Part shown: positions 1 through 53,308 of the stretch, piece by piece
Numbering within the stretch: the first letter of the stretch is position 1
Layout of the letters: each line of letters opens with the position of its first letter
From: a bacterium
Lineage (GTDB): Bacteria > B130-G9
Assembly (NCBI GenBank): GCA_021160245.1
Contig: JAGHCW010000226.1
Coordinates: 1 to 53,308 of the forward strand
DNA: 53,308 bases
Direction: 5' to 3'
The notes under the pieces: model-generated
Databases searched by the model: none
What the model was told of the DNA's origin: nothing
The model's input: only the letters and a program-made list of their open reading frames with translations
Translations under genes and position numbers: made by a program

Positions 1-2
1 AC

Positions 3-617
3 TGTACGGGCGCGCTTGAGAAGTTCCTTCACGGCCAGCCGGTGAGAACGCCGCTGCTTATCAAAGCCGCTCTGGCGCACATGCAGTTTGAGACTATCCA
101 TCCCTTCTTGGACGGCAATGGGCGCCTCGGCAGGCTGCTTATCACCTTTCTTTTGTGCGCGGAAGGCGCGCTCAAAGAGCCCATGCTCTATCTGAGCCTT
201 TATTTCAAGAACCGTCGTCAGGAATACTATGACCTCCTGCAGAGAGTTCGCCTCGAAGGTGATTGGGAGGCGTGGCTGCGTTTCTTCGTCGAGGGAGTCA
301 AGGAGACCTCTGAACAGGCTGTTAACACGGTGCAGAGATTGCTGGGGCTGTTTAAGGATGATCACGAAAAAATCAAATTGATGGGCAAGGCACTTGGCTC
401 GACGCTACGAGTCCACGATGCCCTTCAGGAAAGCCCGATAGCCACAATCGGCAAGATTCGACGCCTCACAGGTCTGACAGTGTCAACCGTAGATGCAGCA
501 CTCAAGAGACTGCAAGAGCTTGGGATTGTCGGCGAGCTAACAGGAAGGGAGCGCTCCCGCCGCTTCGGCTACCTCCAATACATCAGCATTCTGAGCGAGG
601 GCACGGAGCCGATATGA
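3..617 (+). CDS. Fic family protein (5' end outside window)
   Basis: The frame is already open at base 3 and reads LEKFLHG upstream of the first possible start (GTG at 42), so the gene begins before the window. The Fic core motif HPFLDGNGRLGR is intact, with the catalytic His and the Asn/Gly/Arg phosphate-binding residues. Fic enzymes transfer AMP or another nucleotide monophosphate from a nucleotide to a protein hydroxyl. After the core comes a helical part, then a winged-helix-like C-terminus (TIGKIRRLTGLTVSTVDAAL) typical of large Fic proteins that carry a DNA-binding tail. The stop TGA overlaps the ATG of the next small ORF (ATGA), so the genes are translationally coupled. The target protein cannot be predicted, and an inhibitory helix would lie in the missing N-terminus. 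Confidence 0.92.
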   Translation, partial: CTGALEKFLHGQPVRTPLLIKAALAHMQFETIHPFLDGNGRLGRLLITFLLCAEGALKEPMLYLSLYFKNRRQEYYDLLQRVRLEGDWEAWLRFFVEGVKETSEQAVNTVQRLLGLFKDDHEKIKLMGKALGSTLRVHDALQESPIATIGKIRRLTGLTVSTVDAALKRLQELGIVGELTGRERSRRFGYLQYISILSEGTEPI

Positions 618-745
618 CAAGGAAACGACCTCCTGAGCAGAAATGGTATCGAATACCGGTCATTGAGACAAACGAACGTGACGTTCAAGAACGCCCCCAA
701 GAGGAGAGCGAAGTCAAGTACGAGACGGAAAGGACGAAGCTTTGA
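614..745 (+). CDS. small coupled ORF, 43 residues, unknown
   Basis: This short ORF starts at the ATG inside the ATGA overlap with the Fic stop. Its own TGA overlaps the TTG start of the next gene (TTGA), so it sits exactly between two genes with 4-base overlaps on both sides. The product is very hydrophilic and charged (begins MTRKRPPEQKWYRIP; acidic/basic C-terminus), with no membrane segment or recognisable domain. Precise coupling on both sides is the main argument that it is translated. A small antitoxin-like or adaptor role next to a Fic protein is possible, but this is only inference from position. Confidence 0.55.
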   Translation: MTRKRPPEQKWYRIPVIETNERDVQERPQEESEVKYETERTKL

Positions 746-1686
746 CAATCGGAAGTCATCCACAAAAACGGTGGAGACTGAGAGCATTTCAGTTAGACAC
801 CATACTCCGTTCACCCGCAATAGATGATAAGACATTACTTGACTGGATTGACCATAGGTTCGGGAACGATGGACGGCGGGGGAAGTTAGCAAGGTACAAA
901 GATCTGAACTGGTCTTATTTCAGCTCCCCTTTGGAGTATATGCTATTGGTCGAAGAGACCCGCGATAGTTTCATATCGGGGAGATACTATTCGGCAGCCG
1001 TTGCCGCAGTTTGCCTCGCTGAAAGGCTTCTCAACGATTTGGTACTGAGATTGCGAGACTATATGAGAGAACGTACAGATGTTGCGCCCCCCGAAGACAA
1101 GAGTGACAGGGCGAGAGCCTTCAGTAATCTAGAATCACTGAGGGCCCAAAAGAAGATCAGCAAGAGGGATTTCCAGCAAATTCGCCCGATCCTTGAACCA
1201 CAGGCTGATATCTGGACGGGCGAGAGCTTCACCAATTGGAAGTTCATGTGCGATCATCTGAAGGCCTGGGAGGTGATAAATCAAACAACAGTCAAAAAGT
1301 TCGGCGAGCTCCATGAGATAAGAAAGCTGGTTCATTATCGAAAGGAATGGCGGGATGCGCCTAAACTGGCCAAGACAGCCCTCAATGCCTTCGGTAAGAT
1401 CGTCTTCAGTCTCTTCGATGTTGGAAAGAGACCTGACATTTTCAATTGCTTTCAGGGCATATTCTGTGTCAGGAAATCCATGGAGAAAGACCCCTTTGTA
1501 AGGGAATTCATAATCCGTCCAGGATATTGTGAGCTCGTCGGCTATAAACATAATGTCGTGAGCGCCAAGGATGGCTCCACCCGGATCCTCGACGATTACG
1601 AATATCCGGATGCAGAGATCAGCGACGATGAATTCTCTCAGTTGCGAAAGGAATACGAAGAATCGCAATTGAAGAACAAAGACTGA
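742..1686 (+). CDS. HEPN/DUF4145-like hypothetical protein
   Basis: This is a 314-residue protein starting at TTG, with AAAGGA about 7 nt upstream and a 4-base overlap with the preceding small ORF. I do not recognise the whole protein. Residues about 75-110 read EETRDSFISGRYYSAAVAAV, the helical pattern seen in HEPN and DUF4145 domains, and near residue 200 comes HEIRKLVHYRKEW. That resembles the second HEPN helix, where an Arg and a His are a few residues apart, although the spacing here (R-x3-H) is shorter than the usual R-x4-6-H. HEPN proteins are often RNases in conflict systems. With Fic upstream in the same transcript, a defence or toxin role is conceivable but unproven. The C-terminus is acidic and unassigned. 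Confidence 0.6.
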   Translation: MTIGSHPQKRWRLRAFQLDTILRSPAIDDKTLLDWIDHRFGNDGRRGKLARYKDLNWSYFSSPLEYMLLVEETRDSFISGRYYSAAVAAVCLAERLLNDLVLRLRDYMRERTDVAPPEDKSDRARAFSNLESLRAQKKISKRDFQQIRPILEPQADIWTGESFTNWKFMCDHLKAWEVINQTTVKKFGELHEIRKLVHYRKEWRDAPKLAKTALNAFGKIVFSLFDVGKRPDIFNCFQGIFCVRKSMEKDPFVREFIIRPGYCELVGYKHNVVSAKDGSTRILDDYEYPDAEISDDEFSQLRKEYEESQLKNKD

Positions 1687-2060
1687 AGCGAATCCGCACA
1701 TTGGGAGCCGGACAGATCAAATCCCATGAACAAAGAAGCGGCTCCAAACCTGACGCTAGCTATGTGCCATTCTGGGCCTAGATTGTATGTAGCGCCATGT
1801 AACTGACGGCGCTTTTCGAAAGACCGGTGGAATCGTAAGTGCCCTTGAAATAAAGCCTTTCGTATTTGCCTCGTATGTAACTGGAAGTCCATCGACTGGT
1901 TTAGGGCGGCCTTCGATAGGTCGCCAATGCGAACCTCCTCCATTTCTTATTCCCCGATCAATCAAGGCGATTGCCTCCCTTCGGGCGGTGTATTATATTC
2001 GGCGAGAGTTTTCAGCGCAGCTGATTTGAAATTGAATACTAAAATCTAACAGGAGCAAAC
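1687..2060. other. 374-bp intergenic region
   Basis: I find no convincing gene here. A minus-strand open frame (1756-1965) has protein-like composition but no start context and no family I recognise. It could be a decayed remnant of an accessory gene. The right end contains a plausible promoter for the acyl-CoA dehydrogenase (annotated separately). Confidence 0.5.
1971..1999 (+). promoter_or_regulatory. putative sigma70-type promoter
   Basis: TTGCCT (1971-1976) and TATATT (1994-1999) are separated by 17 nt. They lie about 60 nt before the acyl-CoA dehydrogenase start, in the correct orientation. Consensus match only. Confidence 0.4.
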
Positions 2061-3215
2061 ATGGACTACTTCTTTACTGAGGAGCAAGAGGAGACGAGGA
2101 AGCTGGCGAGGCGCATCGCCGAGGAGCAATTGAAGCCCATCCGCGAGGAGCTGGACGAATCGGGGGAGTTCCCCTGGGGCGTGGTCAAGACGCTGGCTCA
2201 GGCGGGCCTCTTTTCGCTGCTAATCCCAGAAGAATACGATGGCCTCGGCGGCGGCGTTACCGACTTCTGCCTCGTTACCGAGGAGCTGAGTCGTGTTTGC
2301 AGCGGCATCGCGCTGTCCTATGCTGCGACGGGGCTTGGCGCGTATCCGATAATCATGTTCGGCAGTGAAGAGCAAAAGAAGAAATACCTGCCGGACGTCG
2401 CTGAGGGCAAGCGGCTGACCGCGTTTGCTCTGACCGAAGCGGACGCCGGGAGCGATGCGGCGGCGGTTCGGACGAGGGCCGTCCGCGACGGCGATTACTA
2501 TGTCCTCAACGGGACAAAGCAGTGGATAACGAATGGTGGCGAGGCGGAAATCTACACCGTGATAGCCAACACCGACCCCAGCAGGGGCGCGCGCGGGTTG
2601 ACCGCGTTCATAATCGAGAAGGGCACAGAGGGCTTCGATTTTGGCAAGAAAGAGAACAAGATGGGTATCCGTGCATCCACGACGCGCGAGCTCGTTTTTA
2701 CGGATTGCCGCGTCCACAAAGACAACATCCTGAAGCGAGAGGGCTTTGGGTTCATCATCACGATGAAGACGTTCGACAAGACGCGGCCCGGCATCGGCGC
2801 GCAGGCCGTCGGCGTTGCGCAGGGAGCGTTCGAGGAGGCGTCCAAATACGCGACCGAAAGGGTCCAGTTCGGCAAGACAATCGCCTCGTTTCAGGCGATA
2901 CGCCACATGCTGGCCGATATGGCGGTCAAGATCGAGGCGTCGCGGGCGCTGGTCTATGCTGCCGCACGGATGATCGACGCTGGAGCTAAGGATGTCTCGA
3001 AAGAATCGGCGATGTGCAAGGTCTTCGCCTCAGATACTGCCATGCAGGTTACGGTCGATGCGGTTCAGGTCTTGGGCGGCTACGGCTACATGAAGGAGTA
3101 TCCCGTTGAGAAGATGATGCGCGACGCCAAAATAACTCAGATTTACGAGGGCACAAACCAAATACAGCGCGAGATCATCGGCCTCAAAGTGATCAAAGAA
3201 GCCGGAAAACTCTGA
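2061..3215 (+). CDS. acyl-CoA dehydrogenase (short-chain/butyryl type)
   Basis: This 384-residue protein has the normal length for a soluble FAD-dependent acyl-CoA dehydrogenase, which forms the alpha-beta double bond of acyl-CoA and passes electrons to ETF. The family signatures are present: ALTEADAGSDA near residue 120, LNGTKQWITNG near 150, FGKTIASFQAIRHMLADM near 270 and VLGGYGYMKEYPVEKMMRDA near 340. IYEGTNQIQREI near 365 holds the expected catalytic Glu. AGGAG lies 5-9 nt before the ATG. It is a single gene: no ETF, thiolase or enoyl-CoA hydratase is next to it, so its exact substrate (butyryl, isovaleryl or glutaryl-type) is not resolved. Flanking DNA is accessory in character. Confidence 0.95.
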   Translation: MDYFFTEEQEETRKLARRIAEEQLKPIREELDESGEFPWGVVKTLAQAGLFSLLIPEEYDGLGGGVTDFCLVTEELSRVCSGIALSYAATGLGAYPIIMFGSEEQKKKYLPDVAEGKRLTAFALTEADAGSDAAAVRTRAVRDGDYYVLNGTKQWITNGGEAEIYTVIANTDPSRGARGLTAFIIEKGTEGFDFGKKENKMGIRASTTRELVFTDCRVHKDNILKREGFGFIITMKTFDKTRPGIGAQAVGVAQGAFEEASKYATERVQFGKTIASFQAIRHMLADMAVKIEASRALVYAAARMIDAGAKDVSKESAMCKVFASDTAMQVTVDAVQVLGGYGYMKEYPVEKMMRDAKITQIYEGTNQIQREIIGLKVIKEAGKL

Positions 3216-3220
3216 TAATT

Positions 3221-3282
3221 GCGGATTTGGGATTGTGGATTGCGGATTGACTCATGTGTAGGACGAGCTTTCCAGCCTGTCC
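3221..3282. repeat. intergenic repeat remnants
   Basis: 3221-3250 is an iterated GCGGATT/GGATTG-type sequence. 3258-3282 is a short imperfect palindrome of the form GGACxxGCTTTCCAGCCTGTCC preceded by GTA. Both look like parts of dispersed intergenic repeats of the kind seen again at 19045-19108, suggesting that this junction has been rearranged. Confidence 0.4.
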
Positions 3283-3447
3283 ATCAATGATAGAGGACGG
3301 ACGACGAAGGGAATAACTAAAACTGAGCTTGTCTGGAAGGGCAAGTACGACGAGAACGGCGAGCTGCGCAAGGTTGACAGAACGATACTGCCGCTTCGCT
3401 TCAGGATGCTGGACGACTTCCTGAAGGAGTATAGTCCGGGTGCATGA
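3262..3447 (+). pseudogene. truncated C-terminal fragment, possibly DNA methyltransferase-linked
   Basis: A 61-codon open frame without a start codon ends at TGA 3445-3447. It includes ITKTELVWKGKYDENGE and later LPLRFRMLDDFLKEYSPG. The ELVWKGKYDE type of segment is one I associate with site-specific DNA methyltransferases and their partner proteins in mobile restriction-modification loci. An intact beta-class methyltransferase lies 1.6 kb downstream. The frame probably became open by fusion to the repeat at its left end. The family assignment is tentative; that it is a fragment is more secure, because it has no start or RBS. Confidence 0.4.
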
Positions 3448-3551
3448 GCTTCATATCGAGCGACGCGCGGAACGCGGATTAAGGCGCCTTCCTAAGAGTG
3501 AAGTTTCCGGTGCCGATACGACGAAACTTGTGGAGGTAAGGGTATAAGCCA

Positions 3552-3761
3552 ATGAAATACCAATTTACTGTGCTGGTCGAGCGCGATGAGGACGGCTATC
3601 TTGTTGCGACCGTTCCGGCGCTAAGAAGCTGTTATACACAAGCGCGGACAATGGATGAACTGATGCCGCGCGTTATGGAGGTAATCCAGCTTTGTCTCGA
3701 GGAGGAGGAGCCTGTCCCTATGGCATTTGAGGCGATTGAGCAGGTCGAGGTCGAGGTTTGA
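3552..3761 (+). CDS. hicB: HicB family antitoxin
   Basis: A 69-residue protein with the HicB half-RNase H fold signature: an N-terminal strand YQFTVLVERDEDGYLVATVPALRSCYTQ, then a helix (TMDELMPRVMEVIQLCLEE). HicB proteins bind and neutralise the HicA mRNA interferase. It lacks a C-terminal DNA-binding domain, so it is the short form. AGGTAAGGG lies just before the ATG. It comes first in the pair, the reverse of the E. coli hicAB order but common in other genomes, and its TGA overlaps the TTG start of hicA. Confidence 0.9.
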   Translation: MKYQFTVLVERDEDGYLVATVPALRSCYTQARTMDELMPRVMEVIQLCLEEEEPVPMAFEAIEQVEVEV

Positions 3762-3997
3762 GTCGCCTGCCGACAGTCAGCGCCGAAGCCGTAATTGGCG
3801 TGCTGAAGGCAAACGGTTTCGAGCAGAAGCGCCGGCGCGGTAGTCATGTGTTCTTTCGGCATCCGGATGGGCGGACGGCTGTGGTGCCCCTTCACGCTGG
3901 CGAGGATTTGGGTCGTGGCATTGTGAGTAAGATACTCAAGGACGCGGAAATCCCGCGAGACAGCTTTCTGAAAGGACTCGGGTCGAGATGGCGATGA
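3758..3997 (+). CDS. hicA: HicA family mRNA interferase toxin
   Basis: A 79-residue protein with a double-stranded-RNA-binding-like fold. The hallmark GSHVFFRHPDGR holds the catalytic His, followed by VVPLHAGEDLGRGIVSKILKDA, which is characteristic of HicA. The toxin cleaves mRNA when not bound by HicB. It starts at TTG in a 4-base TTGA overlap with hicB, so toxin synthesis is coupled to antitoxin synthesis. All expected elements look intact. The pair sits directly in front of fabD, where plsX/fabH would be expected in a canonical fab cluster. Confidence 0.92.
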   Translation: MSRLPTVSAEAVIGVLKANGFEQKRRRGSHVFFRHPDGRTAVVPLHAGEDLGRGIVSKILKDAEIPRDSFLKGLGSRWR

Positions 3998-4063
3998 AAG
4001 ATTGGCGGTCTCATCTTCCGCCCTCTCGTTTGCAGCGAGAATATGACCAAGAAGGAGACAATT

Positions 4064-5008
4064 GTGAGCGATAAGATGCTAGCGTTTGTATTCCCAGGCC
4101 AGGCGGCGCAGTGCGTCGGCATGGGCAAGGCGATGTCGGATGCGTTCGAGACGGCGAGAGGGGCGTTTGAGACCGCGAACGAAGTGCTTGGCTATAACCT
4201 CGCGAGACTCTGTTTCGAAGGACCAAAGGAGCAGCTGGACCTGACCGAAAACACCCAGCCGGCCGTGCTGGCGACGTCGTTTGCGATCCTGTCTGTAATA
4301 AGAGAGCAGACCGCCATTGAGCCCGCTGTCGTCGCCGGGCACAGTCTGGGCGAATACACTGCGGCCGTTTGCGCGGGCTGCCTGAGCTTTGAGGATGGGC
4401 TTCTGCTGGTGCGACGAAGGGCGCAGTTTATGCAGGATGCGGTTCCCGTCGGCAAGGGCGGAATGGTGGCTGTTATCGGCTCCGACAGGACGACCATCGA
4501 GGGCGTCTGCAATGCGCTTCTAAGCGAGGGCGAGATACGCGCCGCCAACATAAATTGCCCCGGACAAATAGTCATATCCGGCGAGATGTCTCTCTTGGAC
4601 AGGGCGATGGTCATGCTCAAGAAAAAAGGCGCGAGGCGCCTCGTGAAGCTTCCGCTCTCTGCGCCGTTTCACTCAAAACTGATGGCGCCGGCCGCGGATA
4701 AATTCGGTCAAGAACTCGACAATCTACCATTCAGAGACGCGACTATGCCCATAATCGCAAACGCAAGCGCCTCGCCCATCGAGGCGAAGGAAGACGTCAT
4801 TTCTGCGCTAAAGAGGCAGATGACCTCGCCGGTCTTGTGGGAGGACGGTGTCAAGAAGATGGTAGAAATAGGCGTTACGGATTTCGTTGAAGTTGGCCCG
4901 CAGAAGATCATATCATCGTTTATCAAGCGAATATCGCGGGATGCGAGCATTTCAAACGTCGATGGGCCGGAGAGTTTTGAGCGATTCAAGGACGCATACT
5001 CATCGTGA
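4064..5008 (+). CDS. fabD: malonyl-CoA:ACP transacylase
   Basis: It transfers malonyl from CoA to acyl carrier protein to supply elongation units for type II fatty-acid synthesis. I place the start at GTG 4064 because AAGGAG ends 6 nt before it; the frame extends upstream to an ATG at 4043 without a better RBS. The 314 residues include FVFPGQAAQ at 8-16, the nucleophile motif GHSLGE at 92-97 (Ser94) and [10 protein letters not shown] near 200 with the active-site His. It is the first gene of a fab cluster continued by fabG, acpP and fabF, but it is cut off from fabG by a DNA methyltransferase gene. plsX and fabH are not upstream. Confidence 0.95.
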
Positions 5009-5039
5009 GATTAACAGAGTCGCGGAACCTGCCGCCTCA

Positions 5040-6296
5040 ATGATGGATAAGAATGCCCTCTATTACGGCGACAATCTCGAGGTCTTGAGGCGATACGTCA
5101 AGGATGAGTCGGTTGATCTTGTCTATCTTGATCCGCCATTCAAGAGCGACCAGGACTTCAGTGTTGTCCTTGATGACCGGAATGGGACAGGAGGCACGGC
5201 GCGGGTCGAGGCGTTCAAGGACACTTGGCGCTGGGATCAGGAGGCCGCCTCGGCGTATCAGCAGACAGTCGAGGTCGGAGGCCCCGTTTCGGAGGCGATG
5301 CAAGCGTTTATGAAGTTTCTGGGCGAGAATGACATGCTGGCTTACTTGGCCATGATGGCTCCGCGCCTCAAGGAGCTTAATCGCGTGCTGAAGGTTACTG
5401 GAAGCATCTACCTGCACTGCGATCCCACCGCGAGCCATTTTTTGAAGCTCCTCATGGATTCCGTCTTCGGTGTGAAGATGTTTAGGAATGAAATAGTCTG
5501 GAAACGGACTTACGCTCACGGCTCTGCACGGCGGTATGGCCCTGTTCACGACGTCATTCTTTTTTACACAAAGGGCAATGATTACACCTGGACAGGAATT
5601 GGGGCTGCCCACGATCCCGATTACATGGCAAAGCACTTCACTCTCGCCGACATCGACTCCCGGCGCCGATTTCAGCCCATCTCATTGACCGGGCCGGGAA
5701 CGACGCGTGGTGAGAGCGGCAAGCCGTGGAGAGGAATAGACCCGACGATAGTCGGCAGACACTGGGCGTTGCCAGGCGCCGTGCTCCGTCAATGTGGCAT
5801 TGATGAAAGCCTATCCGTCCAGAGGAAGCTAGATAATCTGGATGAAGCCGGCATGATCTACTGGCCCCAGAAGCTAGGGGGCACGCCTCGATTGAAATGG
5901 TTCCTCGATGAGCTCAAAGGAGCTTCCTTAACGGACAACTGGATTGACATCAATCCCGTCTCCGCCCAGGCAAAGGAGCGGCTTGGCTACCCGACGCAGA
6001 AGCCCGAGTCGCTGCTAGAGCGGATTATCAGAGCCAGCAGTAACGAGGGCGATGTTGTGCTCGATCCTTTCTGCGGCTGCGGAACGACGGTCATTGTGGC
6101 GCAGCGGCTGGGGCGCAGATGGCTTGGCATCGACATCTCGCATCTTGCCGTAGGGCTCACAAGGCGTCGGCTTGAAAGCGCTTTCGGCGAGAATGTAGGG
6201 CAGGAGTTTGACATCATCGAGGAGGCCTCTGTGCCCGACGCGACAAGTCACGCTGGGCAAAACTCATCTGCAGAATGTTGGAGCAGTATCACCTGA
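5040..6296 (+). CDS. beta-class site-specific DNA methyltransferase (adenine-N6 or cytosine-N4)
   Basis: A 418-residue SAM-dependent methyltransferase. The catalytic motif DPPF is at 31-34, near the N-terminus, and the SAM-binding motif FCGCG is at 344-348, near the C-terminus, followed by RRWLGIDIS. That order defines the beta class. [13 protein letters not shown] block sits between them, as expected. No restriction endonuclease is adjacent, so it is an orphan in this window and may be regulatory or the survivor of a lost system. ATG 5040 or 5043 fits the family N-terminus, but no clear Shine-Dalgarno is visible. It sits between fabD and fabG, which normally adjoin, and so looks like an insertion. 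Confidence 0.9.
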
Positions 6297-6329
6297 TATG
6301 ATAGGCTATATATGAAAGGAGGATCGGAG

Positions 6330-7070
6330 ATGGGCAAGGATAAGAAAACAGCCCTAATCACCGGAGCGGCAAGAGGTATCGGCAAGGCCATAGCCATGCG
6401 GTTCGCGAGTAGCGGGGTAAACGTCGTGATATGCGACTTGTTAGATGACGTTATGAGCGAGACCAAGAGCGAGCTCGAGGCGCTTGGCTCAGAGACAATG
6501 ACCTTTAACTGCGACGTAACGGATTCTGAGAAGGTCGCGGCTATGGTCAAAAGTGTTGAGAGCCACTATGATGGCCTCGACATCTTGGTCAACAACGCGG
6601 GCATCACTTCGGACAGGCTCTTGATGCGCATGACCGACGATGATTGGGGAAAAGTGCTGGCCGTGAATTTGACTAGTGTTTTCAATTGCACCAGGAGTGT
6701 TATACGTGGTATGTTGTCACGTAGATATGGTCGAATAATTAGCATTAGCTCTGTTATAGGGTTAATGGGCAATGCCGGACAGGCAAATTATGCGGCAACA
6801 AAAGCTGCTATTATCGGTTTTAGTAAGAGTGTGGCAAGAGAGGTAGCGGCACGAGGGATAGCTGTAAATGTAGTTGCGCCGGGTTATATTGATACGCCCA
6901 TGACGCAAGCCTTGCCAGAAAAGGCGAAGCAACAGCTGTTTGATATGGTCCCGATGCGGAAGCTCGGGACACCAGAGGATGTAGCAAGCGCGGTGTCATA
7001 CTTGGCCTCAGACGAGGCGGCATATATCACCGGGCAGGTCATAAATGTCAATGGTGGCATATATATGTAG
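6330..7070 (+). CDS. fabG: 3-oxoacyl-ACP reductase
   Basis: It reduces 3-oxoacyl-ACP with NADPH in fatty-acid elongation. A short-chain dehydrogenase of 246 residues: TGAARGIG at 11-18 binds the cofactor, NNAG is present, and the catalytic Ser (about 141), Tyr154 and Lys158 are in place (NYAATK). ATG 6330 is chosen because AAAGGAGG ends 7 nt upstream; an earlier in-frame ATG at 6312 would include the RBS itself. The stretch 6665-6900 is clearly richer in A/T and uses different codons from the flanking parts of the same gene (see findings). Confidence 0.95.
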   Translation: MGKDKKTALITGAARGIGKAIAMRFASSGVNVVICDLLDDVMSETKSELEALGSETMTFNCDVTDSEKVAAMVKSVESHYDGLDILVNNAGITSDRLLMRMTDDDWGKVLAVNLTSVFNCTRSVIRGMLSRRYGRIISISSVIGLMGNAGQANYAATKAAIIGFSKSVAREVAARGIAVNVVAPGYIDTPMTQALPEKAKQQLFDMVPMRKLGTPEDVASAVSYLASDEAAYITGQVINVNGGIYM

Positions 7071-7130
7071 CGTGTATTGGCATACTTTTATTCTTTATGG
7101 TTTTTTTGGGTCATCAGGAGGTAGATCAGC

Positions 7131-7376
7131 ATGGCATTCAATGAGGACGAGGTTCTCAATACGATAGCAAACAAACTGAATGTTAAGAGGGAGCGTCTGG
7201 GCATGGACGCGTCGTTTAAGGACGATCTCGGCGCAGATTCTCTGGAACTGGCCGACCTGATTATGGAGTTTGAGGACAGTTTCGACATCAAGATCTCCGA
7301 AGAGGATGGTGAGAAGCTCACAACCGTCGGAGAGGCGGTTAACTATATTAAGGGTAGCGTAGAGGCTGCCGGCTAG
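7131..7376 (+). CDS. acpP: acyl carrier protein
   Basis: An 81-residue acidic four-helix protein carrying growing acyl chains. The phosphopantetheine attachment motif GADSLEL is intact, with Ser37. GGAGGT lies about 8 nt before the ATG. It is in its canonical place between fabG and fabF. A T-rich tract (7092-7108) lies in the short gap after fabG. Confidence 0.97.
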   Translation: MAFNEDEVLNTIANKLNVKRERLGMDASFKDDLGADSLELADLIMEFEDSFDIKISEEDGEKLTTVGEAVNYIKGSVEAAG

Positions 7377-7572
7377 GATATAGTAAATCGGGAGTTTTAG
7401 CGATTTCTTGGGTTGAGGCGCCTGCCTAGGCCGGCTCCTCCACCCTTGCTGCTTGGTTCATCTCCATGGGTGATCGCTGCGAACATCGGCTAGTTGAGTA
7501 TGGAGCCGTAGTCGATATGGGTTCCCGGGATCTAGCGCATTCAACGTTGGAAAAAGAGCTTAGGGTGATGTT

Positions 7573-8820
7573 TTGGATTTAGAAAGACGGGTTGTAATAA
7601 CCGGAGTGGGCGTTGTTTCGCCCGTGGGGATAGGTGTCGAAAACTTTTGGGATTCTCTCACTTCTGGGCGGAGCGGCATCGGCAGAATCACGAGATTCGA
7701 TCCGTCAGAGTGCGCCTCGCAGGTTGCAGGAGAGGTTAAGGATTTTGACCCACTCAACTATCTGAAGCCGAAAGAGGTTTCGAAGCTCGGAGCCTTCATT
7801 CACTATGCTGTGGCTGCTGCCAGAGAGGCGAAAGAGGACGCGGGGCTCACGATTGACTCGACTAACAATGAGCGTGTTGGTGTCCACATAGGCGCCGGCA
7901 TCGGCTGTATGCCGACGTTTGAGCTGCAACACAAGAGGATGCTTGATCGGGGGCCGAGTCGCGTTTCACCGTTCTTTATTCCGAAGCTAATCATAAACAT
8001 GGCGTCGGGATATGTCTCCATTCTATTCGGGGCAAAGGGCCCAAATTCTGCTGCGGTCTCCGCATGCGCGACTGGGCTGCACTCAATTTGTGAGGCCTAC
8101 TACATGATTCGCTGTGGAGATGCGGACGCGATGTTTAGCGGCGGAGCCGAATCGGTCATCACTCCACTTGCAGTTGGAGGCTTCTCTTCAATGAAGGCTC
8201 TTTCAACGCGCAACGGTGAGCCGGAGAAGGCGAGCAGGCCATTTGACAGAGACCGGGATGGCTTTGTAATCGCGGAGGGCGCCGGAGTTGTCGTGCTCGA
8301 AAACCTCGAGAGTGCTGTAGCCCGCGGGGCCAGAATCTATGCCGAACTACTTGGCATTGGGATGACTTCCGACGCTTATCATGTGACGGCGCCTGAGCCG
8401 AGTGGTGATGGCGCAAGGAGAGCCATGACGGTCGCGATCAAGAACGCCGGGCTGATTCCCGAAGAAATAGAGCATGTGAATGCGCACGGCACATCGACAC
8501 CGTTGAACGACAAGATGGAGACAATGGCGATTAAGTCTGCACTGGGAGAACATGCCTACAAGGTTCCGATAACGGCGATTAAGTCCATGGTCGGGCATCT
8601 ACTAGGAGGCGCAGGCGGTGTAGAAACGGTGGCGTGCATATTGACGTTAAATAACGGCATTATTCCACCGACAATCAATTCGGAGAATCCAGACCCGGAG
8701 TGCGATTTGGACTATGTGCCGAATACTGCAAGGAAGCAAGACGTGCGCATAATCTTGAGCAATTCGTTCGGCTTCGGAGGCACCAACGCCTCTGTAGTCT
8801 TCAAGAAGTTTGAGGATTAA
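7573..8820 (+). CDS. fabF: beta-ketoacyl-ACP synthase II
   Basis: The condensing enzyme that extends acyl-ACP with malonyl-ACP. 415 residues, with the complete Cys-His-His triad: SACATG (Cys165), NAHGTST (His305) and GHLLGGAGG (His342). The start is TTG 7573, immediately before DLERRVVITGVGVVSP, which matches the family N-terminus; only a weak AGGGTGATG lies in front. The 196-bp gap after acpP has no gene and no clear terminator. The pairing with acpP and rnc is canonical. Confidence 0.96.
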   Translation: MDLERRVVITGVGVVSPVGIGVENFWDSLTSGRSGIGRITRFDPSECASQVAGEVKDFDPLNYLKPKEVSKLGAFIHYAVAAAREAKEDAGLTIDSTNNERVGVHIGAGIGCMPTFELQHKRMLDRGPSRVSPFFIPKLIINMASGYVSILFGAKGPNSAAVSACATGLHSICEAYYMIRCGDADAMFSGGAESVITPLAVGGFSSMKALSTRNGEPEKASRPFDRDRDGFVIAEGAGVVVLENLESAVARGARIYAELLGIGMTSDAYHVTAPEPSGDGARRAMTVAIKNAGLIPEEIEHVNAHGTSTPLNDKMETMAIKSALGEHAYKVPITAIKSMVGHLLGGAGGVETVACILTLNNGIIPPTINSENPDPECDLDYVPNTARKQDVRIILSNSFGFGGTNASVVFKKFED

Positions 8821-8881
8821 GCGAGCCATTGCGGATATTACGCCCAGCATTCTTGCTTGAACTTCGGGTGGCGAAGGACTG

Positions 8882-9613
8882 ATGGTTGCACCTCGCGATA
8901 TTATTGACGCAAAGGTGTTTGCTATGCAGAAGAAGTTGGGCATGAAGTTCAACGACCCGACTCTTCTTGAGCGCGCCTTGACCCACACATCGTACAGCAA
9001 TGAGATAAATGCCCCGCCTTGTGCCAATAACGAGAGAATGGAGTTTGTTGGCGACGCCGTACTAAAGCTGGTCATGTGCGACTATCTTTACCGTCGGTAC
9101 CCAAATGTTAGGGAGGGTGATTTGACCAAGGTCCTCTCATACGTTGTGAGCGATGTCGTTTTGGCGGAACATGCGAAAAGTGAGTTTCTGAACGAAGCTC
9201 TGCTGCTTGGGAAGGGCGAGGAAATGACAGGCGGCAGAAAGAAGGTCTCGATTCTCGCAGCTTCATTTGAGTCGATAATCGCGGCGATTTACTTGGACCA
9301 GGGATTGCCTGAGGCCGGAAGGTTCATCATTGCGAAGCTCAAAAACCAGATTGAGTTTGCGGTTGCGCACAAGGACAGGCTCAATTACAAATCCCTCGTT
9401 CAGGAGTTTTGTGTTCACAAGTTTGGCGTGAGCCCATCTTATCGGGTAACGGCCGAGATCGGCCCGCCGCACGATCGGGTGTTTGAGGTAGAGCTGCTTA
9501 TTGACGACAAGGTCTGGGGTTCGGGCTCAGGCCGAACGAAGCGGGATGCTGAGCAACACGCGGCGAAGTCGGCTGTTCAGCAACTCGAGACATCTCTGGG
9601 CGTGGAGCTCTAA
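8882..9613 (+). CDS. rnc: ribonuclease III
   Basis: A double-strand-specific endoribonuclease for rRNA and mRNA processing. 243 residues: the catalytic domain carries the signature ERMEFVGDAV at 51-60, with the acidic metal-binding residues, and a double-stranded RNA-binding domain occupies roughly 166-238 (NYKSLVQEFCVHKFG, later KRDAEQHAAKSAVQQL). The start ATG has AAGGA just upstream. The stop TAA shares a base with the ATG of ffh (TAATG), coupling the two. Confidence 0.97.
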   Translation: MVAPRDIIDAKVFAMQKKLGMKFNDPTLLERALTHTSYSNEINAPPCANNERMEFVGDAVLKLVMCDYLYRRYPNVREGDLTKVLSYVVSDVVLAEHAKSEFLNEALLLGKGEEMTGGRKKVSILAASFESIIAAIYLDQGLPEAGRFIIAKLKNQIEFAVAHKDRLNYKSLVQEFCVHKFGVSPSYRVTAEIGPPHDRVFEVELLIDDKVWGSGSGRTKRDAEQHAAKSAVQQLETSLGVEL

Positions 9614-10953
9614 TGTTCGATAGCCTTTCGCTCAGACTTCAATCCGTCTTCAGGAAACTGAAGAGCAAAGGAACTCTCTCCTCAAAAGACGTCTCCGTCG
9701 CAATGCGCGAGGTGCGCCGCGCGCTCCTTGAGGCGGACGTCAACTACAAAGTAGTGAAAGATTTTGTGGCAGGGGCGCAGGAGCGCGCGATTGGCTCTGG
9801 CATACTCTCTGGGTTGAACCCGGGACAGCAGGTCGTCAAGGTTGTTCATGATGACCTCGTGCGCCTTCTCGGGGAGAAGGTTGCCAAGCTGAAGGTCGCG
9901 AGCAATCCACCGACGATCATCATGCTCGTTGGCCTACAAGGATCGGGCAAGACAACAGCCTGCGCAAAACTCGCAAGGCTTGTCAAAATGGCCCATAAGT
10001 ATCCGATTATGGTTGCCGGCGATATCTACAGACCGGCCGCAATAGACCAGCTTGAGAAGCTAGGGCGAACGCTCGAGATAGAGGTCTTCTCCCGTGGTAA
10101 AAAGGACCCGGTTGCCACATGCGACCAGGCAGTTAAGTATGCGAAGAAGAAGGGCTGGGACACTGTGCTCATCGACACAGCGGGCCGTTTGCATATTGAC
10201 GATGTTCTAATGCAGGAGCTTCGGTCGATAAAGAAAAAGGTCAATCCCACCGAAATTCTCCTCGTGTCGGATGCAATGACGGGACAAGACGCCGTGAACA
10301 TCGCCTCAAGCTTCGACGAGAAATTGGGCATTGATGGCGTGATCTTGACAAAAATGGACGGCGACTCGAGGGGCGGGGCTGCGCTCTCCATACGCGCGGT
10401 CACCGGCAAGCCGATAAAACTCATCGGAACCGGCGAGAAGCTCGAGATGATTGAGCAGTTTCACCCGGATAGGATGGCCTCGCGGATACTGGGCATGGGT
10501 GACGTTCTAACGCTCATTGAGAAGGCCGAGAAGGCGATGAGCAAGAAGGAGGCGGAAGAACTTGAGAAGAAGCTGAGGCGCGATGAGTTCACGCTTGATG
10601 ATTTTCTCAACACGATAAAGCAATTGAGGAACATGGGACCTCTTGAGCAGTTGCTTGAGATGATTCCCGGCATGGGTAAGCTCAAGGCGTTGAAGAACTT
10701 TGAGTTTGACGAGAGTGAGGTTGGCCGTGTGGAGGCCATCATCAGTTCGATGACGAAGCAGGAGCGAGTCAACCATGCAATCTTAAACGGCAGTCGGCGA
10801 AGAAGAGTTGCCGGAGGTAGTGGCACATCTGTTCAGGAAGTGAATGCGCTGATGAAACAGTTTGCCCAAGTCAGGAAAATGATGAAGCAGATGAAAAGTA
10901 GAGGCGGCAAACTCGGTGGGATGGGCATTCCACCTGGCTTTCTGAATGGTTGA
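9613..10953 (+). CDS. ffh: signal recognition particle protein Ffh
   Basis: The SRP54 GTPase that, with 4.5S RNA, delivers nascent membrane proteins to FtsY. 446 residues: N domain 1-90, G domain with GLQGSGKTT (107-115), DTAGR and TKMDGDSRGG, and a C-terminal methionine-rich M domain from about 330 (GMGKLKALKNF, VRKMMKQMKS, GMGIPPG). All GTPase motifs are intact. It overlaps rnc by one base and precedes rpsP by 109 bp. Confidence 0.97.
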   Translation: MFDSLSLRLQSVFRKLKSKGTLSSKDVSVAMREVRRALLEADVNYKVVKDFVAGAQERAIGSGILSGLNPGQQVVKVVHDDLVRLLGEKVAKLKVASNPPTIIMLVGLQGSGKTTACAKLARLVKMAHKYPIMVAGDIYRPAAIDQLEKLGRTLEIEVFSRGKKDPVATCDQAVKYAKKKGWDTVLIDTAGRLHIDDVLMQELRSIKKKVNPTEILLVSDAMTGQDAVNIASSFDEKLGIDGVILTKMDGDSRGGAALSIRAVTGKPIKLIGTGEKLEMIEQFHPDRMASRILGMGDVLTLIEKAEKAMSKKEAEELEKKLRRDEFTLDDFLNTIKQLRNMGPLEQLLEMIPGMGKLKALKNFEFDESEVGRVEAIISSMTKQERVNHAILNGSRRRRVAGGSGTSVQEVNALMKQFAQVRKMMKQMKSRGGKLGGMGIPPGFLNG

Positions 10954-11062
10954 TTTCTGCAAATCTTCGTATATTATCTTTTGGCATTAGAGGAGTTACA
11001 TTAGGCACAGTTTGTCTCGATTGGCGCAATCTGTTTGCAACTTTCGATTTCGGAGGGATTGA

Positions 11063-11353
11063 ATGGCAGCTAGGATGCGGCTATCCCGTATGGGAAAGAA
11101 AAAGAAGCCGTTTTACAGGATAGTGGTCTGCGATTCGCGGGCGCCTCGGCAGGGCCGTTATGTTGATTTACTGGGGACTTACGATCCCTTGCAGGAGCCA
11201 TCGGCGATAAAGATAGACCATGAAAAGGCTCGCTATTGGTTCAGTAAAGGGGTTCAGCCGTCTGATACCGTCAAGCGGTTACTGAGAGTAACTGGCTTTT
11301 ACAGGCAAGATGATGGGAAATCAGACAAGGCAGAGCAGAATATTTCTGGTTAG
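11063..11353 (+). CDS. rpsP: 30S ribosomal protein S16
   Basis: 96 residues. MRLSRMGKKKKPFYRIVV and DSRAPRQGRYVDLLGTYDP are typical S16 sequences. GGAGGG lies 6-7 nt before the ATG. It heads the usual rpsP-khpA-rimM-trmD-rplS ribosome-maturation cluster, in the normal order. Confidence 0.97.
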   Translation: MAARMRLSRMGKKKKPFYRIVVCDSRAPRQGRYVDLLGTYDPLQEPSAIKIDHEKARYWFSKGVQPSDTVKRLLRVTGFYRQDDGKSDKAEQNISG

Positions 11354-11427
11354 GGTTCTTAAAAAGGCCTTTCATTGTTACCTGCAAGATTGACATTGAG
11401 CGCGAACTCTAGGTCGGAGGGAGTCTG

Positions 11428-11658
11428 ATGAGAGAATTAATCGAGCAGATTGCTAGGGCTTTGGTTGATGATCCGGAGCAGGTAGAGGTTACTGAGATCT
11501 CTGGAGAGAAGACGTTAGTTCTTGAGCTTCACGTTGCGCAGCAGGACTTGGGCAAAGTAATTGGCCGGGAGGGACGAACTGCTAAGGCGATGCGGACCGT
11601 ACTGGATGCCGCGTCGAAGAAAGTTGGGAAGAGAGCAGTTCTGGAGATCGTGGAGTAA
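11428..11658 (+). CDS. khpA: KH-domain RNA-binding protein KhpA
   Basis: 76 residues forming a single type II KH domain. [18 protein letters not shown] contains the GxxG loop (GREG) used for RNA contact. KhpA (YlqC) acts with KhpB/Jag in RNA binding and cell-envelope control in several bacteria. GGAGGG precedes the ATG. It stands between rpsP and rimM, the standard place. Confidence 0.95.
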
Positions 11659-11801
11659 GATTTCCGGCGACTTTGGTCTGTAAGATAAGAAACTGCCCAA
11701 CATGCTCGCTAAAGCAGCAGGCGTGTGGGCCGCTTGCGCAAGAGTCGATATTGGGCAGACGCCTGACCGCTACCCAACTACCTGGCATTTCTGACAATCG
11801 A

Positions 11802-12320
11802 ATGAATCCCGATTTCTGCACAATAGGAATAATCGTTCGCCCGAGGGGAATCAAGGGCGAGCTCAAGGTCATGCCGCTGACGGATTTCCCGGAGCGATTC
11901 ATATCTCTTCGCGAGGTCTTCCTTGAGCCACCTGACGAGCCTATTCGCAAGGTGATACAGAACGTCTGGCAGCACAAGAACGCCTTCATCGTGCGGTTTG
12001 AGGGCATAGATTCTATCTCGGCGGCAGAGCCTCTGGTCAAGAAATATATCCGCATTCCGGTTGAAAAGCTTAGGCCTCTTGAGAAGGGCCAGTATTACTG
12101 GCATGACCTCACGGGGCTTGACGTGATTGACGATGAATATGGCGCGTTAGGAAAGGTAGAGCGGGTTTTCCGGGCGGGCGAGAGTGGGAACGATGTGCTG
12201 GTTGTGATAGGCGATTCTGTGGAGCGACTCATTCCGATGATTGACGACGTGGTGCTGGATGTGGACCTCGAGCGAGGAACTATGCGAGTCCGATTGCCCG
12301 AGGAGATCTACAATGCTTGA
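11802..12320 (+). CDS. rimM: 16S rRNA-processing protein RimM
   Basis: A 30S maturation factor that binds S19. 172 residues: an N-terminal beta-barrel beginning [19 protein letters not shown] and a PRC-barrel ([19 protein letters not shown]). The frame is open back to 11673, but the family N-terminus begins at ATG 11802, so I take that start although no strong RBS is visible; the 11673-11801 extension is non-conserved. The end overlaps trmD by 8 bases. Confidence 0.93.
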
Positions 12321-13056
12321 GGCGCACGTCATCACTCTATTTCCTGATATGTTTGAGTCATTCCTCTCGTGCTCATTCGTTGAGAGAGCACAGAAGAAGC
12401 AGGCCATGTCCGTTATTCTCCATAATCTTCGGGATTTTACCCATGACAAGCACAACAGCGTCGATGACGAGCCCTTCGGTGGTGGCCCGGGTATGGTCTT
12501 GATGCCGGGACCCATTTTCGAGGCCGCAGAAAGCATCAGCGAATCGCCGGATGTGGAGAGCGTTGTTCTGATGACGCCACAGGGCGCGCTCTTGACGCAG
12601 GATAGAGCGGCCGAGTTTGCCCAGAAGAAGCGTATCATTGTAATATGCGGGCGCTATGAGGGCGTGGATGAGCGAGTGAGGGAGTACCTCGTAACGGATG
12701 AGGTCTCGATCGGGGATTACGTTCTTGCAGGTGGCGAGTTGCCCGCAATGGTCTTTTTGGAGGCGATATCTAGGCTGGTGCCGGGCGTTGTCGGGTGTGA
12801 AGAATCGACATTTGACGAATCACATAGCTTTGCTATGCTTGAATATCCTCAATATACGAGGCCAGCTAAGTTTCGGTCCTGGAAGGTTCCAAAGGTGCTC
12901 GTTTCCGGGGACCATGAGGGCGTTCGGCGTTGGCGCGCGCGCCAATCGCTTCTGCGGACTTTTTTAAGGCGTCCTGACCTTCTTTGTGGTGTTCAGAAAG
13001 ACGGGTTTCGAGAGGAGATGAGAATTAGGCTTACGCTTGCGCTGGGCGATAATTAG
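12313..13056 (+). CDS. trmD: tRNA (guanine37-N1)-methyltransferase
   Basis: It methylates G37 of tRNAs to prevent +1 frameshifting. 247 residues; SPOUT-class trefoil knot with [14 protein letters not shown], then [10 protein letters not shown] and [14 protein letters not shown], which bind SAM. The ATG at 12313 lies inside the rimM 3' end, with AGGAGA six nt before it, and the protein then starts with [14 protein letters not shown] as in the family. The frame reads upstream to 12241, but that would overlap rimM more. Confidence 0.96.
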
Positions 13057-13099
13057 ACGTTTAATTAAAGAACATAATTTGACACGGGGGTGATACAGG

Positions 13100-13468
13100 T
13101 TGAACCGGATTAACTTCGTAGAGCAGGAGTACTTGAAAGAGGAGATGGCCGAAATCGCAATCGGCGACACAATTCGTGTCTATGTGAAGGTCAGAGAGGG
13201 CGACAAAGAGCGGTTACAACCGTTTGAAGGTCTTCTAATTGGGCGGAGTGGCGACGGCGCTAGAGAGACTATTACAGTCCGAAGAACTACGCACGGTGTT
13301 GGGGTGGAGAGAATCTTCCCATTGCACAGCCCGAACATCGCCAAGATTGCCGTCAAGCGAAAAGGCGAAGTCAGAAGAGCCAAGCTATATTTCATTAGAA
13401 AATTGCGAGGCAAGGCCGCGAGGGTTAAAGAGAAAAGGAGAACCCGGCCGGCCGCAAGGGGCAAGTGA
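13100..13468 (+). CDS. rplS: 50S ribosomal protein L19
   Basis: 122 residues: IAIGDTIRVYVKVREGDKER and QPFEGLLIGRSGDGARETIT are characteristic. It starts at TTG 13100 with GGGGG 9 nt upstream; no ATG or GTG exists before the conserved region. The C-terminus is lysine/arginine-rich, as usual. It closes the rpsP cluster and is followed within 2 bases by coaD. Confidence 0.96.
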   Translation: MNRINFVEQEYLKEEMAEIAIGDTIRVYVKVREGDKERLQPFEGLLIGRSGDGARETITVRRTTHGVGVERIFPLHSPNIAKIAVKRKGEVRRAKLYFIRKLRGKAARVKEKRRTRPAARGK

Positions 13469-13469
13469 A

Positions 13470-13973
13470 TTGGTTGAAAGCAGGAAACTCGCCCTGTATC
13501 CCGGGACATTCGATCCTATAACGCTTGGGCATCTTGACCTAGTGCGTCGAACGCTTTGTATTTTCGACGAAATCGTCATCGGTATCGCTCGGAATACGAG
13601 TAAGAGCACGACCTTTTCGGTTGGGCAGCGGCTCGTGATGTTGAACAACTCTCTGGCAGAGACGGGACTAACGCCGTTCACGAAGGTAGATGTGTTCGAT
13701 GGACTGACAGTTGAGTTCGCAGCTGGAATCGAGGCGTCGGCCATTGTCAGGGGTATAAGGGCCATTGCGGATTTTGAGGCGGAGTTCCAAATGACGCTGA
13801 TGAATCGTAATCTGAAGAATCGGATAGAGACAGTTTTTCTAATGCCTAGCGAGCAGTACTCTTATGTCAGCTCGAGCCTCGTCAAGGAGATTGCGGGTCT
13901 GGGTGGAGACGTGAGCAATCTCGTGACTCCATGTGTGCTTTCTGCTCTTAAAGAGCATTTCTCTCAGGACTAG
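13470..13973 (+). CDS. coaD: phosphopantetheine adenylyltransferase
   Basis: The penultimate step of CoA synthesis: ATP plus 4'-phosphopantetheine gives dephospho-CoA. 167 residues, normal length. LYPGTFDPITLGHLDLV holds the T/HxGH nucleotidyltransferase motif; YVSSSLVKEIAGLGGDV is the C-terminal signature. The start is TTG 13470, one base after the rplS stop, with AAGGGG 8 nt upstream. An upstream in-frame opening to 13239 lies inside rplS and is not used. Confidence 0.95.
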   Translation: MVESRKLALYPGTFDPITLGHLDLVRRTLCIFDEIVIGIARNTSKSTTFSVGQRLVMLNNSLAETGLTPFTKVDVFDGLTVEFAAGIEASAIVRGIRAIADFEAEFQMTLMNRNLKNRIETVFLMPSEQYSYVSSSLVKEIAGLGGDVSNLVTPCVLSALKEHFSQD

Positions 13974-13983
13974 GTGGGGGTTC

Positions 13984-15384
13984 ATGCAGTCATATAATCG
14001 CTCGGACCGCGTTGCACATCAGATTCAGCGGGAGGTCTCGGAGCTCCTTCTTAGAAAGGTCAAAGACCCCAGGGTCCAGTTCGTTACGATCACGAGGGTC
14101 CTCACCTCGCCAGACCTTCGACAGGCTAGGGTATTTTTCAGCACACCTCGGATGTCCGAGGACATGGACAAGGATGTGCTGGAGGGGCTAGAGAGCGCAG
14201 CGGGTTTCATAAGAAGCTCCCTTGGGAAGCGGCTCAGCATGAGGCGGGTCCCTGAGATAGAGTTCAAGCTAGATGTGCAGTATGAGCAAGCACTCAAGGT
14301 CTCGGACACCATTGCGATGATTGAGCGAGAGAAGCAAGAGAAGCGGGAGCGCGAAAGCAAAGAGGAGAATGCTCTTGAGAGAGCCGTTGCGGCCGTGCGT
14401 AACTGCAGAAGAATCGGCGTCGTCTCACACGTCGATCCTGACGGTGATTCCACCGGTTGCATAATAGCGTCATTGCTTCTGCTAAAAGCGCTCGACAAGG
14501 AGGTCATTTTACTTCAGGAGCAGGCTATTCCCAAGATGTACGAATTCTTGCCCGGTTTCTCATTGCTTAAGACGGAACTCCCGTCTTCTGCGTTCTCAGA
14601 ACAGGACGACCTTGACTGCACTCTAGTCCTTGATTGTCCAAGTCTCGAAAGAGCATCCTGGAGCCGCGGCGACTCATATAAATCAGCCGGGACATTGATC
14701 AACATCGATCACCACAAAGACAACAGCTATTTTGGGCGTATAAATCTCGTCGATGGGAGCGCCTCGTCTGCGGCAGAGATTCTCTATGGCATAATTGATG
14801 CCATGGACCTTGGGGACGATGCTTCCATAGGGGCAAATATCTACACCGCAATGTTCACCGACACCGGGTCATTTTCGTATTCGAACACGACACCTGAATC
14901 ACTTCGGATTGCGGCGAGGCTGGTCGAGGCTGGGGTTGACGTCTCATACTTGGCACGCAACCTCCGTAGCGATTTTACAATGAAGCGTCTTGCATTTCTG
15001 GGCAGAGTTTTATCGACAGTTCAATCAAACGAGGACAATTCGATTGTCTGGCTTCTTGGCACCGAAGCGATGAGGCGCGAGACGGGTTTTTGGGGATCTA
15101 CAGAGCAATTTGCGAATCATGCGATGAGGATTCGTGAGGCGCAAGTTGGCATGTTATTTCTTGAGGAGGAGAGCGGCAAATATAAGGTCAGCATCCGTTC
15201 GAGGGGGTTGATCGACGCCGGTCAATTGGCAGCTGGGTATGGTGGTGGAGGCCATGCTAAGGCGGCCGGTTGCAGGATTAACGGGAGCTTTGATGAGGTC
15301 CTCTCGGGGATGGTTCGGACGATAGAGCTCGGGCTTGAGGAGGCGGCTGGCTCAAATGGGCCAGTTTTAGCAGATCGAAGTTAG
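13984..15384 (+). CDS. RbfA-NrnA fusion (ribosome-binding factor A + DHH oligoribonuclease)
   Basis: A single 466-residue frame. Residues 1 to about 115 are a complete RbfA (16S rRNA/30S maturation factor): SDRVAHQIQREVSELLLRKV, DPRVQFVTITRV, LRQARVFFS. A charged linker of about 15 residues (REKQEKRERESKEE) follows. From about 130 to the end is a DHH/DHHA1 phosphoesterase of NrnA type, which degrades nanoRNA or pAp: HVDPDGDSTG (149-158), LVLDCPS, IDHHKDN (DHH 242-244), MFTDTGSFSYSNTTPE and the DHHA1 loop GYGGGGHAKAAG. All metal ligands look present. These are normally separate adjacent genes. ATG 13984 follows AGGTGGGGG. There is no stop and no internal RBS at the junction. Confidence 0.93.
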   Translation: MQSYNRSDRVAHQIQREVSELLLRKVKDPRVQFVTITRVLTSPDLRQARVFFSTPRMSEDMDKDVLEGLESAAGFIRSSLGKRLSMRRVPEIEFKLDVQYEQALKVSDTIAMIEREKQEKRERESKEENALERAVAAVRNCRRIGVVSHVDPDGDSTGCIIASLLLLKALDKEVILLQEQAIPKMYEFLPGFSLLKTELPSSAFSEQDDLDCTLVLDCPSLERASWSRGDSYKSAGTLINIDHHKDNSYFGRINLVDGSASSAAEILYGIIDAMDLGDDASIGANIYTAMFTDTGSFSYSNTTPESLRIAARLVEAGVDVSYLARNLRSDFTMKRLAFLGRVLSTVQSNEDNSIVWLLGTEAMRRETGFWGSTEQFANHAMRIREAQVGMLFLEEESGKYKVSIRSRGLIDAGQLAAGYGGGGHAKAAGCRINGSFDEVLSGMVRTIELGLEEAAGSNGPVLADRS

Positions 15385-15473
15385 TATCGAGGGCAAGTGA
15401 GGATTCAGACTCTGCTCGCGAATTACTGCTATCTGATGAGGCCATCTTTGGTCCAGACACAAGGAGAGATGAT

Positions 15474-16574
15474 TTGAAGACAAACTCAACGGATAGGAAC
15501 CCAGGCGAGCCATTTGGCTTGCTTAACATATCGAAGCCTAGGGGCAAGACCTCATTTGAGATAATTGGCCAGATGAGGAAAGTGCTCAGGATAAAAAAAG
15601 TAGGGCACTCGGGCACTTTGGACCCGATAGCCAGCGGCGTTCTTCTGGTCTGCGTTGGCAGAGCTACCCGCTTGCTTGATTACCTAATGGACCTGCCGAA
15701 GTCATACGTGGCGTGGGTGAAGCTCGGAGTAACGACCGATACGCTTGATTCTACGGGGAAGGTCCTTGAGGTCCGGGATATCCCTGAATTCGAGCCGGAT
15801 GAATTAGAGGCAGTTCTCGACGAGTTTCGAGGGAAAATAATGCAAACGCCTCCGATGTTTTCCGCAATAAAGCGTGACGGCAAGAAACTATATGTCCTGG
15901 CCCGACAGGGCGAACAGATAGACATTGAGCCGCGCCCGGTGACTTTGCACGATCTCGAATTGCTCTCCCAATCAAGATCAACGTTGAAGCTAAGCATCCA
16001 CTGCTCGAAAGGAACATACGTGAGATCGCTCTGCGCTGACATAGGCGAGAGACTTGGCTGCGGAGCCCATGTTTTCAGTTTGCGAAGAACCAGCATCGGC
16101 CAATGGGATGTCGAGGACGCAATTCCATACAGCAAGGTGTTTGCGCTTGGTCGAGAGCAGGTAACCAACATGCTTGAGCCTATCGAGAAGATACTGCCCA
16201 GCTTTGCGCAAGGCGAGGTCTCACCTCTTGCCGAGCGCTACGCTCTCAATGGTCTCTCAATCGACATGGACCAGATGAGATGCACAACTGATCTTGAAAT
16301 CGGCGATCCGGTTGTGCTCAGGACTTGGCGCGGAACCCTCATCGGTGTTTTCAGGGCGAAGAGGCCATCGCCAGATGATCTCTCTCGACGACCTAGTCTT
16401 CCGATGGTGCTCCGGCCGGAAAAGGTGCTTCTTACCAGCAGACCCGCGAAGAAATACCGGGCGCCTAATAGAAGGCGAAGCTCTCCATCGAAGAAGGGCT
16501 ATTACTCGGGGAGGGGCGAGGGTCGCTACACCGGGTCAGGCAACGATCGCGCTCATAATCGAGGCAGAGACTAA
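15474..16574 (+). CDS. truB: tRNA pseudouridine-55 synthase
   Basis: It makes pseudouridine 55 in the T loop of tRNAs. 366 residues starting at TTG 15474, with AAGGAG 7 nt upstream. The catalytic motif is GHSGTLDPIASG with Asp50, followed by GRATRLLDYLMDLPKSYVA and the KGTYVRSLCADIG block. Residues from about 325 form an extra basic Arg/Gly/Ser-rich tail (KKYRAPNRRRSSPSKK, later GRGEGRYTGSG) beyond the PUA-like region. That tail looks disordered, is unusual for the family, and may add RNA affinity. Confidence 0.94.
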   Translation: MKTNSTDRNPGEPFGLLNISKPRGKTSFEIIGQMRKVLRIKKVGHSGTLDPIASGVLLVCVGRATRLLDYLMDLPKSYVAWVKLGVTTDTLDSTGKVLEVRDIPEFEPDELEAVLDEFRGKIMQTPPMFSAIKRDGKKLYVLARQGEQIDIEPRPVTLHDLELLSQSRSTLKLSIHCSKGTYVRSLCADIGERLGCGAHVFSLRRTSIGQWDVEDAIPYSKVFALGREQVTNMLEPIEKILPSFAQGEVSPLAERYALNGLSIDMDQMRCTTDLEIGDPVVLRTWRGTLIGVFRAKRPSPDDLSRRPSLPMVLRPEKVLLTSRPAKKYRAPNRRRSSPSKKGYYSGRGEGRYTGSGNDRAHNRGRD

Positions 16575-16617
16575 TATCTCGGAAATGCAAACGGTTTCGT
16601 AACGAAAGGTAGTGTAA

Positions 16618-17454
16618 ATGGAAGTAGAACAGACTGTATCTTGGGGAGTAGCCTTCTTGGCGGGGCTGGCTAGCTTCTTCTCGCCTTGCGTTCTGCCCCT
16701 TGTCCCATCGTATCTAGCTTTTATCACGGGTCTTTCACTTACTGAGCTGAAAGATGAGAAGAAGTCATTCAGGATCAGAAGAACAACGCTCATAAACACG
16801 CTTTGCTTCATACTTGGCTTCAGCACGGTATTCGTCGCGCTGGGCGCCGGAGCAAGCAAGATCGGCGAGCTGCTGCTGACGCACATGGACATTATCGGCA
16901 AGGTAGCCGGCGTCATCGTCGTCATCTTTGGTCTCTATGTCATGGGTATCTTGAAGCTGAACTTTTTGAGCAAGCACAAGCAGATGGAGGTCTCCAGCAA
17001 ACCCACCGGTTATATCGGAGCATTCCTCGTTGGGCTGGCCTTCGCCTTTGGCTGGACACCGTGCGTCGGGCCGATACTGGGGGCGATCCTCCTATACGCC
17101 AGTCAGTCAGGCCGGATGTCAGAGGGCATCTACCTCCTTATCTTTTACTCACTCGGCATGGGCATCCCCTTCCTTCTCACGTCGCTTGCAGTCGACTCCG
17201 CGCTCGGCTATTTCACCAAGATCAAAAAGCACATGCGCACGATAAACATCTGCGCCGGCATCCTCTTGATCCTCGTTGGCGTAATGATCTTCACCGGCTC
17301 GCTCTCGACGATCATCAATGAATACTTGGTCCCGGATTTCGGTGACGAGGAGTTCATGGACGAGGAGATGCCTCCACCTATTGAAGACGAAATGGGGCAG
17401 TTTGAGGGGGATTCCACATCATCTCCAGGCTCTGCCGCAACTGTGGCGCCATGA
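16618..17454 (+). CDS. ccdA: CcdA/DsbD-type thiol-disulfide electron transporter
   Basis: An inner-membrane protein passing reducing equivalents from cytoplasmic thioredoxin to periplasmic thiol proteins, for cytochrome c assembly or disulfide control. 278 residues with about six membrane segments. The two redox cysteines are in their signature contexts: FSPCVLPLVPSY (Cys24) and GWTPCVGPILG (Cys149). The last 45 residues are an added acidic/proline tail (DEEFMDEEMPPPIEDE) not typical of CcdA. No cytochrome c synthesis genes are adjacent. Its ATGA overlaps the next gene. Confidence 0.92.
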   Translation: MEVEQTVSWGVAFLAGLASFFSPCVLPLVPSYLAFITGLSLTELKDEKKSFRIRRTTLINTLCFILGFSTVFVALGAGASKIGELLLTHMDIIGKVAGVIVVIFGLYVMGILKLNFLSKHKQMEVSSKPTGYIGAFLVGLAFAFGWTPCVGPILGAILLYASQSGRMSEGIYLLIFYSLGMGIPFLLTSLAVDSALGYFTKIKKHMRTINICAGILLILVGVMIFTGSLSTIINEYLVPDFGDEEFMDEEMPPPIEDEMGQFEGDSTSSPGSAATVAP

Positions 17455-18395
17455 CAATGACGCACAAGCGCTCGATGCGAACGCTCAAGACCGCAGCTTG
17501 CGCAATCATTCTGTTCGTTTTTGCATCGTGTTGCGCGGCAAGTCTAGTCAAAGGCTCCGGCCGCAGCTCGATAACTGACGCCTCGGGAAAGCGGGTTAGG
17601 GTGCTATTGGATGCCAAGAGGATTGTGTCCTTGGCGCCAAATATCACCGAGATTCTCTTTGCGCTCGGTCTGGGCGAGCGCGTTGTTGGAGTTAGCAGCT
17701 TCAGCAATTATCCACCGGCTGCGAATGCTCTTCCGAATGTCGGAGGCTTTTCGAGTCCGAACTTGGAGGCAATCGTCAGCCTCTCGCCGGACATCGTAAT
17801 CGCTACGATGGATGGGAATCCTAAGCGCGAGGTTGAGAAGCTCAGAGCGCTTGGGATACAGGTCTTCTGCATATTTCCGAATGATATTTCGGGGTTGATC
17901 AAGTCGATAGACCTGCTGGGGCAGGTCCTAAGCTGTGGGGACGCGGCGCGCGAGCTGAGCGACAATATCCAATCCTATATCGCTCTTTTGAAGCGGAAGG
18001 CGGAGACACTCGTCAAGGCCGGCAGGTCGCCGAAGGTCCTGGTGGCGCTTGACTACAAGCCGATCATAAGCGCAAGTGGGCAGACCTTTCTGGGCCAGCT
18101 TGTGGCAATTGCCGGGGGAACCAACATCATCGGAGACTCACCACTACGCTATCCCAAGGTCAGCCTTGAGGCAATTGCAGCGGCAGCTCCTGACGTCATC
18201 TTGCTCACAGGACACGGCAGTCAGAAAACGCTGCTGAAGGAACTTCGTGAATCAAAGAGATGGAGGAGCATCCCGGCCGTCAAGAATGGCCGAGTTCATC
18301 TTCTCGATCCTGACCTAACGACCCGTCCGGGACCAAGAACCCCCGGGGGACTTAGGGAGATATTCTCCAAACTCTTCCCAGAAGAAGTCGAATAG
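17451..18395 (+). CDS. BtuF-like ABC transporter substrate-binding lipoprotein
   Basis: A 314-residue periplasmic metal-chelate (cobalamin, siderophore or heme type) binding protein. It starts at the ATGA overlap with ccdA. Residues 1-30 are a signal peptide ending in a Cys-containing FASCC that could be a lipobox. The rest is the helical-backbone receptor fold: RIVSLAPNITEILFALGLGE, GVSSFSNYPP, NLEAIVSLSPDIVIA, and near the C-terminus AAAPDVILLTGHG. No permease or ATPase subunit is in the window, so the ligand is not determined. Co-transcription with ccdA hints at metal or heme handling, but this is inference. Confidence 0.88.
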   Translation: MTMTHKRSMRTLKTAACAIILFVFASCCAASLVKGSGRSSITDASGKRVRVLLDAKRIVSLAPNITEILFALGLGERVVGVSSFSNYPPAANALPNVGGFSSPNLEAIVSLSPDIVIATMDGNPKREVEKLRALGIQVFCIFPNDISGLIKSIDLLGQVLSCGDAARELSDNIQSYIALLKRKAETLVKAGRSPKVLVALDYKPIISASGQTFLGQLVAIAGGTNIIGDSPLRYPKVSLEAIAAAAPDVILLTGHGSQKTLLKELRESKRWRSIPAVKNGRVHLLDPDLTTRPGPRTPGGLREIFSKLFPEEVE

Positions 18396-18452
18396 ACCAA
18401 CGGCTTGACGATTCACGCATCAAAAAACATTTTAGCAGGAGGGTTAAGGGCA

Positions 18453-19010
18453 ATGGCAAAACTTAAGATCAAAGCCACGGCCATGGGCATGCCGATGAGC
18501 TGTGTGGTCGTAACCTCTTATGAGCCTAAGCGCGGCGGAAACATGATCACACTCGCATATTGCGCTCCGGTGAATGCTGACCCGCCATTGATAGCTATTT
18601 CGGTCAGACCAAGCAGATACTCATACGCTCTCATCAAGAATGAGAGAGAATTCGCAGTGAACGTCCCTTTTGCGGAGCAGGCGAGGGAGGTGGACTTAGC
18701 CGGCGTGATCTCCGGAAAAAACGTGGACAAATTTGACCTCTTGAAGCTGACAAGAGCCGATGCGAGCATTATCAAGGCGCCGCTAATAAAGGAGTTCCCG
18801 ATAAACATCGAGTGCAAGGTGATGGACTGTCTTGAGCTTCCCACACATCATCTCTTCATTGGTGAAGTCCTTGCCGTCCACGCGGACGAGGCGATCGTTA
18901 CGGAAGGAAACGTGTTGGCAAGTGACGCAATCCCTCTGATGATGTTCTGGAACCACAACTACTTTAGCATTGGGGAGAAGCTCGGCGACTTCGGATTCTC
19001 AAAGAGATAG
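18453..19010 (+). CDS. flavin reductase-like FMN-binding protein
   Basis: A 185-residue split-barrel flavoprotein of the flavin-reductase-like family: SCVVVTSYEPKRGGNMITLAYC, DPPLIAISVRPSRYSY and NEREFAVNVP are the usual FMN-contact segments. ATG 18453 is preferred to the upstream frame start at 18405 because AGGAGGG lies just before it. Relatives reduce FMN or serve as NADH:flavin oxidoreductases for partner monooxygenases; no partner is nearby. The short distance to the BtuF-like gene suggests one transcript. Confidence 0.88.
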   Translation: MAKLKIKATAMGMPMSCVVVTSYEPKRGGNMITLAYCAPVNADPPLIAISVRPSRYSYALIKNEREFAVNVPFAEQAREVDLAGVISGKNVDKFDLLKLTRADASIIKAPLIKEFPINIECKVMDCLELPTHHLFIGEVLAVHADEAIVTEGNVLASDAIPLMMFWNHNYFSIGEKLGDFGFSKR

Positions 19011-19044
19011 GTTAGGCAAGAAGTTGGAACTCGGCGGACAACCT

Positions 19045-19108
19045 GTAGGGGCAGGCCTTAGAAGCTGCCCGAATATACGAATGGGAGGAGAACAAGCCCC
19101 GCCCCTAC
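19045..19108. repeat. dispersed inverted repeat
   Basis: GTAGGGGC (19045-19052) and GCCCCTAC (19101-19108) are perfect inverted arms around a C/G-rich centre (GCAGGCC... CTGCCC... AAGCCCCGCC). This layout is typical of a dispersed intergenic element found in many uncultivated bacteria. A degraded relative may lie at 3258-3282. Confidence 0.6.
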
Positions 19109-19180
19109 AAGATGTAAATGCCCTTGTCCAGCTAGAATACGAGCAATATGGCAAATCCCCATGGGTGGATCGAGCTTGAT

Positions 19181-20401
19181 ATGAAGATGATTGTCCTAAT
19201 GGCGATCATCGCCTCGTTGACCGCCATTCTGTCAATGATAGCGACGGGTGCGCCCACAATCACAATCTACACTGACGCCGAGGCCTATTGCTACATTGAC
19301 ACAATTGAGGTCGCTCTCGCGGCCCAGAACTTCGATGCTGGCGTATCTGTATCCGTTTACATTGCCCTTTTGACGCCTAAGGGATGGATTTACACGTTGG
19401 GCCCTGGCGGCTGGAGTGGCAATTTAGAGCCGTGGATCGCGGATATCTACATCCCATGCCCATTCAACATGAATCCAACGCCCCTATGGTGGCTTGAGCT
19501 GCCATGTCAAATGCCGCCCATTGAAGATGTTGGCGACTACAATTTCGCCGCGTTGCTGACGTATGCGGGGACATTCGATTTTGTGAATCCCATAAGCTAT
19601 GCCCCATTTCGCATCAATGGCTCTTGCCCCGGAACCGACATCGATATGGTCTATGCCCTGGCCGGCTCATTCCTGATGGGTTCGCCTGTGGATGAGCAGT
19701 ATCGTCAAGAAAACGAGGGCCCACAGCGAACAGTGGCTATCTCGGAGTTCATGATGTCCGAAGTTGAGGTTACAGAGAGACAATGGGAAGATGTAATGGG
19801 CTGGAATGAGGAAGGCTTTTCTAAAGGCGATGATTATCCGGTCAGGTCAGTTACGTGGTTTGATTGTCTGCTATTCTGCAACAGGCTCTCTGAGGCCCAT
19901 GATTATGAGGCATGCTACATTATCGAGAACATCTCACAAAGCGGAGAACATATTGAATTCGCGGACGTTACGTGCGATTTCACTGCGGATGGCTACAGGC
20001 TACCCACCGAGGGCGAATGGGAGTTCGCATGCCGAGCGGGGACAACGACACGATATTATACAGGTGATTCTGACGCCTCGCTTTATCCGGCCGCGTGGCA
20101 TTATGGGAGCTCTGGGTCTGTGCATCACCCGGTCGGCGAGAAGGCGCCAAGTGCTTGGGGCCTTTATGACATGCACGGTAATCTCTGGGAGTGGTGCTGG
20201 GATTGGTATGATTCGGCCTATTATGGGACAGCGCCGGACCCCGGCCTCAATCCGACAGGGCCCGGCGCCGGCGCCACCCGCGTCATTCGAGGCGGCGGCT
20301 GGAACTGCCTCCCTCGATACTGCCGCTCAGCCTACCGCAACAGCGTTACTCCGGGCCAGCGGTTTGGCAGCGTTGGCTTTCGAGTCGTGAGGCAACCATA
20401 A
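19181..20401 (+). CDS. secreted FGE/SUMF1-fold protein with N-terminal beta domain
   Basis: 406 residues. ATG 19181 puts a signal peptide (MKMIVLMAIIASLTAIL) at the N-terminus; the frame is open to 19148. Residues about 30-145 form a beta-rich domain with WWLELPCQMPP that resembles the C-terminal domains of the 2410-residue protein at 36052-43284. From about 150 comes a complete formylglycine-generating-enzyme fold: GSFLMGSPVDE, SEVEVTERQWEDVMG, YRLPTEGEWEFACRAGTTT, GLYDMHGNLWEWCWDWY, RVIRGGGWNCLPRYCRSAYR. The last segment keeps two cysteines in a C-x4-C spacing, as in true FGE active sites, but no sulfatase is adjacent. Its role may be enzymatic or purely binding. Confidence 0.88.
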   Translation: MKMIVLMAIIASLTAILSMIATGAPTITIYTDAEAYCYIDTIEVALAAQNFDAGVSVSVYIALLTPKGWIYTLGPGGWSGNLEPWIADIYIPCPFNMNPTPLWWLELPCQMPPIEDVGDYNFAALLTYAGTFDFVNPISYAPFRINGSCPGTDIDMVYALAGSFLMGSPVDEQYRQENEGPQRTVAISEFMMSEVEVTERQWEDVMGWNEEGFSKGDDYPVRSVTWFDCLLFCNRLSEAHDYEACYIIENISQSGEHIEFADVTCDFTADGYRLPTEGEWEFACRAGTTTRYYTGDSDASLYPAAWHYGSSGSVHHPVGEKAPSAWGLYDMHGNLWEWCWDWYDSAYYGTAPDPGLNPTGPGAGATRVIRGGGWNCLPRYCRSAYRNSVTPGQRFGSVGFRVVRQP

Positions 20402-20408
20402 TTGGGGT

Positions 20409-21074
20409 ATGATGATGAAAGACTTTGATAAAGAGAGCATAACTGAGCGCGCGGAGCGACTTGACACGGCTTGCACGACGCTGTCTGAGAACTACCCAAA
20501 CGCCAGGCTGAAGCTCAGGTTTGAAAGCCCCCTTCAGCTGCTCATAGCATCTATACTCGCCGCGCAATGTCGTGATGAGCGTGTCAATGAGGTAACGCTT
20601 GAGCTCTTCAGTAAATATCGGACGGTCGCGGATTTTGCCAATGCCGAAATGGAACGCCTGCAGGAGGATATCGCCAGCATTCCGCTCTTTAGGCGCAAAG
20701 CTGCCACAATAAGGAGCTGCTGCCAGACGCTAATCGAAGACCACGGAGGCGAGGTCCCGTCGGACTTAAACGCCCTGACAGCTGTCAAGGGGATTGGTCG
20801 CAAGACGGCAAACATGGTCTTGGGCAACGCGTTCGGCATACCTGCCATCATCGTTGACACCCATGTTCTTCGGATTGCCAATCGACTCGGGCTTTCGCAA
20901 GAGAGCGACAGGGACAAAGTCGAGCAAGATCTGATGAGACTGCTGCCGAAGGAGAGGTGGACGCGCCTCGGGCACCTCTTCGCGGAATTCGGACGCGAGA
21001 TATGCAAGGCGCCAAAGGCCAAATGTCTTGTCTGCCCGATTGGTCGGCTTTGCCCATCACACAAGATTTTATAG
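20409..21074 (+). CDS. nth: endonuclease III
   Basis: A DNA glycosylase/AP lyase removing oxidised pyrimidines. 221 residues. The helix-hairpin-helix LTAVKGIGRKTANMVLG contains the catalytic Lys132, and Asp150 lies in VDTHVLRIANRLGL. Four cysteines (199, 206, 209, 215) have the C-x6-C-x2-C-x5-C spacing of the [4Fe-4S] cluster. The start is ATG 20409, the first of three consecutive ATG-type codons (MMMK). Confidence 0.97.
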   Translation: MMMKDFDKESITERAERLDTACTTLSENYPNARLKLRFESPLQLLIASILAAQCRDERVNEVTLELFSKYRTVADFANAEMERLQEDIASIPLFRRKAATIRSCCQTLIEDHGGEVPSDLNALTAVKGIGRKTANMVLGNAFGIPAIIVDTHVLRIANRLGLSQESDRDKVEQDLMRLLPKERWTRLGHLFAEFGREICKAPKAKCLVCPIGRLCPSHKIL

Positions 21075-21084
21075 GGTCAATCCG

Positions 21085-22101
21085 ATGAGATCACAGCACG
21101 ACACGTTCATACTCGAGAATATACCCATGGTCCTCGAGGACCAGGGATGTTGCTCGCTGATCCTCTCACTCCAGGCAGCCCTGAAATACCTAGGCATTCC
21201 CCTAGACTATGATTACTTAATGGGCATGTCCGGCGCGGGCTTCATGTTTTACGCCGATGAGAATAGCGAGACTAGCCTCTGGTGCGAGGCCCAACGGCAC
21301 GCCCAAATCGCTCATGTGGGCGACGCTGTGGGCTTTGACACGCACACGATCTGCTGCGACAAATCGCTTTTCGACATGGACCCGGAAGGCCATTTTTACA
21401 GAATATTCGGCGCAGAAGTTGCGAAGAGCCTCAAGATAGGGCGCCCCATTCTAGCCTTCGGATGCCTCGGGAACCCAGAATGGGAGATAATCGCCGGCCT
21501 GGAAAACGGTCGCCTCCTCTGCCGGAGTATGCGCAATCCCCAGTCCGGAAGCGGCCTTGCTGACCATATCCAACCCTATGAGGTAAACACGTCATGGCCG
21601 GTTATGATGATCACTATCGGTGACATAAGGGAGCGTCTGAACGACCTTGAGGCTATTGCCAGAGCGATTAAAAAAGCGATCGATATGACTCTAAGCTCTA
21701 GGCGCATTTCTAACAATGAGTCGCGGGCAGATGCCGCGGGCTTGTCGATTATGGGTCCCGACGCCTTTGCGTTATGGGCCAAGCGACTTGCCGACAAACC
21801 GACAGCTAGAGCCATATTGGGTCACCAGAGGGTGCTTAAGACGTTACTGGACGCTCGTATCTCGCTTAAGCGATTCCTCAGGTGGGTAGGACTTCAGCAG
21901 AACGCGAAGCACACGCCGGCAGTGAAATCCATCGAGAACTGCTTCCAAGAGACGGTTGACGTCCTGATGTCAGTTGATCTCTCGCATGAGGCGATGGCAG
22001 ACAGCGATTCGCGGCAGAAGGTTGTCCAAGAGATCGAATCGCTGCGCGCAATTGAGGCCTCGGCTTTCATGGCCCTTGAGGACCTTCACAAAAGCCTCTA
22101 G
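21085..22101 (+). CDS. C39-like/BtrH_N-type hypothetical protein
   Basis: 338 residues starting at ATG 21085, 10 bases after nth; the frame opens earlier inside nth. The N-terminus (LEDQGCCSLILSLQAALKYLG, then YDYLMGMSGAGFMFY) matches the papain-like fold of peptidase C39-like and butirosin BtrH N-terminal domains, with a Cys and nearby Ser where the nucleophile is expected. The rest contains GRPILAFG and a helical C-terminus. There is no signal peptide, so it is cytoplasmic. In BtrH, this fold transfers acyl groups rather than cutting peptides; which activity applies here is open. Confidence 0.6.
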   Translation: MRSQHDTFILENIPMVLEDQGCCSLILSLQAALKYLGIPLDYDYLMGMSGAGFMFYADENSETSLWCEAQRHAQIAHVGDAVGFDTHTICCDKSLFDMDPEGHFYRIFGAEVAKSLKIGRPILAFGCLGNPEWEIIAGLENGRLLCRSMRNPQSGSGLADHIQPYEVNTSWPVMMITIGDIRERLNDLEAIARAIKKAIDMTLSSRRISNNESRADAAGLSIMGPDAFALWAKRLADKPTARAILGHQRVLKTLLDARISLKRFLRWVGLQQNAKHTPAVKSIENCFQETVDVLMSVDLSHEAMADSDSRQKVVQEIESLRAIEASAFMALEDLHKSL

Positions 22102-22401
22102 CTGAATGGTTGCGGGGGAGTTTTCAGGCGGTAGTGTCCCCATTTCATCCTTTTGTGACAGCTTCGTTGAAGACCGACCGATAAGATGATTCACCACAGA
22201 GACAAAGAGTTCCACAGAGATGAGGCGGAATTTGGCTCGCCGTGAACAGCTAGCAGCTTGATCATATCAGACCGCCAACTCTCTCCGCGGCTCCGTGGCA
22301 ATCCACGAATGTGACGGCATCCTTTTTCTTGCCTCAGCAATATGCACGTGTTATCCATATCTGATGTATTGCTCGAGATTCCAATCGAATAAGGACACTG
22401 C
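22102..22401. other. 300-bp intergenic region with inverted repeat
   Basis: There is no gene. TTCACCACAGAGACAAAGAG (22190-22209) and CTCTCCGCGGCTCCGTGGCA (22281-22300) form imperfect inverted arms of a widely dispersed intergenic element (CACCACAGAGACACAGAG type). No convincing promoter is seen for the following gene. Confidence 0.55.
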
Positions 22402-24432
22402 ATGAGGCGCTGCTTATTCTTCATCTTTCTGGGTTGCATATTATTCGGCGTCCTATCCGGCTGTCTCCATGCGAGTGATGGATACGTCTGGCCGCTTGAG
22501 AAGAGGTTCGGTTTCAGCGGGACTTTTGGCGAGTATCGGGGAAGCTGGCTTCATTCGGGCATTGACCTGAAGACTGGTGGTGTTACGGGCCTGAAAGTGC
22601 TTGCTATCGGCGATGGCGTCATCTATCGGCTGTCGGTGAAGTATCGCGGCTTTGGCAATACTCTCTATATCCGCCATCCGGACGGCCTAATATCCGTATA
22701 TGCCCACCTCAAGAGCTTTGAGAACAAGACGCTGGGCCTTGAGGATATTGTCGCAAAGCGGCGAAAGGATACTGGAGAGCGCTATCCCGGCAATATATTC
22801 ATCGAGATTCCCGTCAAGAAAGGGCAACTAATAGCCTATTCTGGCGAGAGTGGACTTGGCTTTCCCCATCTTCATCTTGAAATCAGGCGAGGTGAGGCGC
22901 GGCCTATTAACCCGATGTCGGTGCTTCGGCAGCGCGACCGTTCGGCGCCTGTCATCAAGAGGTTCATCCTTAGCCCGTTGGGGCCGGATTCGCTCGTTGA
23001 CGGGACTCACAATGACGTCAACGTTTGGCTGAAGGACGGCGCCCGCGACGAGAACCGCTCAAAGTCTGTCCCAGTGGTTTCTGGCCGATTTCTGGTCTTG
23101 CTGAACACCTTTGACACGATTTCTGCGGGCAACCAATGCGGCGTTCACAGGATCGAGCTCCGTTTGGACAGGAAGCTCATCTATTCTATGCGCCTCGATG
23201 AGCTCGAATACGGCAAGGACAATCACCGCGCAGGCCTCGTATATGATCACCAGTATGCTCATTTCCGCCCAATGAGCTACGTCTATAACCTGCACAATAG
23301 ATACGATGCTCAAAAACCAGGCGAGGTTTCTTGCCAAGACAAGGGGATACTCGACTTCTCGGAGCGTCGGGGCCTTCACATGCTTATGGTCAAGGTTTGG
23401 GACGATGCGGGAAATATGTCCAGCGCAAGGATTGAGATTAAATCAGAGGCCCAGCGCGATGAAGAGACACGGCCACCGGAGTGGCTTATTGAGCTCAATG
23501 CCCTACGCCCCCAGCCGCTTCTGGTTGAGGCATTCGACGACTTCGTCAGGATATGGAGCCAAGTGCCCAAACCAGGGCCAAATAGATATTCTGTGCCGGC
23601 GAGCGCCAAGATTGTCGCCAAATGGTCTGATGGAGAACGGCTCTCGCTTTTGCCAGCAAGTACATCGCGTGAATGGCTTTCGTTCTTATTGCCCAGTCGT
23701 GAGAAGGTTGAAGGTCAGATCGACCTACAAATCACATCTGGAGAATCGGGCGCCAAGAGCTCGCACCACCCAAATCGCTTGGTTTTCGCCGTTCCCAAGA
23801 GAGGAGGGGTGCTTGAGACAAACGACATGAAGATCGAATTTCCATCGGGCTCGTTGTATAAAGACCAGGTATTTGCCATTCACAAGATGAACGCCAAACA
23901 AACGCCCGGCTTGCCCATTGTCTATGGAGTTGTGAACAAGTTCGCTCCCGAGGGGATACCGCTCGAGCGGAAAGTAACCGTCTCATTCATCTGTCCCGAT
24001 GACCTTCCGGACAGGGATATGGCCCGTTGCGGCGTCTATGAATACAACCCGAAGAAGAGAACATGGAGTTACAAGGACAACCAATCTGCCGGCCCAAGGA
24101 CGGTTGCGGCCGACGTGCGCTACCTATCTGTCTTCGGCCTATTGGTGGACAAGGTGACCCCTCGCATAAAACTGCAAAGGCCCAAAGACCGCGACTCCCT
24201 CAAAGGCGGTTCCAATCGCCTCGTTGTCAAGATATCGGACGTCGGCTCTGGGATAGACTACCGCAAGACGACCGCCACGATAGATGGCGTGCCAATCGAC
24301 GTGGAATATGATCCGGATCGCCTAACGCTGAAGGGGTGGTTTAACCTGCGGCGACTTGAGGGAAAGCATGTCATCTCGATCATCGCAACCGACAAAGCAG
24401 GCAACAAGAAAGAGCTGAAGAGGACCTTCTAG
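22402..24432 (+). CDS. M23 family metallopeptidase lipoprotein
   Basis: 676 residues with a lipoprotein signal (ILFGVLSGC, Cys21). Residues about 28-175 are a LytM/M23 peptidase domain: HSGIDLK supplies the zinc ligands His51 and Asp55, and PHLHLEIR supplies His156/His158. M23 enzymes cut peptidoglycan cross-bridges or act as amidase activators. The remaining 500 residues are extracytoplasmic beta-sandwich-like modules, including a C-terminal Ig-like unit reading DVGSGIDYRKTTATIDG and ISIIATDKAGNKKE. They probably bind the wall or a partner. The zinc site is complete, so it is likely active. It stands alone, ending 21 bp from the convergent pdxA. Confidence 0.93.
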   Translation: MRRCLFFIFLGCILFGVLSGCLHASDGYVWPLEKRFGFSGTFGEYRGSWLHSGIDLKTGGVTGLKVLAIGDGVIYRLSVKYRGFGNTLYIRHPDGLISVYAHLKSFENKTLGLEDIVAKRRKDTGERYPGNIFIEIPVKKGQLIAYSGESGLGFPHLHLEIRRGEARPINPMSVLRQRDRSAPVIKRFILSPLGPDSLVDGTHNDVNVWLKDGARDENRSKSVPVVSGRFLVLLNTFDTISAGNQCGVHRIELRLDRKLIYSMRLDELEYGKDNHRAGLVYDHQYAHFRPMSYVYNLHNRYDAQKPGEVSCQDKGILDFSERRGLHMLMVKVWDDAGNMSSARIEIKSEAQRDEETRPPEWLIELNALRPQPLLVEAFDDFVRIWSQVPKPGPNRYSVPASAKIVAKWSDGERLSLLPASTSREWLSFLLPSREKVEGQIDLQITSGESGAKSSHHPNRLVFAVPKRGGVLETNDMKIEFPSGSLYKDQVFAIHKMNAKQTPGLPIVYGVVNKFAPEGIPLERKVTVSFICPDDLPDRDMARCGVYEYNPKKRTWSYKDNQSAGPRTVAADVRYLSVFGLLVDKVTPRIKLQRPKDRDSLKGGSNRLVVKISDVGSGIDYRKTTATIDGVPIDVEYDPDRLTLKGWFNLRRLEGKHVISIIATDKAGNKKELKRTF

Positions 24433-24453
24433 CCCTACATGCCAACGGCGGCG

Positions 24454-25479
24454 CTATTTCCGCTGGAGCGCACGCAGCATCCGGTCGGCAAGCAGCAGCG
24501 ATTCCACCATACTCGTCGCGTCGGCAAACCACTTTCCGGCAATATCATTGGCTGTCCCATGCGAGACTGACACCCGAACGACCGGCAGTCCAACGGTTAC
24601 GTTGACAGCGTGCTTGAAGTCGGCCATTTTCACAGGAATCAAGCCCTGATCATGGTACATTGCGAGTATCGCATCGAACTTCGCCGCCGTGGACGGGACA
24701 AAGACGGTGTCCGCGGGAAATGGGCCCTGAACGTCAATACCCTCCGCTCTCGCCCTTTTGATGGCCGGCATTATCGCCTCGAGCTCCTCGCTTCCGAAAA
24801 CGCCCTCCTCTCCGGCGTGGGGATTCAGCCCACAGACAGCGATCTTCGGCCTTGCGACGCCAAACAACCTCGTCAAGGTGCGCTCAGCGAGAAGTATGAG
24901 GCGCAAGACGTTCTCCGTCGTAACTTTTGGAGCGACGTCGGCAAGGGCGATGTGCGTTGTGAGCAGGAAGATACGCAAACTGCCGCTGACAAACATCATG
25001 GCGTAATCGCGAACGCCCATTGCGCTCGCGATGAGACCGGTGTGACCTGAGAATTTGAAGCCGGCGTCACAAATCGCCTTCTTGGAGACCGGCGCCGTTG
25101 CCAGAGCAGAAACCGAGCCATCCTTGCAGAGCTCAATCGCGGCAAGAATGTACTCAATCGCCGCTTTGCCGGTGAACATATCCGGCTTTCCATAAACCAG
25201 GGCATCTCGCTCAACGTTCGCAAGATCGAGCACGCAAAGGCTCTTAGGACTGTCATGGACAAGTCTTAGAACCTGTGCCACCTCATCCCTGCCTATCGCT
25301 TTGAGATCAATATTCAAGCCCATATCCGACGATACGGCCTGAAGCAACGCCAGATCGCCAACTACGAATAGCCGAAGTGATACTCCTCGCGCAAGCAGCT
25401 CGGCATGCGCCTTTAGTACAACCTCGGGCCCGATCCCGGCAGGATCGCCCATTGTTATGGCTATGATTTGATCGCTCAT
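24454..25479 (-). CDS. pdxA: 4-hydroxythreonine-4-phosphate dehydrogenase
   Basis: It oxidises 4-phosphohydroxy-L-threonine in the deoxyxylulose-dependent route to pyridoxal phosphate. 341 residues: MGDPAGIGPEV at the N-terminus; metal-binding histidines in FSGHTGLIASAMG and MYHDQGLIPVKM; CGLNPHAGEEGVFGSEE; VSVSHGTANDIAGK near the end. It is the last of a minus-strand run with the COG2403-like gene upstream. A pdxJ gene is not in the window. Confidence 0.95.
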   Translation of the reverse strand: MSDQIIAITMGDPAGIGPEVVLKAHAELLARGVSLRLFVVGDLALLQAVSSDMGLNIDLKAIGRDEVAQVLRLVHDSPKSLCVLDLANVERDALVYGKPDMFTGKAAIEYILAAIELCKDGSVSALATAPVSKKAICDAGFKFSGHTGLIASAMGVRDYAMMFVSGSLRIFLLTTHIALADVAPKVTTENVLRLILLAERTLTRLFGVARPKIAVCGLNPHAGEEGVFGSEELEAIMPAIKRARAEGIDVQGPFPADTVFVPSTAAKFDAILAMYHDQGLIPVKMADFKHAVNVTVGLPVVRVSVSHGTANDIAGKWFADATSMVESLLLADRMLRALQRK

Positions 25480-25528
25480 CTCACAACAGGAATCATGAAC
25501 GTCTATTCAAATTGAATCGGACATACTA

Positions 25529-25551
25529 GGGGCGATTTGCTGAATCGCCCC
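25529..25551. repeat. 9-bp inverted repeat
   Basis: GGGGCGATT, a 5-nt loop and AATCGCCCC form a perfect 9-bp stem in the gap between the COG2403-like gene and pdxA. There is no U-run in the transcription direction, so a processing or attenuation hairpin, or a repeat, is more likely than an intrinsic terminator. Confidence 0.6.
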
Positions 25552-25573
25552 CCATCCAAAATGTCGCGACTTC

Positions 25574-26890
25574 TTATGCCAAGAACTTCTCCAGTATGTC
25601 GTCCAGCGTGGGACTCCCAATCTCCTGAAGCTCGTAGCCAACCCGCATCGCCGGCTTGTCTATCTTGATCAACTTGCCCAGATCAATCGGCGTGCCTATC
25701 AAGACGAGGTCGCAAGGCGTCTTGTTCACCGTCTCCTCGAGGTCCTTGATCTGCTCGGGAGAATAGCCCATCGCCGGAAGAAGCGTGCCGACTTCCGGAT
25801 ACTTCTTAAACGTCTCGCGGATTGTCCCAACGCAGAACGGCCTGGGGTCAACGATCTCGCTCGCGCCATGATGCTTGGCCGCCATGACCGCCGCGCCGTA
25901 TTTCATCTCGCCATGAGTCAGCGTCGGGCCATCCTCAACGCAGAGGACTCGCTTGCCTCGTATCATCTCGGGATTATCAACAAAGAGAGGCGACGCCGCC
26001 ATGACAATCTGCGCCTTCGGGTTGATCTCAGCAGCAGTCCGCAGAACGGACTCAATGCCCTCAGGCTGGGCAGTAACGACCTTGTTGACGACTAGAACGT
26101 CCGCCATTCGAAGGTTTGTTTCCCCGGGATGATACCGCATCTCGTGTCCGGGCCGGTGGGGATCAAGGACCACGATGTGAAGGTCCGGCTTCGCGAATGG
26201 GATGTCGTTGTTGCCGCCGTCCCAAAGGATTATGTCCGCCTCCTTCTCAGCCGCCTCGAATATCTTCTCGTAATCAACTCCGGCAAAGACAACCGTGTCG
26301 TTCTTGATGTGCGGCTCGTATTCCTCTCGCTCCTCAATCGTGCATTTGTGCTTGACTAGGTCATCAAGAGAGCCGAAACGCTGAACGGCCTGCTTCGCAA
26401 GATCGCCATAAGGCATGGGATGCCTGATGGCCGCAATTTTCTTTCCATGCTTGCGCAAAATAGCGCTCACCCTTCGGGTAGTCTGGCTCTTGCCGCAGCC
26501 AGTCCGAACTGCGCAGACAGCAACCACCGGCTTTTTTGTCTTCAACATGCTCTTATTCGTGCCAAGAAACATGAAATCGGCCCCAGCAGCCATCGCCCGT
26601 GACCCGGCGTGCATCACGCGCTCGTGCGTCACATCGCTATATGAAAAAACGACAACATCGATCTTTTCGTCGGCAATCAAACGCTCAAGCTCGTCCTCAG
26701 CATAGATCGGAATCCCGTCATTATAGGGGCTTCCCGCCAGCTCTTTGGGGTATTTCCGGCCATCGATATTCGGTATCTGGGTCGCCGTAAAGCAGACAAC
26801 ATCATACTCGTCATTGCCCCTGAAGTGGACGTTGAAATCGTGAAAATCTCTGCCAGCTGCGCCCATTATCAGGACTCGCTTCTTAATCAT
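25574..26890 (-). CDS. COG2403-type GTPase (cyclic 2,3-diphosphoglycerate synthetase-like)
   Basis: 438 residues from ATG 26890 (GAGGGAGAGAG just upstream; the frame opens earlier at 26932). The N-terminal Rossmann part is KRVLIMGAAGRDFHDFNV; then a P-loop VCAVRTGCGKSQTTRR; then WDGGNNDIPFAKPDLHIVVLD and DVLVVNKV. These match the family of archaeal cyclic 2,3-diphosphoglycerate synthetase and its uncharacterised bacterial relatives. In the archaea the enzyme makes a thermoprotectant; bacterial members have no proven role, so the name indicates homology only. It is in line with the YfcE-type, mtnA and pdxA genes. Confidence 0.82.
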   Translation of the reverse strand: MIKKRVLIMGAAGRDFHDFNVHFRGNDEYDVVCFTATQIPNIDGRKYPKELAGSPYNDGIPIYAEDELERLIADEKIDVVVFSYSDVTHERVMHAGSRAMAAGADFMFLGTNKSMLKTKKPVVAVCAVRTGCGKSQTTRRVSAILRKHGKKIAAIRHPMPYGDLAKQAVQRFGSLDDLVKHKCTIEEREEYEPHIKNDTVVFAGVDYEKIFEAAEKEADIILWDGGNNDIPFAKPDLHIVVLDPHRPGHEMRYHPGETNLRMADVLVVNKVVTAQPEGIESVLRTAAEINPKAQIVMAASPLFVDNPEMIRGKRVLCVEDGPTLTHGEMKYGAAVMAAKHHGASEIVDPRPFCVGTIRETFKKYPEVGTLLPAMGYSPEQIKDLEETVNKTPCDLVLIGTPIDLGKLIKIDKPAMRVGYELQEIGSPTLDDILEKFLA

Positions 26891-27020
26891 CTCTCTCCCT
26901 CTGCTCTTGATTCTAAATTGACATAATCTCAAGCTCTAGAACAAGCCCGGCAAGTATCCTGCCTCATTAAACTCCCGTGTCAAGCGTCCACAGCCAATGA
27001 ATCTAAGTGGCTTGCGTCGG

Positions 27021-27503
27021 CTATAGCTCCGCAACCTGAACATTCATTGTTTTCAGGTCAAGAATGACCACCGTCGCTCGTTTTGTGAGATAGCCACAGC
27101 ACTCCCCGGGATTGATAAGCAAGGCCTCCCTGTTGTCCACTCTCATCCTATGCGTATGCCCGTGGATTACGACATCGTAGTCTCTGGACCGAGAAACCGA
27201 CTCGATGAAATCCTGATGATGAAATACAAGTATCCGCCGCTCATCAAGATCAAGTTCAAGATAACGCTCATGAAGTTCGGCAATGCCGTCAAAGGCCTCA
27301 GTGAGGGCCGGATGATCGCCGTCGTTATTGCCAAAAACGCCCTTCATAGGACACTTTAGGGCCGAAAATGGCCGCGCGGTAAAAGGTGAAATGAAGTCCC
27401 CTGCGTGAATGACCTGAGAGACTTTCTCTTTGTTGAAAAAATCGACCGCCTTGACGATGTTCGGCAGAAAATCATGCGTGTCAGCAACAATCCCTATTCT
27501 CAC
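27021..27503 (-). CDS. YfcE/MJ0936-type metallophosphoesterase
   Basis: A 160-residue single-domain calcineurin-like phosphodiesterase. All metal motifs are visible: ADTHD near the N-terminus, IHAGDFI, FGNNDGD, FHHQD and HGHTHRM. The start is GTG 27503 and gives the canonical MRIGIVADTHD. Relatives hydrolyse phosphodiesters in vitro, and the physiological substrate is unknown. It lies 34 bases after mtnA on the same strand. Confidence 0.92.
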   Translation of the reverse strand: MRIGIVADTHDFLPNIVKAVDFFNKEKVSQVIHAGDFISPFTARPFSALKCPMKGVFGNNDGDHPALTEAFDGIAELHERYLELDLDERRILVFHHQDFIESVSRSRDYDVVIHGHTHRMRVDNREALLINPGECCGYLTKRATVVILDLKTMNVQVAEL

Positions 27504-27537
27504 TCGACCGACCCATCCTGCACAGATGCTCTAGTTA

Positions 27538-28590
27538 TCAATCTCCAAACAACCTCGACAGACTCTTAGAATATGGAGCCTTAGCTATCCCTTTCTCGGT
27601 TATTATCGCGGTCACCAAAGAATTGGGCGTTACGTCAAACGCCGGATTGCGAACAGGCACACCATCTGGCACGATCCGTCTGTCGCCAATATGAGTCACC
27701 TCATCCGCTGAACGTTCCTCTATCGGTATCATCGTCCCATCGGAGAGACTAAGGTCGATGGTGCTAAGAGGCGCGGCCACATAAAATGGAATATCGTGGC
27801 GCCACGCCAAAACCGCAACCGAGAATGTCCCGATCTTGTTGGCCACGTCTCCATTTGCAGCGATTCTGTCCGCCCCGACCACGATCTTCTGAATCTCGCC
27901 CTTTGCCATGATGCTTCCAGCCATGTTGTCCGTGATGACCGTTACGGGTATCCCGTCCTTGTGCAGCTCCCACGCCGTCAACCTCGCGCCTTGAAGAAAG
28001 GGCCTCGTCTCATCCGCCAAGACAGAAATCCGTTTGCCCGACTCAAAGGCCGCGCGGATGACGCCAAGCGCTGTTCCATAGCCCGCCGTCGCAAGAGCCC
28101 CGGCGTTGCAGTGCGTCAGAACCGTGTCTCCGTCGTTGAGCAACGAGGCGCCAAAATTCCCCATCTTGCGGTTGATCTCGATGTCCTCGGCATAAATAGC
28201 AAGCGCCTCGGCCACCAAAGCCGCGCGAATATCGTCGATCTCTCCGCCCTCAAGCTCCGACAAAAGCCCACGCATCCGCTCAATCGCCCAGAAGAGATTG
28301 ACCGCCGTAGGCCTTGTTGAGGCAAGCGCCTCGAACGCCACCTGCATCTGCGCTGAAAACTCATCGTAGCTCGAAGTCCTTATCGCTTCCGCAGAGAGCG
28401 CGGCGCCCATTGCAGCCGCAACGCCTATCGCCGGGGCGCCTCGAATGACCATCGATCTGATCGCCTCGGCAACGCCCTGGTAGTTATCATAGACGTTGTA
28501 AACCTCCTTTTCCGGGAGAAGCCGCTGATCGAGCATGCTAACTCCCTCATCCAGCCATCTTATCGTGTAAAAACCTTTGTTACTTGTCAT
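27538..28590 (-). CDS. mtnA: methylthioribose-1-phosphate isomerase
   Basis: It converts 5-methylthioribose-1-phosphate to the ribulose form in methionine salvage. 350 residues: [15 protein letters not shown] in the substrate site, the catalytic Cys in [19 protein letters not shown], the catalytic Asp in [18 protein letters not shown], and [12 protein letters not shown] near the end. The start is ATG 28590. No other salvage genes (mtnB/C/D or mtnP) are near, so the role could be in a shortened methylthioadenosine pathway. Confidence 0.94.
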
Positions 28591-28961
28591 CCTAGGATCA
28601 CTCCATCCCTAATCCATATTCATCGCCTAGAGAGATGAGGATAGATTCGCAATTTGCAGGCGCGCTGTCAACCGCGAGAATACTTTTCATGCGGAAGGAG
28701 CTGTCCGAGCTCGACGACCTCATCACCCGGCATCAGTCGCGGGAAATGAGGAGAAAGATCGATACACGACAAACCACGGAGGGCTCTCTCAGTCCGCCTC
28801 GGCAGATCTTATCAGTCCTTGCTCCTTTAGATAGTCTCGTATTCTATCTAAGAACATTCTACTAATTACAGCCGAGGCGAAGGGTCTTCTTGGGCTAGCG
28901 CCCTTCTTGACCCTTCGCTGAACGATTCGGCGGGTGGCAAAGTAGCAAGGTGGGCAAGTGA
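28591..28961. other. 371-bp intergenic region between mtnA and the FGE-fold gene
   Basis: No supported gene: a plus-strand frame at 28635-28865 has no family or RBS. The region holds two hairpins. TTAGATAG/CTATCTAA (28827-28834 and 28844-28851) is one; the strong nested hairpin at 28877-28918 is annotated separately. Confidence 0.5.
28877..28918. repeat. perfect nested hairpin downstream of the FGE-fold gene
   Basis: GCGAAGGGTC (28877-28886) pairs with GACCCTTCGC (28909-28918). Inside, identical TTCTT bulges flank GGGC-TAGC-GCCC. The whole element is symmetric. It lies 43 bp beyond the stop of the minus-strand FGE-fold gene and has no U-tract on the minus strand, so it is not a standard terminator. 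Its position fits the cruciform known to follow the variable repeat of some diversity-generating retroelements. Confidence 0.7.
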
Positions 28962-29085
28962 TCAATTAGAAGACCTGGCCACGCGGAGACCGATGTTGAA
29001 GTACCGGTACCTCGGGTCGTACCTGTAGCGGGCGGCGGAACGGCAGTACCGGGCGAGGTTGTACCAGCTGCCGCCGCGTATGACC
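28962..29085 (-). other. candidate variable region (DGR-like codon pattern)
   Basis: This is the 3' end of the FGE-fold gene. From RGGSW to the end, the solvent-exposed ligand positions are encoded almost only by NNC codons (TAC, AAC, CTC, GCC, TTC). All six tyrosines are TAC, whereas the rest of the ORF has six TAT and three TAC. This is what adenine-specific mutagenesis of AAC codons produces in diversity-generating retroelement targets, for which this fold is a known substrate. No reverse transcriptase or template repeat is seen in the window. Confidence 0.45.
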
Positions 29086-29873
29086 CGGCGCGAGCCACTA
29101 CCAGGCCCCGTTGGATCAACACCGGGACTGCTACCATAATAGTCCTCACCGTACCAATCCGAACACCACTCCCATACATTTCCGTGCATGTCGAACAGGC
29201 CCCACGCGTTCGGCGCCTTCTGACCAACATCATGCGTCTTGCGCCGTGAATTCCCAGCATACCAACCGGCTCGGCCAAGTTCAGAATCCGAATCGCCTGT
29301 ATTGAACCGAGTCGTCGTCCCTGCTCGACACGCATACTCCCATTCCGCCTCGGTAGGCAGGCGATAAATCGCGCCGCTCTGACCAGACAACTTCCCGCAG
29401 AACTCAACCGCGTCATTCCAACTTAAACTCTCGACAGGATGACTGCTGCCCTTGAAATGCGACGGATTCTTCCCCATCACCCGCTCATACTCGGCCTGCG
29501 TCACCTCGAACTTCCCAAGCCAGAAGCCCTTGGCGATCCGAACCGTATGAAGCGGCCCCTCGTTGTTAAATCGTTTTTTTTCAGACTTCGGCGAGCCCAT
29601 CCAAAACTCGCCGGGCGGAATCCAAACGAACTTAATCCCGTCAAATGTCCGCTCCTCGCCGGGCTTGGAGCCCTGGACCACTTTGAATGACTCGGGGACC
29701 TGCCAGTGTTCCAACCGCTCCTCTGCCTGCCGTCTGAGCTGGTCGTCATCCTTACTGTATGGATTGCTCTCTGGGAACGCTTTCAGAAAGGAGCGCCAGA
29801 CCTCGAGTTTCTCGGCCGCCTCCATAAGATCATTCTCATCGTACTGCATGGCGCGGTTGAACGCGGCTTGCAT
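28962..29873 (-). CDS. FGE-fold protein, in frame with the upstream caspase gene
   Basis: 303 residues counted from the first ATG. The frame is open back to a TAA at 29937-29939, which is also the stop of the caspase gene, so the two coding regions are separated by one stop codon in the same frame. Residues 1-75 repeat the C-terminal helical module of the caspase ORF (ESNPYSKDDDQLRRQAEERL versus ASNPYSDQDKELRKVAGERV). An FGE/C-type-lectin-like domain follows: IPPGEFWMGSP, EVTQAEYERVMGKNPSHF, YRLPTEAEWEYACRAGTTT, GLFDMHGNVWEWCSDWYG, RVIRGGSWYNLARYCRSAAR. Only one of the two FGE active-site Cys positions is Cys (the other is Asn), so it is probably a ligand-binding domain. No good RBS precedes the ATG. 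Confidence 0.85.
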   Translation of the reverse strand: MQAAFNRAMQYDENDLMEAAEKLEVWRSFLKAFPESNPYSKDDDQLRRQAEERLEHWQVPESFKVVQGSKPGEERTFDGIKFVWIPPGEFWMGSPKSEKKRFNNEGPLHTVRIAKGFWLGKFEVTQAEYERVMGKNPSHFKGSSHPVESLSWNDAVEFCGKLSGQSGAIYRLPTEAEWEYACRAGTTTRFNTGDSDSELGRAGWYAGNSRRKTHDVGQKAPNAWGLFDMHGNVWEWCSDWYGEDYYGSSPGVDPTGPGSGSRRVIRGGSWYNLARYCRSAARYRYDPRYRYFNIGLRVARSSN

Positions 29874-29936
29874 CTTGCGCTGCCATTCAGTCCATTGCTC
29901 CTTCGCCTTCTCCCTCTGCTTCAGTACGTCGTCGTA

Positions 29937-31430
29937 TTACCTCGATACTTCCACTCGTGGCGGAGGTGGAGGGACGGCAATTGTCGCCTTTTTCTTCACG
30001 GCTTGCGCCCGCTTGGCCCAGAAATCAACCCTCTCGCCCGCAACCTTGCGGAGCTCTTTGTCCTGGTCCGAATAGGGATTCGACGCGGAAAAGCCGTCCA
30101 GAAAATTCTCCCACAGCTCAGCCCTGTCCTTGGGACCGAGATGCTCGTTCTGCTCGTAATCCAGAAGCCGTTGGAATTCATCGGCCATCTTCGCCTGCCA
30201 CAAGGCCCAGTGCTTTTTGGCCTCAATCAGCTTGTCCACGTCGCCAATACGGCCGGGCTTCGGTGGAGGCGGAGGAATCACCGGAGCCGGAGACTCTGTG
30301 TCAACAGCTGCGATTCGCTCAGCTGCTTGTTTGACGGCAGGTTTCGGCTCCTCGACCGCTGAGATCGTGCTTGCTTGACTTGTGACTGTCGCTCTCGCGG
30401 GACGCACGAATCTGCGAGTAACAAGCAGAATGAGGACAATCAGGAGCGAGCCGGCGCCCAGACCCAATGCGACTGCGTTTGTTTTGAGCCAACCTTGCTG
30501 CCCGGGGACAACCCCAGGGACAGCCTGGAAAGGCCGTCCTACACCGGGCTTGAAGCGGGCGAGGCGCCATGTGTTGAAGCCTGAGCCTTTGTTGTCGATC
30601 CAGGGGATTTGTTCGGCTTGCCCACGCAGCTCTTTTATGACCGCCGCGTTCACGGTCGATTTAAGATAAGCGTCAATGCCCCCTAGGGTCAGGTCCCCAT
30701 TCCTATTTAGCGCCTCAGCGGCGCCGCTTAAGGCTTGAGTAAGAAAATATGAGAAAAAGCCCCGGTTCTCGCCGGGATACTCGTAAGCAACGTGATCGGG
30801 CTTGCACGCATAGAGGACGGCGGAGAAACTGATGCCGCCGCGACCGGGCTTGGGCGTCATCGTCAAGCCCTTGCTGAACGCCGCTGAGAGTTTCGTTCCC
30901 ACTCCGTCGCCTTTTGCCGCAAGCACCGGCTTGTTCCGGCAAGCGTCAACGATGATCACCTTCTTTGAGGCGCGAATGCGATCGAGCATCGAGTGGAGGT
31001 CGCCGAGCGCGAGGCAGCTCATCTGGATATTGTTCGCTGAATTGACGTTCGCCTCCTGCGTCAGAAGGTATTGCTCATTATTCTGCGTAACCCCATGACC
31101 TGAGAAGTAGAAGAAAAACGCATCCTCCGAATTGATCATCTTCGCAAGGTGCTCGAGCACTGAGGCGATGTTCGTCTTGTAGGGTTGATGGTCGGCGTCG
31201 CGGTCGCTGGATAGGTAATAGACGTTTGTCTGGTCAAAGCCACAGAATTGCGTGAGGGCGGCACCAACGCCAACGACGTCATTAACGGCTCCTTTGAGCT
31301 CGCTTATGCGGCTGGAGTTGTACTTGTTAATGCCAACGAGCAGTGCGTAGCGCTCCTCGGCAAGGCCCGCAAGCGGAACCACTATCGCCACAATTAGAAT
31401 TAGGATTATGAGACCCGTTCGCTTAGTCAT
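29937..31430 (-). CDS. membrane-anchored caspase-family (C14) protease
   Basis: 497 residues. A signal anchor (LIILILIVAIVVPLAGLA) is followed by a caspase domain, residues 25 to about 290. ERYALLVGINKY opens it; the catalytic His112 lies in FYFSGHG and Cys164 in VDACRN. A second membrane segment (about 318-338) is followed by the basic TRRFVRPAR, which suggests that the caspase domain is outside and the C-terminus inside. Proline-rich linkers (IPPPPPKPGR; VPPPPPRVE) flank a helical module at 395-475 that recurs at the start of the next ORF. The reading frame continues past TAA into the FGE-fold ORF. This may be a nonsense-split caspase-FGE protein. Caspase plus FGE fusions are known in bacteria. 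Confidence 0.9.
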   Translation of the reverse strand: MTKRTGLIILILIVAIVVPLAGLAEERYALLVGINKYNSSRISELKGAVNDVVGVGAALTQFCGFDQTNVYYLSSDRDADHQPYKTNIASVLEHLAKMINSEDAFFFYFSGHGVTQNNEQYLLTQEANVNSANNIQMSCLALGDLHSMLDRIRASKKVIIVDACRNKPVLAAKGDGVGTKLSAAFSKGLTMTPKPGRGGISFSAVLYACKPDHVAYEYPGENRGFFSYFLTQALSGAAEALNRNGDLTLGGIDAYLKSTVNAAVIKELRGQAEQIPWIDNKGSGFNTWRLARFKPGVGRPFQAVPGVVPGQQGWLKTNAVALGLGAGSLLIVLILLVTRRFVRPARATVTSQASTISAVEEPKPAVKQAAERIAAVDTESPAPVIPPPPPKPGRIGDVDKLIEAKKHWALWQAKMADEFQRLLDYEQNEHLGPKDRAELWENFLDGFSASNPYSDQDKELRKVAGERVDFWAKRAQAVKKKATIAVPPPPPRVEVSR

Positions 31431-31720
31431 TCCTCGGCTCCCAGGTCACTCTCTGCCCTCCTGTATCCATTCAAGCACCAACAAGCCTCATTCTATATCA
31501 GAGCGGAACGATGTCAAAGCTCTTCGATCCCAATTCTGGCAGACGCAAGATGTGGGGCGCAGGCCTCGTGTCTGCCCATATATGGATAGACGCAGGCAAG
31601 CCACGCTTTTTCACGACCACAGATTCGACTATCGCAAAAGGTGAAGTGGAACTTGAAACATGGGCGTCATTCATGGAGACTCCTCATTGTCAAAGCGATC
31701 ATTCCAAGAGGGAAGTTCTT

Positions 31721-33160
31721 GTGCTGCTACCTGAGGATATGGACACAATAGCGGCTATCTCAACCGCGGATGGGGTCGGGGCGATAGGGATTGTGCGCAT
31801 CTCTGGCCCGGACGCGATTGCTGTGGCCGACGCCCTATTTTCCGGCAGGGAAAGGCCGAGTCAGATGAAGCACTCGACGCTTCAGTTCGGCAAGGTGCTG
31901 TCGGACGGCAATGTCATCGACGAAGTCGTGCTCAGCGTCATGCGTGCGCCTCGGTCATTCACCGGCGAGGATATGGTAGAGATAAGTTGCCACGGCAATC
32001 CGCTGATTCTAAGGGATGTGCTCCGAGTCGCCATCGCGTCAGGCGCAAGGTTGGCGACAGGCGGCGAGTTCACGCGGCGAGCGTTCATCAATGGCAAGAT
32101 GGACCTCTGCCAAGCGGAGGCTGTGATGAAGCTTCTTTCCGCGGAGACGGATGAGGCGAGGCGCGTTGCATTCGCCCAGATGAAGGGGGCAATGTCTGAG
32201 AGCATCACGCGTCTAAACAGGCGGTTGATCGAGGCCAAGGCGATACTGGACGCTTCCATCGACTTCCCCGGTGATCTCGCAGACGAGGCGGAGATAGAAT
32301 GCGAGGGGGCGGCGGCCAGCGATTCATCCAACACTCGTTCCGCTCGGCCCTCTCTTCTGCTGGTCAAAGGCGAGCTGGAACGGATGATAGCTGCCTTCGA
32401 CAAGAGCCAACGGCTGCAGAGGGCGTCTAGAGTGGCGATTGTCGGGAAAGCAAACGTCGGCAAATCAACCGTTCTGAACTCGCTAATAGGTCAGGACCGC
32501 ATGATAACGAGCGAGACGCCTGGCACAACGCGAGACAGGGTTGATGTCGAATTGAGTCTTCCCTCTGGGCGGCGATCAACATTGAGCGACTCTGCCGGCC
32601 TGTCGCCCGAGCGGAATGAGCTGGATGCTAAGGCGAGGCGCAAGATGGAGGAGGGTGTCGAGGATGCCGACGCGCTTCTCATCGTTTTCGACGTTTCTAG
32701 GCCTCTTGAGCAGGCGGACAGGGAGATTCTCACTCGGTTTGGCAAACGCGCTTCCGTCATCGCGCTTAACAAGACCGACCTGGGGCAGCGTTGGGACAGC
32801 GAGAGCCTGCAACTTGTTCGCGACGCGGGGCATCAATCGGAACGACTCATCAAAACGTGCGCGGTCTCAGGCTTGGGAATCGACGATTTGAGGACGGCAT
32901 TGGACGATTGTCTGGCCGAGCTGTTGCCGACCAAGCCGAGTGAGTCACTAGTTGCCGGGACAGTTAGGAACAGGGCTCTTCTTGCAAAAGCGAGCGATGC
33001 TGTTGGGCGAGCGATTCTTGCTATCTCGGCTAAGCCCTGGCCGGAATTTGCAAGCCAAGACCTGAGCGATGCGATCGATGCTCTTCACGAACTACTCGGA
33101 ATCGAGGTCGGATTCGACATACTCGATGAGGTGTTCTCTCGCTTTTGCATCGGGAAGTAA
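31721..33160 (+). CDS. mnmE: tRNA modification GTPase MnmE
   Basis: With MnmG it adds the aminomethyl-type group to U34 of tRNAs. 479 residues from GTG 31721, which has GAGGG 8 nt upstream; ATG 31739 (MDTIAAISTADG) is the alternative, and the frame is open back to 31511. It has the N-terminal folate-binding domain (GVGAIGIVRISGP), a G domain with GKANVGKS (242-249), ETPGTTRD, DSAGL (usually DTAGL) and NKTD, and the C-terminal FCIGK with the catalytic Cys. It is complete. It is separate from rpmH/rnpA/yidC, unlike many genomes. Confidence 0.95.
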   Translation: MLLPEDMDTIAAISTADGVGAIGIVRISGPDAIAVADALFSGRERPSQMKHSTLQFGKVLSDGNVIDEVVLSVMRAPRSFTGEDMVEISCHGNPLILRDVLRVAIASGARLATGGEFTRRAFINGKMDLCQAEAVMKLLSAETDEARRVAFAQMKGAMSESITRLNRRLIEAKAILDASIDFPGDLADEAEIECEGAAASDSSNTRSARPSLLLVKGELERMIAAFDKSQRLQRASRVAIVGKANVGKSTVLNSLIGQDRMITSETPGTTRDRVDVELSLPSGRRSTLSDSAGLSPERNELDAKARRKMEEGVEDADALLIVFDVSRPLEQADREILTRFGKRASVIALNKTDLGQRWDSESLQLVRDAGHQSERLIKTCAVSGLGIDDLRTALDDCLAELLPTKPSESLVAGTVRNRALLAKASDAVGRAILAISAKPWPEFASQDLSDAIDALHELLGIEVGFDILDEVFSRFCIGK

Positions 33161-33225
33161 TGGCGATTAGGGGTCCATTACGAGGCGGCTCATGCGCTTG
33201 TTTCGGAGCATTTACCCCGTAACCG

Positions 33226-34095
33226 TCAATTGGACTTGTGGACGTCGATCATCTTCATGCCGCAGTAGTACTCGGAGGAGACAGGCTTCACGATTGCGGC
33301 CACCTTCGACACAATATCCTTGATCCGATCGCATTGAAGCTGAATAGCCCTCAACCGTTCAATGACCTTGTCTTCGACGATCCCTGTGAGACGTCTCTCG
33401 AGAAGCTCGCTGCTGGCGAGAATAACAGTCAGCGGGTTATTTATCTCGTGATTAAGACCTATCGCCACCTCGCGAATCACTGATATTCGCTTCGAGGCTA
33501 TCTCCTCAGCCTTCGCATGAAGGTCCCTATCGTATGCATCTACAAGAAGCGCCATCATCTGCTCGAAATCCTCAAGCTGCTCGAGCGCGCCCGTTAGCTT
33601 TGTAACCTCCTCTTCAGAGACTGAGGGATTTATTGATCTCATAAAGGTCCTGAACTCCGCAACCAAGGTGCCTCGGTCCCCATTGCCATTTTGAGCTGCC
33701 ATCTCGCTTTCTGTAGCTGGGGCATTCCGCTCGCTCAGAGTCTCCTGCAATAGCTCTACCGCCTCATCGGTGCTGGCCGTAATGTCAAAGAATCCGTCGA
33801 GTCTAGTCAATTCAAGGAGCTCCGCAACCGGGCTGCTGACCCCAGCTAGACATAGCTCTGCGCCTCGTTGGTGAAGCGTTTTTTCCATTCGGACAAGAAG
33901 TCCTAGCCCGGAGCTATCGAGCATGAGCACGCCGGACATATCCAACGCGACGGCGCGCACAGACGCGTCTGAAAGCAGGTCCTCGATCCGACGCCAGATG
34001 TCTCGGGTGTTTTTGACATTGACTATGCCACCGAGCTGCAGGACAACTACATCGCCTCGAACGCTTGTCTTTAGCAATTGCCGATTCCCCACCAA
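33226..34095 (-). CDS. STAS domain plus HisKA-like helical domain regulator
   Basis: 289 residues. Residues about 5-115 form a STAS (anti-anti-sigma) domain with LDMSGVLMLDSSGLGLLV, whose Ser cluster is the usual phosphorylation site in this family. A helical linker follows, then IREVAIGLNHEINNPLTVILAS, an H-box like that of histidine-kinase dimerisation domains, and one more helix pair. The protein ends without an ATPase domain. It therefore looks like a phosphoacceptor or partner-switch protein that needs a separate kinase; none is nearby. The start is TTG 34095 or GTG 34092; no clear RBS. It is convergent with mnmE. Confidence 0.8.
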   Translation of the reverse strand: MVGNRQLLKTSVRGDVVVLQLGGIVNVKNTRDIWRRIEDLLSDASVRAVALDMSGVLMLDSSGLGLLVRMEKTLHQRGAELCLAGVSSPVAELLELTRLDGFFDITASTDEAVELLQETLSERNAPATESEMAAQNGNGDRGTLVAEFRTFMRSINPSVSEEEVTKLTGALEQLEDFEQMMALLVDAYDRDLHAKAEEIASKRISVIREVAIGLNHEINNPLTVILASSELLERRLTGIVEDKVIERLRAIQLQCDRIKDIVSKVAAIVKPVSSEYYCGMKMIDVHKSN

Positions 34096-34134
34096 ACCAA
34101 TTTACGATTAGTTCGCCTGTAACCAGGCAGTTCT

Positions 34135-36006
34135 TTACTTCTTATCGTATCCAGCCTCTAAAACTGAAGTCGAAATGCGCGATAACTGATGAGAAGAGCT
34201 GGCCGAAGGGCGCGGTTTTCGATTCGCCAAGAATAAGAATGCAACAACAATCGCTGCCAAGACTATTGACACGTAGCTTGCCGCATTGCGCGTTACGAAC
34301 GAGGGCAAGAGCCCAATAACTCCCTCAGGCAAGCGAAACAAGTCGGCTGCCATAGAAGACTCCCTCTGCAGGCTGACGTATCTATAGCTCGGGAATAGAG
34401 TCATGACGACGGACGCGGCAATTGTCCAGACCAATAGCATCAAGAATGAGGCCCGATAGATTAGACCTCTTGCCATCGCCAAACCGATACCCATCCATAG
34501 TAGAAAAAACGGCAGAAGACAGACTAGATACCGCCCGGGCGGGCATCCACCTCCAAACCACCAGCCAACCGCGCCAAGAGCGAATAGATACGGCGCCGCA
34601 CAACAAACTCCTATATTCCCGGCCTTGTGTCGCGACGCGAGAAGTAAGAGAAGTCCGAGAATCGAGAAGAGAAAAACCGGCGAGTAAAATAAAAGCCCAT
34701 GTCGCGCATCGAGGAAGACGGCAAATAGCCGCCACAAGCAATTGGACCAGTCAAGATGCAGGATATCCTCCACATTCATGGCTCCAAAGAACCTGAATAA
34801 TATGCTCTTGTATAAAAGAAGAACGACAGCAAGAGACACGAAGCTCCCAAGCATAACAAGCACAGGCGTCATCTTGAGGCGGCTCATCAGCCCTTCTTTC
34901 CCCCCTCGATCGCGACGGGCCAAGGCAAAGAGCAGAAACATCGCAACTAGTGGGAGACTAAGCAGCGCATATCGAGGCTTTAGCCACGGCAACGACACGG
35001 CGGCGATAATGAACGCGACGAGCGAATAGCGTGTTTGAGGCAATAAAAGGCCTCTTAGAAGCACCAACACCAATAGACAAGCGAGGGCCTCCGGATATAT
35101 CTGCGTCGAGTAAATGACACCCGGAATCGACACTAAAGAGACAATCCAAGTCCAGAAACCCGCGCATAAGCTGCCGCTCTCTCGCTCAACCAGATCGAAA
35201 ATGAGCATCCCGAATGCCGAATAGCATAGACAAGAAAAGGCCATGACCCCGAATTTGCCCAACAGAAGGTAGAAGGGCGCAATTACGAGCGGAAAGAGAA
35301 AGCCATGTCTGGAGACGTACTCCCCTCGCCGATTGCCATCGCGCTGAGGCAAGAGCGTCTTGGGGTAATACGCCCGGTAGTCCCCATTCGCCAGGTTGTT
35401 GTTGAGATCATAATCACCATCTTGAACCACACTCTGCGCTATCAGAAGGTAAAATGGCTCGTCCGGTTGGATGTTGAGCTCCGTGCCGGCATATAGCCCC
35501 ATAAATATACAGAACACAAATCCGTTCAATAATGCCGCAATCATAAGCTGCCTTCTCCCGAACTTGGGATTAGCGCCATCACTCGTGGAGGGGCGATTCG
35601 ATGCTGCAGGGCGGACACAAGGTCTGCATCTCATCCCGATTGCTCCGAAAAGAACGCTCATCTTCGCCATGACAGATAGAATGAATACGATTCCAAGCTC
35701 AAAAGGCAGCCCCTCGGACTCGGAAGCGGAAAGAGAGCGAGCCAGGACTGCGATGAGAATCGCGTAGCTTGCGGTGTCAAGCCATAGAGCCGGCCCATTT
35801 GGCCGAAGCAGTCCAAGCCTCGTCATAAAAGCATTCAGGCCCGTGATGCTGAGAAAGGCGAGAGGAAAAAGCGCCCGCGCTAAGGTCTCAGTCGTCGGCC
35901 CGGGTAACCACACAAGCTGCGAGCTGTAAAGAGCAAAACAAAGCGACGAGGCGCCAATTGTATAGGCTCCGGCACGAAGGCCCAGTGTCAGCCTAGACAC
36001 CCGCAT
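34135..36006 (-). CDS. GT-C-type multi-pass membrane protein
   Basis: 623 residues from ATG 36006; the frame opens at TTG 36048, just after the stop of the giant upstream gene. There are about 12 hydrophobic segments. After the first ones lies an extracytoplasmic loop NIQPDEPFYLLIAQSVVQDG, with an acidic DEP-type motif, and later VSRHGFLFPLVIAPFYLLLG. This arrangement is seen in GT-C glycosyltransferases (PMT/ArnT-like) that use lipid-linked sugars. The exact substrate is unknown. It may be co-transcribed with the 2410-residue secreted protein, and glycosylation of that protein is an attractive but untested idea. Confidence 0.7.
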   Translation of the reverse strand: MRVSRLTLGLRAGAYTIGASSLCFALYSSQLVWLPGPTTETLARALFPLAFLSITGLNAFMTRLGLLRPNGPALWLDTASYAILIAVLARSLSASESEGLPFELGIVFILSVMAKMSVLFGAIGMRCRPCVRPAASNRPSTSDGANPKFGRRQLMIAALLNGFVFCIFMGLYAGTELNIQPDEPFYLLIAQSVVQDGDYDLNNNLANGDYRAYYPKTLLPQRDGNRRGEYVSRHGFLFPLVIAPFYLLLGKFGVMAFSCLCYSAFGMLIFDLVERESGSLCAGFWTWIVSLVSIPGVIYSTQIYPEALACLLVLVLLRGLLLPQTRYSLVAFIIAAVSLPWLKPRYALLSLPLVAMFLLFALARRDRGGKEGLMSRLKMTPVLVMLGSFVSLAVVLLLYKSILFRFFGAMNVEDILHLDWSNCLWRLFAVFLDARHGLLFYSPVFLFSILGLLLLLASRHKAGNIGVCCAAPYLFALGAVGWWFGGGCPPGRYLVCLLPFFLLWMGIGLAMARGLIYRASFLMLLVWTIAASVVMTLFPSYRYVSLQRESSMAADLFRLPEGVIGLLPSFVTRNAASYVSIVLAAIVVAFLFLANRKPRPSASSSHQLSRISTSVLEAGYDKK

Positions 36007-36051
36007 TGCCCAACTGCGACTCCCAGGTTCCCTCAAGCAAGGCCCCAAGCT

Positions 36052-39000
36052 CTATTCCAGCAAGAATGATGCCGTCCCGATGTCAGAAAGCGGTCTGAGC
36101 GTTCCCGGTTCCACAAGCGCCGTGCGCAGTGTAAATTGGCCCACAACATCAAACGGCTTTGCTCCTGGCAGATTAACCACAAACGATATGAATGACGACT
36201 CGAATCCCGCGGGAAGAGTAACCGCCTCCTGCATCGGCAACACCGAGGCCGACCATCCAACGTCCTCCCCAAATGCCGCCGGCGCAAATAACTGACCATT
36301 CGGCGCCTCAAGAACCGCGTAGAAATCCCCAGTCACCGCGTAGGTCTCCGGCAGTTTCGCGTCAAGCGTCAGGGATATGGAATCCCCCGCGAGGGTATAG
36401 TTCTGTTTGTCCGGGGTCAGGCTTACAAATGGCTCCCCGGATAGGGTAAACTCAACCGTTGAAATATCGCATACAGGAATGAAGGAGCCTGGCGAAACGG
36501 CCGCCATCCGTATTGTATATTGGCCCGACCTCGAGATGAGCGGCAACATACAGGGCAGCTGTGATGACCACCAGCGGGTCGAGACCTCATACCCATTGGA
36601 TATCAGCCAGCTAGCAGCGACAGGTGATATGCCATCTATCCATGCGCCGTCCTGAGAGGCAGACCAGTGCCTCTCCTCAGGTCCATAGAGATCGAATGTC
36701 AAGACCAGATAGACATCCGCCGCGACCGAATCACCCGCATTCGCAATGCTGATAGAGACATTGAGTTCATCACCGAACTTGAACGTGGGCGAATTTGATC
36801 TGACCCCTACGGTCAGCTCCCCCGGAATCGCCACGCCCACACCTAGGAGCGGAATACCCACACGGGGTCTCTCGGGGTCATTGGACGATATGTCCAGCTC
36901 CGCCTCAATCGCGCCGTCTCTATCCGGAGAGAAGGTCACTGTTAGCCATAGCTCTGCATCTGGGGCGATTTCTGTCGGCAGCGAATGGTCCGGCTCAGCT
37001 GTGAATGCCGCGTCGTCCGTCGTAAGACCGCCAACCGTCAGGGGCGCATCGCCAACGTTTTTTATCGTGAGCACCGAGTCCCGCCGCTCTGAGACCGCTA
37101 CTTCCCCGAAATCAAGCACTTGCGCATTTACGAATATCTCAGGCTTGGGAACATGAAAACGCGTGGTTGCATCGGGAGATTCCGGCGCCGCCTCCTCGTT
37201 ACCCGCATAATCAGTGCTGATCGTGTAGAAATCATATCTGCCCTCACCATCTGGGCTCGCAAACGAAAACTGCCCGACGGTTCCGACCTCAACAAGCCCC
37301 GAATCGACCCATTCTCCATCAGCCTCACGATACCAAAGGGCGGTGCTGGCGACTCCGGAGCCGTCGTCCCGTGCCGTAAATGAAACGTCCAACGGCGACT
37401 CGTCCGAGCTGCTGGGCGCCGTCGCGGCCGAGGCGGGCGGGGTTGTGTCAACCTCCACATAGTCGTCCACGCTGCCGGCTGCCTCAACATTCGATGCCCA
37501 ATCTTGCGCCTCAGTATAAAAGTCATAGAAGCCATCTAGCGCGGGCTTCGGCGTGAACTCGAAGGTCCCAGTGGCTTCGAGGACGCTATCTCCCTTGACC
37601 CAGGCGCCGCTATTGTGCCTGTAATGAAGAGATATGCTCTTGATGCCGCAACCTACGTCCGAACTCGTGTACTCCACCAAGATGGGGTAGGAATTCGTCC
37701 GCGACTCGCCAATTGAGCATGAAGATATAGGAGTTACTCTATCCAAATAAATCAACGCCTGAGCCTCAACTGGCGCCACCTCCAGATTGCCGGCAAGGTC
37801 AGTTGCGACAGTATAAAAGGCATACTGACCATCCTGAATTAGTGCCGGGACGTAATCGAAGGCGCCATCCCCTGCATCAGAGGTTAGCCCCGTATCCCTG
37901 AAGGCGCCGCCACTATAGCTCGCCCAAAGGGCAACCTCGGCAAGTTCCGATGTTCCGTCGCTCGCGATGTATGAGACCTGAAGCGGAATAGTATTGGTGA
38001 ATGCGGACGCCGACGCCTTGGAGACCGGCGCCAATCCATCCACAGTCACAGAAACGTCAGGCACACTCGGGGCGGTCTCCACATTCCCTGCCCCATCCGA
38101 TGCAATCGTGTAGAATCGATAATGCCCGTCTGAGACCGTCTCTGGGGTGAACTCAAGCGTGCCCTCGGTGCTAACAGCTGAGATACCCGTATCCTCAAAC
38201 GGGCCATCGCCTATCGAGACCCAAAGGGCCACATCCCCGATTCCGGAGGTCACATCCAAAGCTGCGTATGATAAGCTGATCGGGAATTGCAGGGCATAGG
38301 CCGACTCGGACGTCACCGAAGAAACCGGCTTCGTCCCGTCGAAGAGCACAGCACCCCCGTCGGGCGTCTTCGGCAGAACCTCCCGGTTGCCAGCAAGATC
38401 GATGGCCACTGTTGCGAATTCATATCTTCCATCACCGTGCTGCGGAACGAACGTGAAGCTCCCATTCTCCCGTATTGCGACACCATTCAGGCTCTCTACA
38501 AGGCCCGTATCCTCCCAGTTGCCCCCATCGTATCTGAACCACAGAGTAACGCTGGCAACACCGCTGACTGAGTCATTCGCACTGTATAACACCTCAATTG
38601 GCGAGTCGCTCGTCACTATCCCCGCTGTCGGTATCAGCGACTCCGAAACTGGGGCGCTTGCGTCGAAGACCGTCGGCGCCCCGGCGCTCTCCGGTAGTTC
38701 CTCGACGTTTCCGGCACGGTCAACCCCCCGCGTGCAGATTGCCAGAGCTCCCTCACCCCACGCTGCGAGATTCAGAAACATAATGCTCCCATCGCCCAGA
38801 CCGGAATCACCTGTATCCAGCCATTCGTCGTCGCCAACCATAACCCACGCGGATACTCTCTCAACGCCGGAGACCCCGTCCGCGGCAGTATATGTCAGCG
38901 CGATCGTGGCGAAGCTCGCGTATGCAGGAGCAAAGCACTCCGTCACTGGCGCCGTCCAGTCGATCGTCATCTCGGCGTCCGCCGACGGCGGTGCACACTC

Positions 39001-42000
39001 GAGACGACACGCCTCATCAACGGCGCGCGTGTAAAACTTGTATGTGCCCTCCAACTCATCTGACGGTGTATAGCTAAACTCCCCCGAAACACCCGAGGAC
39101 AAAAGTCCTGTTGCAGCCCAGGGCTCATCTTCGAAACTCGCCCAGAGCGCGACCTCCGCAATGTTGGTCACCGAATCCGAGGCGACAAACGTAATCTCAA
39201 TCGGGAAACTACTCGCATAATCTGCGGTAGCCGCCTCCGAATTAGGAGGGGTGAGATCCACGAGAGTCGAGCACCCATAAACGCTATCCAGTGGCTGCTC
39301 GACGTTCCCAGCCATGTCAGTCCCGATAGCGCGGAATATGTACTCCCCCTCGTTCCCGTTCGCGTCGAAGAGTACGAAGCCCTCGCTCTCAAAGACCGTT
39401 GTGAAGGGCTGCCAAGTCCCCCCAAGAAAGACGCTCATGTCGATCTTCTCGATCCCGAATGGCTCGATTGTGCTGTATGTAATGCCAAACTCGGACGTGA
39501 GGGAGATGCCAGGCGCGGTCAGGGTCGTTGAGGGTCTCGTGCTATCCGCGATGGTCGTCCCGTCTGGCTCCCCTGAGGTTGGTTCCCACAGCCCCCCGAG
39601 GGTTACCGCGCGTGTATAGAACTGATAATACCCATCCCCCTCCAAGCAGTCGAACAAAAGCGTCCCGTCCGATGCAAATGAAGTCAAGCTGGTCGTGGCC
39701 CACGTTGCCCCTTCAGCGTCAACCAGAGACTGGCCAAAGCGATTGTAAAGCGTTACGTAGTCGTATCCCTCATCGCCTATGTCAACTGTGAAGCTAACCT
39801 CCACGGTCGCCCCAGTGACCCACTCCGGGCAATCTATCTCAGAGAGCGCAAGCATCGGATTGAAAAGGCATAGAACGTCCGCCTCACCGTCCGTTCCCTC
39901 CACATTGCCCGCGCCATCCGTGCCAGCAAGGAAGAATCTGTAGTAACCGGGGCCCATGTCGGCCACCCAGCCAAATGTCCCGTCTGGGGTCGCTTCCTCC
40001 AGCCCCGTGTCGCGGAGGGTCTCATCAGAAACACCCTCAAGATCTGTATAACGATAATAGAGGTGAACCAGCGCGATATCCGTCAGCTCATCGACGGAGG
40101 AGAAGATGAGGGCCATCGCCGGGTCATTCACGGCGCTTGGGCCGCTGGCAACCGTTACCGGAGAGTGAGTGTCGTATATACAACACGCATCCTCGCTGTC
40201 CCATGCCTCGACATTACCCGCCCGATCAGTTGCCTCGCTCACAAAATCATAGATGCCGTCCCCAAGGGGAAAGGGGAAATCTAAATTGCCCGATTCCGAG
40301 CTGCTCCAATCGCCTGCTGAGCTATCAGAGAACGTATCGCAGAGACCTGAGTCCATCCAATCGCCGCCGTTGAAGCGATATAGAAGTCTGACACGGTCCA
40401 CGCCTGATAGGGCGTCCGAGGCGTCGTATTCAATTTCCACTGGCGAGTTCATCGTCATCGAATCGCACCCAACAGTCGATGCGGGCAAGACTCTGTCGAG
40501 CGTTACTGAGGCGTCCGGCATCGCCGGCGGGGTCTCATGGTTACCCGCATTGTCCATCGAAATCGTCATCATCTCATAGAGGCCGTCGCCTTTAAGCGGC
40601 ATGAGCTTGCTTGGGTCAAGGTCGAAAGTGCCATAATCGCCCTCCGCGAGCAAGAGCGAGTCAGTCCAAATATCATCGGTCTCGAAACGATAATAGAGCT
40701 TCGTTTGCCCCACCCCGCTCACGCTGTCGGTCGCTGTGAACTGGACCTCAAATGGGATGCTGTTCGTGAACTCAAGCGCGCTACATTCGCTATCAGGGCC
40801 AATCACATCGACAATGGTCGAGGCATCGCCATCACCGGACGGACCCGCCTCGATATTCCCCGCACGGTCCTCCGCTATGCTCTGGAAGTAATAGACGCCG
40901 TCAGCCCCGGATATTGGGAAATCGAAGCTACCCGTATCGCCTATACGGTAGGCGTAGTGGGTCCACGCGCCAGAATTGCGCCTATAATAGAGAGCCACTC
41001 GCAGAACGCCGCTGCCGTTAATATCCTCCGCCCCGAAGGTGATTGTCATCCGGGGGCCCCTCGAATATCCTGGGCCGGAGCAGCTCGATGTGGGGTCCGT
41101 CTTGTCATAGAGGGTGGAGTCGTCGCCATCGCCGGACGGCCCCGGCTCGCTGATACCAACGGTGCTTGTCGCAATCGTCTGGAAATAGTGGGTCCCCTCA
41201 CCATCAGACGCTGTGAAATCGAACGTGCCGGACTCGGCACTATGCTTTTGACCCGTGTCCGTCCAATTTCCGGCCTGACCACACTTGTACCATAGCGATA
41301 CATAATCGAGGCCCCCACCCGTGTCGGTTACATTATAGTTGACCGCGATTGAGGGCGTCTTGCTGAAATCAGGCGATGTGCACTCGCTCTCGGGCGGAGA
41401 TTCTACGAAGACAGTGGATGTGTCTCCATCTCCAGTTGGCCCGGCCTCCCAGTTCCCGGTCTGGTCCTCAGCGACCGTCTGGAAATAGTAGGTTCCCTGG
41501 CCGTCGGTTGGCTCGAAATCGAACGTCCCGGCCTCCCCGGACTCAGTCAGCCCCGTGGCCGTCCAGTCCCCCGCCCAGAATCGATACCAGAGCGCCGTCT
41601 GGGAGATTCCGGCGAGGTTATCCGAGGCGCTGAAAGTTATAGGTATGGGTGACACGCTGGTTTGTCCCGGCGAGCTTGCCTCAGAAGCCGGGGCGGTCTC
41701 ATCGTAAAGGGTCGTCGCATCGGCGGTGCCCGGTGGGTTCTCAGAGTGACCATACGTATCGTATGCAATTGTATAAAACTGGTAGTAACCCTCTCCTTCA
41801 GAGAACGGAAATGAGAGCGTTCCCTGGCTCTGATAGCCTACTGCGCCTGAGTTGGTCCAGCCCGAGGACCAATCAGAGCCGTCCGATGAATAGCGATACC
41901 AGAGGCCCGTTCTGCTATATGTGTATCGGCCGCCATCGCCGACGTAATCTACCCCGACGGGGCTCTCGGATGAATAAGGTTCGCATTCGCACCTGCTAAA

Positions 42001-43284
42001 TGGGTTCGGATCGCCGTATATGGTGGGGTCACCAAGAAGCGTCAACCCATAAAACCAGCTTATCGTGCTTGAGCCGAAGGGATATTTCTCGGAAAACCAA
42101 TCGTTATATGCTTGCCCAATGTTGTTCCCATCCGCGAGCGACTCGAAGAACCTGTGTCCATAATAAAACCCACCCGTCTTAGCGCTGCCCAGCACCAGCT
42201 GACCGTAATCCCCAGCGAATAGATACCACCCGCTTTGGTAGTCAGCAGCCGAATAGTCCGCGTTCGAGCAGGCGAATGTGATGTAAAAATGGAAGCGGGG
42301 ACTATGAGCTATCACGTCTTCCGTGTAGAAATATGAATACCCAGACGGGCTATGAAATTGATGCCCACCCGGCCAAGAGTGGACACAGACAAGTAGCCAT
42401 TCATACTCGTCATCGAGGCGCGTTCCGTAATCGGTCGCGTTCGTGGTCGATGTCTCCGTGACGTGGTCCCTTGAATCGCGCAGATAGTCAAACGCGTCAT
42501 CCCAATATGACCAAAGTGACGCCCAGTCATCGTCGATGTACTCAAGCGCCCGTCGCGGCAGCCTCCGATTCTCAATGCGATACTGATGATTGTTGTTGAA
42601 GAACCGCTTCACAAGGACGACCTCGTCCTCGGACATGTCGTTCGCAGTAACTCGCCCAATCCATATCTCGGCCATCGTATCGCCCGAGCCGTCGGTGTGG
42701 GAATCAAGGAGGTCGTTGCCAGTGGTATCGGTCCAGGAGCCGTCCATATCGCGGTAGTATTGGTCGCATGGGAAGACATCAACACCGTTGAAATCATTGA
42801 GATGCTCAAACCAGGGAATCGGCAGCTCCCCAACAAGGAGACACCCTTCGAACGAACTACCCCAGGTGTTGTAGTAGCCCTGCAGTATCGCCCTTATATC
42901 CTCCTGCGTGCCCCCCTCGGACGTCGCAATGGCAACGGAGTAACCGGCGTCAATCAAATCTTGCTCATAAACGTTCAGCTCGGCCAAGATACTCGGATAG
43001 AGAGTCGTATTCACGAGAACGAGAACCATCCCGCCCGGCGGCGGAGTCGCCTTGTCTGGCCCATCAATCACCTCGAAGCGAAATGGTCTTTGTGGGTGAA
43101 TTTCATTGTAGCGCTCGGCGCGATAGGGGTCGGGCTTCTCAAAATCCGTCCATCTAACAAGCGGCTCCGGATAGCCCGCATCACCTGAAGAACTGGCGGC
43201 ATCACCCTCCTCAAGGGCCCCGCTCTGAGAAGTCAGACCAAAAAGCAGGAACAGCAGTAATGCAAGCACAAAATACCTTTTCAT
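36052..43284 (-). CDS. 2410-residue secreted protein: C25-like head, 16 Ig-like repeats, ASH domain
   Basis: The start is ATG 43284 (GAGGAG upstream; signal peptide MKRYFVLALLLFLLFGL). Residues about 60-430 resemble a gingipain-type (C25) caspase-like fold, with a candidate catalytic His in CVHSWPGGHQFH and Cys in YITFACSNADYS. Residues about 430-2045 hold 16 tandem modules of 95-110 residues. A typical module reads DSVSGVASVTLWFRYDGGNW, then GRYEFATVAIDLAGNREVLP, with a proline at each boundary. An ASH/HYDIN-like domain follows (LDFGEVAVSERRDSVLTIKN), then two beta domains, the first with STRWWSSQLPCMLP as in the FGE-fold protein at 19181. It probably forms a long surface stalk carrying a protease-like head. 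The frame is unbroken over 7.2 kb. Confidence 0.88.
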   Translation of the reverse strand: MKRYFVLALLLFLLFGLTSQSGALEEGDAASSSGDAGYPEPLVRWTDFEKPDPYRAERYNEIHPQRPFRFEVIDGPDKATPPPGGMVLVLVNTTLYPSILAELNVYEQDLIDAGYSVAIATSEGGTQEDIRAILQGYYNTWGSSFEGCLLVGELPIPWFEHLNDFNGVDVFPCDQYYRDMDGSWTDTTGNDLLDSHTDGSGDTMAEIWIGRVTANDMSEDEVVLVKRFFNNNHQYRIENRRLPRRALEYIDDDWASLWSYWDDAFDYLRDSRDHVTETSTTNATDYGTRLDDEYEWLLVCVHSWPGGHQFHSPSGYSYFYTEDVIAHSPRFHFYITFACSNADYSAADYQSGWYLFAGDYGQLVLGSAKTGGFYYGHRFFESLADGNNIGQAYNDWFSEKYPFGSSTISWFYGLTLLGDPTIYGDPNPFSRCECEPYSSESPVGVDYVGDGGRYTYSRTGLWYRYSSDGSDWSSGWTNSGAVGYQSQGTLSFPFSEGEGYYQFYTIAYDTYGHSENPPGTADATTLYDETAPASEASSPGQTSVSPIPITFSASDNLAGISQTALWYRFWAGDWTATGLTESGEAGTFDFEPTDGQGTYYFQTVAEDQTGNWEAGPTGDGDTSTVFVESPPESECTSPDFSKTPSIAVNYNVTDTGGGLDYVSLWYKCGQAGNWTDTGQKHSAESGTFDFTASDGEGTHYFQTIATSTVGISEPGPSGDGDDSTLYDKTDPTSSCSGPGYSRGPRMTITFGAEDINGSGVLRVALYYRRNSGAWTHYAYRIGDTGSFDFPISGADGVYYFQSIAEDRAGNIEAGPSGDGDASTIVDVIGPDSECSALEFTNSIPFEVQFTATDSVSGVGQTKLYYRFETDDIWTDSLLLAEGDYGTFDLDPSKLMPLKGDGLYEMMTISMDNAGNHETPPAMPDASVTLDRVLPASTVGCDSMTMNSPVEIEYDASDALSGVDRVRLLYRFNGGDWMDSGLCDTFSDSSAGDWSSSESGNLDFPFPLGDGIYDFVSEATDRAGNVEAWDSEDACCIYDTHSPVTVASGPSAVNDPAMALIFSSVDELTDIALVHLYYRYTDLEGVSDETLRDTGLEEATPDGTFGWVADMGPGYYRFFLAGTDGAGNVEGTDGEADVLCLFNPMLALSEIDCPEWVTGATVEVSFTVDIGDEGYDYVTLYNRFGQSLVDAEGATWATTSLTSFASDGTLLFDCLEGDGYYQFYTRAVTLGGLWEPTSGEPDGTTIADSTRPSTTLTAPGISLTSEFGITYSTIEPFGIEKIDMSVFLGGTWQPFTTVFESEGFVLFDANGNEGEYIFRAIGTDMAGNVEQPLDSVYGCSTLVDLTPPNSEAATADYASSFPIEITFVASDSVTNIAEVALWASFEDEPWAATGLLSSGVSGEFSYTPSDELEGTYKFYTRAVDEACRLECAPPSADAEMTIDWTAPVTECFAPAYASFATIALTYTAADGVSGVERVSAWVMVGDDEWLDTGDSGLGDGSIMFLNLAAWGEGALAICTRGVDRAGNVEELPESAGAPTVFDASAPVSESLIPTAGIVTSDSPIEVLYSANDSVSGVASVTLWFRYDGGNWEDTGLVESLNGVAIRENGSFTFVPQHGDGRYEFATVAIDLAGNREVLPKTPDGGAVLFDGTKPVSSVTSESAYALQFPISLSYAALDVTSGIGDVALWVSIGDGPFEDTGISAVSTEGTLEFTPETVSDGHYRFYTIASDGAGNVETAPSVPDVSVTVDGLAPVSKASASAFTNTIPLQVSYIASDGTSELAEVALWASYSGGAFRDTGLTSDAGDGAFDYVPALIQDGQYAFYTVATDLAGNLEVAPVEAQALIYLDRVTPISSCSIGESRTNSYPILVEYTSSDVGCGIKSISLHYRHNSGAWVKGDSVLEATGTFEFTPKPALDGFYDFYTEAQDWASNVEAAGSVDDYVEVDTTPPASAATAPSSSDESPLDVSFTARDDGSGVASTALWYREADGEWVDSGLVEVGTVGQFSFASPDGEGRYDFYTISTDYAGNEEAAPESPDATTRFHVPKPEIFVNAQVLDFGEVAVSERRDSVLTIKNVGDAPLTVGGLTTDDAAFTAEPDHSLPTEIAPDAELWLTVTFSPDRDGAIEAELDISSNDPERPRVGIPLLGVGVAIPGELTVGVRSNSPTFKFGDELNVSISIANAGDSVAADVYLVLTFDLYGPEERHWSASQDGAWIDGISPVAASWLISNGYEVSTRWWSSQLPCMLPLISRSGQYTIRMAAVSPGSFIPVCDISTVEFTLSGEPFVSLTPDKQNYTLAGDSISLTLDAKLPETYAVTGDFYAVLEAPNGQLFAPAAFGEDVGWSASVLPMQEAVTLPAGFESSFISFVVNLPGAKPFDVVGQFTLRTALVEPGTLRPLSDIGTASFLLE

Positions 43285-43415
43285 CGAAACTGTCTCCTCA
43301 AACCTTGAAGTCATCAAGAACCGGTTTCTCTAAATATGAGCCACTATAGTATCGTTGAACCGCCTCCGAAGCAAACACAATCAAATATTGAGGCAAAATA
43401 GACTGATACACAGTA

Positions 43416-43447
43416 GGTCACATTGCTATATAACTTTCAATGTGACC
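43416..43447. promoter_or_regulatory. operator-like palindrome
   Basis: GGTCACATTG (43416-43425) and CAATGTGACC (43438-43447) form a perfect 10-bp inverted repeat around a 12-nt AT-rich centre containing TATATA. It lies about 130 bp upstream of the giant gene. A dimeric repressor or activator site over a -10 region is likely. The half-sites resemble the CRP half-site but in the opposite arrangement. Confidence 0.55.
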
Positions 43448-43551
43448 CGAGGGATGAAGTCCGTCAAAACCACACCCAGCGGTTACCCATGCGAAGTCCA
43501 TTCAAATGAATGTCCGCCTGGGGAACCGCAGCTAACAAGTAAGTGTGCCCG

Positions 43552-43593
43552 CGGGTAAAAATGAAACGAGGCGCGATCGATGACCGCGCCTCG
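43552..43593 (-). terminator. rho-independent terminator of the C25 protease cassette
   Basis: On the minus strand, CGAGGCGCG (complement of 43585-43593), a 9-nt loop and CGCGCCTCG (complement of 43567-43575) form a perfect 9-bp stem, followed by TTTCATTTTTA. It starts about 35 bp after the protease stop. The loop and T-tract sequence recur after the C1 protease gene. Confidence 0.85.
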
Positions 43594-43627
43594 CTCTGGT
43601 TATGAGTACTAGTTTATCTGTCGAAGC

Positions 43628-45901
43628 TTATCTAACTACTCGCGCCTCGCGCATTGGTCTGAAATGCCTCTCGACGGGACTCGGCAATCCGGCGCCAACC
43701 GGGCCGTGCGCCGTCCATTTGCCATTCGTGTCGATGTCAACCAGCCAATACTGGTATCTGACGCCAGGCCTGACATTGCTGTCAACGAACCTGTATGAGG
43801 CGCCAGCACCTGGGGCGCCCTGCGCGCCAATCAACCTGCTGATGGCCTTTCGCTCCTTACCATCGAAACGATAGATAACGAAACCGGAATTATCGACTTC
43901 CGCGCCCGTCTCCCAAGTCAGCACGATCTTGCCTGCTCTGGCGTGCGCCTCGAAGCTCGAGAGCCTGATGTATGTGTTCAGCTCGCCAATGATGCGAGTG
44001 TGGGGGCAGCCGTAGAGGTTGTAAACGAAGTAGTTATGCCAAGCGGCAGAGCTGCTGTGGTAGGTGCTGAGGTAGTAGTTTGCCTCATAGAATGCCCTTG
44101 CACAGGCGCCGTTTGCGCTGGAATAATCGGTCAGGTTGCGGGCATACCAATAGCCTATGTCCTGGGAGCCGCCCCAGCGACGGGTATATGTGAAGTTGCC
44201 AGAGTAACCCAGCGAGCTGTTCGACGCGCTAGAAGTATTCACCGCGCCCTTCTTCAGCAGAGCATAGCCCAGGTTGTTTGCATCTGATGGCCAGCCATTT
44301 TGGCAGCTGATCTGGAATGTGAACGCCGGATGCGTGTCATCCAGATTCGAGCAATAACTTGTCTTGAATAGGTAGCCCTCGGAGCAGGCTGCTGGGCTGC
44401 CATGTCCTACTACTGCAACAGAATGGTTGCCATGGCCAAACCAAAAGACCAAGCCATAAGCGTGCGCCGCCCACCTGTCCACAACGCTGCCCGCGGCGCT
44501 GATGCCGCCGTGAAGCACTTCGTCCCAAGCATAGTCGCTACGGCAGTTATCATGAGCGTTCTGATACATCTTGTAGGTTGTGAAGTTGCGGGTGCTCAAG
44601 TACTGGTTGATCATGTCACGCGCATAGTAGGACGGGTCAGTGCTCGTCCACGGGAAAGAGAGCGGAAACAGAACCGAGAGGCGCCAGTCGAGATCGCCGT
44701 GCTCCGTGTCGTAGTTGATCTCTTTTTGGATGATGTTGTCCAGATTCGTGTAATCTGTGCCATATACCGGTATGCGAGCCGGATAGATCTCTGGGTCGAG
44801 ATCGGCGTTGTCCTGCCCATACTCACCGAAATACTGGTCTCCGTCGGAATCCCAATCGCCGGTCAAGTCGGCGAAGTAGTAATCGGTCGGAACGGTCAGG
44901 CCGTAACCTGGATACGTATTCTTCATCGGGACATAGGAGTGGCCCGGATCGGGATCACCGATGAACAGAACGTAAACCACACCATAATTCTGGTAGTAGT
45001 CAATGAGCCACTTTCTCATCTTGTCAGCGACGCCATCGGGAGCCTGGCCAGTCTTTGTGCCATAGCCGCCCGCGGTGTCCCCATCCTCGTAACTGTGGCT
45101 TTCCGTGACTGTTAGCACGATATGCCCGACATTCTGAAGATGTGTATTGAGGTTGGCTAGCTCCGTGCTGCCGTTCTTGATCGCCTCTGTCGTCATAATG
45201 ACATAGTCGTAGGAGTCGCCCATCGGTCGGAAGCCATTAGTGAGCTTATACCACTCCCTAGCTTCTCGATAGTTGACGAATCTTGTAGCGGCCTTGTCGT
45301 CGAAGACCATGTCGTTCAGCGATGCCTTGTCAAGCAAATCAGAATCCCGCTCAAACTCGATCCTCAGACGCACGCCATCGCGGAACAGAAGTTGCCGGCT
45401 GATTGGATTGTAGCTGAATGGCGCGTATGCTATTCGGACATACTTCCACTTGCGCATCTGTCCCGTGCCATTCGACTTAATGGTGTCCTCGGGCAGAAAC
45501 TCGTCCGATGAGTAAACGTCAACGTCTTTCCCATCCATAACGTTCGTTGCGCCTTGCCAGTCCTCGGTGAACTCACCGTCGGGGCCAGGAACCATAAGAG
45601 GCGGATGAGGCGCGATATCGAACTGCCCGGGCAGAGCGCTCTCGCCTCTTTCGAGCTCTTCAATCGATATCGAGTCCCACACCACATCAGGCGGCAGGGC
45701 AACGTGATAGACGTTAATTGGCAGCATTGGAGACCCGGGCGTTCCCGCCAGACCGTAGCCGTCCATTTCAATGATCTCACCGTTTTCGACATCCACGATC
45801 TCATACTCAGAGGCCGTGAACTCGACGATAATCTCGTCGGCGAATCCTGCTCCGGTAAGGGCCAGAATCGCCACGATTCCCAAATAAATGCTAGTTCTCA
45901 C
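43628..45901 (-). CDS. secreted gingipain-like cysteine protease (peptidase C25)
   Basis: 757 residues from GTG 45901 (GAGGG 7 nt upstream); the open frame extends to 45967 without an RBS. The signal peptide is VRTSIYLGIVAILALTGAGFA. A pro-region of about 200 residues (YGLAGTPGSPMLPINVYHV) is followed by the C25 domain: YDYVIMTTEAIKNG, VLFIGDPDPGHSYVPM, catalytic His490 in WFGHGNHS and Cys533 in QISCQNGWPS. The C-terminus has a fibronectin-like module (KIVLTWETGAEVDNSGFVIY, LVDIDTNGKWTAHGPV) homologous to that of the neighbouring C1 protease, probably for sorting or attachment. It lies 90 bp after a gene for a 39-residue peptide and is probably expressed with it. Confidence 0.93.
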   Translation of the reverse strand: MRTSIYLGIVAILALTGAGFADEIIVEFTASEYEIVDVENGEIIEMDGYGLAGTPGSPMLPINVYHVALPPDVVWDSISIEELERGESALPGQFDIAPHPPLMVPGPDGEFTEDWQGATNVMDGKDVDVYSSDEFLPEDTIKSNGTGQMRKWKYVRIAYAPFSYNPISRQLLFRDGVRLRIEFERDSDLLDKASLNDMVFDDKAATRFVNYREAREWYKLTNGFRPMGDSYDYVIMTTEAIKNGSTELANLNTHLQNVGHIVLTVTESHSYEDGDTAGGYGTKTGQAPDGVADKMRKWLIDYYQNYGVVYVLFIGDPDPGHSYVPMKNTYPGYGLTVPTDYYFADLTGDWDSDGDQYFGEYGQDNADLDPEIYPARIPVYGTDYTNLDNIIQKEINYDTEHGDLDWRLSVLFPLSFPWTSTDPSYYARDMINQYLSTRNFTTYKMYQNAHDNCRSDYAWDEVLHGGISAAGSVVDRWAAHAYGLVFWFGHGNHSVAVVGHGSPAACSEGYLFKTSYCSNLDDTHPAFTFQISCQNGWPSDANNLGYALLKKGAVNTSSASNSSLGYSGNFTYTRRWGGSQDIGYWYARNLTDYSSANGACARAFYEANYYLSTYHSSSAAWHNYFVYNLYGCPHTRIIGELNTYIRLSSFEAHARAGKIVLTWETGAEVDNSGFVIYRFDGKERKAISRLIGAQGAPGAGASYRFVDSNVRPGVRYQYWLVDIDTNGKWTAHGPVGAGLPSPVERHFRPMREARVVR

Positions 45902-45991
45902 CTTGCTTCCCTCTCTTTGTTTGGTCAATATCAACGAGATAACGCATTTCGGCTCGTGATTCGACAAGCTAGCCAGGCGCGATTAGTCGCC

Positions 45992-46111
45992 CTAGCAGCC
46001 GCTTGAGGAGCCGCCGAAGCCCGTGCAGGACAGCGAGGGTCCCAGCGCAGAGAGGATGCTCTTCGAATCCAATGTGATAACTCTAGGCGCCTCGTAAGTC
46101 TTTGTAGCCAT
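45992..46111 (-). CDS. 39-residue RiPP-precursor-like peptide, copy 1
   Basis: ATG 46111 has AAGGAG 5 nt upstream, the best RBS in the region. The peptide has a leader-like N-terminal half with TYEAPRVITLDS, then ILSALGPS, and a C-terminal core SCTGFGGSSSGC with Cys29 and Cys39. The YxxP-x-V part resembles the leader motif that binds RRE/PqqD-like domains in lasso and radical-SAM peptides; the core is Gly/Ser/Cys-rich like a modified peptide. There is no signal peptide. Copy 2 (47894-48013) differs only at residue 2 (Ala versus Thr). It is followed after 90 bp by the C25 protease. I do not know a named family for it; function inferred only. Confidence 0.85.
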   Translation of the reverse strand: MATKTYEAPRVITLDSKSILSALGPSLSCTGFGGSSSGC

Positions 46112-46277
46112 TGCCACTCCTTCTAAATAGTTGGTTCAGGGCTTTTGCCCAAAAACAAAACGAATTGCATCTCGGGAGAGTTAAGCAGCTCGGGAAGGTC
46201 ATGAACCCCACTGGCCCCATAGGGCTAATTAAGATTCAGCACTTTCCTCTAGCTCCCGAAAGTTCTCCCGCATAAGT
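46112..46277 (-). promoter_or_regulatory. structured 5' leader of the peptide-C25 cassette
   Basis: The untranslated leader upstream of peptide copy 1 is closely similar to the one at 48014-48183. Shared parts include AAAGTGCTGAATC, AGCCCTATGGGGCCAGTGG, CTTAACTCTCCCGAGATG and CCTGAACCAAC. Visible stems are GCCC-TATG-GGGC, CGGGAGA with distant TCTCCCG, and GGGC-AAAA-GCCC shortly before the RBS. Such conservation between flanking copies outside the coding part suggests a regulatory RNA. I recognise no known riboswitch class. Confidence 0.6.
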
Positions 46278-46306
46278 AACATGATGCATATTCCAGCAAA
46301 TGTCAA
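46278..46306 (-). promoter_or_regulatory. promoter of cassette 1
   Basis: TTGACA (complement of 46301-46306), 17-nt spacer, CATGTT (complement of 46278-46283). The -35 and its flank (GTACTTGACAT) are identical in cassette 2. Confidence 0.55.
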
Positions 46307-46431
46307 GTACGTGGAGTTTCCAGAAGATGGAAATGGGCGAATCCCGCTTCGTATGCCCTTTCTCAAAAATCAGCTGAATAGGAGAATATCCAATTCAGTA
46401 GCTCTGGCCGGATTAGTCCAAATGCGCCGCG

Positions 46432-46472
46432 GGTAAAAAAAGAAACGAGTCGCGATCGATGACAGCGCCCCG
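46432..46472 (-). terminator. degenerate terminator of the C1 protease cassette
   Basis: On the minus strand GGGGCGCT, a loop GTCATCGAT and CGCGACTC, then GTTTCTTTTTTTA. The loop, right arm and T-tract match the terminator at 43552-43593, but the left arm has mismatches. An outer CCGCGG/CCGCGG pairing may stabilise it. It lies about 50 bp after the C1 gene. Confidence 0.55.
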
Positions 46473-46524
46473 CGGATGTTCGGTTAGTTCTTTCCTTACT
46501 AAACGCTTGCCAAGCTATCAGCAG

Positions 46525-47802
46525 CTACCTCATCGCAACCACGCCAGCATTCACAGGTCTCAAGTTAAGCCTCTCGAACTCAACTCTCGCACACGCTGGT
46601 CCGTGAGCCGCCCACTTGCCGGCGGTATCGACATCCACCAAGTAGTAGCAGTAGGTTACTCCGGGGGAGGCGTCTTCGTCCACAAACGTGTATGAGTCGC
46701 CGGAGCCCGGCGTACCCTCGGCCTGGATGAAGCCGCTCACCATCTCGTAGCTCTGACCGCTATCGGCGGTTCTGTAGATAACGAAGCCAGCGTTGTCTAT
46801 CTCTGCGCCGGTCTCCCAGGCCAGGATGATATCTGAGCCTTGTGCTTCAGCGTCAAATGAGTTGAGGTCGATGTAGGTCAGAGTATCGCCGGGCTCGATC
46901 TCTAGAGTCCATGTGCCGAACTTGACGCATGTCTGTCCCCATCTGATTCTGAAGTAGCCGCTTTCGGCCCAACCTGCCCCCCAGGAGTTCTTCACTATCC
47001 AATACTTTTCGTCGTCGTCCCAACCGACGATAACGACAGCATGGCCACCCAGGTAATCACCGTATGCGTACTCATAAATCCCACCATCGTAGTAGTAGTA
47101 GAAATCTTCGTACACATCGAGATGTGTGGCGACGGGGTATTGATGGACAGCCTGCTTTATGAGGTTCACGTCCTCGCTTGTGGTGGTGACCCAACTCCAA
47201 GATTCTATCTTCTGCGCCCTTGAGGACCAGTCCGAACACGTATCAGCACAAGGAAGATCCGAGGCCGCGTATGGGAAGCAATCCTCATCAGGACTGCCCG
47301 CAGCGATGTAATACGAAAGAGCAAGGTAAGTGTAACCACCGCTGCAGCTGCCGGCGCCCGAACAAGACAGGATGTGTTGCTCCGAAAGATTGTAGTCGCA
47401 ACCCTCCCTGTTGTGCTTTATTATGGTGCCAGATTCAACGGCTGCGGTTGCCGCGAAATCCCAACAGCTCCCGCAGCTGCCCTGGCTCCTTACAGGGGTC
47501 ACCCAGTTTCCTCCGTTGTCCCTCCAATCGAAGTGAGCAGGAAGGTCCATTGGGCGGTATCCACCCTGGTTCAGGTTTGGTCCGATCGCCGATTCGTCGG
47601 GTTCCAGGTCTCCGCACACCACTTCGCCCGGCAAGTCGACCATCGGGCTCATATTGGCCGTCCAGGGATTGCCCATCTCCTCAAGCTTTGCTCTGACCTT
47701 AGCCAGGTCTTCCTCAGACGCTTCACCAAACACAATGGTGCTGGCAAAGCTAGTCACGGCAATAGTCAATATCACTAGTCGTAACAATGCAAATCGGTTC
47801 AA
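46525..47802 (-). CDS. secreted papain-like cysteine protease (peptidase C1)
   Basis: 425 residues from TTG 47802, with GGGAGG 8 nt upstream. A signal peptide (LLRLVILTIAVTSFAS) and a short pro-region (about 30-85) precede the papain domain: FDWRDNGGNWVTPVRSQGSCGSCWDFA with Gln107 and Cys113, then GGHAVVIVGWDDD with His254, then VKNSWGAGW with Asn272. The catalytic set is complete. From about 310 a fibronectin-like module (DIILAWETGAEIDNAGFVIY; LVDVDTAGKWAAHGPA) matches the C-terminus of the C25 protease next door. It is preceded at 91 bp by peptide copy 2. Confidence 0.95.
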   Translation of the reverse strand: MNRFALLRLVILTIAVTSFASTIVFGEASEEDLAKVRAKLEEMGNPWTANMSPMVDLPGEVVCGDLEPDESAIGPNLNQGGYRPMDLPAHFDWRDNGGNWVTPVRSQGSCGSCWDFAATAAVESGTIIKHNREGCDYNLSEQHILSCSGAGSCSGGYTYLALSYYIAAGSPDEDCFPYAASDLPCADTCSDWSSRAQKIESWSWVTTTSEDVNLIKQAVHQYPVATHLDVYEDFYYYYDGGIYEYAYGDYLGGHAVVIVGWDDDEKYWIVKNSWGAGWAESGYFRIRWGQTCVKFGTWTLEIEPGDTLTYIDLNSFDAEAQGSDIILAWETGAEIDNAGFVIYRTADSGQSYEMVSGFIQAEGTPGSGDSYTFVDEDASPGVTYCYYLVDVDTAGKWAAHGPACARVEFERLNLRPVNAGVVAMR

Positions 47803-47893
47803 TTACTTGTCCTCCCTCTGATATTCACACTTCCATAGATAACGCTTGGCGAATTTGGTCTAGAGAGAAACGCCATAGGCCTCCACCAATACG

Positions 47894-48013
47894 CTAGCAG
47901 CCGCTTGAGGAGCCGCCGAAGCCCGTGCAGGAGAGCGAGGGTCCCAGCGCAGAGAGGATGCTCTTCGAATCCAATGTGATAACTCTAGGCGCCTCGTAAG
48001 TCTTTGTAGTCAT
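47894..48013 (-). CDS. 39-residue RiPP-precursor-like peptide, copy 2
   Basis: It starts at ATG 48013 with AAGGAG 5 nt upstream, and ends TGC TAG at 47894-47899. The sequence is the same as copy 1 apart from residue 2 (Thr), including leader segment TYEAPRVITLDS, ALGPS hinge and the SCTGFGGSSSGC core. Nucleotide identity is also very high (one synonymous CTG/CTC change near the core plus the residue-2 change), so the duplication is recent or kept uniform by gene conversion, although the proteases that follow are of different families. It lies 91 bp before the C1 protease. Confidence 0.85.
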   Translation of the reverse strand: MTTKTYEAPRVITLDSKSILSALGPSLSCTGFGGSSSGC

Positions 48014-48183
48014 TGCCACTCCTTCTAAATGGTTGGTTCAGGGCCCAAATGCCCTTAATGCAAAACGACTCACATCTCGGGAGAGTTAAGTTAGTCAGGA
48101 AGGGTATGAACACCACTGGCCCCATAGGGCTGAATGGGATTCAGCACTTTCCCTCAAACACAATAACTATCCTTCACCGATAA
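48014..48183 (-). promoter_or_regulatory. structured 5' leader of the peptide-C1 cassette
   Basis: Paralogue of the leader at 46112-46277 (see shared blocks there). Changes between copies often keep pairing: TGAAT-CCC-ATTCA is a perfect hairpin here, and the pre-RBS stem GGGC/GCCC persists with a different loop. The CGGGAGA partner of the long-range stem is absent in this copy. Confidence 0.6.
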
Positions 48184-48212
48184 CTATGATACATTCATAT
48201 ATGGATGTCAAG
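48184..48212 (-). promoter_or_regulatory. promoter of cassette 2
   Basis: TTGACA (complement of 48207-48212) within GTACTTGACAT, the same flank as in cassette 1. TATCAT and CATAGT are -10 candidates at 15- and 18-nt spacing. The metG gene is divergent from here. Confidence 0.5.
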
Positions 48213-48375
48213 TACGCAAAGTCAAAGAAAGGTGGGAAATGCCAGACAATCCGCCGCTTTGAACCCAAACTTGCGCATGGCCTCGTCTGCAACTTGACTG
48301 AATGCTATCGGGATGGCATGGTGCTCCTAAGCGGGGCAATTGCTTTGTATAACGTTTTTTAGGAACGCTTGAGAC

Positions 48376-50277
48376 ATGACCAAGAGTAAGTTTTACATCA
48401 CAACTCCGATCTACTATGCAAATAGCGTGCCGCACATCGGCAACGCATACACAACCATCGTCGCTGACGTCGTCGCTCGCTACAAGAGAGCCATGGGCTA
48501 TGACGTGATGTTCCTTACCGGTATGGACGAACATGGACAGAAGGTTCAGTCGTCAGCTCAATCAAGAGGCATCGCGCCTCAGCAATACGTGGATGAGATT
48601 GCGAAAGTCTGGGCAAGGCTAATATCCGAATACGACATAACGAGCGATGAGTTCATCCGAACCAGCGAGCCGAGGCACAAACGGGGCGTCCTGAAGCTCC
48701 TCGAGCGGATGATGAACAAGGGCGACGTCTATGAGGGCGAGTACGAGGGTTGGTATTGCAGGTTCGAGGAGAACTTCCTGACCGATCTGCAGGTCGTAGA
48801 TGGCAAGTGCCCCGATTGCGGACGGCCGGTTGAGAGGTCTTCCGAACATGCCTTCTTCTTCGCTATGTCCAAATACGAGAAGCCGTTGCTCGAATACTTC
48901 GACGCGCATCCTAACTTCATTCGGCCAAACTTTCGGATGAATGAGGCGAGGCGCTTTGTGGAGCAGGGATTAAAGGACCTATGTATCAGCAGGCCAGTCG
49001 AATGGGGCATCCACATCCCCGGCTCCGAGGACTACACGATTTATGTCTGGGTAGATGCCCTTATCAACTACCTTACCGGGATTGGCTTCGGGACCGATGA
49101 CGAGAAGTTCGAGCGATTCTGGCCGTGCGATCTTCACCTTTTGGGCAAGGATATCCTGAAATTCCATTGTATCCTGTGGCCGGCGATGTTGATGTCGGCG
49201 GATGTGCCGCTGCCTAAGTCGCTTTACAATCACGGCTGGCTGCGAATATCTGGGGAGAAGATGTCCAAAAGTGTCGGCAACGTCGTGGACCCATTCTACC
49301 TCGTGGACAATTATGGGGCGGACGCTGTCCGGTACTTCCTCTTGCGAGATGTGAAGTTCGGTCAAGACGGCAACTTCTCCGAGGAGAACCTAATCGTTAG
49401 GAATAACAGCGATCTAGCCAACGACTTAGGCAACTTGGTCCATCGCTCGCTTTCGATGTGCATCAAATACTTCGACGGTGAGATACCCTCGCCGGTCGCA
49501 TCTGCCGACGATTCGCTGAGGCTCAAGTCTGAGGAGACCTTCGCGGTCTATTCAAGGTGCATGGATGATCTAGACTTTCGGGCCGCTATCGAGGCGGTTT
49601 GGGAACTCATCTCGAAGGCAAACACTTATATTGCCTTCAACAAGCCGTGGGAGCTCAAGAAGAATGGTCAGATAGAGAAGCTCGCCGCTGTCTTGTACAA
49701 TGTGATAGAGTGTGGGCGGATAATATTACACATGTTGGGGCCGGTAATCCCGTCGGCAGCTGGCAAGATGCTTAAGCAGATAGGTGTGCCGGAGAGTCCC
49801 GATGAGAAGCTAGAACGGCTGGCCAAATGGGGTGGGCTTCCCTCAGGCACGAAGATAGGCGATCTCGTTCCGGCCTTCGAGAAAAAGCAGCTCGAGGTAG
49901 TTCTGAATGAGGGGAAGGACGAACGACAACAGAAAGGAGTCAAAGTGGAGAGCATGCCGATCATCACAATTGATGACTTTGCGAAGGTGCAGCTCGTAGT
50001 CGGCGAGGTCAGGTCCGCGGAGCCTGTTCCCGGTTCGAAGAACCTATTCAAGGTGAGTGTTGACATAGGAAGCGAGCTGAGAACCGCTGTGGCTGGAATC
50101 AAAGAACACTACAGCCCTGAAGACCTGGTCGGTAAAAAGATCGTCTTTGTGGCGAATCTTGCGCCCGCGAAGATATACGGCGTACTATCTGAGGGAATGA
50201 TCCTTGCCGCGGGGACCAACGCGGTCTCACTCATCACACTGGACAGGGATTTGCCTGTGGGATCCAAGGTCAGATGA
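48376..50277 (+). CDS. metG: methionyl-tRNA synthetase
   Basis: Charges tRNA-Met. 633 residues: class I signature PHIGNAYTTIVADVVARYK, GMDEHGQKVQ, and KMSKS in GEKMSKSVGN. The zinc-knuckle insert reads WYCRFEENF and GKCPDCGRP, so one cysteine of the usual four is replaced by Glu. The last 100 residues are the EMAP/Trbp111 tRNA-binding module (FAKVQLVVGEVRSAEPVPGS, GEVR... AGIKEHY, FVANLAPAKIYGVLSEGM). ATG 48376; AGGA about 12 nt upstream. Its TGA overlaps the purN ATG. Confidence 0.97.
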   Translation: MTKSKFYITTPIYYANSVPHIGNAYTTIVADVVARYKRAMGYDVMFLTGMDEHGQKVQSSAQSRGIAPQQYVDEIAKVWARLISEYDITSDEFIRTSEPRHKRGVLKLLERMMNKGDVYEGEYEGWYCRFEENFLTDLQVVDGKCPDCGRPVERSSEHAFFFAMSKYEKPLLEYFDAHPNFIRPNFRMNEARRFVEQGLKDLCISRPVEWGIHIPGSEDYTIYVWVDALINYLTGIGFGTDDEKFERFWPCDLHLLGKDILKFHCILWPAMLMSADVPLPKSLYNHGWLRISGEKMSKSVGNVVDPFYLVDNYGADAVRYFLLRDVKFGQDGNFSEENLIVRNNSDLANDLGNLVHRSLSMCIKYFDGEIPSPVASADDSLRLKSEETFAVYSRCMDDLDFRAAIEAVWELISKANTYIAFNKPWELKKNGQIEKLAAVLYNVIECGRIILHMLGPVIPSAAGKMLKQIGVPESPDEKLERLAKWGGLPSGTKIGDLVPAFEKKQLEVVLNEGKDERQQKGVKVESMPIITIDDFAKVQLVVGEVRSAEPVPGSKNLFKVSVDIGSELRTAVAGIKEHYSPEDLVGKKIVFVANLAPAKIYGVLSEGMILAAGTNAVSLITLDRDLPVGSKVR

Positions 50278-50945
50278 GAGTGGGAGCACCAGACACCATG
50301 GAAAACACAAGAATAATATCGGCTGCCGTGTTGCTTTCCGGAACAGGCTCGACGCTGCAGAACCTGATTGGCTGGATTGCCGCGGGCAAGCTGCCAGCCA
50401 AGATCGCTGTGGTCTTATCCAGCAAGCCGGACGCTTATGGAGTTACACGCGCAAAGGACGCGGGCATACCCGTTGTAATAGTCAATCGGAAGGGCTTCAA
50501 AAACCATACTAAGTTCGCTCAGGAAGTGAATGACAGGCTTGCGAAATTCGATCTAGACTTGATAGTCCTAGCCGGTTATAGCCACCTGCTGCTTCTGGAC
50601 AAACTGCGCAACATTCCGGCCATCAATATACACCCCGCGCTCATTCCATCATTTTGCGGCAAGGGATTCTATGGCGACAAAGTTCACAAAGCGGTTCTTG
50701 AACAAGGCATTAAGGTCACTGGAGTCACAGTTCATTTCGTGGACGAGGAATATGACCACGGCCCGATTGTCCTTCAGGAGGCCGTCCGCGTCCGACGCGA
50801 CGATACAATCGCCAGCCTGAGGTCAAGGGTCCAGCGGATCGAACATAGGCTCTATCCAGAGGCGATAAAGCTCTTTGCGGAGGGACGGCTGAGGGTGGAA
50901 GGCCGAAAGGTCATTATTTTGCCGCTCAGCAAATCCAGAAAATGA
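50274..50945 (+). CDS. purN: phosphoribosylglycinamide formyltransferase
   Basis: It formylates GAR with 10-formyl-THF in purine synthesis. 223 residues from the ATGA overlap with metG (ATG 50298, MENTRIISAAVLLSG, is an alternative). The active-site set is present: SGTGSTLQNLI, INIHPALIPSF (Asn and His), GVTVHFVDEEYDHGPIVLQ (Asp). The C-terminus is a normal helix. Confidence 0.94.
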   Translation: MRVGAPDTMENTRIISAAVLLSGTGSTLQNLIGWIAAGKLPAKIAVVLSSKPDAYGVTRAKDAGIPVVIVNRKGFKNHTKFAQEVNDRLAKFDLDLIVLAGYSHLLLLDKLRNIPAINIHPALIPSFCGKGFYGDKVHKAVLEQGIKVTGVTVHFVDEEYDHGPIVLQEAVRVRRDDTIASLRSRVQRIEHRLYPEAIKLFAEGRLRVEGRKVIILPLSKSRK

Positions 50946-50969
50946 CCGTCTGGACTTGGAGCCTGAAAG

Positions 50970-52052
50970 TTGAACGTAGCAATTGTACACGACTGGCTGA
51001 CCGGCGCCCGAGGCGGCGAACGCGTCCTTGAGGTACTCTGCGAGCTATTCCCATCCGCAACCATATTCACGCTTCTGCATATTCCGGGCACCGTCTCAAA
51101 GCGCATTGAGGCGATGCGAATTCGCACATCATTCGTCCAGCATCTGCCCTTCTTGAAAAGCCATTATAGGGCCTATCTGCCGCTTTTCCCGAAGGCAATT
51201 GAGCGATTAGACCTATCCGGCTTTGAACTCGTCATAAGCGTCAGCCACTGCGTCGCAAAAGGCGCCCTCCCAGCCCCCGGCGCGTGCTCGATATGTATCT
51301 GCCTCACGCCCATAAGATATGCCTGGGACATGGCCGACACCTATTTCCCTAAAAACAAGCCCTTAAAGCGACTTGCCGTAATGCCATTCATCCGCCGGCT
51401 TAGGGAGTGGGACAGAAGAACCGCGGACAGAGTCCACCATTACGTGGCGATTTCTAACTTCGTCGCCAAGAGGATAGAGCAATTCTACGGCCGCGAATCG
51501 GACGTCATCTATCCCCCAGTTGACTGCTCCCGATTTGCGCCTCGTCCAGATGAAGTCGGAGACTATTACCTCATCGTCTCCGCCTTTGCGCCCTACAAGC
51601 GAATCGATCTCGCAATCGAGGCGTTCAGAGGCCTTGACGCCCGACTGAAGATAGTCGGCAAGGGACAAGAGGCGCGGTGCCTTGCGAGCATTGCCCCGAG
51701 CAACGTTGAGTTCATCGGCTCGGCCTCAGACGAGGAGGTTGCGGAGCTCCTGGCGAAATGCAGGGCGCTCATCTTCTGCGGCGTCGAGGATTTTGGCATT
51801 GTGCCGCTTGAGTCGCTGGCGTCCGGACGGCCAGTCATCGCCTATGGAAGAGGAGGCGCGCTTGAGACGATTACGGACGGTGAGACGGGCGTCTTCTTCC
51901 CAGAACAGACGCCGCAATCGCTTGCCAAGGCAATCCGGCGCTCGGAGAGCATGACGTTCCATCCAGCCACGCTCCGCGCCTCAGCCGAGCGATTCGACAC
52001 TAGCATCTTCAAGCGGAACATCGCCGATTACATCTCCCGCAAGGTGGGGTGA
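50970..52052 (+). CDS. family 4 glycosyltransferase
   Basis: 360 residues, starting at TTG 50970. GT-B fold: N-terminal VAIVHDWLTGARGGERVLEV (acceptor side) and C-terminal donor-binding VEDFGIVPLESLASGRPVIAYG with the E-x7-E motif and GGALETI. Close in type to WbaZ-like mannosyltransferases of surface polysaccharide synthesis. Intact. The stop is followed directly by the tail of a beta-helix gene, so the 3' flank has been rearranged. Confidence 0.93.
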   Translation: MNVAIVHDWLTGARGGERVLEVLCELFPSATIFTLLHIPGTVSKRIEAMRIRTSFVQHLPFLKSHYRAYLPLFPKAIERLDLSGFELVISVSHCVAKGALPAPGACSICICLTPIRYAWDMADTYFPKNKPLKRLAVMPFIRRLREWDRRTADRVHHYVAISNFVAKRIEQFYGRESDVIYPPVDCSRFAPRPDEVGDYYLIVSAFAPYKRIDLAIEAFRGLDARLKIVGKGQEARCLASIAPSNVEFIGSASDEEVAELLAKCRALIFCGVEDFGIVPLESLASGRPVIAYGRGGALETITDGETGVFFPEQTPQSLAKAIRRSESMTFHPATLRASAERFDTSIFKRNIADYISRKVG

Positions 52053-52551
52053 CGCGGGCGAGGGCAACATTCACGCCGACCCGATGTTCGTGTCAGGCCC
52101 GCTTGGTGACTATTATCTTAATCCGCTCAGCCCATGTATCGACGCCGGTAGCCAAACTGCCGTCGCCGCGGGCCTCTCTGACATGACAACACAGGCCGAT
52201 GAGGCGCTCGATTTAGACGAGGTCGATATGGGCTACCACTTCCCTCTGTCGGACTCGACGCCACCATGCAATATCATCATCACCTCGCCACCGGACTTCT
52301 TCTACAACACGATCCTGCTGACCTGGACGGCGATTGAAAAGGCCGACCGCTACTACTTTGAGTATGACATCGGCGGCAGCATCGGTTCCCTCGAATGGCA
52401 CGACACTTGGCTAAGGCTGATATCTGCCGACCAGGGCTCCTGGGACGGCTTTGTTGCAGTGGGCACGATGCACTACCGGGTCTCCGCGCTTGATGCCGCT
52501 GGCGCCGTAATCGACGGCCCGACCGCCTGGAAGCCCTGCACCTGTTACTAA
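52053..52551 (+). pseudogene. 5'-truncated beta-helix/surface protein tail
   Basis: The frame reads GDAGEGNIHADPMFVSGPLG from the base after the glycosyltransferase stop, then NPLSPCIDAGSQT, typical of the last coil of right-handed beta-helix (Pectate-lyase-like) surface proteins. A fibronectin-like end domain follows, SPPDFFYNTILLTWTAIEKA, and the protein ends in a Cys-rich CTCY. There is no signal peptide or RBS, so the N-terminal part is lost. ATG 52084 inside is not a real start. The intact type is represented by the next gene. Confidence 0.75.
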
Positions 52552-52826
52552 GCGAACGTTGATGCGATAAGGGTCAGTTCTCCCGACCAAGAAGTCCGAC
52601 AACTGGGCTGAAGCTTGCACGTCCATGAAGCGATAATTGAGGGCGCCGGCAAGTTCATTCGAGCTCTGCCGGCGACTCATGTCTCCCCCTCGGTTTCCGT
52701 GCGAATTGACAATCCTGGTCAATTCTGCTTAATTAACGTCACACTAATAACTTGCGAGAATGTGAATATGGAAACCGACGGGACGTAGCGGCTCTGCACA
52801 TCCCGCCAAAAATAGGAGGCTGAACC
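52552..52826. other. 275-bp intergenic region
   Basis: No gene. It contains the promoter and palindrome for the next gene (52703-52734). Confidence 0.6.
52703..52734 (+). promoter_or_regulatory. promoter with overlapping palindrome
   Basis: TTGACA (52706-52711), 17 nt, TTAATT (52729-52734). GAATTGAC (52703-52710) and GTCAATTC (52718-52725) are perfect inverted repeats covering the -35 element, a likely operator. Confidence 0.5.
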
Positions 52827-53308
52827 ATGAGAAAGAGCCAATTGTTGACGGTGTTCGTCGCGCTGTTTTTGACGTTGGGTCTGGTCAGTTTGGGCGGCGC
52901 AGCTGATTATTATGTTAATGGAGCGTCCGGAGATGACGCCAGCGACGGAAGCGAGGGCAGTCCGTGGCAGACGATCACTCACGCGCTTCTCTCCGTCGAG
53001 GATACCGGCGTGACCCCGGCGACGATCTTTGTTGCTGCCGGGACATACGCCGCCTCGACCAATGGTGAGACATTCCCACTCAATATGCAAAGTTGGGTCT
53101 CGCTATCGGGGGAGGATGCCGAGACGACGATTCTCGACGCGGAGAGTGATTCCAACCACGTCATCTATGCGTCCGAAGTCGATGAGCTGACAATCGAGGG
53201 ATTCACCATAACCGGCGGCTACGCCAGCATCGGTAATGGTCTTGACCTCGACGGCGGTGGAATATGCCTTTCGCAGAGCTCGCCCACAATCTCCGGCAAC
53301 ATCATCAC
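52827..53308 (+). CDS. secreted right-handed beta-helix protein (3' end outside window)
   Basis: It starts at ATG 52827 with AGGAGG about 8 nt upstream and runs off the window. Signal peptide MRKSQLLTVFVALFLTLG; then ADYYVNGASGDDASDGSEGS and PWQTITHALL, typical of DUF1565-type surface proteins; then beta-helix coils (ELTIEGFTITGGYAS, GGGICLSQSSPTISGN). Probably a cell-surface or polysaccharide-binding protein. It is a paralogue of the truncated tail just upstream. Confidence 0.9.
   Translation, partial: MRKSQLLTVFVALFLTLGLVSLGGAADYYVNGASGDDASDGSEGSPWQTITHALLSVEDTGVTPATIFVAAGTYAASTNGETFPLNMQSWVSLSGEDAETTILDAESDSNHVIYASEVDELTIEGFTITGGYASIGNGLDLDGGGICLSQSSPTISGNII

What the first reader, a model, noticed from the sequence alone, without database searches (positions are those of the whole stretch)
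28962..31430. Caspase and FGE-fold coding regions share one frame, interrupted by a single TAA
31430 to 28962 is one continuous frame of 823 codons with only TAA at 29937-29939 inside. The same helical module (NPYS...D...LR..A.ER) lies on both sides of the stop, and the proline-rich linker continues up to it. The first downstream ATG (29873) is 63 nt later, has no RBS in register and leaves 21 codons of clear homology untranslated. This points to a nonsense-split or readthrough caspase-FGE protein, or to a consensus error, rather than two designed genes.
Basis: seen in the sequence. Interest (0 to 1): 0.8.

Follow-up and report, generated by a model that had tools for sequence, protein, structure and literature searches.

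The report
Caspase-receptor gene cut by stop codon
One bacterial gene for a protein-cutting enzyme joined to a variable binding domain has been cut in two by a single stop codon, most likely a recent mutation or an assembly error; intact single-frame relatives exist in the same genome and elsewhere.

Summary
Positions 31430-28962 (-) are one frame: 497 codons, a single TAA (29937-29939), 324 codons, then TGA. The upstream half is a caspase (Pfam C14) with the His-Cys pair, two hydrophobic segments and a proline-rich linker with one helical module. The downstream half is a second copy of that module plus an FGE-fold domain. A paralogue in the same genome (C165) carries caspase (76% identical) and FGE (62%) in one unbroken frame; an unrelated genome (G238) has caspase-linker-module-FGE in one frame. 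The single-chain fusion is therefore the likely ancestral form, and is already published. The 21 codons after the TAA look coding, and no ATG, GTG or TTG with a good ribosome site follows. No further stop has accumulated, so the break is young or artefactual.

The FGE-fold domain is a DGR-type variable domain: its differences from a template in a sister genome concentrate at template adenines (17/32 against 5/64). Readthrough is disfavoured: UAAU context, RF1 and RF2 present, no genome-wide excess of coding sequence after TAA. One caveat is a conserved tRNA-Gln-like gene upstream of gatE with a UUA anticodon. Reads are needed to separate a real allele from a consensus error.

The parts
29937..31430 (-). 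Upstream ORF, 497 aa: caspase effector half, ending in the in-frame TAA
   Evidence: Peptidase_C14 E=1.7e-23
31353..31430 (-). N-terminal signal peptide or membrane anchor (residues 1-26)
   Evidence: Hydropathy 3.0 at residues 6-24
30591..31352 (-). Caspase p20-like domain with SGHG (His112) and DACR (Cys164)
   Evidence: residues conserved with the C165 paralogue
30420..30480 (-). Second hydrophobic segment, about residues 317-337, possible transmembrane helix; absent from C165
   Evidence: Hydropathy 2.7
29997..30248 (-). Helical module, copy 1, preceded by a PPPPPKP linker
29937..29939 (-). The single in-frame TAA, +4 base T (UAAU)
29685..29936 (-). Helical module, copy 2; first 21 codons lie before any ATG, GTG or TTG start
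   Evidence: predicted helix 1 spans the stop position (low confidence)
28962..29936 (-). Downstream open frame, 324 codons plus TGA (ORF from first ATG: 29873-28962, 303 aa)
28974..29630 (-). FGE-sulfatase-fold (C-type-lectin subtype) domain
   Evidence: PF03781 E=2.8e-53; best solved match is Treponema denticola variable protein 1, 2y3c, E=5e-41
28989..29089 (-). DGR-type variable region, 80% identical to the AAC-rich template at G002:C247

Best explanation
This is one gene for a membrane-anchored caspase effector joined by a proline-rich linker and two helical modules to a C-terminal FGE/C-type-lectin-fold binding domain. A single substitution produced an in-frame TAA at the start of the second module. 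The intact protein most likely works as a sensor-effector: the lectin-fold domain, whose binding surface was varied by a diversity-generating retroelement, binds a ligand and the tether passes this to the caspase (inferred). With the TAA, the ribosome stops after residue 497, so an anchored caspase with one module is made and the sensor half is made little or not at all. The TAA is either a recent real nonsense allele (about two thirds within this reading) or a consensus or strain-mixing error (about one third). Shown here: the single frame, the intact paralogue, coding character directly after the stop, lack of a good standard start, no second lesion, and the variable-region signature. Inferred: signalling, membrane topology and loss of function.
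For: Intact paralogue in the same genome: C165 caspase 76% and FGE 62% identical in one 781-codon frame, with dN/dS about 0.18 and 0.22 in the two halves, so both were under similar constraint. Other single-frame caspase-FGE proteins: own C204, and its relatives G001:C16 and G003:C269. G238:C41, 705 aa, caspase-linker-module-FGE in one frame. Literature: 33 prokaryotic metacaspases carry an FGE domain (PMC3501461). The 21 codons after the stop score as coding and match module 1. A neutral frame of this length would be expected to gain another stop by about 0.06 substitutions per site. No frameshift is involved.
Against: No read data and no same-species or same-locus orthologue, so artefact and real allele cannot be separated, and a short stop-fixed history cannot be excluded. 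The downstream frame is fully open, as expected too if it is still translated. A CTG at 29924 with a GAGG-type site could in principle restart translation almost directly.
Confidence: 0.78

Rival explanations
1. Two genes by design (fission): the caspase half and the FGE half are separate proteins, the second started by reinitiation at ATG 29873 or a non-standard CTG at 29924, and they may reassociate through their shared helical modules.
For: Both halves are open; CTG 29924 lies 13 nt after the stop with anti-SD pairing of -7.2 kcal/mol; the same module on both halves could allow pairing.
Against: No ATG, GTG or TTG in the first 21 codons, which are coding-like and homologous to module 1. Starting at 29873 would delete most of predicted helix 1. 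The paralogue and G238 are single-frame.
Confidence: 0.12
2. Functional readthrough: the UAA is decoded, for example as Gln by the tRNA-Gln-like RNA with anticodon UUA (G000:C103), giving some full-length protein.
For: A tRNA with anticodon TTA exists in this genome. Its acceptor stem UGGGGCG/CGCCCCA with G73 equals that of tRNA-Gln(TTG). The gene is conserved next to gatE in four genomes.
Against: UAAU is the strongest bacterial terminator (PMC5289835). RF1 and RF2 are both present. TAA ends 141 of 636 gene-like ORFs, and coding-like extensions after TAA (7.9%) are no commoner than after TGA (7.5%) or TAG (9.7%). The tRNA has a pyrimidine at position 37, a broken anticodon-stem pair in G000, A1.A72 in three relatives and C33 in G002, so it may not decode.
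Confidence: 0.07

Closest known systems
Prokaryotic metacaspase/orthocaspase-FGE-sulfatase fusion proteins (PMC3501461), including cyanobacterial variants with transmembrane helices between the domains
   Same: N-terminal Peptidase_C14 with His-Cys dyad and C-terminal FGE-sulfatase fold on one frame
   Different: Interrupted by one TAA; carries two copies of an uncharacterised helical module with no Pfam match
DGR variable proteins of the FGE/C-type-lectin subtype (Treponema TvpA, 2y3c; cyanobacterial orthocaspase-CLec variable proteins, PMC7517822; putative antigen sensors, PMC10907252)
   Same: C-terminal FGE-subtype lectin fold with variable positions matching template adenines; orthocaspase N-termini are reported
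   Different: No DGR reverse transcriptase found in this genome or its three family members; the AAC-rich template was found only in the sister genome G002

Membership tests
Caspase (Peptidase_C14) family | Profile match over the curated cut-off | tested here: met
   83.9 bits against a 21.4 cut-off
Caspase (Peptidase_C14) family | Catalytic His-Cys dyad | tested here: met
   SGHG His112 and DACR Cys164 present and shared with C165; activity not tested
Metacaspase-FGE fusion | Both domains in one uninterrupted frame | tested here: not met
   TAA at 29937-29939 separates them here; met in C165, C204 and G238
FGE-sulfatase fold | Profile match over the cut-off | tested here: met
   180.6 bits against 23.3
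Formylglycine-generating enzyme (catalytic) | Both active-site cysteines | tested here: not met
   Aligned to 6muj and 2q17, the first Cys (SYLCHDSYC) is Asn here (SWYNLARYC)
DGR variable protein | 3'-terminal variable region differing from a template mainly at template adenines | tested here: met
   17/32 A positions changed against 5/64 others, P=1.7e-6; the template is in sister genome G002, and fold conservation contributes to the contrast
DGR variable protein | DGR reverse transcriptase in the genome | tested here: not met
   Only group II intron-like RVT_1 matches in G000, none in G002; all are fragmented drafts, so absence is weak
Genetic code with UAA reassigned | UAA not used as a genuine stop; RF1/RF2 changed | tested here: not met
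   TAA ends 141 of 636 ORFs; RF1 and RF2 present

The most novel reading that the evidence does not exclude
The TAA is a regulated switch: a tRNA-Gln-like suppressor (anticodon UUA) encoded upstream of gatE reads it at low level, so that a membrane-anchored caspase is made alone by default and joined to its hypervariable sensor only when Gln-tRNA supply or this tRNA's expression allows.
Probability: 0.04. Interest if true: 0.9.

Novelty: new member of a known kind. Interest (0 to 1): 0.38.

Why it matters
By itself it is one damaged, or mis-assembled, member of a known caspase-FGE architecture, and annotators should not record two designed genes here. The useful by-products are that this caspase carries a DGR-type variable recognition domain, extending caspase-coupled hypervariable sensors to another phylum, and that the phylum conserves a tRNA-Gln-like gene with nonsense anticodons beside gatE, which makes possible UAA/UAG decoding directly testable.

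Tried and rejected
The search for close orthologues in genome contigs gave only distant caspases, at most 41% identity. The helical module has no Pfam or PDB relative; its only other clear occurrence is G238. DGR reverse transcriptase search: only group II-like RT fragments in G000 and an unrelated RT in G001. No intact template in G000: the one non-FGE hit, C172:36651, is a degenerate remnant. Genome-wide recoding of TAA was tested and rejected. Folding of the module pair without an alignment gave mean pLDDT 61.5, used only as a hint. PADLOC gives a generic caspase match and no defence system. Literature searches on GatDE and natural suppressor tRNAs found nothing matching the tRNA.

Full report
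OBSERVATION. The minus-strand frame 31430-28962 is as described: 497 codons from ATG, one TAA at 29937-29939, 324 more codons, then TGA. The upstream ORF matches Peptidase_C14 (E=1.7e-23) and the downstream frame FGE-sulfatase (E=5.9e-53). Two copies of a helical module, 39% identical, lie on either side of the stop. The first ATG is at 29873; its anti-SD energy (-3.0 kcal/mol) is near the random mean, while the start at 31430 has -6.5.

IS IT ONE GENE? Three results say so. First, the window's own genome (G000, 244 contigs, window = C27) has a paralogue on C165 whose caspase (76% identical) and FGE domain (62%) lie in one unbroken 781-codon frame. dN/dS is about 0.18 for the caspase and 0.22 for the FGE part, so both halves have evolved under similar purifying selection. 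Second, caspase-FGE proteins in one frame recur: own C204 and its relatives in G001 and G003, and G238:C41 from another lineage, which has caspase, linker, the same helical module and FGE in 705 aa. C19 in this genome may be another, with a degenerate caspase-like N-terminus that was not scanned. Third, the architecture is published: FGE-sulfatase was found in 33 prokaryotic metacaspases, some with transmembrane helices between the domains (PMC3501461).

THE STOP. The 21 codons after the TAA have a coding score of 0.39 bits/codon (gene mean 0.19) and align to module 1. Among 53 gene-like ORFs with coding-like in-frame extensions in 0.86 Mb of this genome, no other has strong coding sequence directly after the stop with no usable start. 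A low-confidence fold of the module pair, with TAA read as Gln, puts the stop at the start of helix 1 of module 2 (102-138); starting at the ATG would lose most of that helix. There is no second stop or frameshift. By substitution counting, a neutral frame of this length would have a 95% chance of a new stop by about 0.06 substitutions per site. The lesion is thus recent, or it is a consensus error. There are no reads to decide, and no same-locus orthologue in the three family members or in genome contigs.

READTHROUGH. The context is UAAU, held to be the strongest terminator in bacteria (PMC5289835). RF1 and RF2 are both present. TAA ends 141 of 636 ORFs, and coding-like extensions are equally frequent after TAA (11/140), TAG (23/236) and TGA (19/252). 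Against this stands one unexpected result: a tRNA gene with anticodon TTA in this genome, at C103:34135, just upstream of gatE. The same gene stands upstream of gatE in G001 (CTA), G003 (TTA) and G002 (CTG). Its acceptor stem equals that of tRNA-Gln(TTG). But position 37 is a pyrimidine in all four, 1-72 is A.A in three, and G002 lacks U33. It may be a non-decoding tRNA-like RNA. It keeps readthrough alive as a minor rival (0.07).

WHAT THE DOWNSTREAM DOMAIN IS. It is not a catalytic formylglycine-generating enzyme: the first active-site Cys is Asn. The best solved relative is Treponema denticola variable protein 1 (2y3c, E=5e-41), a DGR target. Sister genome G002 holds an AAC-rich template-like repeat at C247:7365-7485 outside any FGE gene (SWNNNAQNCRSANRKRNNPRNRNNNNGFR). 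Apart from itself, its best match in the four genomes is this window's gene (80% over 101 nt). Differences fall on 17 of 32 template adenines and 5 of 64 other bases (P=1.7e-6). Because conserved residues of the fold coincide with non-adenine positions, the P value overstates the case, but the AAC-rich repeat outside an FGE gene is the signature of a template. No DGR reverse transcriptase was found, so the system may be lost, or absent from these draft assemblies. Orthocaspase-CLec variable proteins are known in cyanobacteria (PMC7517822), and such domains are proposed sensors of invaders (PMC10907252).

MECHANISM. Shown: domain content, the His-Cys dyad, an N-terminal hydrophobic segment plus a second one after the caspase, the linker and modules, and the variable region. 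Inferred: an anchored caspase regulated by ligand binding to the C-terminal lectin fold. The TAA uncouples effector from sensor.

VERDICT. Observation confirmed; interpretation supported; ordinary in kind (a nonsense-interrupted or mis-called member of a known fusion family), with two by-products of more interest: the DGR link and the gatE-linked tRNA.

Noticed in passing
L231:136-210 (G000:C103:34135-34209); L241:1506-1580; L242:1505-1579 (-); L243:1500-1574: tRNA-Gln-like gene directly upstream of gatE in all four genomes of the phylum, with anticodons UUA, CUA, UUA and CUG; pyrimidine at 37 in all, A1.A72 in three. A possible natural suppressor, or a tRNA-like element tied to gatE.
   Followed up: partly
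L238:12301-14247: GatE, the subunit of the archaeal-type GatDE amidotransferase (NCBIfam 549 bits, cut-off 456), in a bacterial genome, with homologues at the same place in G001-G003.
   Followed up: partly
L177:7365-7485 (-) (G002:C247): AAC-rich DGR template-like repeat outside any FGE gene, near a contig end; no reverse transcriptase seen on the contig.
   Followed up: partly
G000:C172:36651-36716 (L311:1501-1566): Degenerate, non-coding remnant of a template-like or variable-region-like sequence near a contig end in the window's own genome.
   Followed up: partly
window:19148-20401 (+): A second FGE-fold protein in the window, whose 3' end also differs from the G002 template mainly at adenines (22/32 against 15/64).
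   Followed up: partly
G002 and G000, whole genomes: Large expansion of FGE-fold domains in this phylum: 63 match stretches in G002 and about 19 in G000.
   Followed up: no
G000:C17:12404-12796 (-): Another FGE-fold frame interrupted by one in-frame TAG, with other lesions nearby; looks like a decaying paralogue.
   Followed up: no

Follow-up and report, generated by a model that had tools for sequence, protein, structure and literature searches.

Candidatus Coatesbacteria carry a family of small peptides which are very probably RiPP precursors scattered over the genome, processed in trans and produced along with exported proteins that share a C-terminal domain (CTD). The peptide family, the selection acting on it, its adjacency to CTD genes, a maturation locus, and a common leader at orthologous loci in three unrelated genomes are all observed, and the findings suggest that radical-SAM peptide natural products have a new branch, one linked with the export of proteins.

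Twin units in the window

The window, meaning the whole stretch of 53,308 nucleotides analysed here, contains two copies of the peptide gene. The preliminary description placed these in twin cassettes, and the cassettes are real: two neighbouring minus-strand units (Table 1) have the -35 flank CGTACTTGACAT in common (12 of 14 alignment columns), the -35 site of unit 1 plus its flank recurring in unit 2 near 46,306. Identity between the units is only 27-31% in the stretches flanking this shared site, and promoter-like sites are no more numerous than in shuffled sequence. The two 39-residue ORFs are identical at 118 of 120 nucleotides (98%) and differ by a single residue change, T2/A2, while the spacers of 91 and 90 bp that separate them from the protease genes are only 42% identical. 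The terminators are likewise related, that of unit 2 forming a strong hairpin and that of unit 1 a decayed version of it. The 5' leader DNA had been described as structured. That it is shared stands, with 80.6% identity between the units and an alignment score of 85 against a shuffled mean of -33 (sd 5.7), but structure does not, given fold z values of -0.6 and -1.9 against shuffles. An Rfam search of both leaders returned no family, and a search of the window's own genome confined the leader DNA to these two units, with no instance lacking the ORF; the leader is thus a local duplication that lies outside the wider module. A conserved riboswitch was ruled out, as there are just two copies and their folding is close to that of shuffles.

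Table 1. Features of the two minus-strand units, with positions in the window.
Feature	Position	Strand	Evidence
Unit 1, C1 protease	about 46,439-48,211	-	read directly
Promoter-like site, unit 1, TTGACA-17-CATAGT	48183..48211	-	10/12 matches
5' leader, unit 1, 139 nt	48014..48152	-	81% identical to unit 2 leader
Precursor peptide 1, MTTKTYEAPRVITLDSKSILSALGPSLSCTGFGGSSSGC, 39 aa	47894..48013	-	family, selection, shared precursor leader
Secreted papain-like (C1) protease with CTD, 425 aa	46525..47802	-	PF00112, E 6.5e-49
fn3-like CTD of C1 protein, Arg at end	46525..46875	-	one of 54 copies in 4 genomes
Terminator-like sequence, unit 1, related but weakened	46439..46471	-	fold z -0.5
Unit 2, C25-like protein	about 43,564-46,320	-	read directly
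5' leader, unit 2, 136 nt	46112..46247	-	fold z -1.9
Precursor peptide 2, MATKTYEAPRVITLDSKSILSALGPSLSCTGFGGSSSGC, 39 aa	45992..46111	-	as copy 1; 118/120 nt identical
Secreted C25-like protein with CTD, 757 aa	43628..45901	-	PF08126 propeptide, E 2e-11
fn3-like CTD of C25-like protein, Arg at end	43628..43972	-	57% identity to C1 CTD
Terminator hairpin, unit 2	43564..43596	-	fold z -5.7

The assignment of the two large genes to C1 and C25 proteases holds by Pfam for the first, whose N-terminus, read directly, is signal-peptide-like. For the second, the Pfam match is limited to the C25 propeptide, while two motifs resembling the C25 dyad, His490-Gly491 and Cys533-x-Asn535, show no variation among seven relatives. 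An AlphaFold model of the C25-like protein was discarded (pLDDT 48). The catalytic parts of the two proteins have no significant similarity to each other; their C-terminal domains are homologous as claimed (57% identity over 97 aa, E 9e-41) and belong to a family of 54 copies across four Coatesbacteria genomes. The structure model of the CTD is all-beta (pLDDT 88.9), with fibronectin III as its best match, and an Arg or Lys terminates 20 of 25 CTD proteins as against 18 of 108 others. No type IX sorting domain (TIGR04183/PF18962) was found in the window proteins.

The peptide family and its exported neighbours

With the peptide as query, 29 copies were found across all four Candidatus Coatesbacteria genomes examined, up to 15 per genome, and none in 94 other genomes. 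Conservation is concentrated in two blocks, YEAPxV and LGPSLSCTGFGGS, and Y-x-x-P-x-[V/I] is present in 26 of the 27 full-length copies, the exception carrying Asn for Tyr. Synonymous sites are near saturation (pS 0.69), whereas pN is 0.16 in YEAPxV and 0.10 in LGPSLSCTGFGGS (pN/pS 0.16-0.20 within the conserved blocks). Non-synonymous substitutions are much rarer than synonymous ones, where the preliminary description had named equal rates, or leaders occurring without the ORF, as refuting conditions; both checks came out in the peptide's favour, and it is a protein under protein-level selection. The region after LG, PSLSCTGFGGSSSGC, has two cysteines and is nearly invariant within the phylum. 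Such near-invariance is unusual for antibiotic-type RiPPs. A Singulisphaera match (L061) was rejected, consisting of a LGPSLSCTG string that lacks the leader and is followed by a stop codon.

A CTD gene lies beside 27 of the 29 copies, and 22 copies are directly 3' of one (naive chance probability 1.6e-56); such adjacencies are not independent events, as a peptide gene and its CTD gene may have been duplicated as a pair. Translational coupling is indicated for 13 of 27 copies, which begin no more than 30 nt from the stop of the CTD gene or overlap it, so that peptide and exported protein would be made together; 25 of the 54 CTD genes have no adjoining precursor. Many partner proteins are beta-helix proteins without protease domains, and other C25-like partners occur. 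The common feature of the partners is therefore the CTD, and a link to proteases as such, drawn from the window alone, is not supported. The proposed module of a conserved regulatory peptide with an exchangeable protease survives as a conserved peptide with an exchangeable secreted neighbour; it is not regulatory in general, since the leader DNA lies outside it beyond the window pair.

The adjacency to CTD genes, the beta-helix partners, and the coupling also make two other readings of the peptide unlikely, as the ORF of an attenuator and as an inhibitor specific to proteases. Within the window, each ORF does sit between the shared leader and a protease gene, as would a regulatory upstream ORF whose leader peptide controls that gene by attenuation. 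However, the 22 copies located 3' of a CTD gene, the restriction of the leader DNA to the window pair, and protein-level conservation in two blocks amid nearly saturated synonymous sites refute attenuation by position and selection pattern, and its probability is close to nil. An inhibitor, pro-factor, or chaperone of adjacent cysteine proteases would suit the window copies, which precede two such enzymes, as well as the further C25-like partners, but the peptide is unchanged beside all partners, many of them beta-helix proteins, and its RRE motif and the maturation loci would be left unexplained. The partner list largely refutes this highly improbable reading, and for most copies the earlier suggestions of a peptide matured by, or inhibiting, the protease are a misfit. 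Somewhat more room is left for a many-copy diffusible signal or bacteriocin whose exported neighbours, for instance with surface or scavenging functions, are merely co-regulated. The invariant core and high copy number suit a dose-dependent signal, yet inspection by eye revealed neither an immunity gene nor a receptor nor a dedicated exporter next to the copies, what the neighbours have in common is a single domain rather than a regulon type, and a copy for each exported protein would be needless for a single signal, which makes this alternative possible but doubtful.

The maturation locus and its orthologues

No peptide-modifying enzyme is found in the window, as the preliminary description stated. 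Such enzymes are encoded at a single locus on another contig of this genome, C17, where the search for radical SAM genes that it proposed yielded a radical SAM/SPASM enzyme. All four Coatesbacteria genomes have one such locus each, with a PqqD protein (PF05402 above cutoff) and an RRE-fused radical SAM/SPASM enzyme, accompanied by an HprK-like kinase (TIGR04352 57 bits in the kinase domain, below the cutoff of 200), a PorU-like C25 peptidase, and a signal-peptidase-I-like protein (TIGR02228 55.3 bits, cutoff 51.85). The radical SAM enzyme has a CxxxCxxC core, the SPASM seven-cysteine pattern, and an N-terminal RRE; it does not reach the cutoff of any NCBIfam equivalog among the matches listed, and 5wgg and SkfB 6efn are among the solved structures closest to it by profile comparison. 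A PADLOC pVip match of this enzyme was rejected as covering the generic core only. The PorU-like peptidase is the fourth enzyme gene in G000, G001, and G003, the Coatesbacteria loci long enough for it to be counted, and also in G044; its catalytic PF01364 match is strong, while NF033707 scores 257-284 bits, below the cutoff of 420. Profile comparison of this enzyme with the C25-like protein of the window gave an alignment covering the propeptide only. No exporter of the product was identified. A separate lasso-like locus (L120) was seen in G001 only.

In Coatesbacteria, precursors and maturation locus never share a contig, and co-occurrence across genomes gives no proof because all four carry both, so that the link between enzyme and peptide in this phylum rests on three other lineages. 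The radical SAM subfamily (E below 1e-75) occurs in 7 of 386 genomes, namely the four Coatesbacteria and G044, G139, and G189. At each of the latter three loci, one small ORF adjoining the modifying enzyme, an arrangement not seen in Coatesbacteria, carries the shared leader: YxxPxVIT..., LG, and a Cys at exactly Tyr+23. A peptide model built from Coatesbacteria only ranks these ORFs 1-3 of 3,693 (E-values 4e-7, 0.0014, and 0.015, the third being weak alone), and the spacings from Tyr to Gly (18) and from Tyr to Cys (23) are identical in 9 of 9 aligned peptides. Gene order is kept in G044 and G139 as PqqD, precursor, exported fn3-domain protein, radical SAM enzyme, and HprK, and the G139 partner protein has a type IX sorting domain at its C-terminus (35.7 bits, cutoff 23). 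Within the 0.83 Mb read, G044 and G189 have locus copies of the precursor only; dispersal is thus so far confined to Coatesbacteria.

From these genes we infer the following action of the enzymes, chemistry, cleavage site, and role of the product. The 39-residue ORFs would encode precursors of a RiPP (a ribosomally made, post-translationally modified peptide), with the YEAPxV part as a leader motif bound by a PqqD-type RRE domain and PSLSCTGFGGSSSGC as the putative core. The free PqqD and the RRE-fused radical SAM/SPASM enzyme of the single locus would act in trans to modify the core, probably at cysteines; the HprK-like kinase is a candidate for phosphorylating a serine, and the signal-peptidase-I-like enzyme for removing the leader. 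Each precursor gene would be expressed with the gene for an exported fn3-like-CTD protein beside it, the window's two proteases being two of these partners. The modified product suggested in the preliminary description is supported as the most likely reading, except that maturation by the adjacent protease does not fit most partners.

This precursor reading can be extended, albeit speculatively and with a low likelihood, by supposing that the PorU-like C25 peptidase is a sortase which cuts the CTDs and joins the proteins to the mature peptide. The RiPP would then, just as tentatively, anchor or tag proteins covalently at the surface, in the way that A-LPS does in the type IX system, and would not be a free natural product. 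The presence of the PorU-like gene in the maturation locus, the adjacency of precursors and CTD genes, the sorting domain of the G139 partner, and the basic termini of CTD proteins agree with such a role, for which PorU of P. gingivalis, a CTD-cleaving transpeptidase according to PMC8545088 and PMC4560394, provides a precedent. Conversely, the PorU model is matched below cutoff, many CTD genes adjoin no precursor, the enzyme may be unrelated to the peptide, and the type IX translocon SprA had no match in a search that lacked a positive control, the control genomes being equally silent.

Comparison with known systems

No description of such a system, and no RiPP paper for the phylum Candidatus Coatesbacteria, was found in the literature. 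The curated models searched include neither the precursors nor the maturase subfamily; mining tools that rely on those models would therefore miss the system, as would tools expecting a precursor beside the enzyme. The linear polyphosphorylated peptides of Bacillota (LPPs; PMC13381572, Nat Commun 2026) resemble it in their YxxPxV leader motif, discrete PqqD-type RRE, HprK-like kinase, and archaeal-type signal peptidase I. The Coatesbacteria system differs in its radical SAM/SPASM enzyme with an RRE of its own, its PorU-like peptidase, and two core cysteines, in that no NTP transferase or MsbA-like transporter was seen among the ORFs of the loci read, and in having dispersed precursors with a nearly invariant core that are tied to exported CTD proteins. 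Sactipeptides and ranthipeptides likewise have an RRE-fused radical SAM/SPASM maturase and a Cys-containing core; here, however, the enzyme lies below the NCBIfam equivalog cutoffs among the matches listed, thioether chemistry is only putative, and a kinase, a signal peptidase, and a PorU-like enzyme share the locus. Lasso peptides share a YxxPx[L/V] leader motif, a discrete RRE, and, in the paeninodin subgroup, an HprK kinase, but the asparagine-synthetase-like macrolactam synthetase (cyclase) and the transglutaminase-like B2 leader peptidase are absent at the maturation locus.

Prochlorosin cores are highly variable. The prochlorosin system also pairs one promiscuous modifying enzyme with many precursors, as PMC10783134 describes, but by lanthipeptide chemistry, whereas here each precursor has an exported partner and the core is nearly invariant. 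Type IX secretion offers a PorU-like C25 peptidase and secreted proteins with a C-terminal beta domain and a terminal basic residue; it differs in that the CTD here is fn3-like and missed by sorting-domain models in the window proteins, that SprA was not found in the uncontrolled search, and that a RiPP is part of the system. The organisation of this RiPP family is unusual, with one maturation locus and up to 15 scattered, near-invariant precursors, each with an exported companion. Its set of enzymes (RRE, radical SAM, HprK-like kinase, PorU-like C25 peptidase, and signal peptidase) bridges RiPP chemistry and sortase-type surface attachment, and provides a directly testable idea, namely that secreted proteins may have modified peptides as components or anchors.

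The peptide family and its twin copies

Direct re-reading of the DNA agrees with the two cassettes of the preliminary description, and alignment of the units shows identity changing in sharp blocks: 12 of 14 columns in the -35 flank, 31% around the -10, 81% over 139 columns of the leader, 98.3% in the peptide ORF (one synonymous and one non-synonymous difference), and 42% in the spacer. Pairwise comparison detected no significant similarity between the catalytic parts of the papain-like C1 and C25-like proteases; their fibronectin III-like C-terminal domains (CTDs) are 57% identical, and the terminators are related, with a strong hairpin only in unit 2. The leader, previously called structured, gave RNA without clear structure on folding (z -0.6 and -1.9), matched no Rfam family, and was not found in the window's genome beyond the two units. 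Across every codon position the two peptide ORFs share 98% identity, and a value so far above that of leader and spacer suggests recent gene conversion. The C25-like protein is assigned provisionally from its propeptide and two motifs, its structure model being unusable. Directly 3' of the cassettes lies a secreted 2,421-aa protein, mostly of bacterial Ig-like repeats (Big_13, HYDIN/ASH-like), whose N-terminal part looks C25-like by eye.

The peptide, a putative RiPP precursor, is present in all four Candidatus Coatesbacteria genomes searched, which are drafts grouped in one family, with 5 copies in the window's own genome and 7, 15 and 2 in the others; it was found in none of 94 other genomes. 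The 27 full-length copies share the near-invariant blocks Y-E-x-P-x-V and L-G-P-S-x-S-C-T-G-F-G-G-S and usually end in cysteine, and none of the precursors compared with Pfam and NCBIfam reaches a family there. Conservation at the protein level, proposed earlier as a check, is evident: silent change across the copies is close to saturated (pS 0.69), and pN, at 0.47 in the linker, drops to 0.16 in the Y-E-x-P-x-V block and to 0.10 in the L-G-P-S block, so, judged by its substitution pattern, the peptide ORF is a real protein under selection. The window pair could not demonstrate this, because its copies are near-identical even at silent sites.

Coordinates of the features (L numbers denote loci, C numbers contigs; G216 and G001 are genomes)
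Feature	Sequence	Position	Strand	Size
Twin cassettes	window	43,552-48,212	minus	
Peptide ORF, unit 1	window	47894-48013	minus	39 residues
Peptide ORF, unit 2	window	45992-46111	minus	39 residues
CTD protein with terminal Arg, unit 1	window	46525-47802	minus	
CTD protein with terminal Arg, unit 2	window	43628-45901	minus	
Secreted Ig-like repeat protein	window	36052-43317		2,421 aa
Decayed peptide copy MNNIYEVPRVITLDNTALTNLLGANVSHTVFGGAAIC, first core Cys to His	L066	5613-5732		
Peptide copy, Tyr at first core Cys position	L072	1283		
Proposed maturation locus of the window's genome	L116, C17	512-7649	minus	
Free PqqD protein	L116		minus	96 aa
Radical SAM/SPASM enzyme, N-terminal PqqD-type RRE	L116		minus	462 aa
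HprK-like kinase	L116		minus	402 aa
C25 peptidase, most like type IX sortase PorU (below PorU model's cutoff)	L116		minus	1,075 aa
Signal-peptidase-I-like protein (TIGR02228 reached)	L116		minus	204 aa
Lasso-peptide-like locus	L120, G001:C54	1132-4815		
Related kinase locus	L172, G216:C34	395-2283		

The exported partner

A CTD profile search found 54 copies across the four Coatesbacteria genomes, and the domain is predicted to be all-beta (pLDDT 88.9), closest to fibronectin III. A CTD gene adjoins the peptide on the same strand in 27 of 29 cases, with the peptide directly 3' of it in 22 of the 29; the naive chance of this adjacency, 1.6e-56, ignores the kinship of the copies, whose counts are non-independent. 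Among the full-length copies, 13 of 27 begin at most 30 nt from the CTD gene stop or overlap it, the ribosome-binding site spanning the junction. When the genes beside the peptide were listed, as had been advised, many proved to encode beta-helix proteins, such as one with matches to DUF1565 and Beta_helix; the C25-like type recurs, the C1 protease occurs once among the loci read, and the CTD is constant. The constant companion of the peptide is the CTD, not the protease, and the peptide occurs either before or after its partner gene, which together rule out the ORF as an attenuator and make the earlier suggestion of a protease inhibitor unlikely, many partners being beta-helix proteins. Arginine or lysine ends 20 of 25 CTD proteins versus 18 of 108 others, as though the terminal residue contributed to a sorting signal; such proteins occur in both cassettes and in loci L014-L076.

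The proposed maturation locus within and beyond Coatesbacteria

The radical SAM gene that the preliminary description advised seeking elsewhere in the genome lies on another contig, in a locus common to all four genomes that was recovered by searches for PqqD and SPASM domains. Its radical SAM enzymes keep CxxxCxxC and seven SPASM cysteines, yet their scores stay under the cutoffs of all NCBIfam equivalogs listed. No peptide copy lies on the maturation-locus contigs of the four genomes; inside the phylum, enzyme and peptide are therefore linked by co-occurrence only. A separate lasso-peptide-like locus combines HprK-like, transglutaminase-like, PqqD and asparagine-synthetase-like cyclase genes, its PqqD being found in one of the four genomes.

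The kinase and then the radical SAM enzyme were searched in 386 genomes spanning the domain, and outside Coatesbacteria the radical SAM subfamily (E below 1e-75) occurs only in three, G189 (34% identity over 436 aa), G044 and G139. The G044 locus (L175) has the Coatesbacteria gene order with precursor and exported partner inside: PqqD, small ORF, exported fn3-domain protein related to the CTD, radical SAM, HprK-like kinase, PorU-like C25 and signal-peptidase-like protein, all five enzymes being similar to their L116 counterparts. In G139 (L183), PqqD and a small ORF are followed by an exported protein that combines an fn3-like with a type IX sorting domain, then by radical SAM and kinase, after which the contig ends. 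In G189 (L170) the small ORF stands immediately before radical SAM and kinase, and a secreted repeat protein comes after them. The small ORFs of G044, G139 and G189 read KYVQPEVITYTNDDVIKHLGPAQACSTTPC..., KYEAPKVITYHEDDILEELGPAQACTSPCPAP and TYIPPEVITYSSDEILEELGTVQACNSYDSSC..., the window peptide TYEAPRVITLDSKSILSALGPSLSCTGFGGSSSGC. A profile built solely on Coatesbacteria peptides ranks these three first to third among 3,693 maturation-locus ORFs (E-values 4e-7, 0.0014 and 0.015; next ORF 2.1), and the distances from Tyr to Gly and to the first Cys are identical in all aligned peptides; no further ORF scores in 0.83 Mb of DNA, most of it from G044 and G189. The comparison covers four genomes of one family and three others. 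At L172, a related kinase stands beside a free PqqD and two Gly/Arg-rich ORFs whose N-termini have SPESPSKRxFIKKTISGIVLLP in common; these may represent a further RiPP type of the enzyme group.

Predicted maturation and known systems

PorU itself is a CTD-cleaving transpeptidase (PMC8545088, PMC4560394). Two features, the PorU-like enzyme and the constancy of the CTD partner, suggest that the final place of the product is on exported proteins or alongside them; its covalent attachment to them we consider improbable.

The class, RRE-dependent radical SAM RiPPs, is already known, and the established role of PqqD-type RRE domains is to bind leader peptides. In the open-access literature, with subscription papers outside the scope, no description was found of the enzyme combination, of dispersed near-invariant precursors, or of their pairing with exported CTD proteins. 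In the linear polyphosphorylated peptides (LPPs) of Bacillota, a YxxP motif is essential for binding and a core serine is phosphorylated by an HprK-like kinase (PMC13381572). All three LPP components, a discrete RRE, an HprK-like kinase and an archaeal-type signal peptidase I, are present in the Coatesbacteria locus, which differs in its additional radical SAM/SPASM enzyme and in a core with two cysteines; by analogy, these features point to a path that most likely would begin with binding of the leader by the RREs and proceed through modification of the core by the radical SAM enzyme and possible phosphorylation, as in LPPs, to removal of the leader.

Follow-up and report, generated by a model that had tools for sequence, protein, structure and literature searches.

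The closest published system to the one considered here is that of the linear polyphosphorylated peptides (LPP) of Bacillota, in which a YxxPxV leader is bound by a discrete RRE, an HprK-like kinase is present and an archaeal-type signal peptidase acts as the leader peptidase (PMC13381572). The LPP leader has the consensus YxxPxVLxHQxIxFETxxS, and the core genes are described together with those for an NTP transferase and an MsbA-like transporter (PMC13381572). Other points of comparison are the radical-SAM/SPASM RiPPs with thioether or C-C links, represented by CteB (ranthipeptide), SkfB (sactipeptide) and SuiB (streptide), and the lasso peptides. Enzymes of the CteB, SkfB and SuiB type cluster with their own precursors, and are not known to be accompanied by HprK- or PorU-like genes.

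The window analysed here is a whole stretch of 53,308 nucleotides of bacterial DNA. A short ORF within it is likely (probability about 0.8) to encode a precursor that belongs to an RRE/radical-SAM RiPP family, matured in trans and apparently not described before; there are as yet no expression, binding or mass data.

A repeated and conserved peptide gene

The ORF lies on the minus strand at 45992..46111, with its ATG at 46111 and its stop codon ending at 45992, and specifies the 39-residue peptide MATKTYEAPRVITLDSKSILSALGPSLSCTGFGGSSSGC. A Shine-Dalgarno sequence, AGAAGGAG, is found on the same strand at 46117..46124, 5 nt before the ATG. The peptide can be divided into a leader, MATKTYEAPRVITLDSKSILSALGP, and a putative core, SLSCTGFGGSSSGC, the border between them being inferred from conservation. 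A preliminary description, made from sequence alone, had claimed an ORF at this position with a YxxPxV motif, an ALGP hinge, two Cys nine residues apart and a strong ribosome binding site, and had been unable to name a matching family. All of this held: the motif reads YEAPRV, nine residues separate the two Cys, the Shine-Dalgarno is at 46124-46117, and the window peptide has no match in Pfam or NCBIfam. Nor was support found for the possibility, raised there as a refutation, that the peptide belongs to a larger known secreted family, since besides the lack of a Pfam or NCBIfam match no N-terminal signal peptide is evident by eye.

A second copy, missed in that description, lies at 47894..48013 (minus strand; beginning MTTKTYEAPRV) and has the same Shine-Dalgarno AGAAGGAG at 48019..48026. 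The two peptides differ at one residue and their DNA is 98% identical over 151 nt. The repeat takes in a further ~90 nt upstream, where the 5' regions of copy 1 (46156..46247) and copy 2 (48061..48152), both on the minus strand, are 84% identical. The genes 3' of the copies differ, copy 2 being followed by a C1 protease gene and copy 1 by a gene for a C25-like protein. Thus, the peptide and its 5' region were copied without the neighbouring gene.

The window contains two ORFs of this pattern with a Shine-Dalgarno, where 200 first-order Markov simulations gave 0.01 on average. As the pattern was drawn up with the peptide already in view, this shows rarity and nothing more, and conservation across copies and genomes provides support for the ORF that is independent of pattern rarity. 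The peptide is present in four of 60 genomes searched, which are the four members of one family (the source genome, G000, and G001-G003), at 5 (source genome), 7, 15 and 2 copies per genome. The total of 29 includes two leaderless fragments (G002:C354 and G001:C74), neither of which has a tail gene (see below) nearby. A profile search run over 386 genomes recovered the same four, together with a weak hit in G139, a genome unrelated to them.

An alignment of 27 rows (26 bacterial copies and one phage-borne copy, with window copy 2 and the two leaderless fragments left out) shows conserved blocks in the leader (YEAPxVxT, or more loosely YE.P.V.T), the hinge (LGP(S)) and the core (SCTGFGG..C), ending with a C-terminal Cys. 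The leader, hinge and core of the preliminary RiPP reading are thus all conserved, and this part of the reading is supported. The conserved residues are encoded by many different synonymous codons, which shows coding selection on the peptide. Pairwise difference is greatest at the third codon position (0.60, against 0.29 at position 1 and 0.20 at position 2), and median dN/dS is 0.21 over 189 usable pairs. The 25 sequences behind these values were selected for CTGFG, which leaves only the remaining columns informative, and the copies are not independent because the four genomes are of one family. A chance ORF can be rejected on the coding selection (synonymous variation and dN/dS) together with the Markov simulations; the peptide is a real coding family.

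A phage contig, present both in IMG/VR and in a MAG, carries a homologue, MRYEPPLIITIDNAVLAAAIGPSISCTGFGGAVNCD (L126, about 9949-10057, plus strand; also L127). The start codon of this homologue overlaps the stop codon of a gene (TAATG) whose 950-aa product has no known function, and a gene for a family-2 glycosyltransferase comes next. The phage copy has no match in PHROGs or NCBIfam, and viral scans for further copies returned just this phage. None of five maturase-locus proteins has a match in ~60 of the 67 kb of the phage contig, and the phage copy would therefore depend on a host maturase.

Linkage to secreted proteins with an FnIII-like tail

Both window copies precede genes for secreted proteases on the minus strand. 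Directly 3' of copy 1 is a gingipain-like protein with a C25 propeptide match (43628..45902, the GTG start at 45902 being inferred), whose C-terminal FnIII-like tail is encoded at 43688-43978. Between copies 2 and 1 lies a papain-family (C1) protease (46525..47802) with its tail at 46582-46878. Linkage of the peptide to such tail genes is general: each of the 27 leader-bearing copies adjoins a gene whose secreted product has an FnIII-like tail at its C terminus. For 19 of the 29 copies, a denominator that retains the two leaderless fragments, a tail domain on the same strand ends upstream at a distance of under 400 bp, a situation expected by chance at 0.09% of positions. Eight further copies have the tail domain in the next gene downstream, and the remaining two are the leaderless fragments. 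Many peptide starts lie within ~20 nt of the stop codon of the upstream gene.

The tail domain was defined from six neighbours of the peptide and is predicted to be a beta sandwich (mean pLDDT 73), the best matches of the model among solved structures being FnIII domains. It has 54 matches in the four genomes, and ORF counts vary with method (54, 55, or 48 when only ORFs of at least 250 aa are taken and duplicates are removed). A separate feature of the tail proteins in these genomes is a C-terminal Arg, present in 28 of 48 compared with 12 of 127 other long ORFs (Fisher p 8e-11; examples in the window at 43631 and 46528). Three of those 12 are the PorU-like proteins themselves. It is conceivable that this Arg is a sorting or processing signal. 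The window also encodes, at 36052-43317 on the minus strand, a 2421-aa protein with repeated Ig-like domains and a HYDIN/ASH-like domain near its C terminus.

The positions of the two window copies before protease genes, and the tight linkage to FnIII-tail genes, could be taken to mean that the peptide is an unmodified accessory (a chaperone, inhibitor or propeptide remnant, for example) of the adjacent secreted proteases. This is very unlikely. Partners elsewhere are not proteases alone but include, judged by eye, beta-helix-like proteins, with no change in the peptide core; the peptide has no signal peptide; and its homologues are found in RRE/radical-SAM clusters of other lineages. The multiple copies, the linkage to tail genes and the phage copy were all beyond the reach of the preliminary description.

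The maturase locus and its counterparts elsewhere

The absence of any RRE or maturase from the genome had been named in the preliminary description as a refutation. This was checked and is not the case. A PqqD search finds RREs in all four peptide-bearing genomes, each with a tandem pair in which a discrete RRE of ~95 aa is accompanied by a ~463-aa radical-SAM/SPASM protein whose N-terminal part is a second RRE. The locus continues with an HprK-like kinase and then, where the contigs reach, a PorU-like C25 protease and a signal peptidase. In the source genome it lies on a separate contig, C17. Two of the usual features of an RRE-dependent RiPP system are present: a short precursor with leader and core but, by eye, no signal peptide, and an RRE and a modifying enzyme in the same genome.

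The radical-SAM protein has a SPASM domain and a CxxxCxxC motif, and scores far under every listed NCBIfam equivalog cut-off. Its structure model, which is of moderate confidence (mean pLDDT 65), matches CteB, anSME (sulfatase maturase), SuiB, SkfB, TigE and ChlB. The signal peptidase is of the archaeal type (TIGR02228, 55.3 bits; cut-off 51.85), and the HprK-like assignment rests on similarity below the cut-off (TIGR04352, 1.5e-15). The C25 proteases have conserved GHG and CxNG motifs, which we take to be the active site of C25 proteases, aligning with those of gingipain R. An RNA-like element that is conserved and folds similarly in two genomes lies 5' of the discrete RRE (L065:7960-8062 and L067:2505-2608, both minus strand; folding z -1.0 and -4.1), and the L067 element has no Rfam match at E<=5.

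No precursor lies beside the maturase locus in the four genomes, and the link between peptide and maturase there therefore rests on synteny elsewhere and on the locus being the sole RRE locus. In three of the genomes, including the source genome, the tandem pair provides the only PqqD/RRE matches. In the fourth, G001, there is a further match, which belongs to a separate lasso-like cluster (HprK-like, Transglut_core3, RRE and lasso cyclase-like genes; L069, G001:C54, 1132-4815).

The YxxPxV leader motif, and the presence of this cluster in a relative, raise the possibility that the peptide is a lasso peptide precursor. This is all but excluded. The core has no Asp or Glu with which to close a ring, and the candidate was rejected on this ground. 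In addition, no lasso cyclase was seen beside the radical-SAM loci examined, where the one cyclase-like gene noted is that of the separate cluster of G001 on its own contig, and the only Transglut_core3 match in the source genome is a 666-aa ORF on another contig.

Synteny of a precursor and an orthologous radical-SAM gene within one cluster is found in other lineages. The radical-SAM protein is detected at E<=1e-50 in eight of the 386 genomes, and the five that have a peptide match are all among these eight. In G139, whose precursor was found unprompted by the profile of family peptides, the homologous peptide (..YEAPKVITYHEDDILEELGPAQACTSPCPAP) has a discrete RRE on one side and a T9SS-type secreted protein with an FnIII tail on the other, and a radical-SAM gene, its product 37% identical to that of the window family, is next; the contig ends before any recognised HprK gene. 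A c-di-GMP-I riboswitch is located upstream of this cluster (L125:4684-4756, minus strand). The order in G044 is RRE, precursor, secreted protein, radical-SAM, HprK, C25 and S24/S26-like peptidase, and in G189 it is precursor, radical-SAM and HprK, with no discrete RRE in the 14 kb examined. Pfam PqqD falls just under its cut-off in the G189 radical-SAM protein and is absent from that of G044.

The G044 and G189 precursors were first spotted by a YxxP pattern, which also matches by chance. However, a profile of the 27 rows, which contains neither of them, ranks these two ORFs first and second of 1773 (E 7e-4 and 4e-3, improving to 7e-8 and 1e-6 after G139 is added). The three outside precursors share the pattern YxxPxVIT..LGxxQAC and have no NCBIfam match. 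Since G044 and G189 belong to one small phylum, they and G139 amount to two independent lineages outside the family. Two other radical-SAM matches were rejected. The one in G173 is a different protein, of 849 aa, and a convincing YxxP ORF is lacking in 16 kb; the same goes for a second match in G139 (C62).

In the outside cores, as in that of the family, LG is followed four to five residues later by [AS]C, and a second Cys comes after a variable interval of 3 to 11 residues. Such two-Cys cores fit a Cys cross-link, although the chemistry is inferred.

These clusters also bear on whether the family is simply a member or close offshoot of LPP, the kinase modifying the peptide, the archaeal-type signal peptidase cleaving it and the radical-SAM gene serving something else. 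A YxxPxV leader, discrete RRE, HprK-like kinase and archaeal-type signal peptidase are indeed all present. However, the radical-SAM gene adjoins the precursor in G189 and shares a cluster with it in G139 and G044, the remainder of the LPP leader consensus (HQxIxFETxxS) is not matched, and LPP are reported from Bacillota. We regard this alternative as very unlikely.

A proposed pathway and its relation to known systems

Under the preferred reading, that of a distinct RRE/radical-SAM RiPP family, the window ORF is one of several dispersed precursors whose YEAPxVxT leader would be read by the RRE domains of the single locus on contig C17. The RRE-fused radical-SAM/SPASM enzyme would most likely cross-link the conserved two-Cys core, the HprK-like kinase would probably phosphorylate core Ser/Thr, by analogy with LPP, and the archaeal-type signal peptidase would probably cut off the leader. 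The PorU-like C25 protease would act in export or attachment. Because every precursor has an FnIII-tail secreted protein encoded next to it, the mature peptide would most likely work at the cell surface with that partner. RRE binding, the type of modification, the order of steps and the surface function are inferences, and chemistry and function are unproven. A bolder and unlikely version is that the RiPP is a surface-display tag which the C25 ‘sortase’ joins to the FnIII-tail protein, or uses to anchor it, with the tail Arg forming part of the signal and the phage borrowing the host maturase to tag a protein of its own.

The family would add an apparently unnamed RRE/radical-SAM RiPP group from uncultured lineages, and it is unusual in three respects. 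Its numerous near-identical precursors are dispersed over the genome, each with a secreted-protein gene as partner; the maturase is encoded together with a PorU-like protease; and one copy is carried by a phage that has no maturase genes in the DNA examined. RiPP chemistry may here serve the handling of cell-surface proteins instead of the production of diffusible products.

No paper joining RiPPs or radical SAM with gingipain, PorU, T9SS or LPP was found in the open-access literature searched, and supplements may hold such clusters. The C25 proteases resemble the PorU sortase of type IX secretion, scoring to the PorU model NF033707 (257.5 and 283.8 bits) but under its cut-off of 420, and one partner, that in G139, ends by eye in a T9SS-type tail. 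SprA has no match in the four genomes, but the positive control was also silent. With lasso peptides the family shares a YxxPx[L/V] leader and a PqqD-type RRE, but it has no adjacent cyclase and no acidic ring residue. With CteB, SkfB and SuiB it shares the RRE-radical-SAM-SPASM architecture, the fold and the core Cys, differing in that its enzyme scores far below every listed NCBIfam equivalog cut-off, is accompanied by HprK- and PorU-like genes, and clusters with its precursor in G139, G044 and G189 but not in G000-G003. LPP remain the nearest published counterpart, with four features in common. However, the word ‘radical’ occurs nowhere in the text of PMC13381572, and no C25/PorU-like protease appears in the parts of it consulted, whereas the window family has both enzymes. 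Moreover, LPP precursors lie in the cluster and have variable C termini, whereas those of the window family are dispersed and have a near-invariant two-Cys core.

Follow-up and report, generated by a model that had tools for sequence, protein, structure and literature searches.

Two peptide-protease units and their leaders

The window analysed here, a contig of 53,308 nt (JAGHCW010000226.1 of assembly GCA_021160245.1, GTDB lineage Bacteria; B130-G9), carries two units on the minus strand, referred to as the 46-kb and 48-kb units. Both have the same order from 5' to 3': a TTGACA promoter, a leader of about 165-170 nt, the Shine-Dalgarno sequence AGAAGGAG, a gene for a 39-aa peptide and a gene for a secreted protease. 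The features are as follows.

46-kb unit
46278-46306, minus strand: promoter, TTGACA (46306-46301), 17 nt, CATGTT (46283-46278), from sequence and spacing
46112-46279, minus strand: leader RNA copy 1, from sequence and alignment with copy 2 and foreign leaders
46193-46247, minus strand: predicted inner hairpin of copy 1 with mismatched inner pairs (MFE and centroid; arms against shuffled arms, p = 0.0023)
46139-46150, minus strand: GGGC/GCCC mini-hairpin of copy 1, at -39
45992-46111, minus strand: 39-aa peptide gene, MATKTYEAPRVITLDSKSILSALGPSLSCTGFGGSSSGC
43628-45967, minus strand: secreted C25-like protein (Propeptide_C25 match only) with a C-terminal VDIDT..HGPV domain

48-kb unit
48183-48211, minus strand: promoter, TTGACA, 17 nt, CATAGT, from a consensus scan
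48014-48183, minus strand: leader RNA copy 2, from sequence and alignment with copy 1 and foreign leaders
48097-48154, minus strand: predicted inner hairpin of copy 2 with mismatched inner pairs (MFE; arms against shuffled arms, p = 0.020)
48041-48054, minus strand: GGGC/GCCC mini-hairpin of copy 2, at -41
47894-48013, minus strand: 39-aa peptide gene, MTTKTYEAPRVITLDSKSILSALGPSLSCTGFGGSSSGC
46525-47802, minus strand: secreted papain-family (C1) protease with a C-terminal VDVDT..HGPA domain

A first-pass annotation of this DNA had described two paralogous, untranslated leaders with long identical blocks, and this description holds. Both leaders are present where it placed them, on the minus strand; they agree at 126 of 167 aligned positions, and the flanks further up- and downstream are unalike. 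As far as can be judged from the letters, neither leader is translated: in the shared ATGGGGCCAGTG frame, 8 of the 23 codons compared differ non-synonymously and 2 synonymously. The promoter of the 46-kb unit is absent from the output of the consensus scan. Since the promoter motif also precedes unrelated genes, it looks like an ordinary promoter, and its use as a regulon mark was rejected.

Related leaders in other genera

Four genomes of one phylum-level group (G000, G001, G002 and G003) were compared, the copies of the window genome included. These genomes contain 29 copies of the peptide gene, five of which, from three genera, carry a leader of this kind (class A). Three of them lie outside the window, one on a contig of G001 (C57) and two on a contig of G002 (C209), i.e., in two other genera of the same group. 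Each of the five leader-bearing peptide genes stands first behind a promoter and a leader that can be aligned to those of the window. The mini-hairpin starts at -39, -41, -41, -40 and -40 from the start codon in the five leaders, and the TTGACR box lies at -195, -198, -192, -186 and -195. In the other 24 peptide genes the mini-hairpin is absent from this position, two of them carrying such a pattern at -129 and -99, and the whole layout of inner hairpin, mini-hairpin and promoter spacing is lacking. GGGC/GCCC patterns occur in the window about as often as expected (6 against 5.4), and the point of note is the constant position, -39 to -41, in all five leaders.

Conservation between genomes is concentrated in the arms of the inner hairpin and in the mini-hairpin, where mean identity is 0.58, 0.55 and 0.63 compared with 0.33-0.46 in other stretches of the leader; the promoter forms a further peak. 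Leave-one-out nhmmer searches recovered each leader, with E-values of 2e-19 and 4.5e-19, for which the other window copy was in the training set, and of 2.4e-12, 1.1e-8 and 8.4e-10. A profile built from the three foreign leaders only listed copy 2 at E 0.23 and did not list copy 1, and a profile built from the window pair only did not find the foreign leaders. What ties the window leaders to the foreign ones is therefore the searches with mixed training sets, the pairwise z-scores (2.5 to 6.1) and the layout common to all five. Foreign and window leaders are identical at about two thirds of aligned letters.

Model R1 matched five places in the four genomes at E 2.4e-29 or better, all of them its own training leaders, and nothing else under E 0.4; in G003, which is 83% complete, it found no class A leader. 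Matches at E 0.42 (G001, contig C114) and E 0.96 (G000, contig C59) lie inside long reading frames, and two antisense matches (E 1.17 and 4.06) mirror the leaders; all four were set aside as noise. Outside the group, R1 gave one match (E 0.0055 over 84 nt) in one of 56 unrelated genomes, which we take to be due to chance and which shows that R1 E-values are rough. In the window's own genome, the other 11 of 13 DNA-search matches were short fragments without leader or peptide and were likewise discarded.

Known RNA families and control types

A search with 4227 Rfam families gave no gathering-level match in the window, and the leaders of G001, G002 and the window had no match even at E up to 10. 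The resemblance to fragments of cobalamin riboswitches that had been suggested earlier was not borne out: no leader matched a cobalamin model even with the E limit at 10, and the likeness is confined to a few short blocks seen by eye (GGGAA, CCAGTG), whereas the leaders precede peptide and protease genes, not cobalamin or transport genes. A structured leader of no known family (the first-pass annotation did not recognise its class) is supported by homologues at the same place in three genera, the lack of an Rfam match and more paired cells than in shuffled or slid alignments (see below). Transcription attenuation found no support, as the minus strand has no terminator-like site between 45950 and 48380, and leader-peptide control was rejected, with no ORF common to the five leaders and the codon changes in the ATGGGGCCAGTG frame mostly non-synonymous.

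Orphan structured leader motifs from comparative genomics (for example Genome Biol. 2010 11:R31) are likewise conserved, structured non-coding stretches with no known ligand; the leaders described here differ in being five copies only, from one small phylum-level group. A literature search found no paper joining a riboswitch and leader RNA with a RiPP precursor peptide.

Fold and covariation

The five leaders were aligned with MAFFT, and the consensus fold predicted by RNAalifold consists of a long irregular hairpin and the mini-hairpin. In this alignment, 79.9% of 184 cells were paired, compared with 71.9% in shuffled and at most 47.5% in slid alignments, and 16 of 37 pairs showed change on both sides, compared with 8.4 in shuffles and reached by none of 500, for a structure derived from the same alignment on which it was scored. 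For this reason, the structure was tested in other ways.

In an alignment-light test, the inner arms were compared with shuffled arms (p = 0.0023, 0.020, 0.0047, 0.28 and 0.055 in the five leaders), which combined to a Fisher p of 7.5e-4 with the window pair entered once at its worse p. The arms of the outer stem paired no better than shuffles (Fisher p = 0.17), non-cognate arms pairing equally well, and this stem (P1) is left unsupported. Out of sample, 58% of window cells (38 of 66) paired in the structure of the three foreign leaders, compared with a mean of 0.37 and a best value of 0.54 for slides. The window structure paired 60 of 111 cells in the foreign leaders; both figures exceed slides and shuffled partners. 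Pairs with a letter unseen in training were canonical in 10 of 29 cases and, in the reverse test, in 16 of 67, which is about chance. With each leader left out in turn, the figures were 11 of 14, 8 of 13, 15 of 18, 15 of 23 and 17 of 30. When a covariance model was trained on the three foreign leaders, copy 1 ranked first in 242 kb, but at only 14.1 bits (E 0.11), and copy 2 was missed. Fold z-scores of the five leaders were -2.70, -1.34, -2.95, 0.43 and -0.43, i.e., below -2 in two of five, and the last two belong to the G002 leaders, whose fold energies are thus ordinary. Taken together, the tests on arms, folds and covariation make the inner hairpin a likely predicted structure and leave the outer stem unproven; covariation out of sample is weak.

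Compensatory change between the two window copies, which the first-pass annotation had read from the letters, was not confirmed. Of the 51 pairs of the 46-kb structure, 38 are kept in the other copy, compared with a mean of 38.1 when the same substitutions are placed at random, and the MFE stands out no more than marginally (an MFE as low was reached in a fraction of 0.14 in one direction and 0.0085 in the other). Nor is the GGGC/GCCC stem a case of compensation: its letters are identical in both copies and the loop alone differs, being AAAA in one and ATTTGG in the other. The further copies in which covarying pairs were to be sought did turn out to be divergent, so that recent duplication fails to explain them, while the covariation itself transfers only weakly beyond the leaders from which it was derived.

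Possible role of the leader

The best explanation, to which we give an even chance of being right, is a lineage-specific structured 5' leader that may act in cis on the peptide-protease mRNA, with the hairpin as a putative binding site that would set translation or lifetime. Each unit would be transcribed from a sigma-70-like promoter into an mRNA with a leader of about 165 nt, followed by the 39-aa peptide and then the secreted protease. Close to the 5' end, an irregular hairpin would form whose letters are conserved and whose inner pairs are mismatched, around GAAAG..TGAA and TTCA..CCTTCC. The mini-hairpin would lie upstream of the Shine-Dalgarno sequence, some 15 to 20 nt away. A mismatched 5' hairpin with conserved letters and a mini-hairpin at fixed distance fit a cis-acting binding site, whose partner would most likely be a protein and less likely a small molecule; binding there would set the translation or lifetime of the message. 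The observations behind this explanation are the homology of the five leaders, their fixed spacing, the conserved inner hairpin and the lack of a Rfam match, a terminator and a conserved uORF. A cis-regulatory RNA for protease and peptide expression had been suggested earlier: the structured leader of no known family is supported, and the regulatory role, the step of action and what binds are what we infer.

Alternatively, the hairpin could be a passive 5' stabiliser that only shields the short peptide mRNA from degradation and has no sensing function. Its start near the predicted transcription start would suit such a role, as would the different 5' leaders (class B, below) at the heads of other operons in this gene family, as if any sturdy fold would do; however, the letters of the inner hairpin and mini-hairpin are conserved, at the identities given above, and not stability alone, and both G002 leaders fold with ordinary energies. 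We regard passive protection as possible but rather unlikely.

Still less probable, in our view, is that promoter and peptide cassettes were simply copied by duplication or gene conversion, with RNA structure playing no part. The window peptide genes are identical at 118 of 120 positions, which suggests recent homogenisation, and covariation at chance level out of sample would be expected of such copying, but the copies in other genera have kept blocks and spacing at about two thirds identity, and inner arms pair above chance across the set.

A translational switch, in which an anti-Shine-Dalgarno strand would pair either within the outer stem or with the ribosome binding site, appears very unlikely and is not supported, because the strong pairing of the outer 3' arm with the Shine-Dalgarno region in the G001 leader (-15.0 kcal/mol; with the 5' arm masked, Shine-Dalgarno pairing to the 3' arm rises to 0.80) and in G002 copy a (-13.2) is confined to two of five leaders (-6.4 in each window copy, -7.5 in G002 copy b), and the best pairing is not significantly above that of shuffled leaders in any of the five (p = 0.06 to 0.87).

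Should the cis-acting leader prove to regulate, it would add a new RNA element and offer a lead to the signal governing a peptide and secreted-protease system so far unstudied, in a candidate phylum with, to our knowledge, no cultured member. The leader is a short, testable RNA, and the peptides, together with the orphan maturase cassette described below, offer a second testable hypothesis.

Peptides and their secreted neighbours

Peptide profile A2 matched 29 places in the four genomes (5 in G000, 7 in G001, 15 in G002 and 2 in G003), defining a family of 37-41 aa with the pattern YEAPxVxTLxSxxIxSxLGPSLSCTGFGGSxxC and up to 15 copies per genome. The window peptides have no Pfam or NCBIfam match. 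Genome contigs of 84,980 species, each represented by one genome, yielded nine peptide loci when scanned, seven in the group and two doubtful ones outside it (L068 and L069), and a scan of viral contigs gave no relatives. By sequence, the peptides look like RiPP precursors: short ORFs that combine a conserved, leader-like part with an end bearing Cys, in genomes with a PqqD-domain maturase.

A gene with the VDIDT..HGPV-type C-terminal domain lies near 27 of the 29 peptide genes, within 450 nt upstream in 18 cases and only within 4.5 kb downstream in 9; the two without such a neighbour are truncated peptide frames. The two secreted proteins of the window and most peptide neighbours are of unlike kinds (C25, C1 and beta-helix) and share a C-terminal stretch ending in VDIDTxGxWTAHGPV, a stretch that Pfam scans left unnamed.

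A second leader class

Leaders of class B occur in four copies that are 76-90% identical to the query copy over about 190 nt, on contigs C132 and C22 of G001, C111 of G002 and C229 of G003. They lie at these loci:

L076, 12440-12590, minus strand: class B leader
L078, 8318-8515: class B leader
L082, 6465-6615, minus strand: class B leader
L124: class B leader

The copies on L076, L078 and L082 have no Rfam match, and the predicted fold of the class shows change on both sides in none of 25 pairs. Their motif order is GCGGAAGCGGGAGCGA..GCATCT..AGACGCAA..GTTCCCACCTC, and they stand in front of secreted-protein genes in the same kind of operon.

A PqqD/radical-SAM cassette

In all four genomes, one PqqD protein adjoins a PqqD-fused protein; the G000 copy of the latter has matches to radical SAM and SPASM models. 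In G000, G001 and G003 the pair is followed by a protein of 402-418 aa with a weak HprK-type model match and by one of 1075-1086 aa, which has a C25 match in G000 and G001 and, in G001, matches PorU models below cut-off. A signal-peptidase-like gene comes next in G000 and G001; in G002, the contig ends inside the gene after the PqqD pair. The cassette of PqqD, PqqD-fused radical SAM/SPASM, HprK-like, PorU-like C25 and signal-peptidase-like genes was located as follows:

L112, 512-7649, minus strand: cassette
L113, 1177-8267, minus strand: cassette
L114: cassette
L115: cassette

The cassette is regarded as a candidate trans-acting maturase. It shares a PqqD protein, a radical SAM/SPASM maturase and an HprK-related kinase with cassettes of the SynChlorMet and HPr-rel-A types, named after NCBIfam matches; unlike these, all NCBIfam matches here are below curated cut-offs, a C25 protein with a PorU-like match lies inside the cassette, and the contigs that carry it yielded no peptide gene. 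A literature search found no paper joining PqqD, radical SAM, PorU and a precursor peptide.

As a speculative and rather improbable extension, an RNA-controlled surface-protein system specific to this lineage may be considered. Numerous very small RiPP-like peptides, each encoded beside a secreted protein with the shared C-terminal domain, would be matured in trans by the PqqD/radical-SAM proteins, the PorU-like protease would join or process peptides with their neighbours, and dedicated, structured leader RNAs of at least two classes at the operon heads would sense the state of the system.

Genome G001 also carries a separate PqqD gene in a cluster of the lasso-peptide type (L106/L097, contig C54), which contains a transglutaminase-like gene, PqqD and, by eye, an asparagine-synthetase-like ORF.
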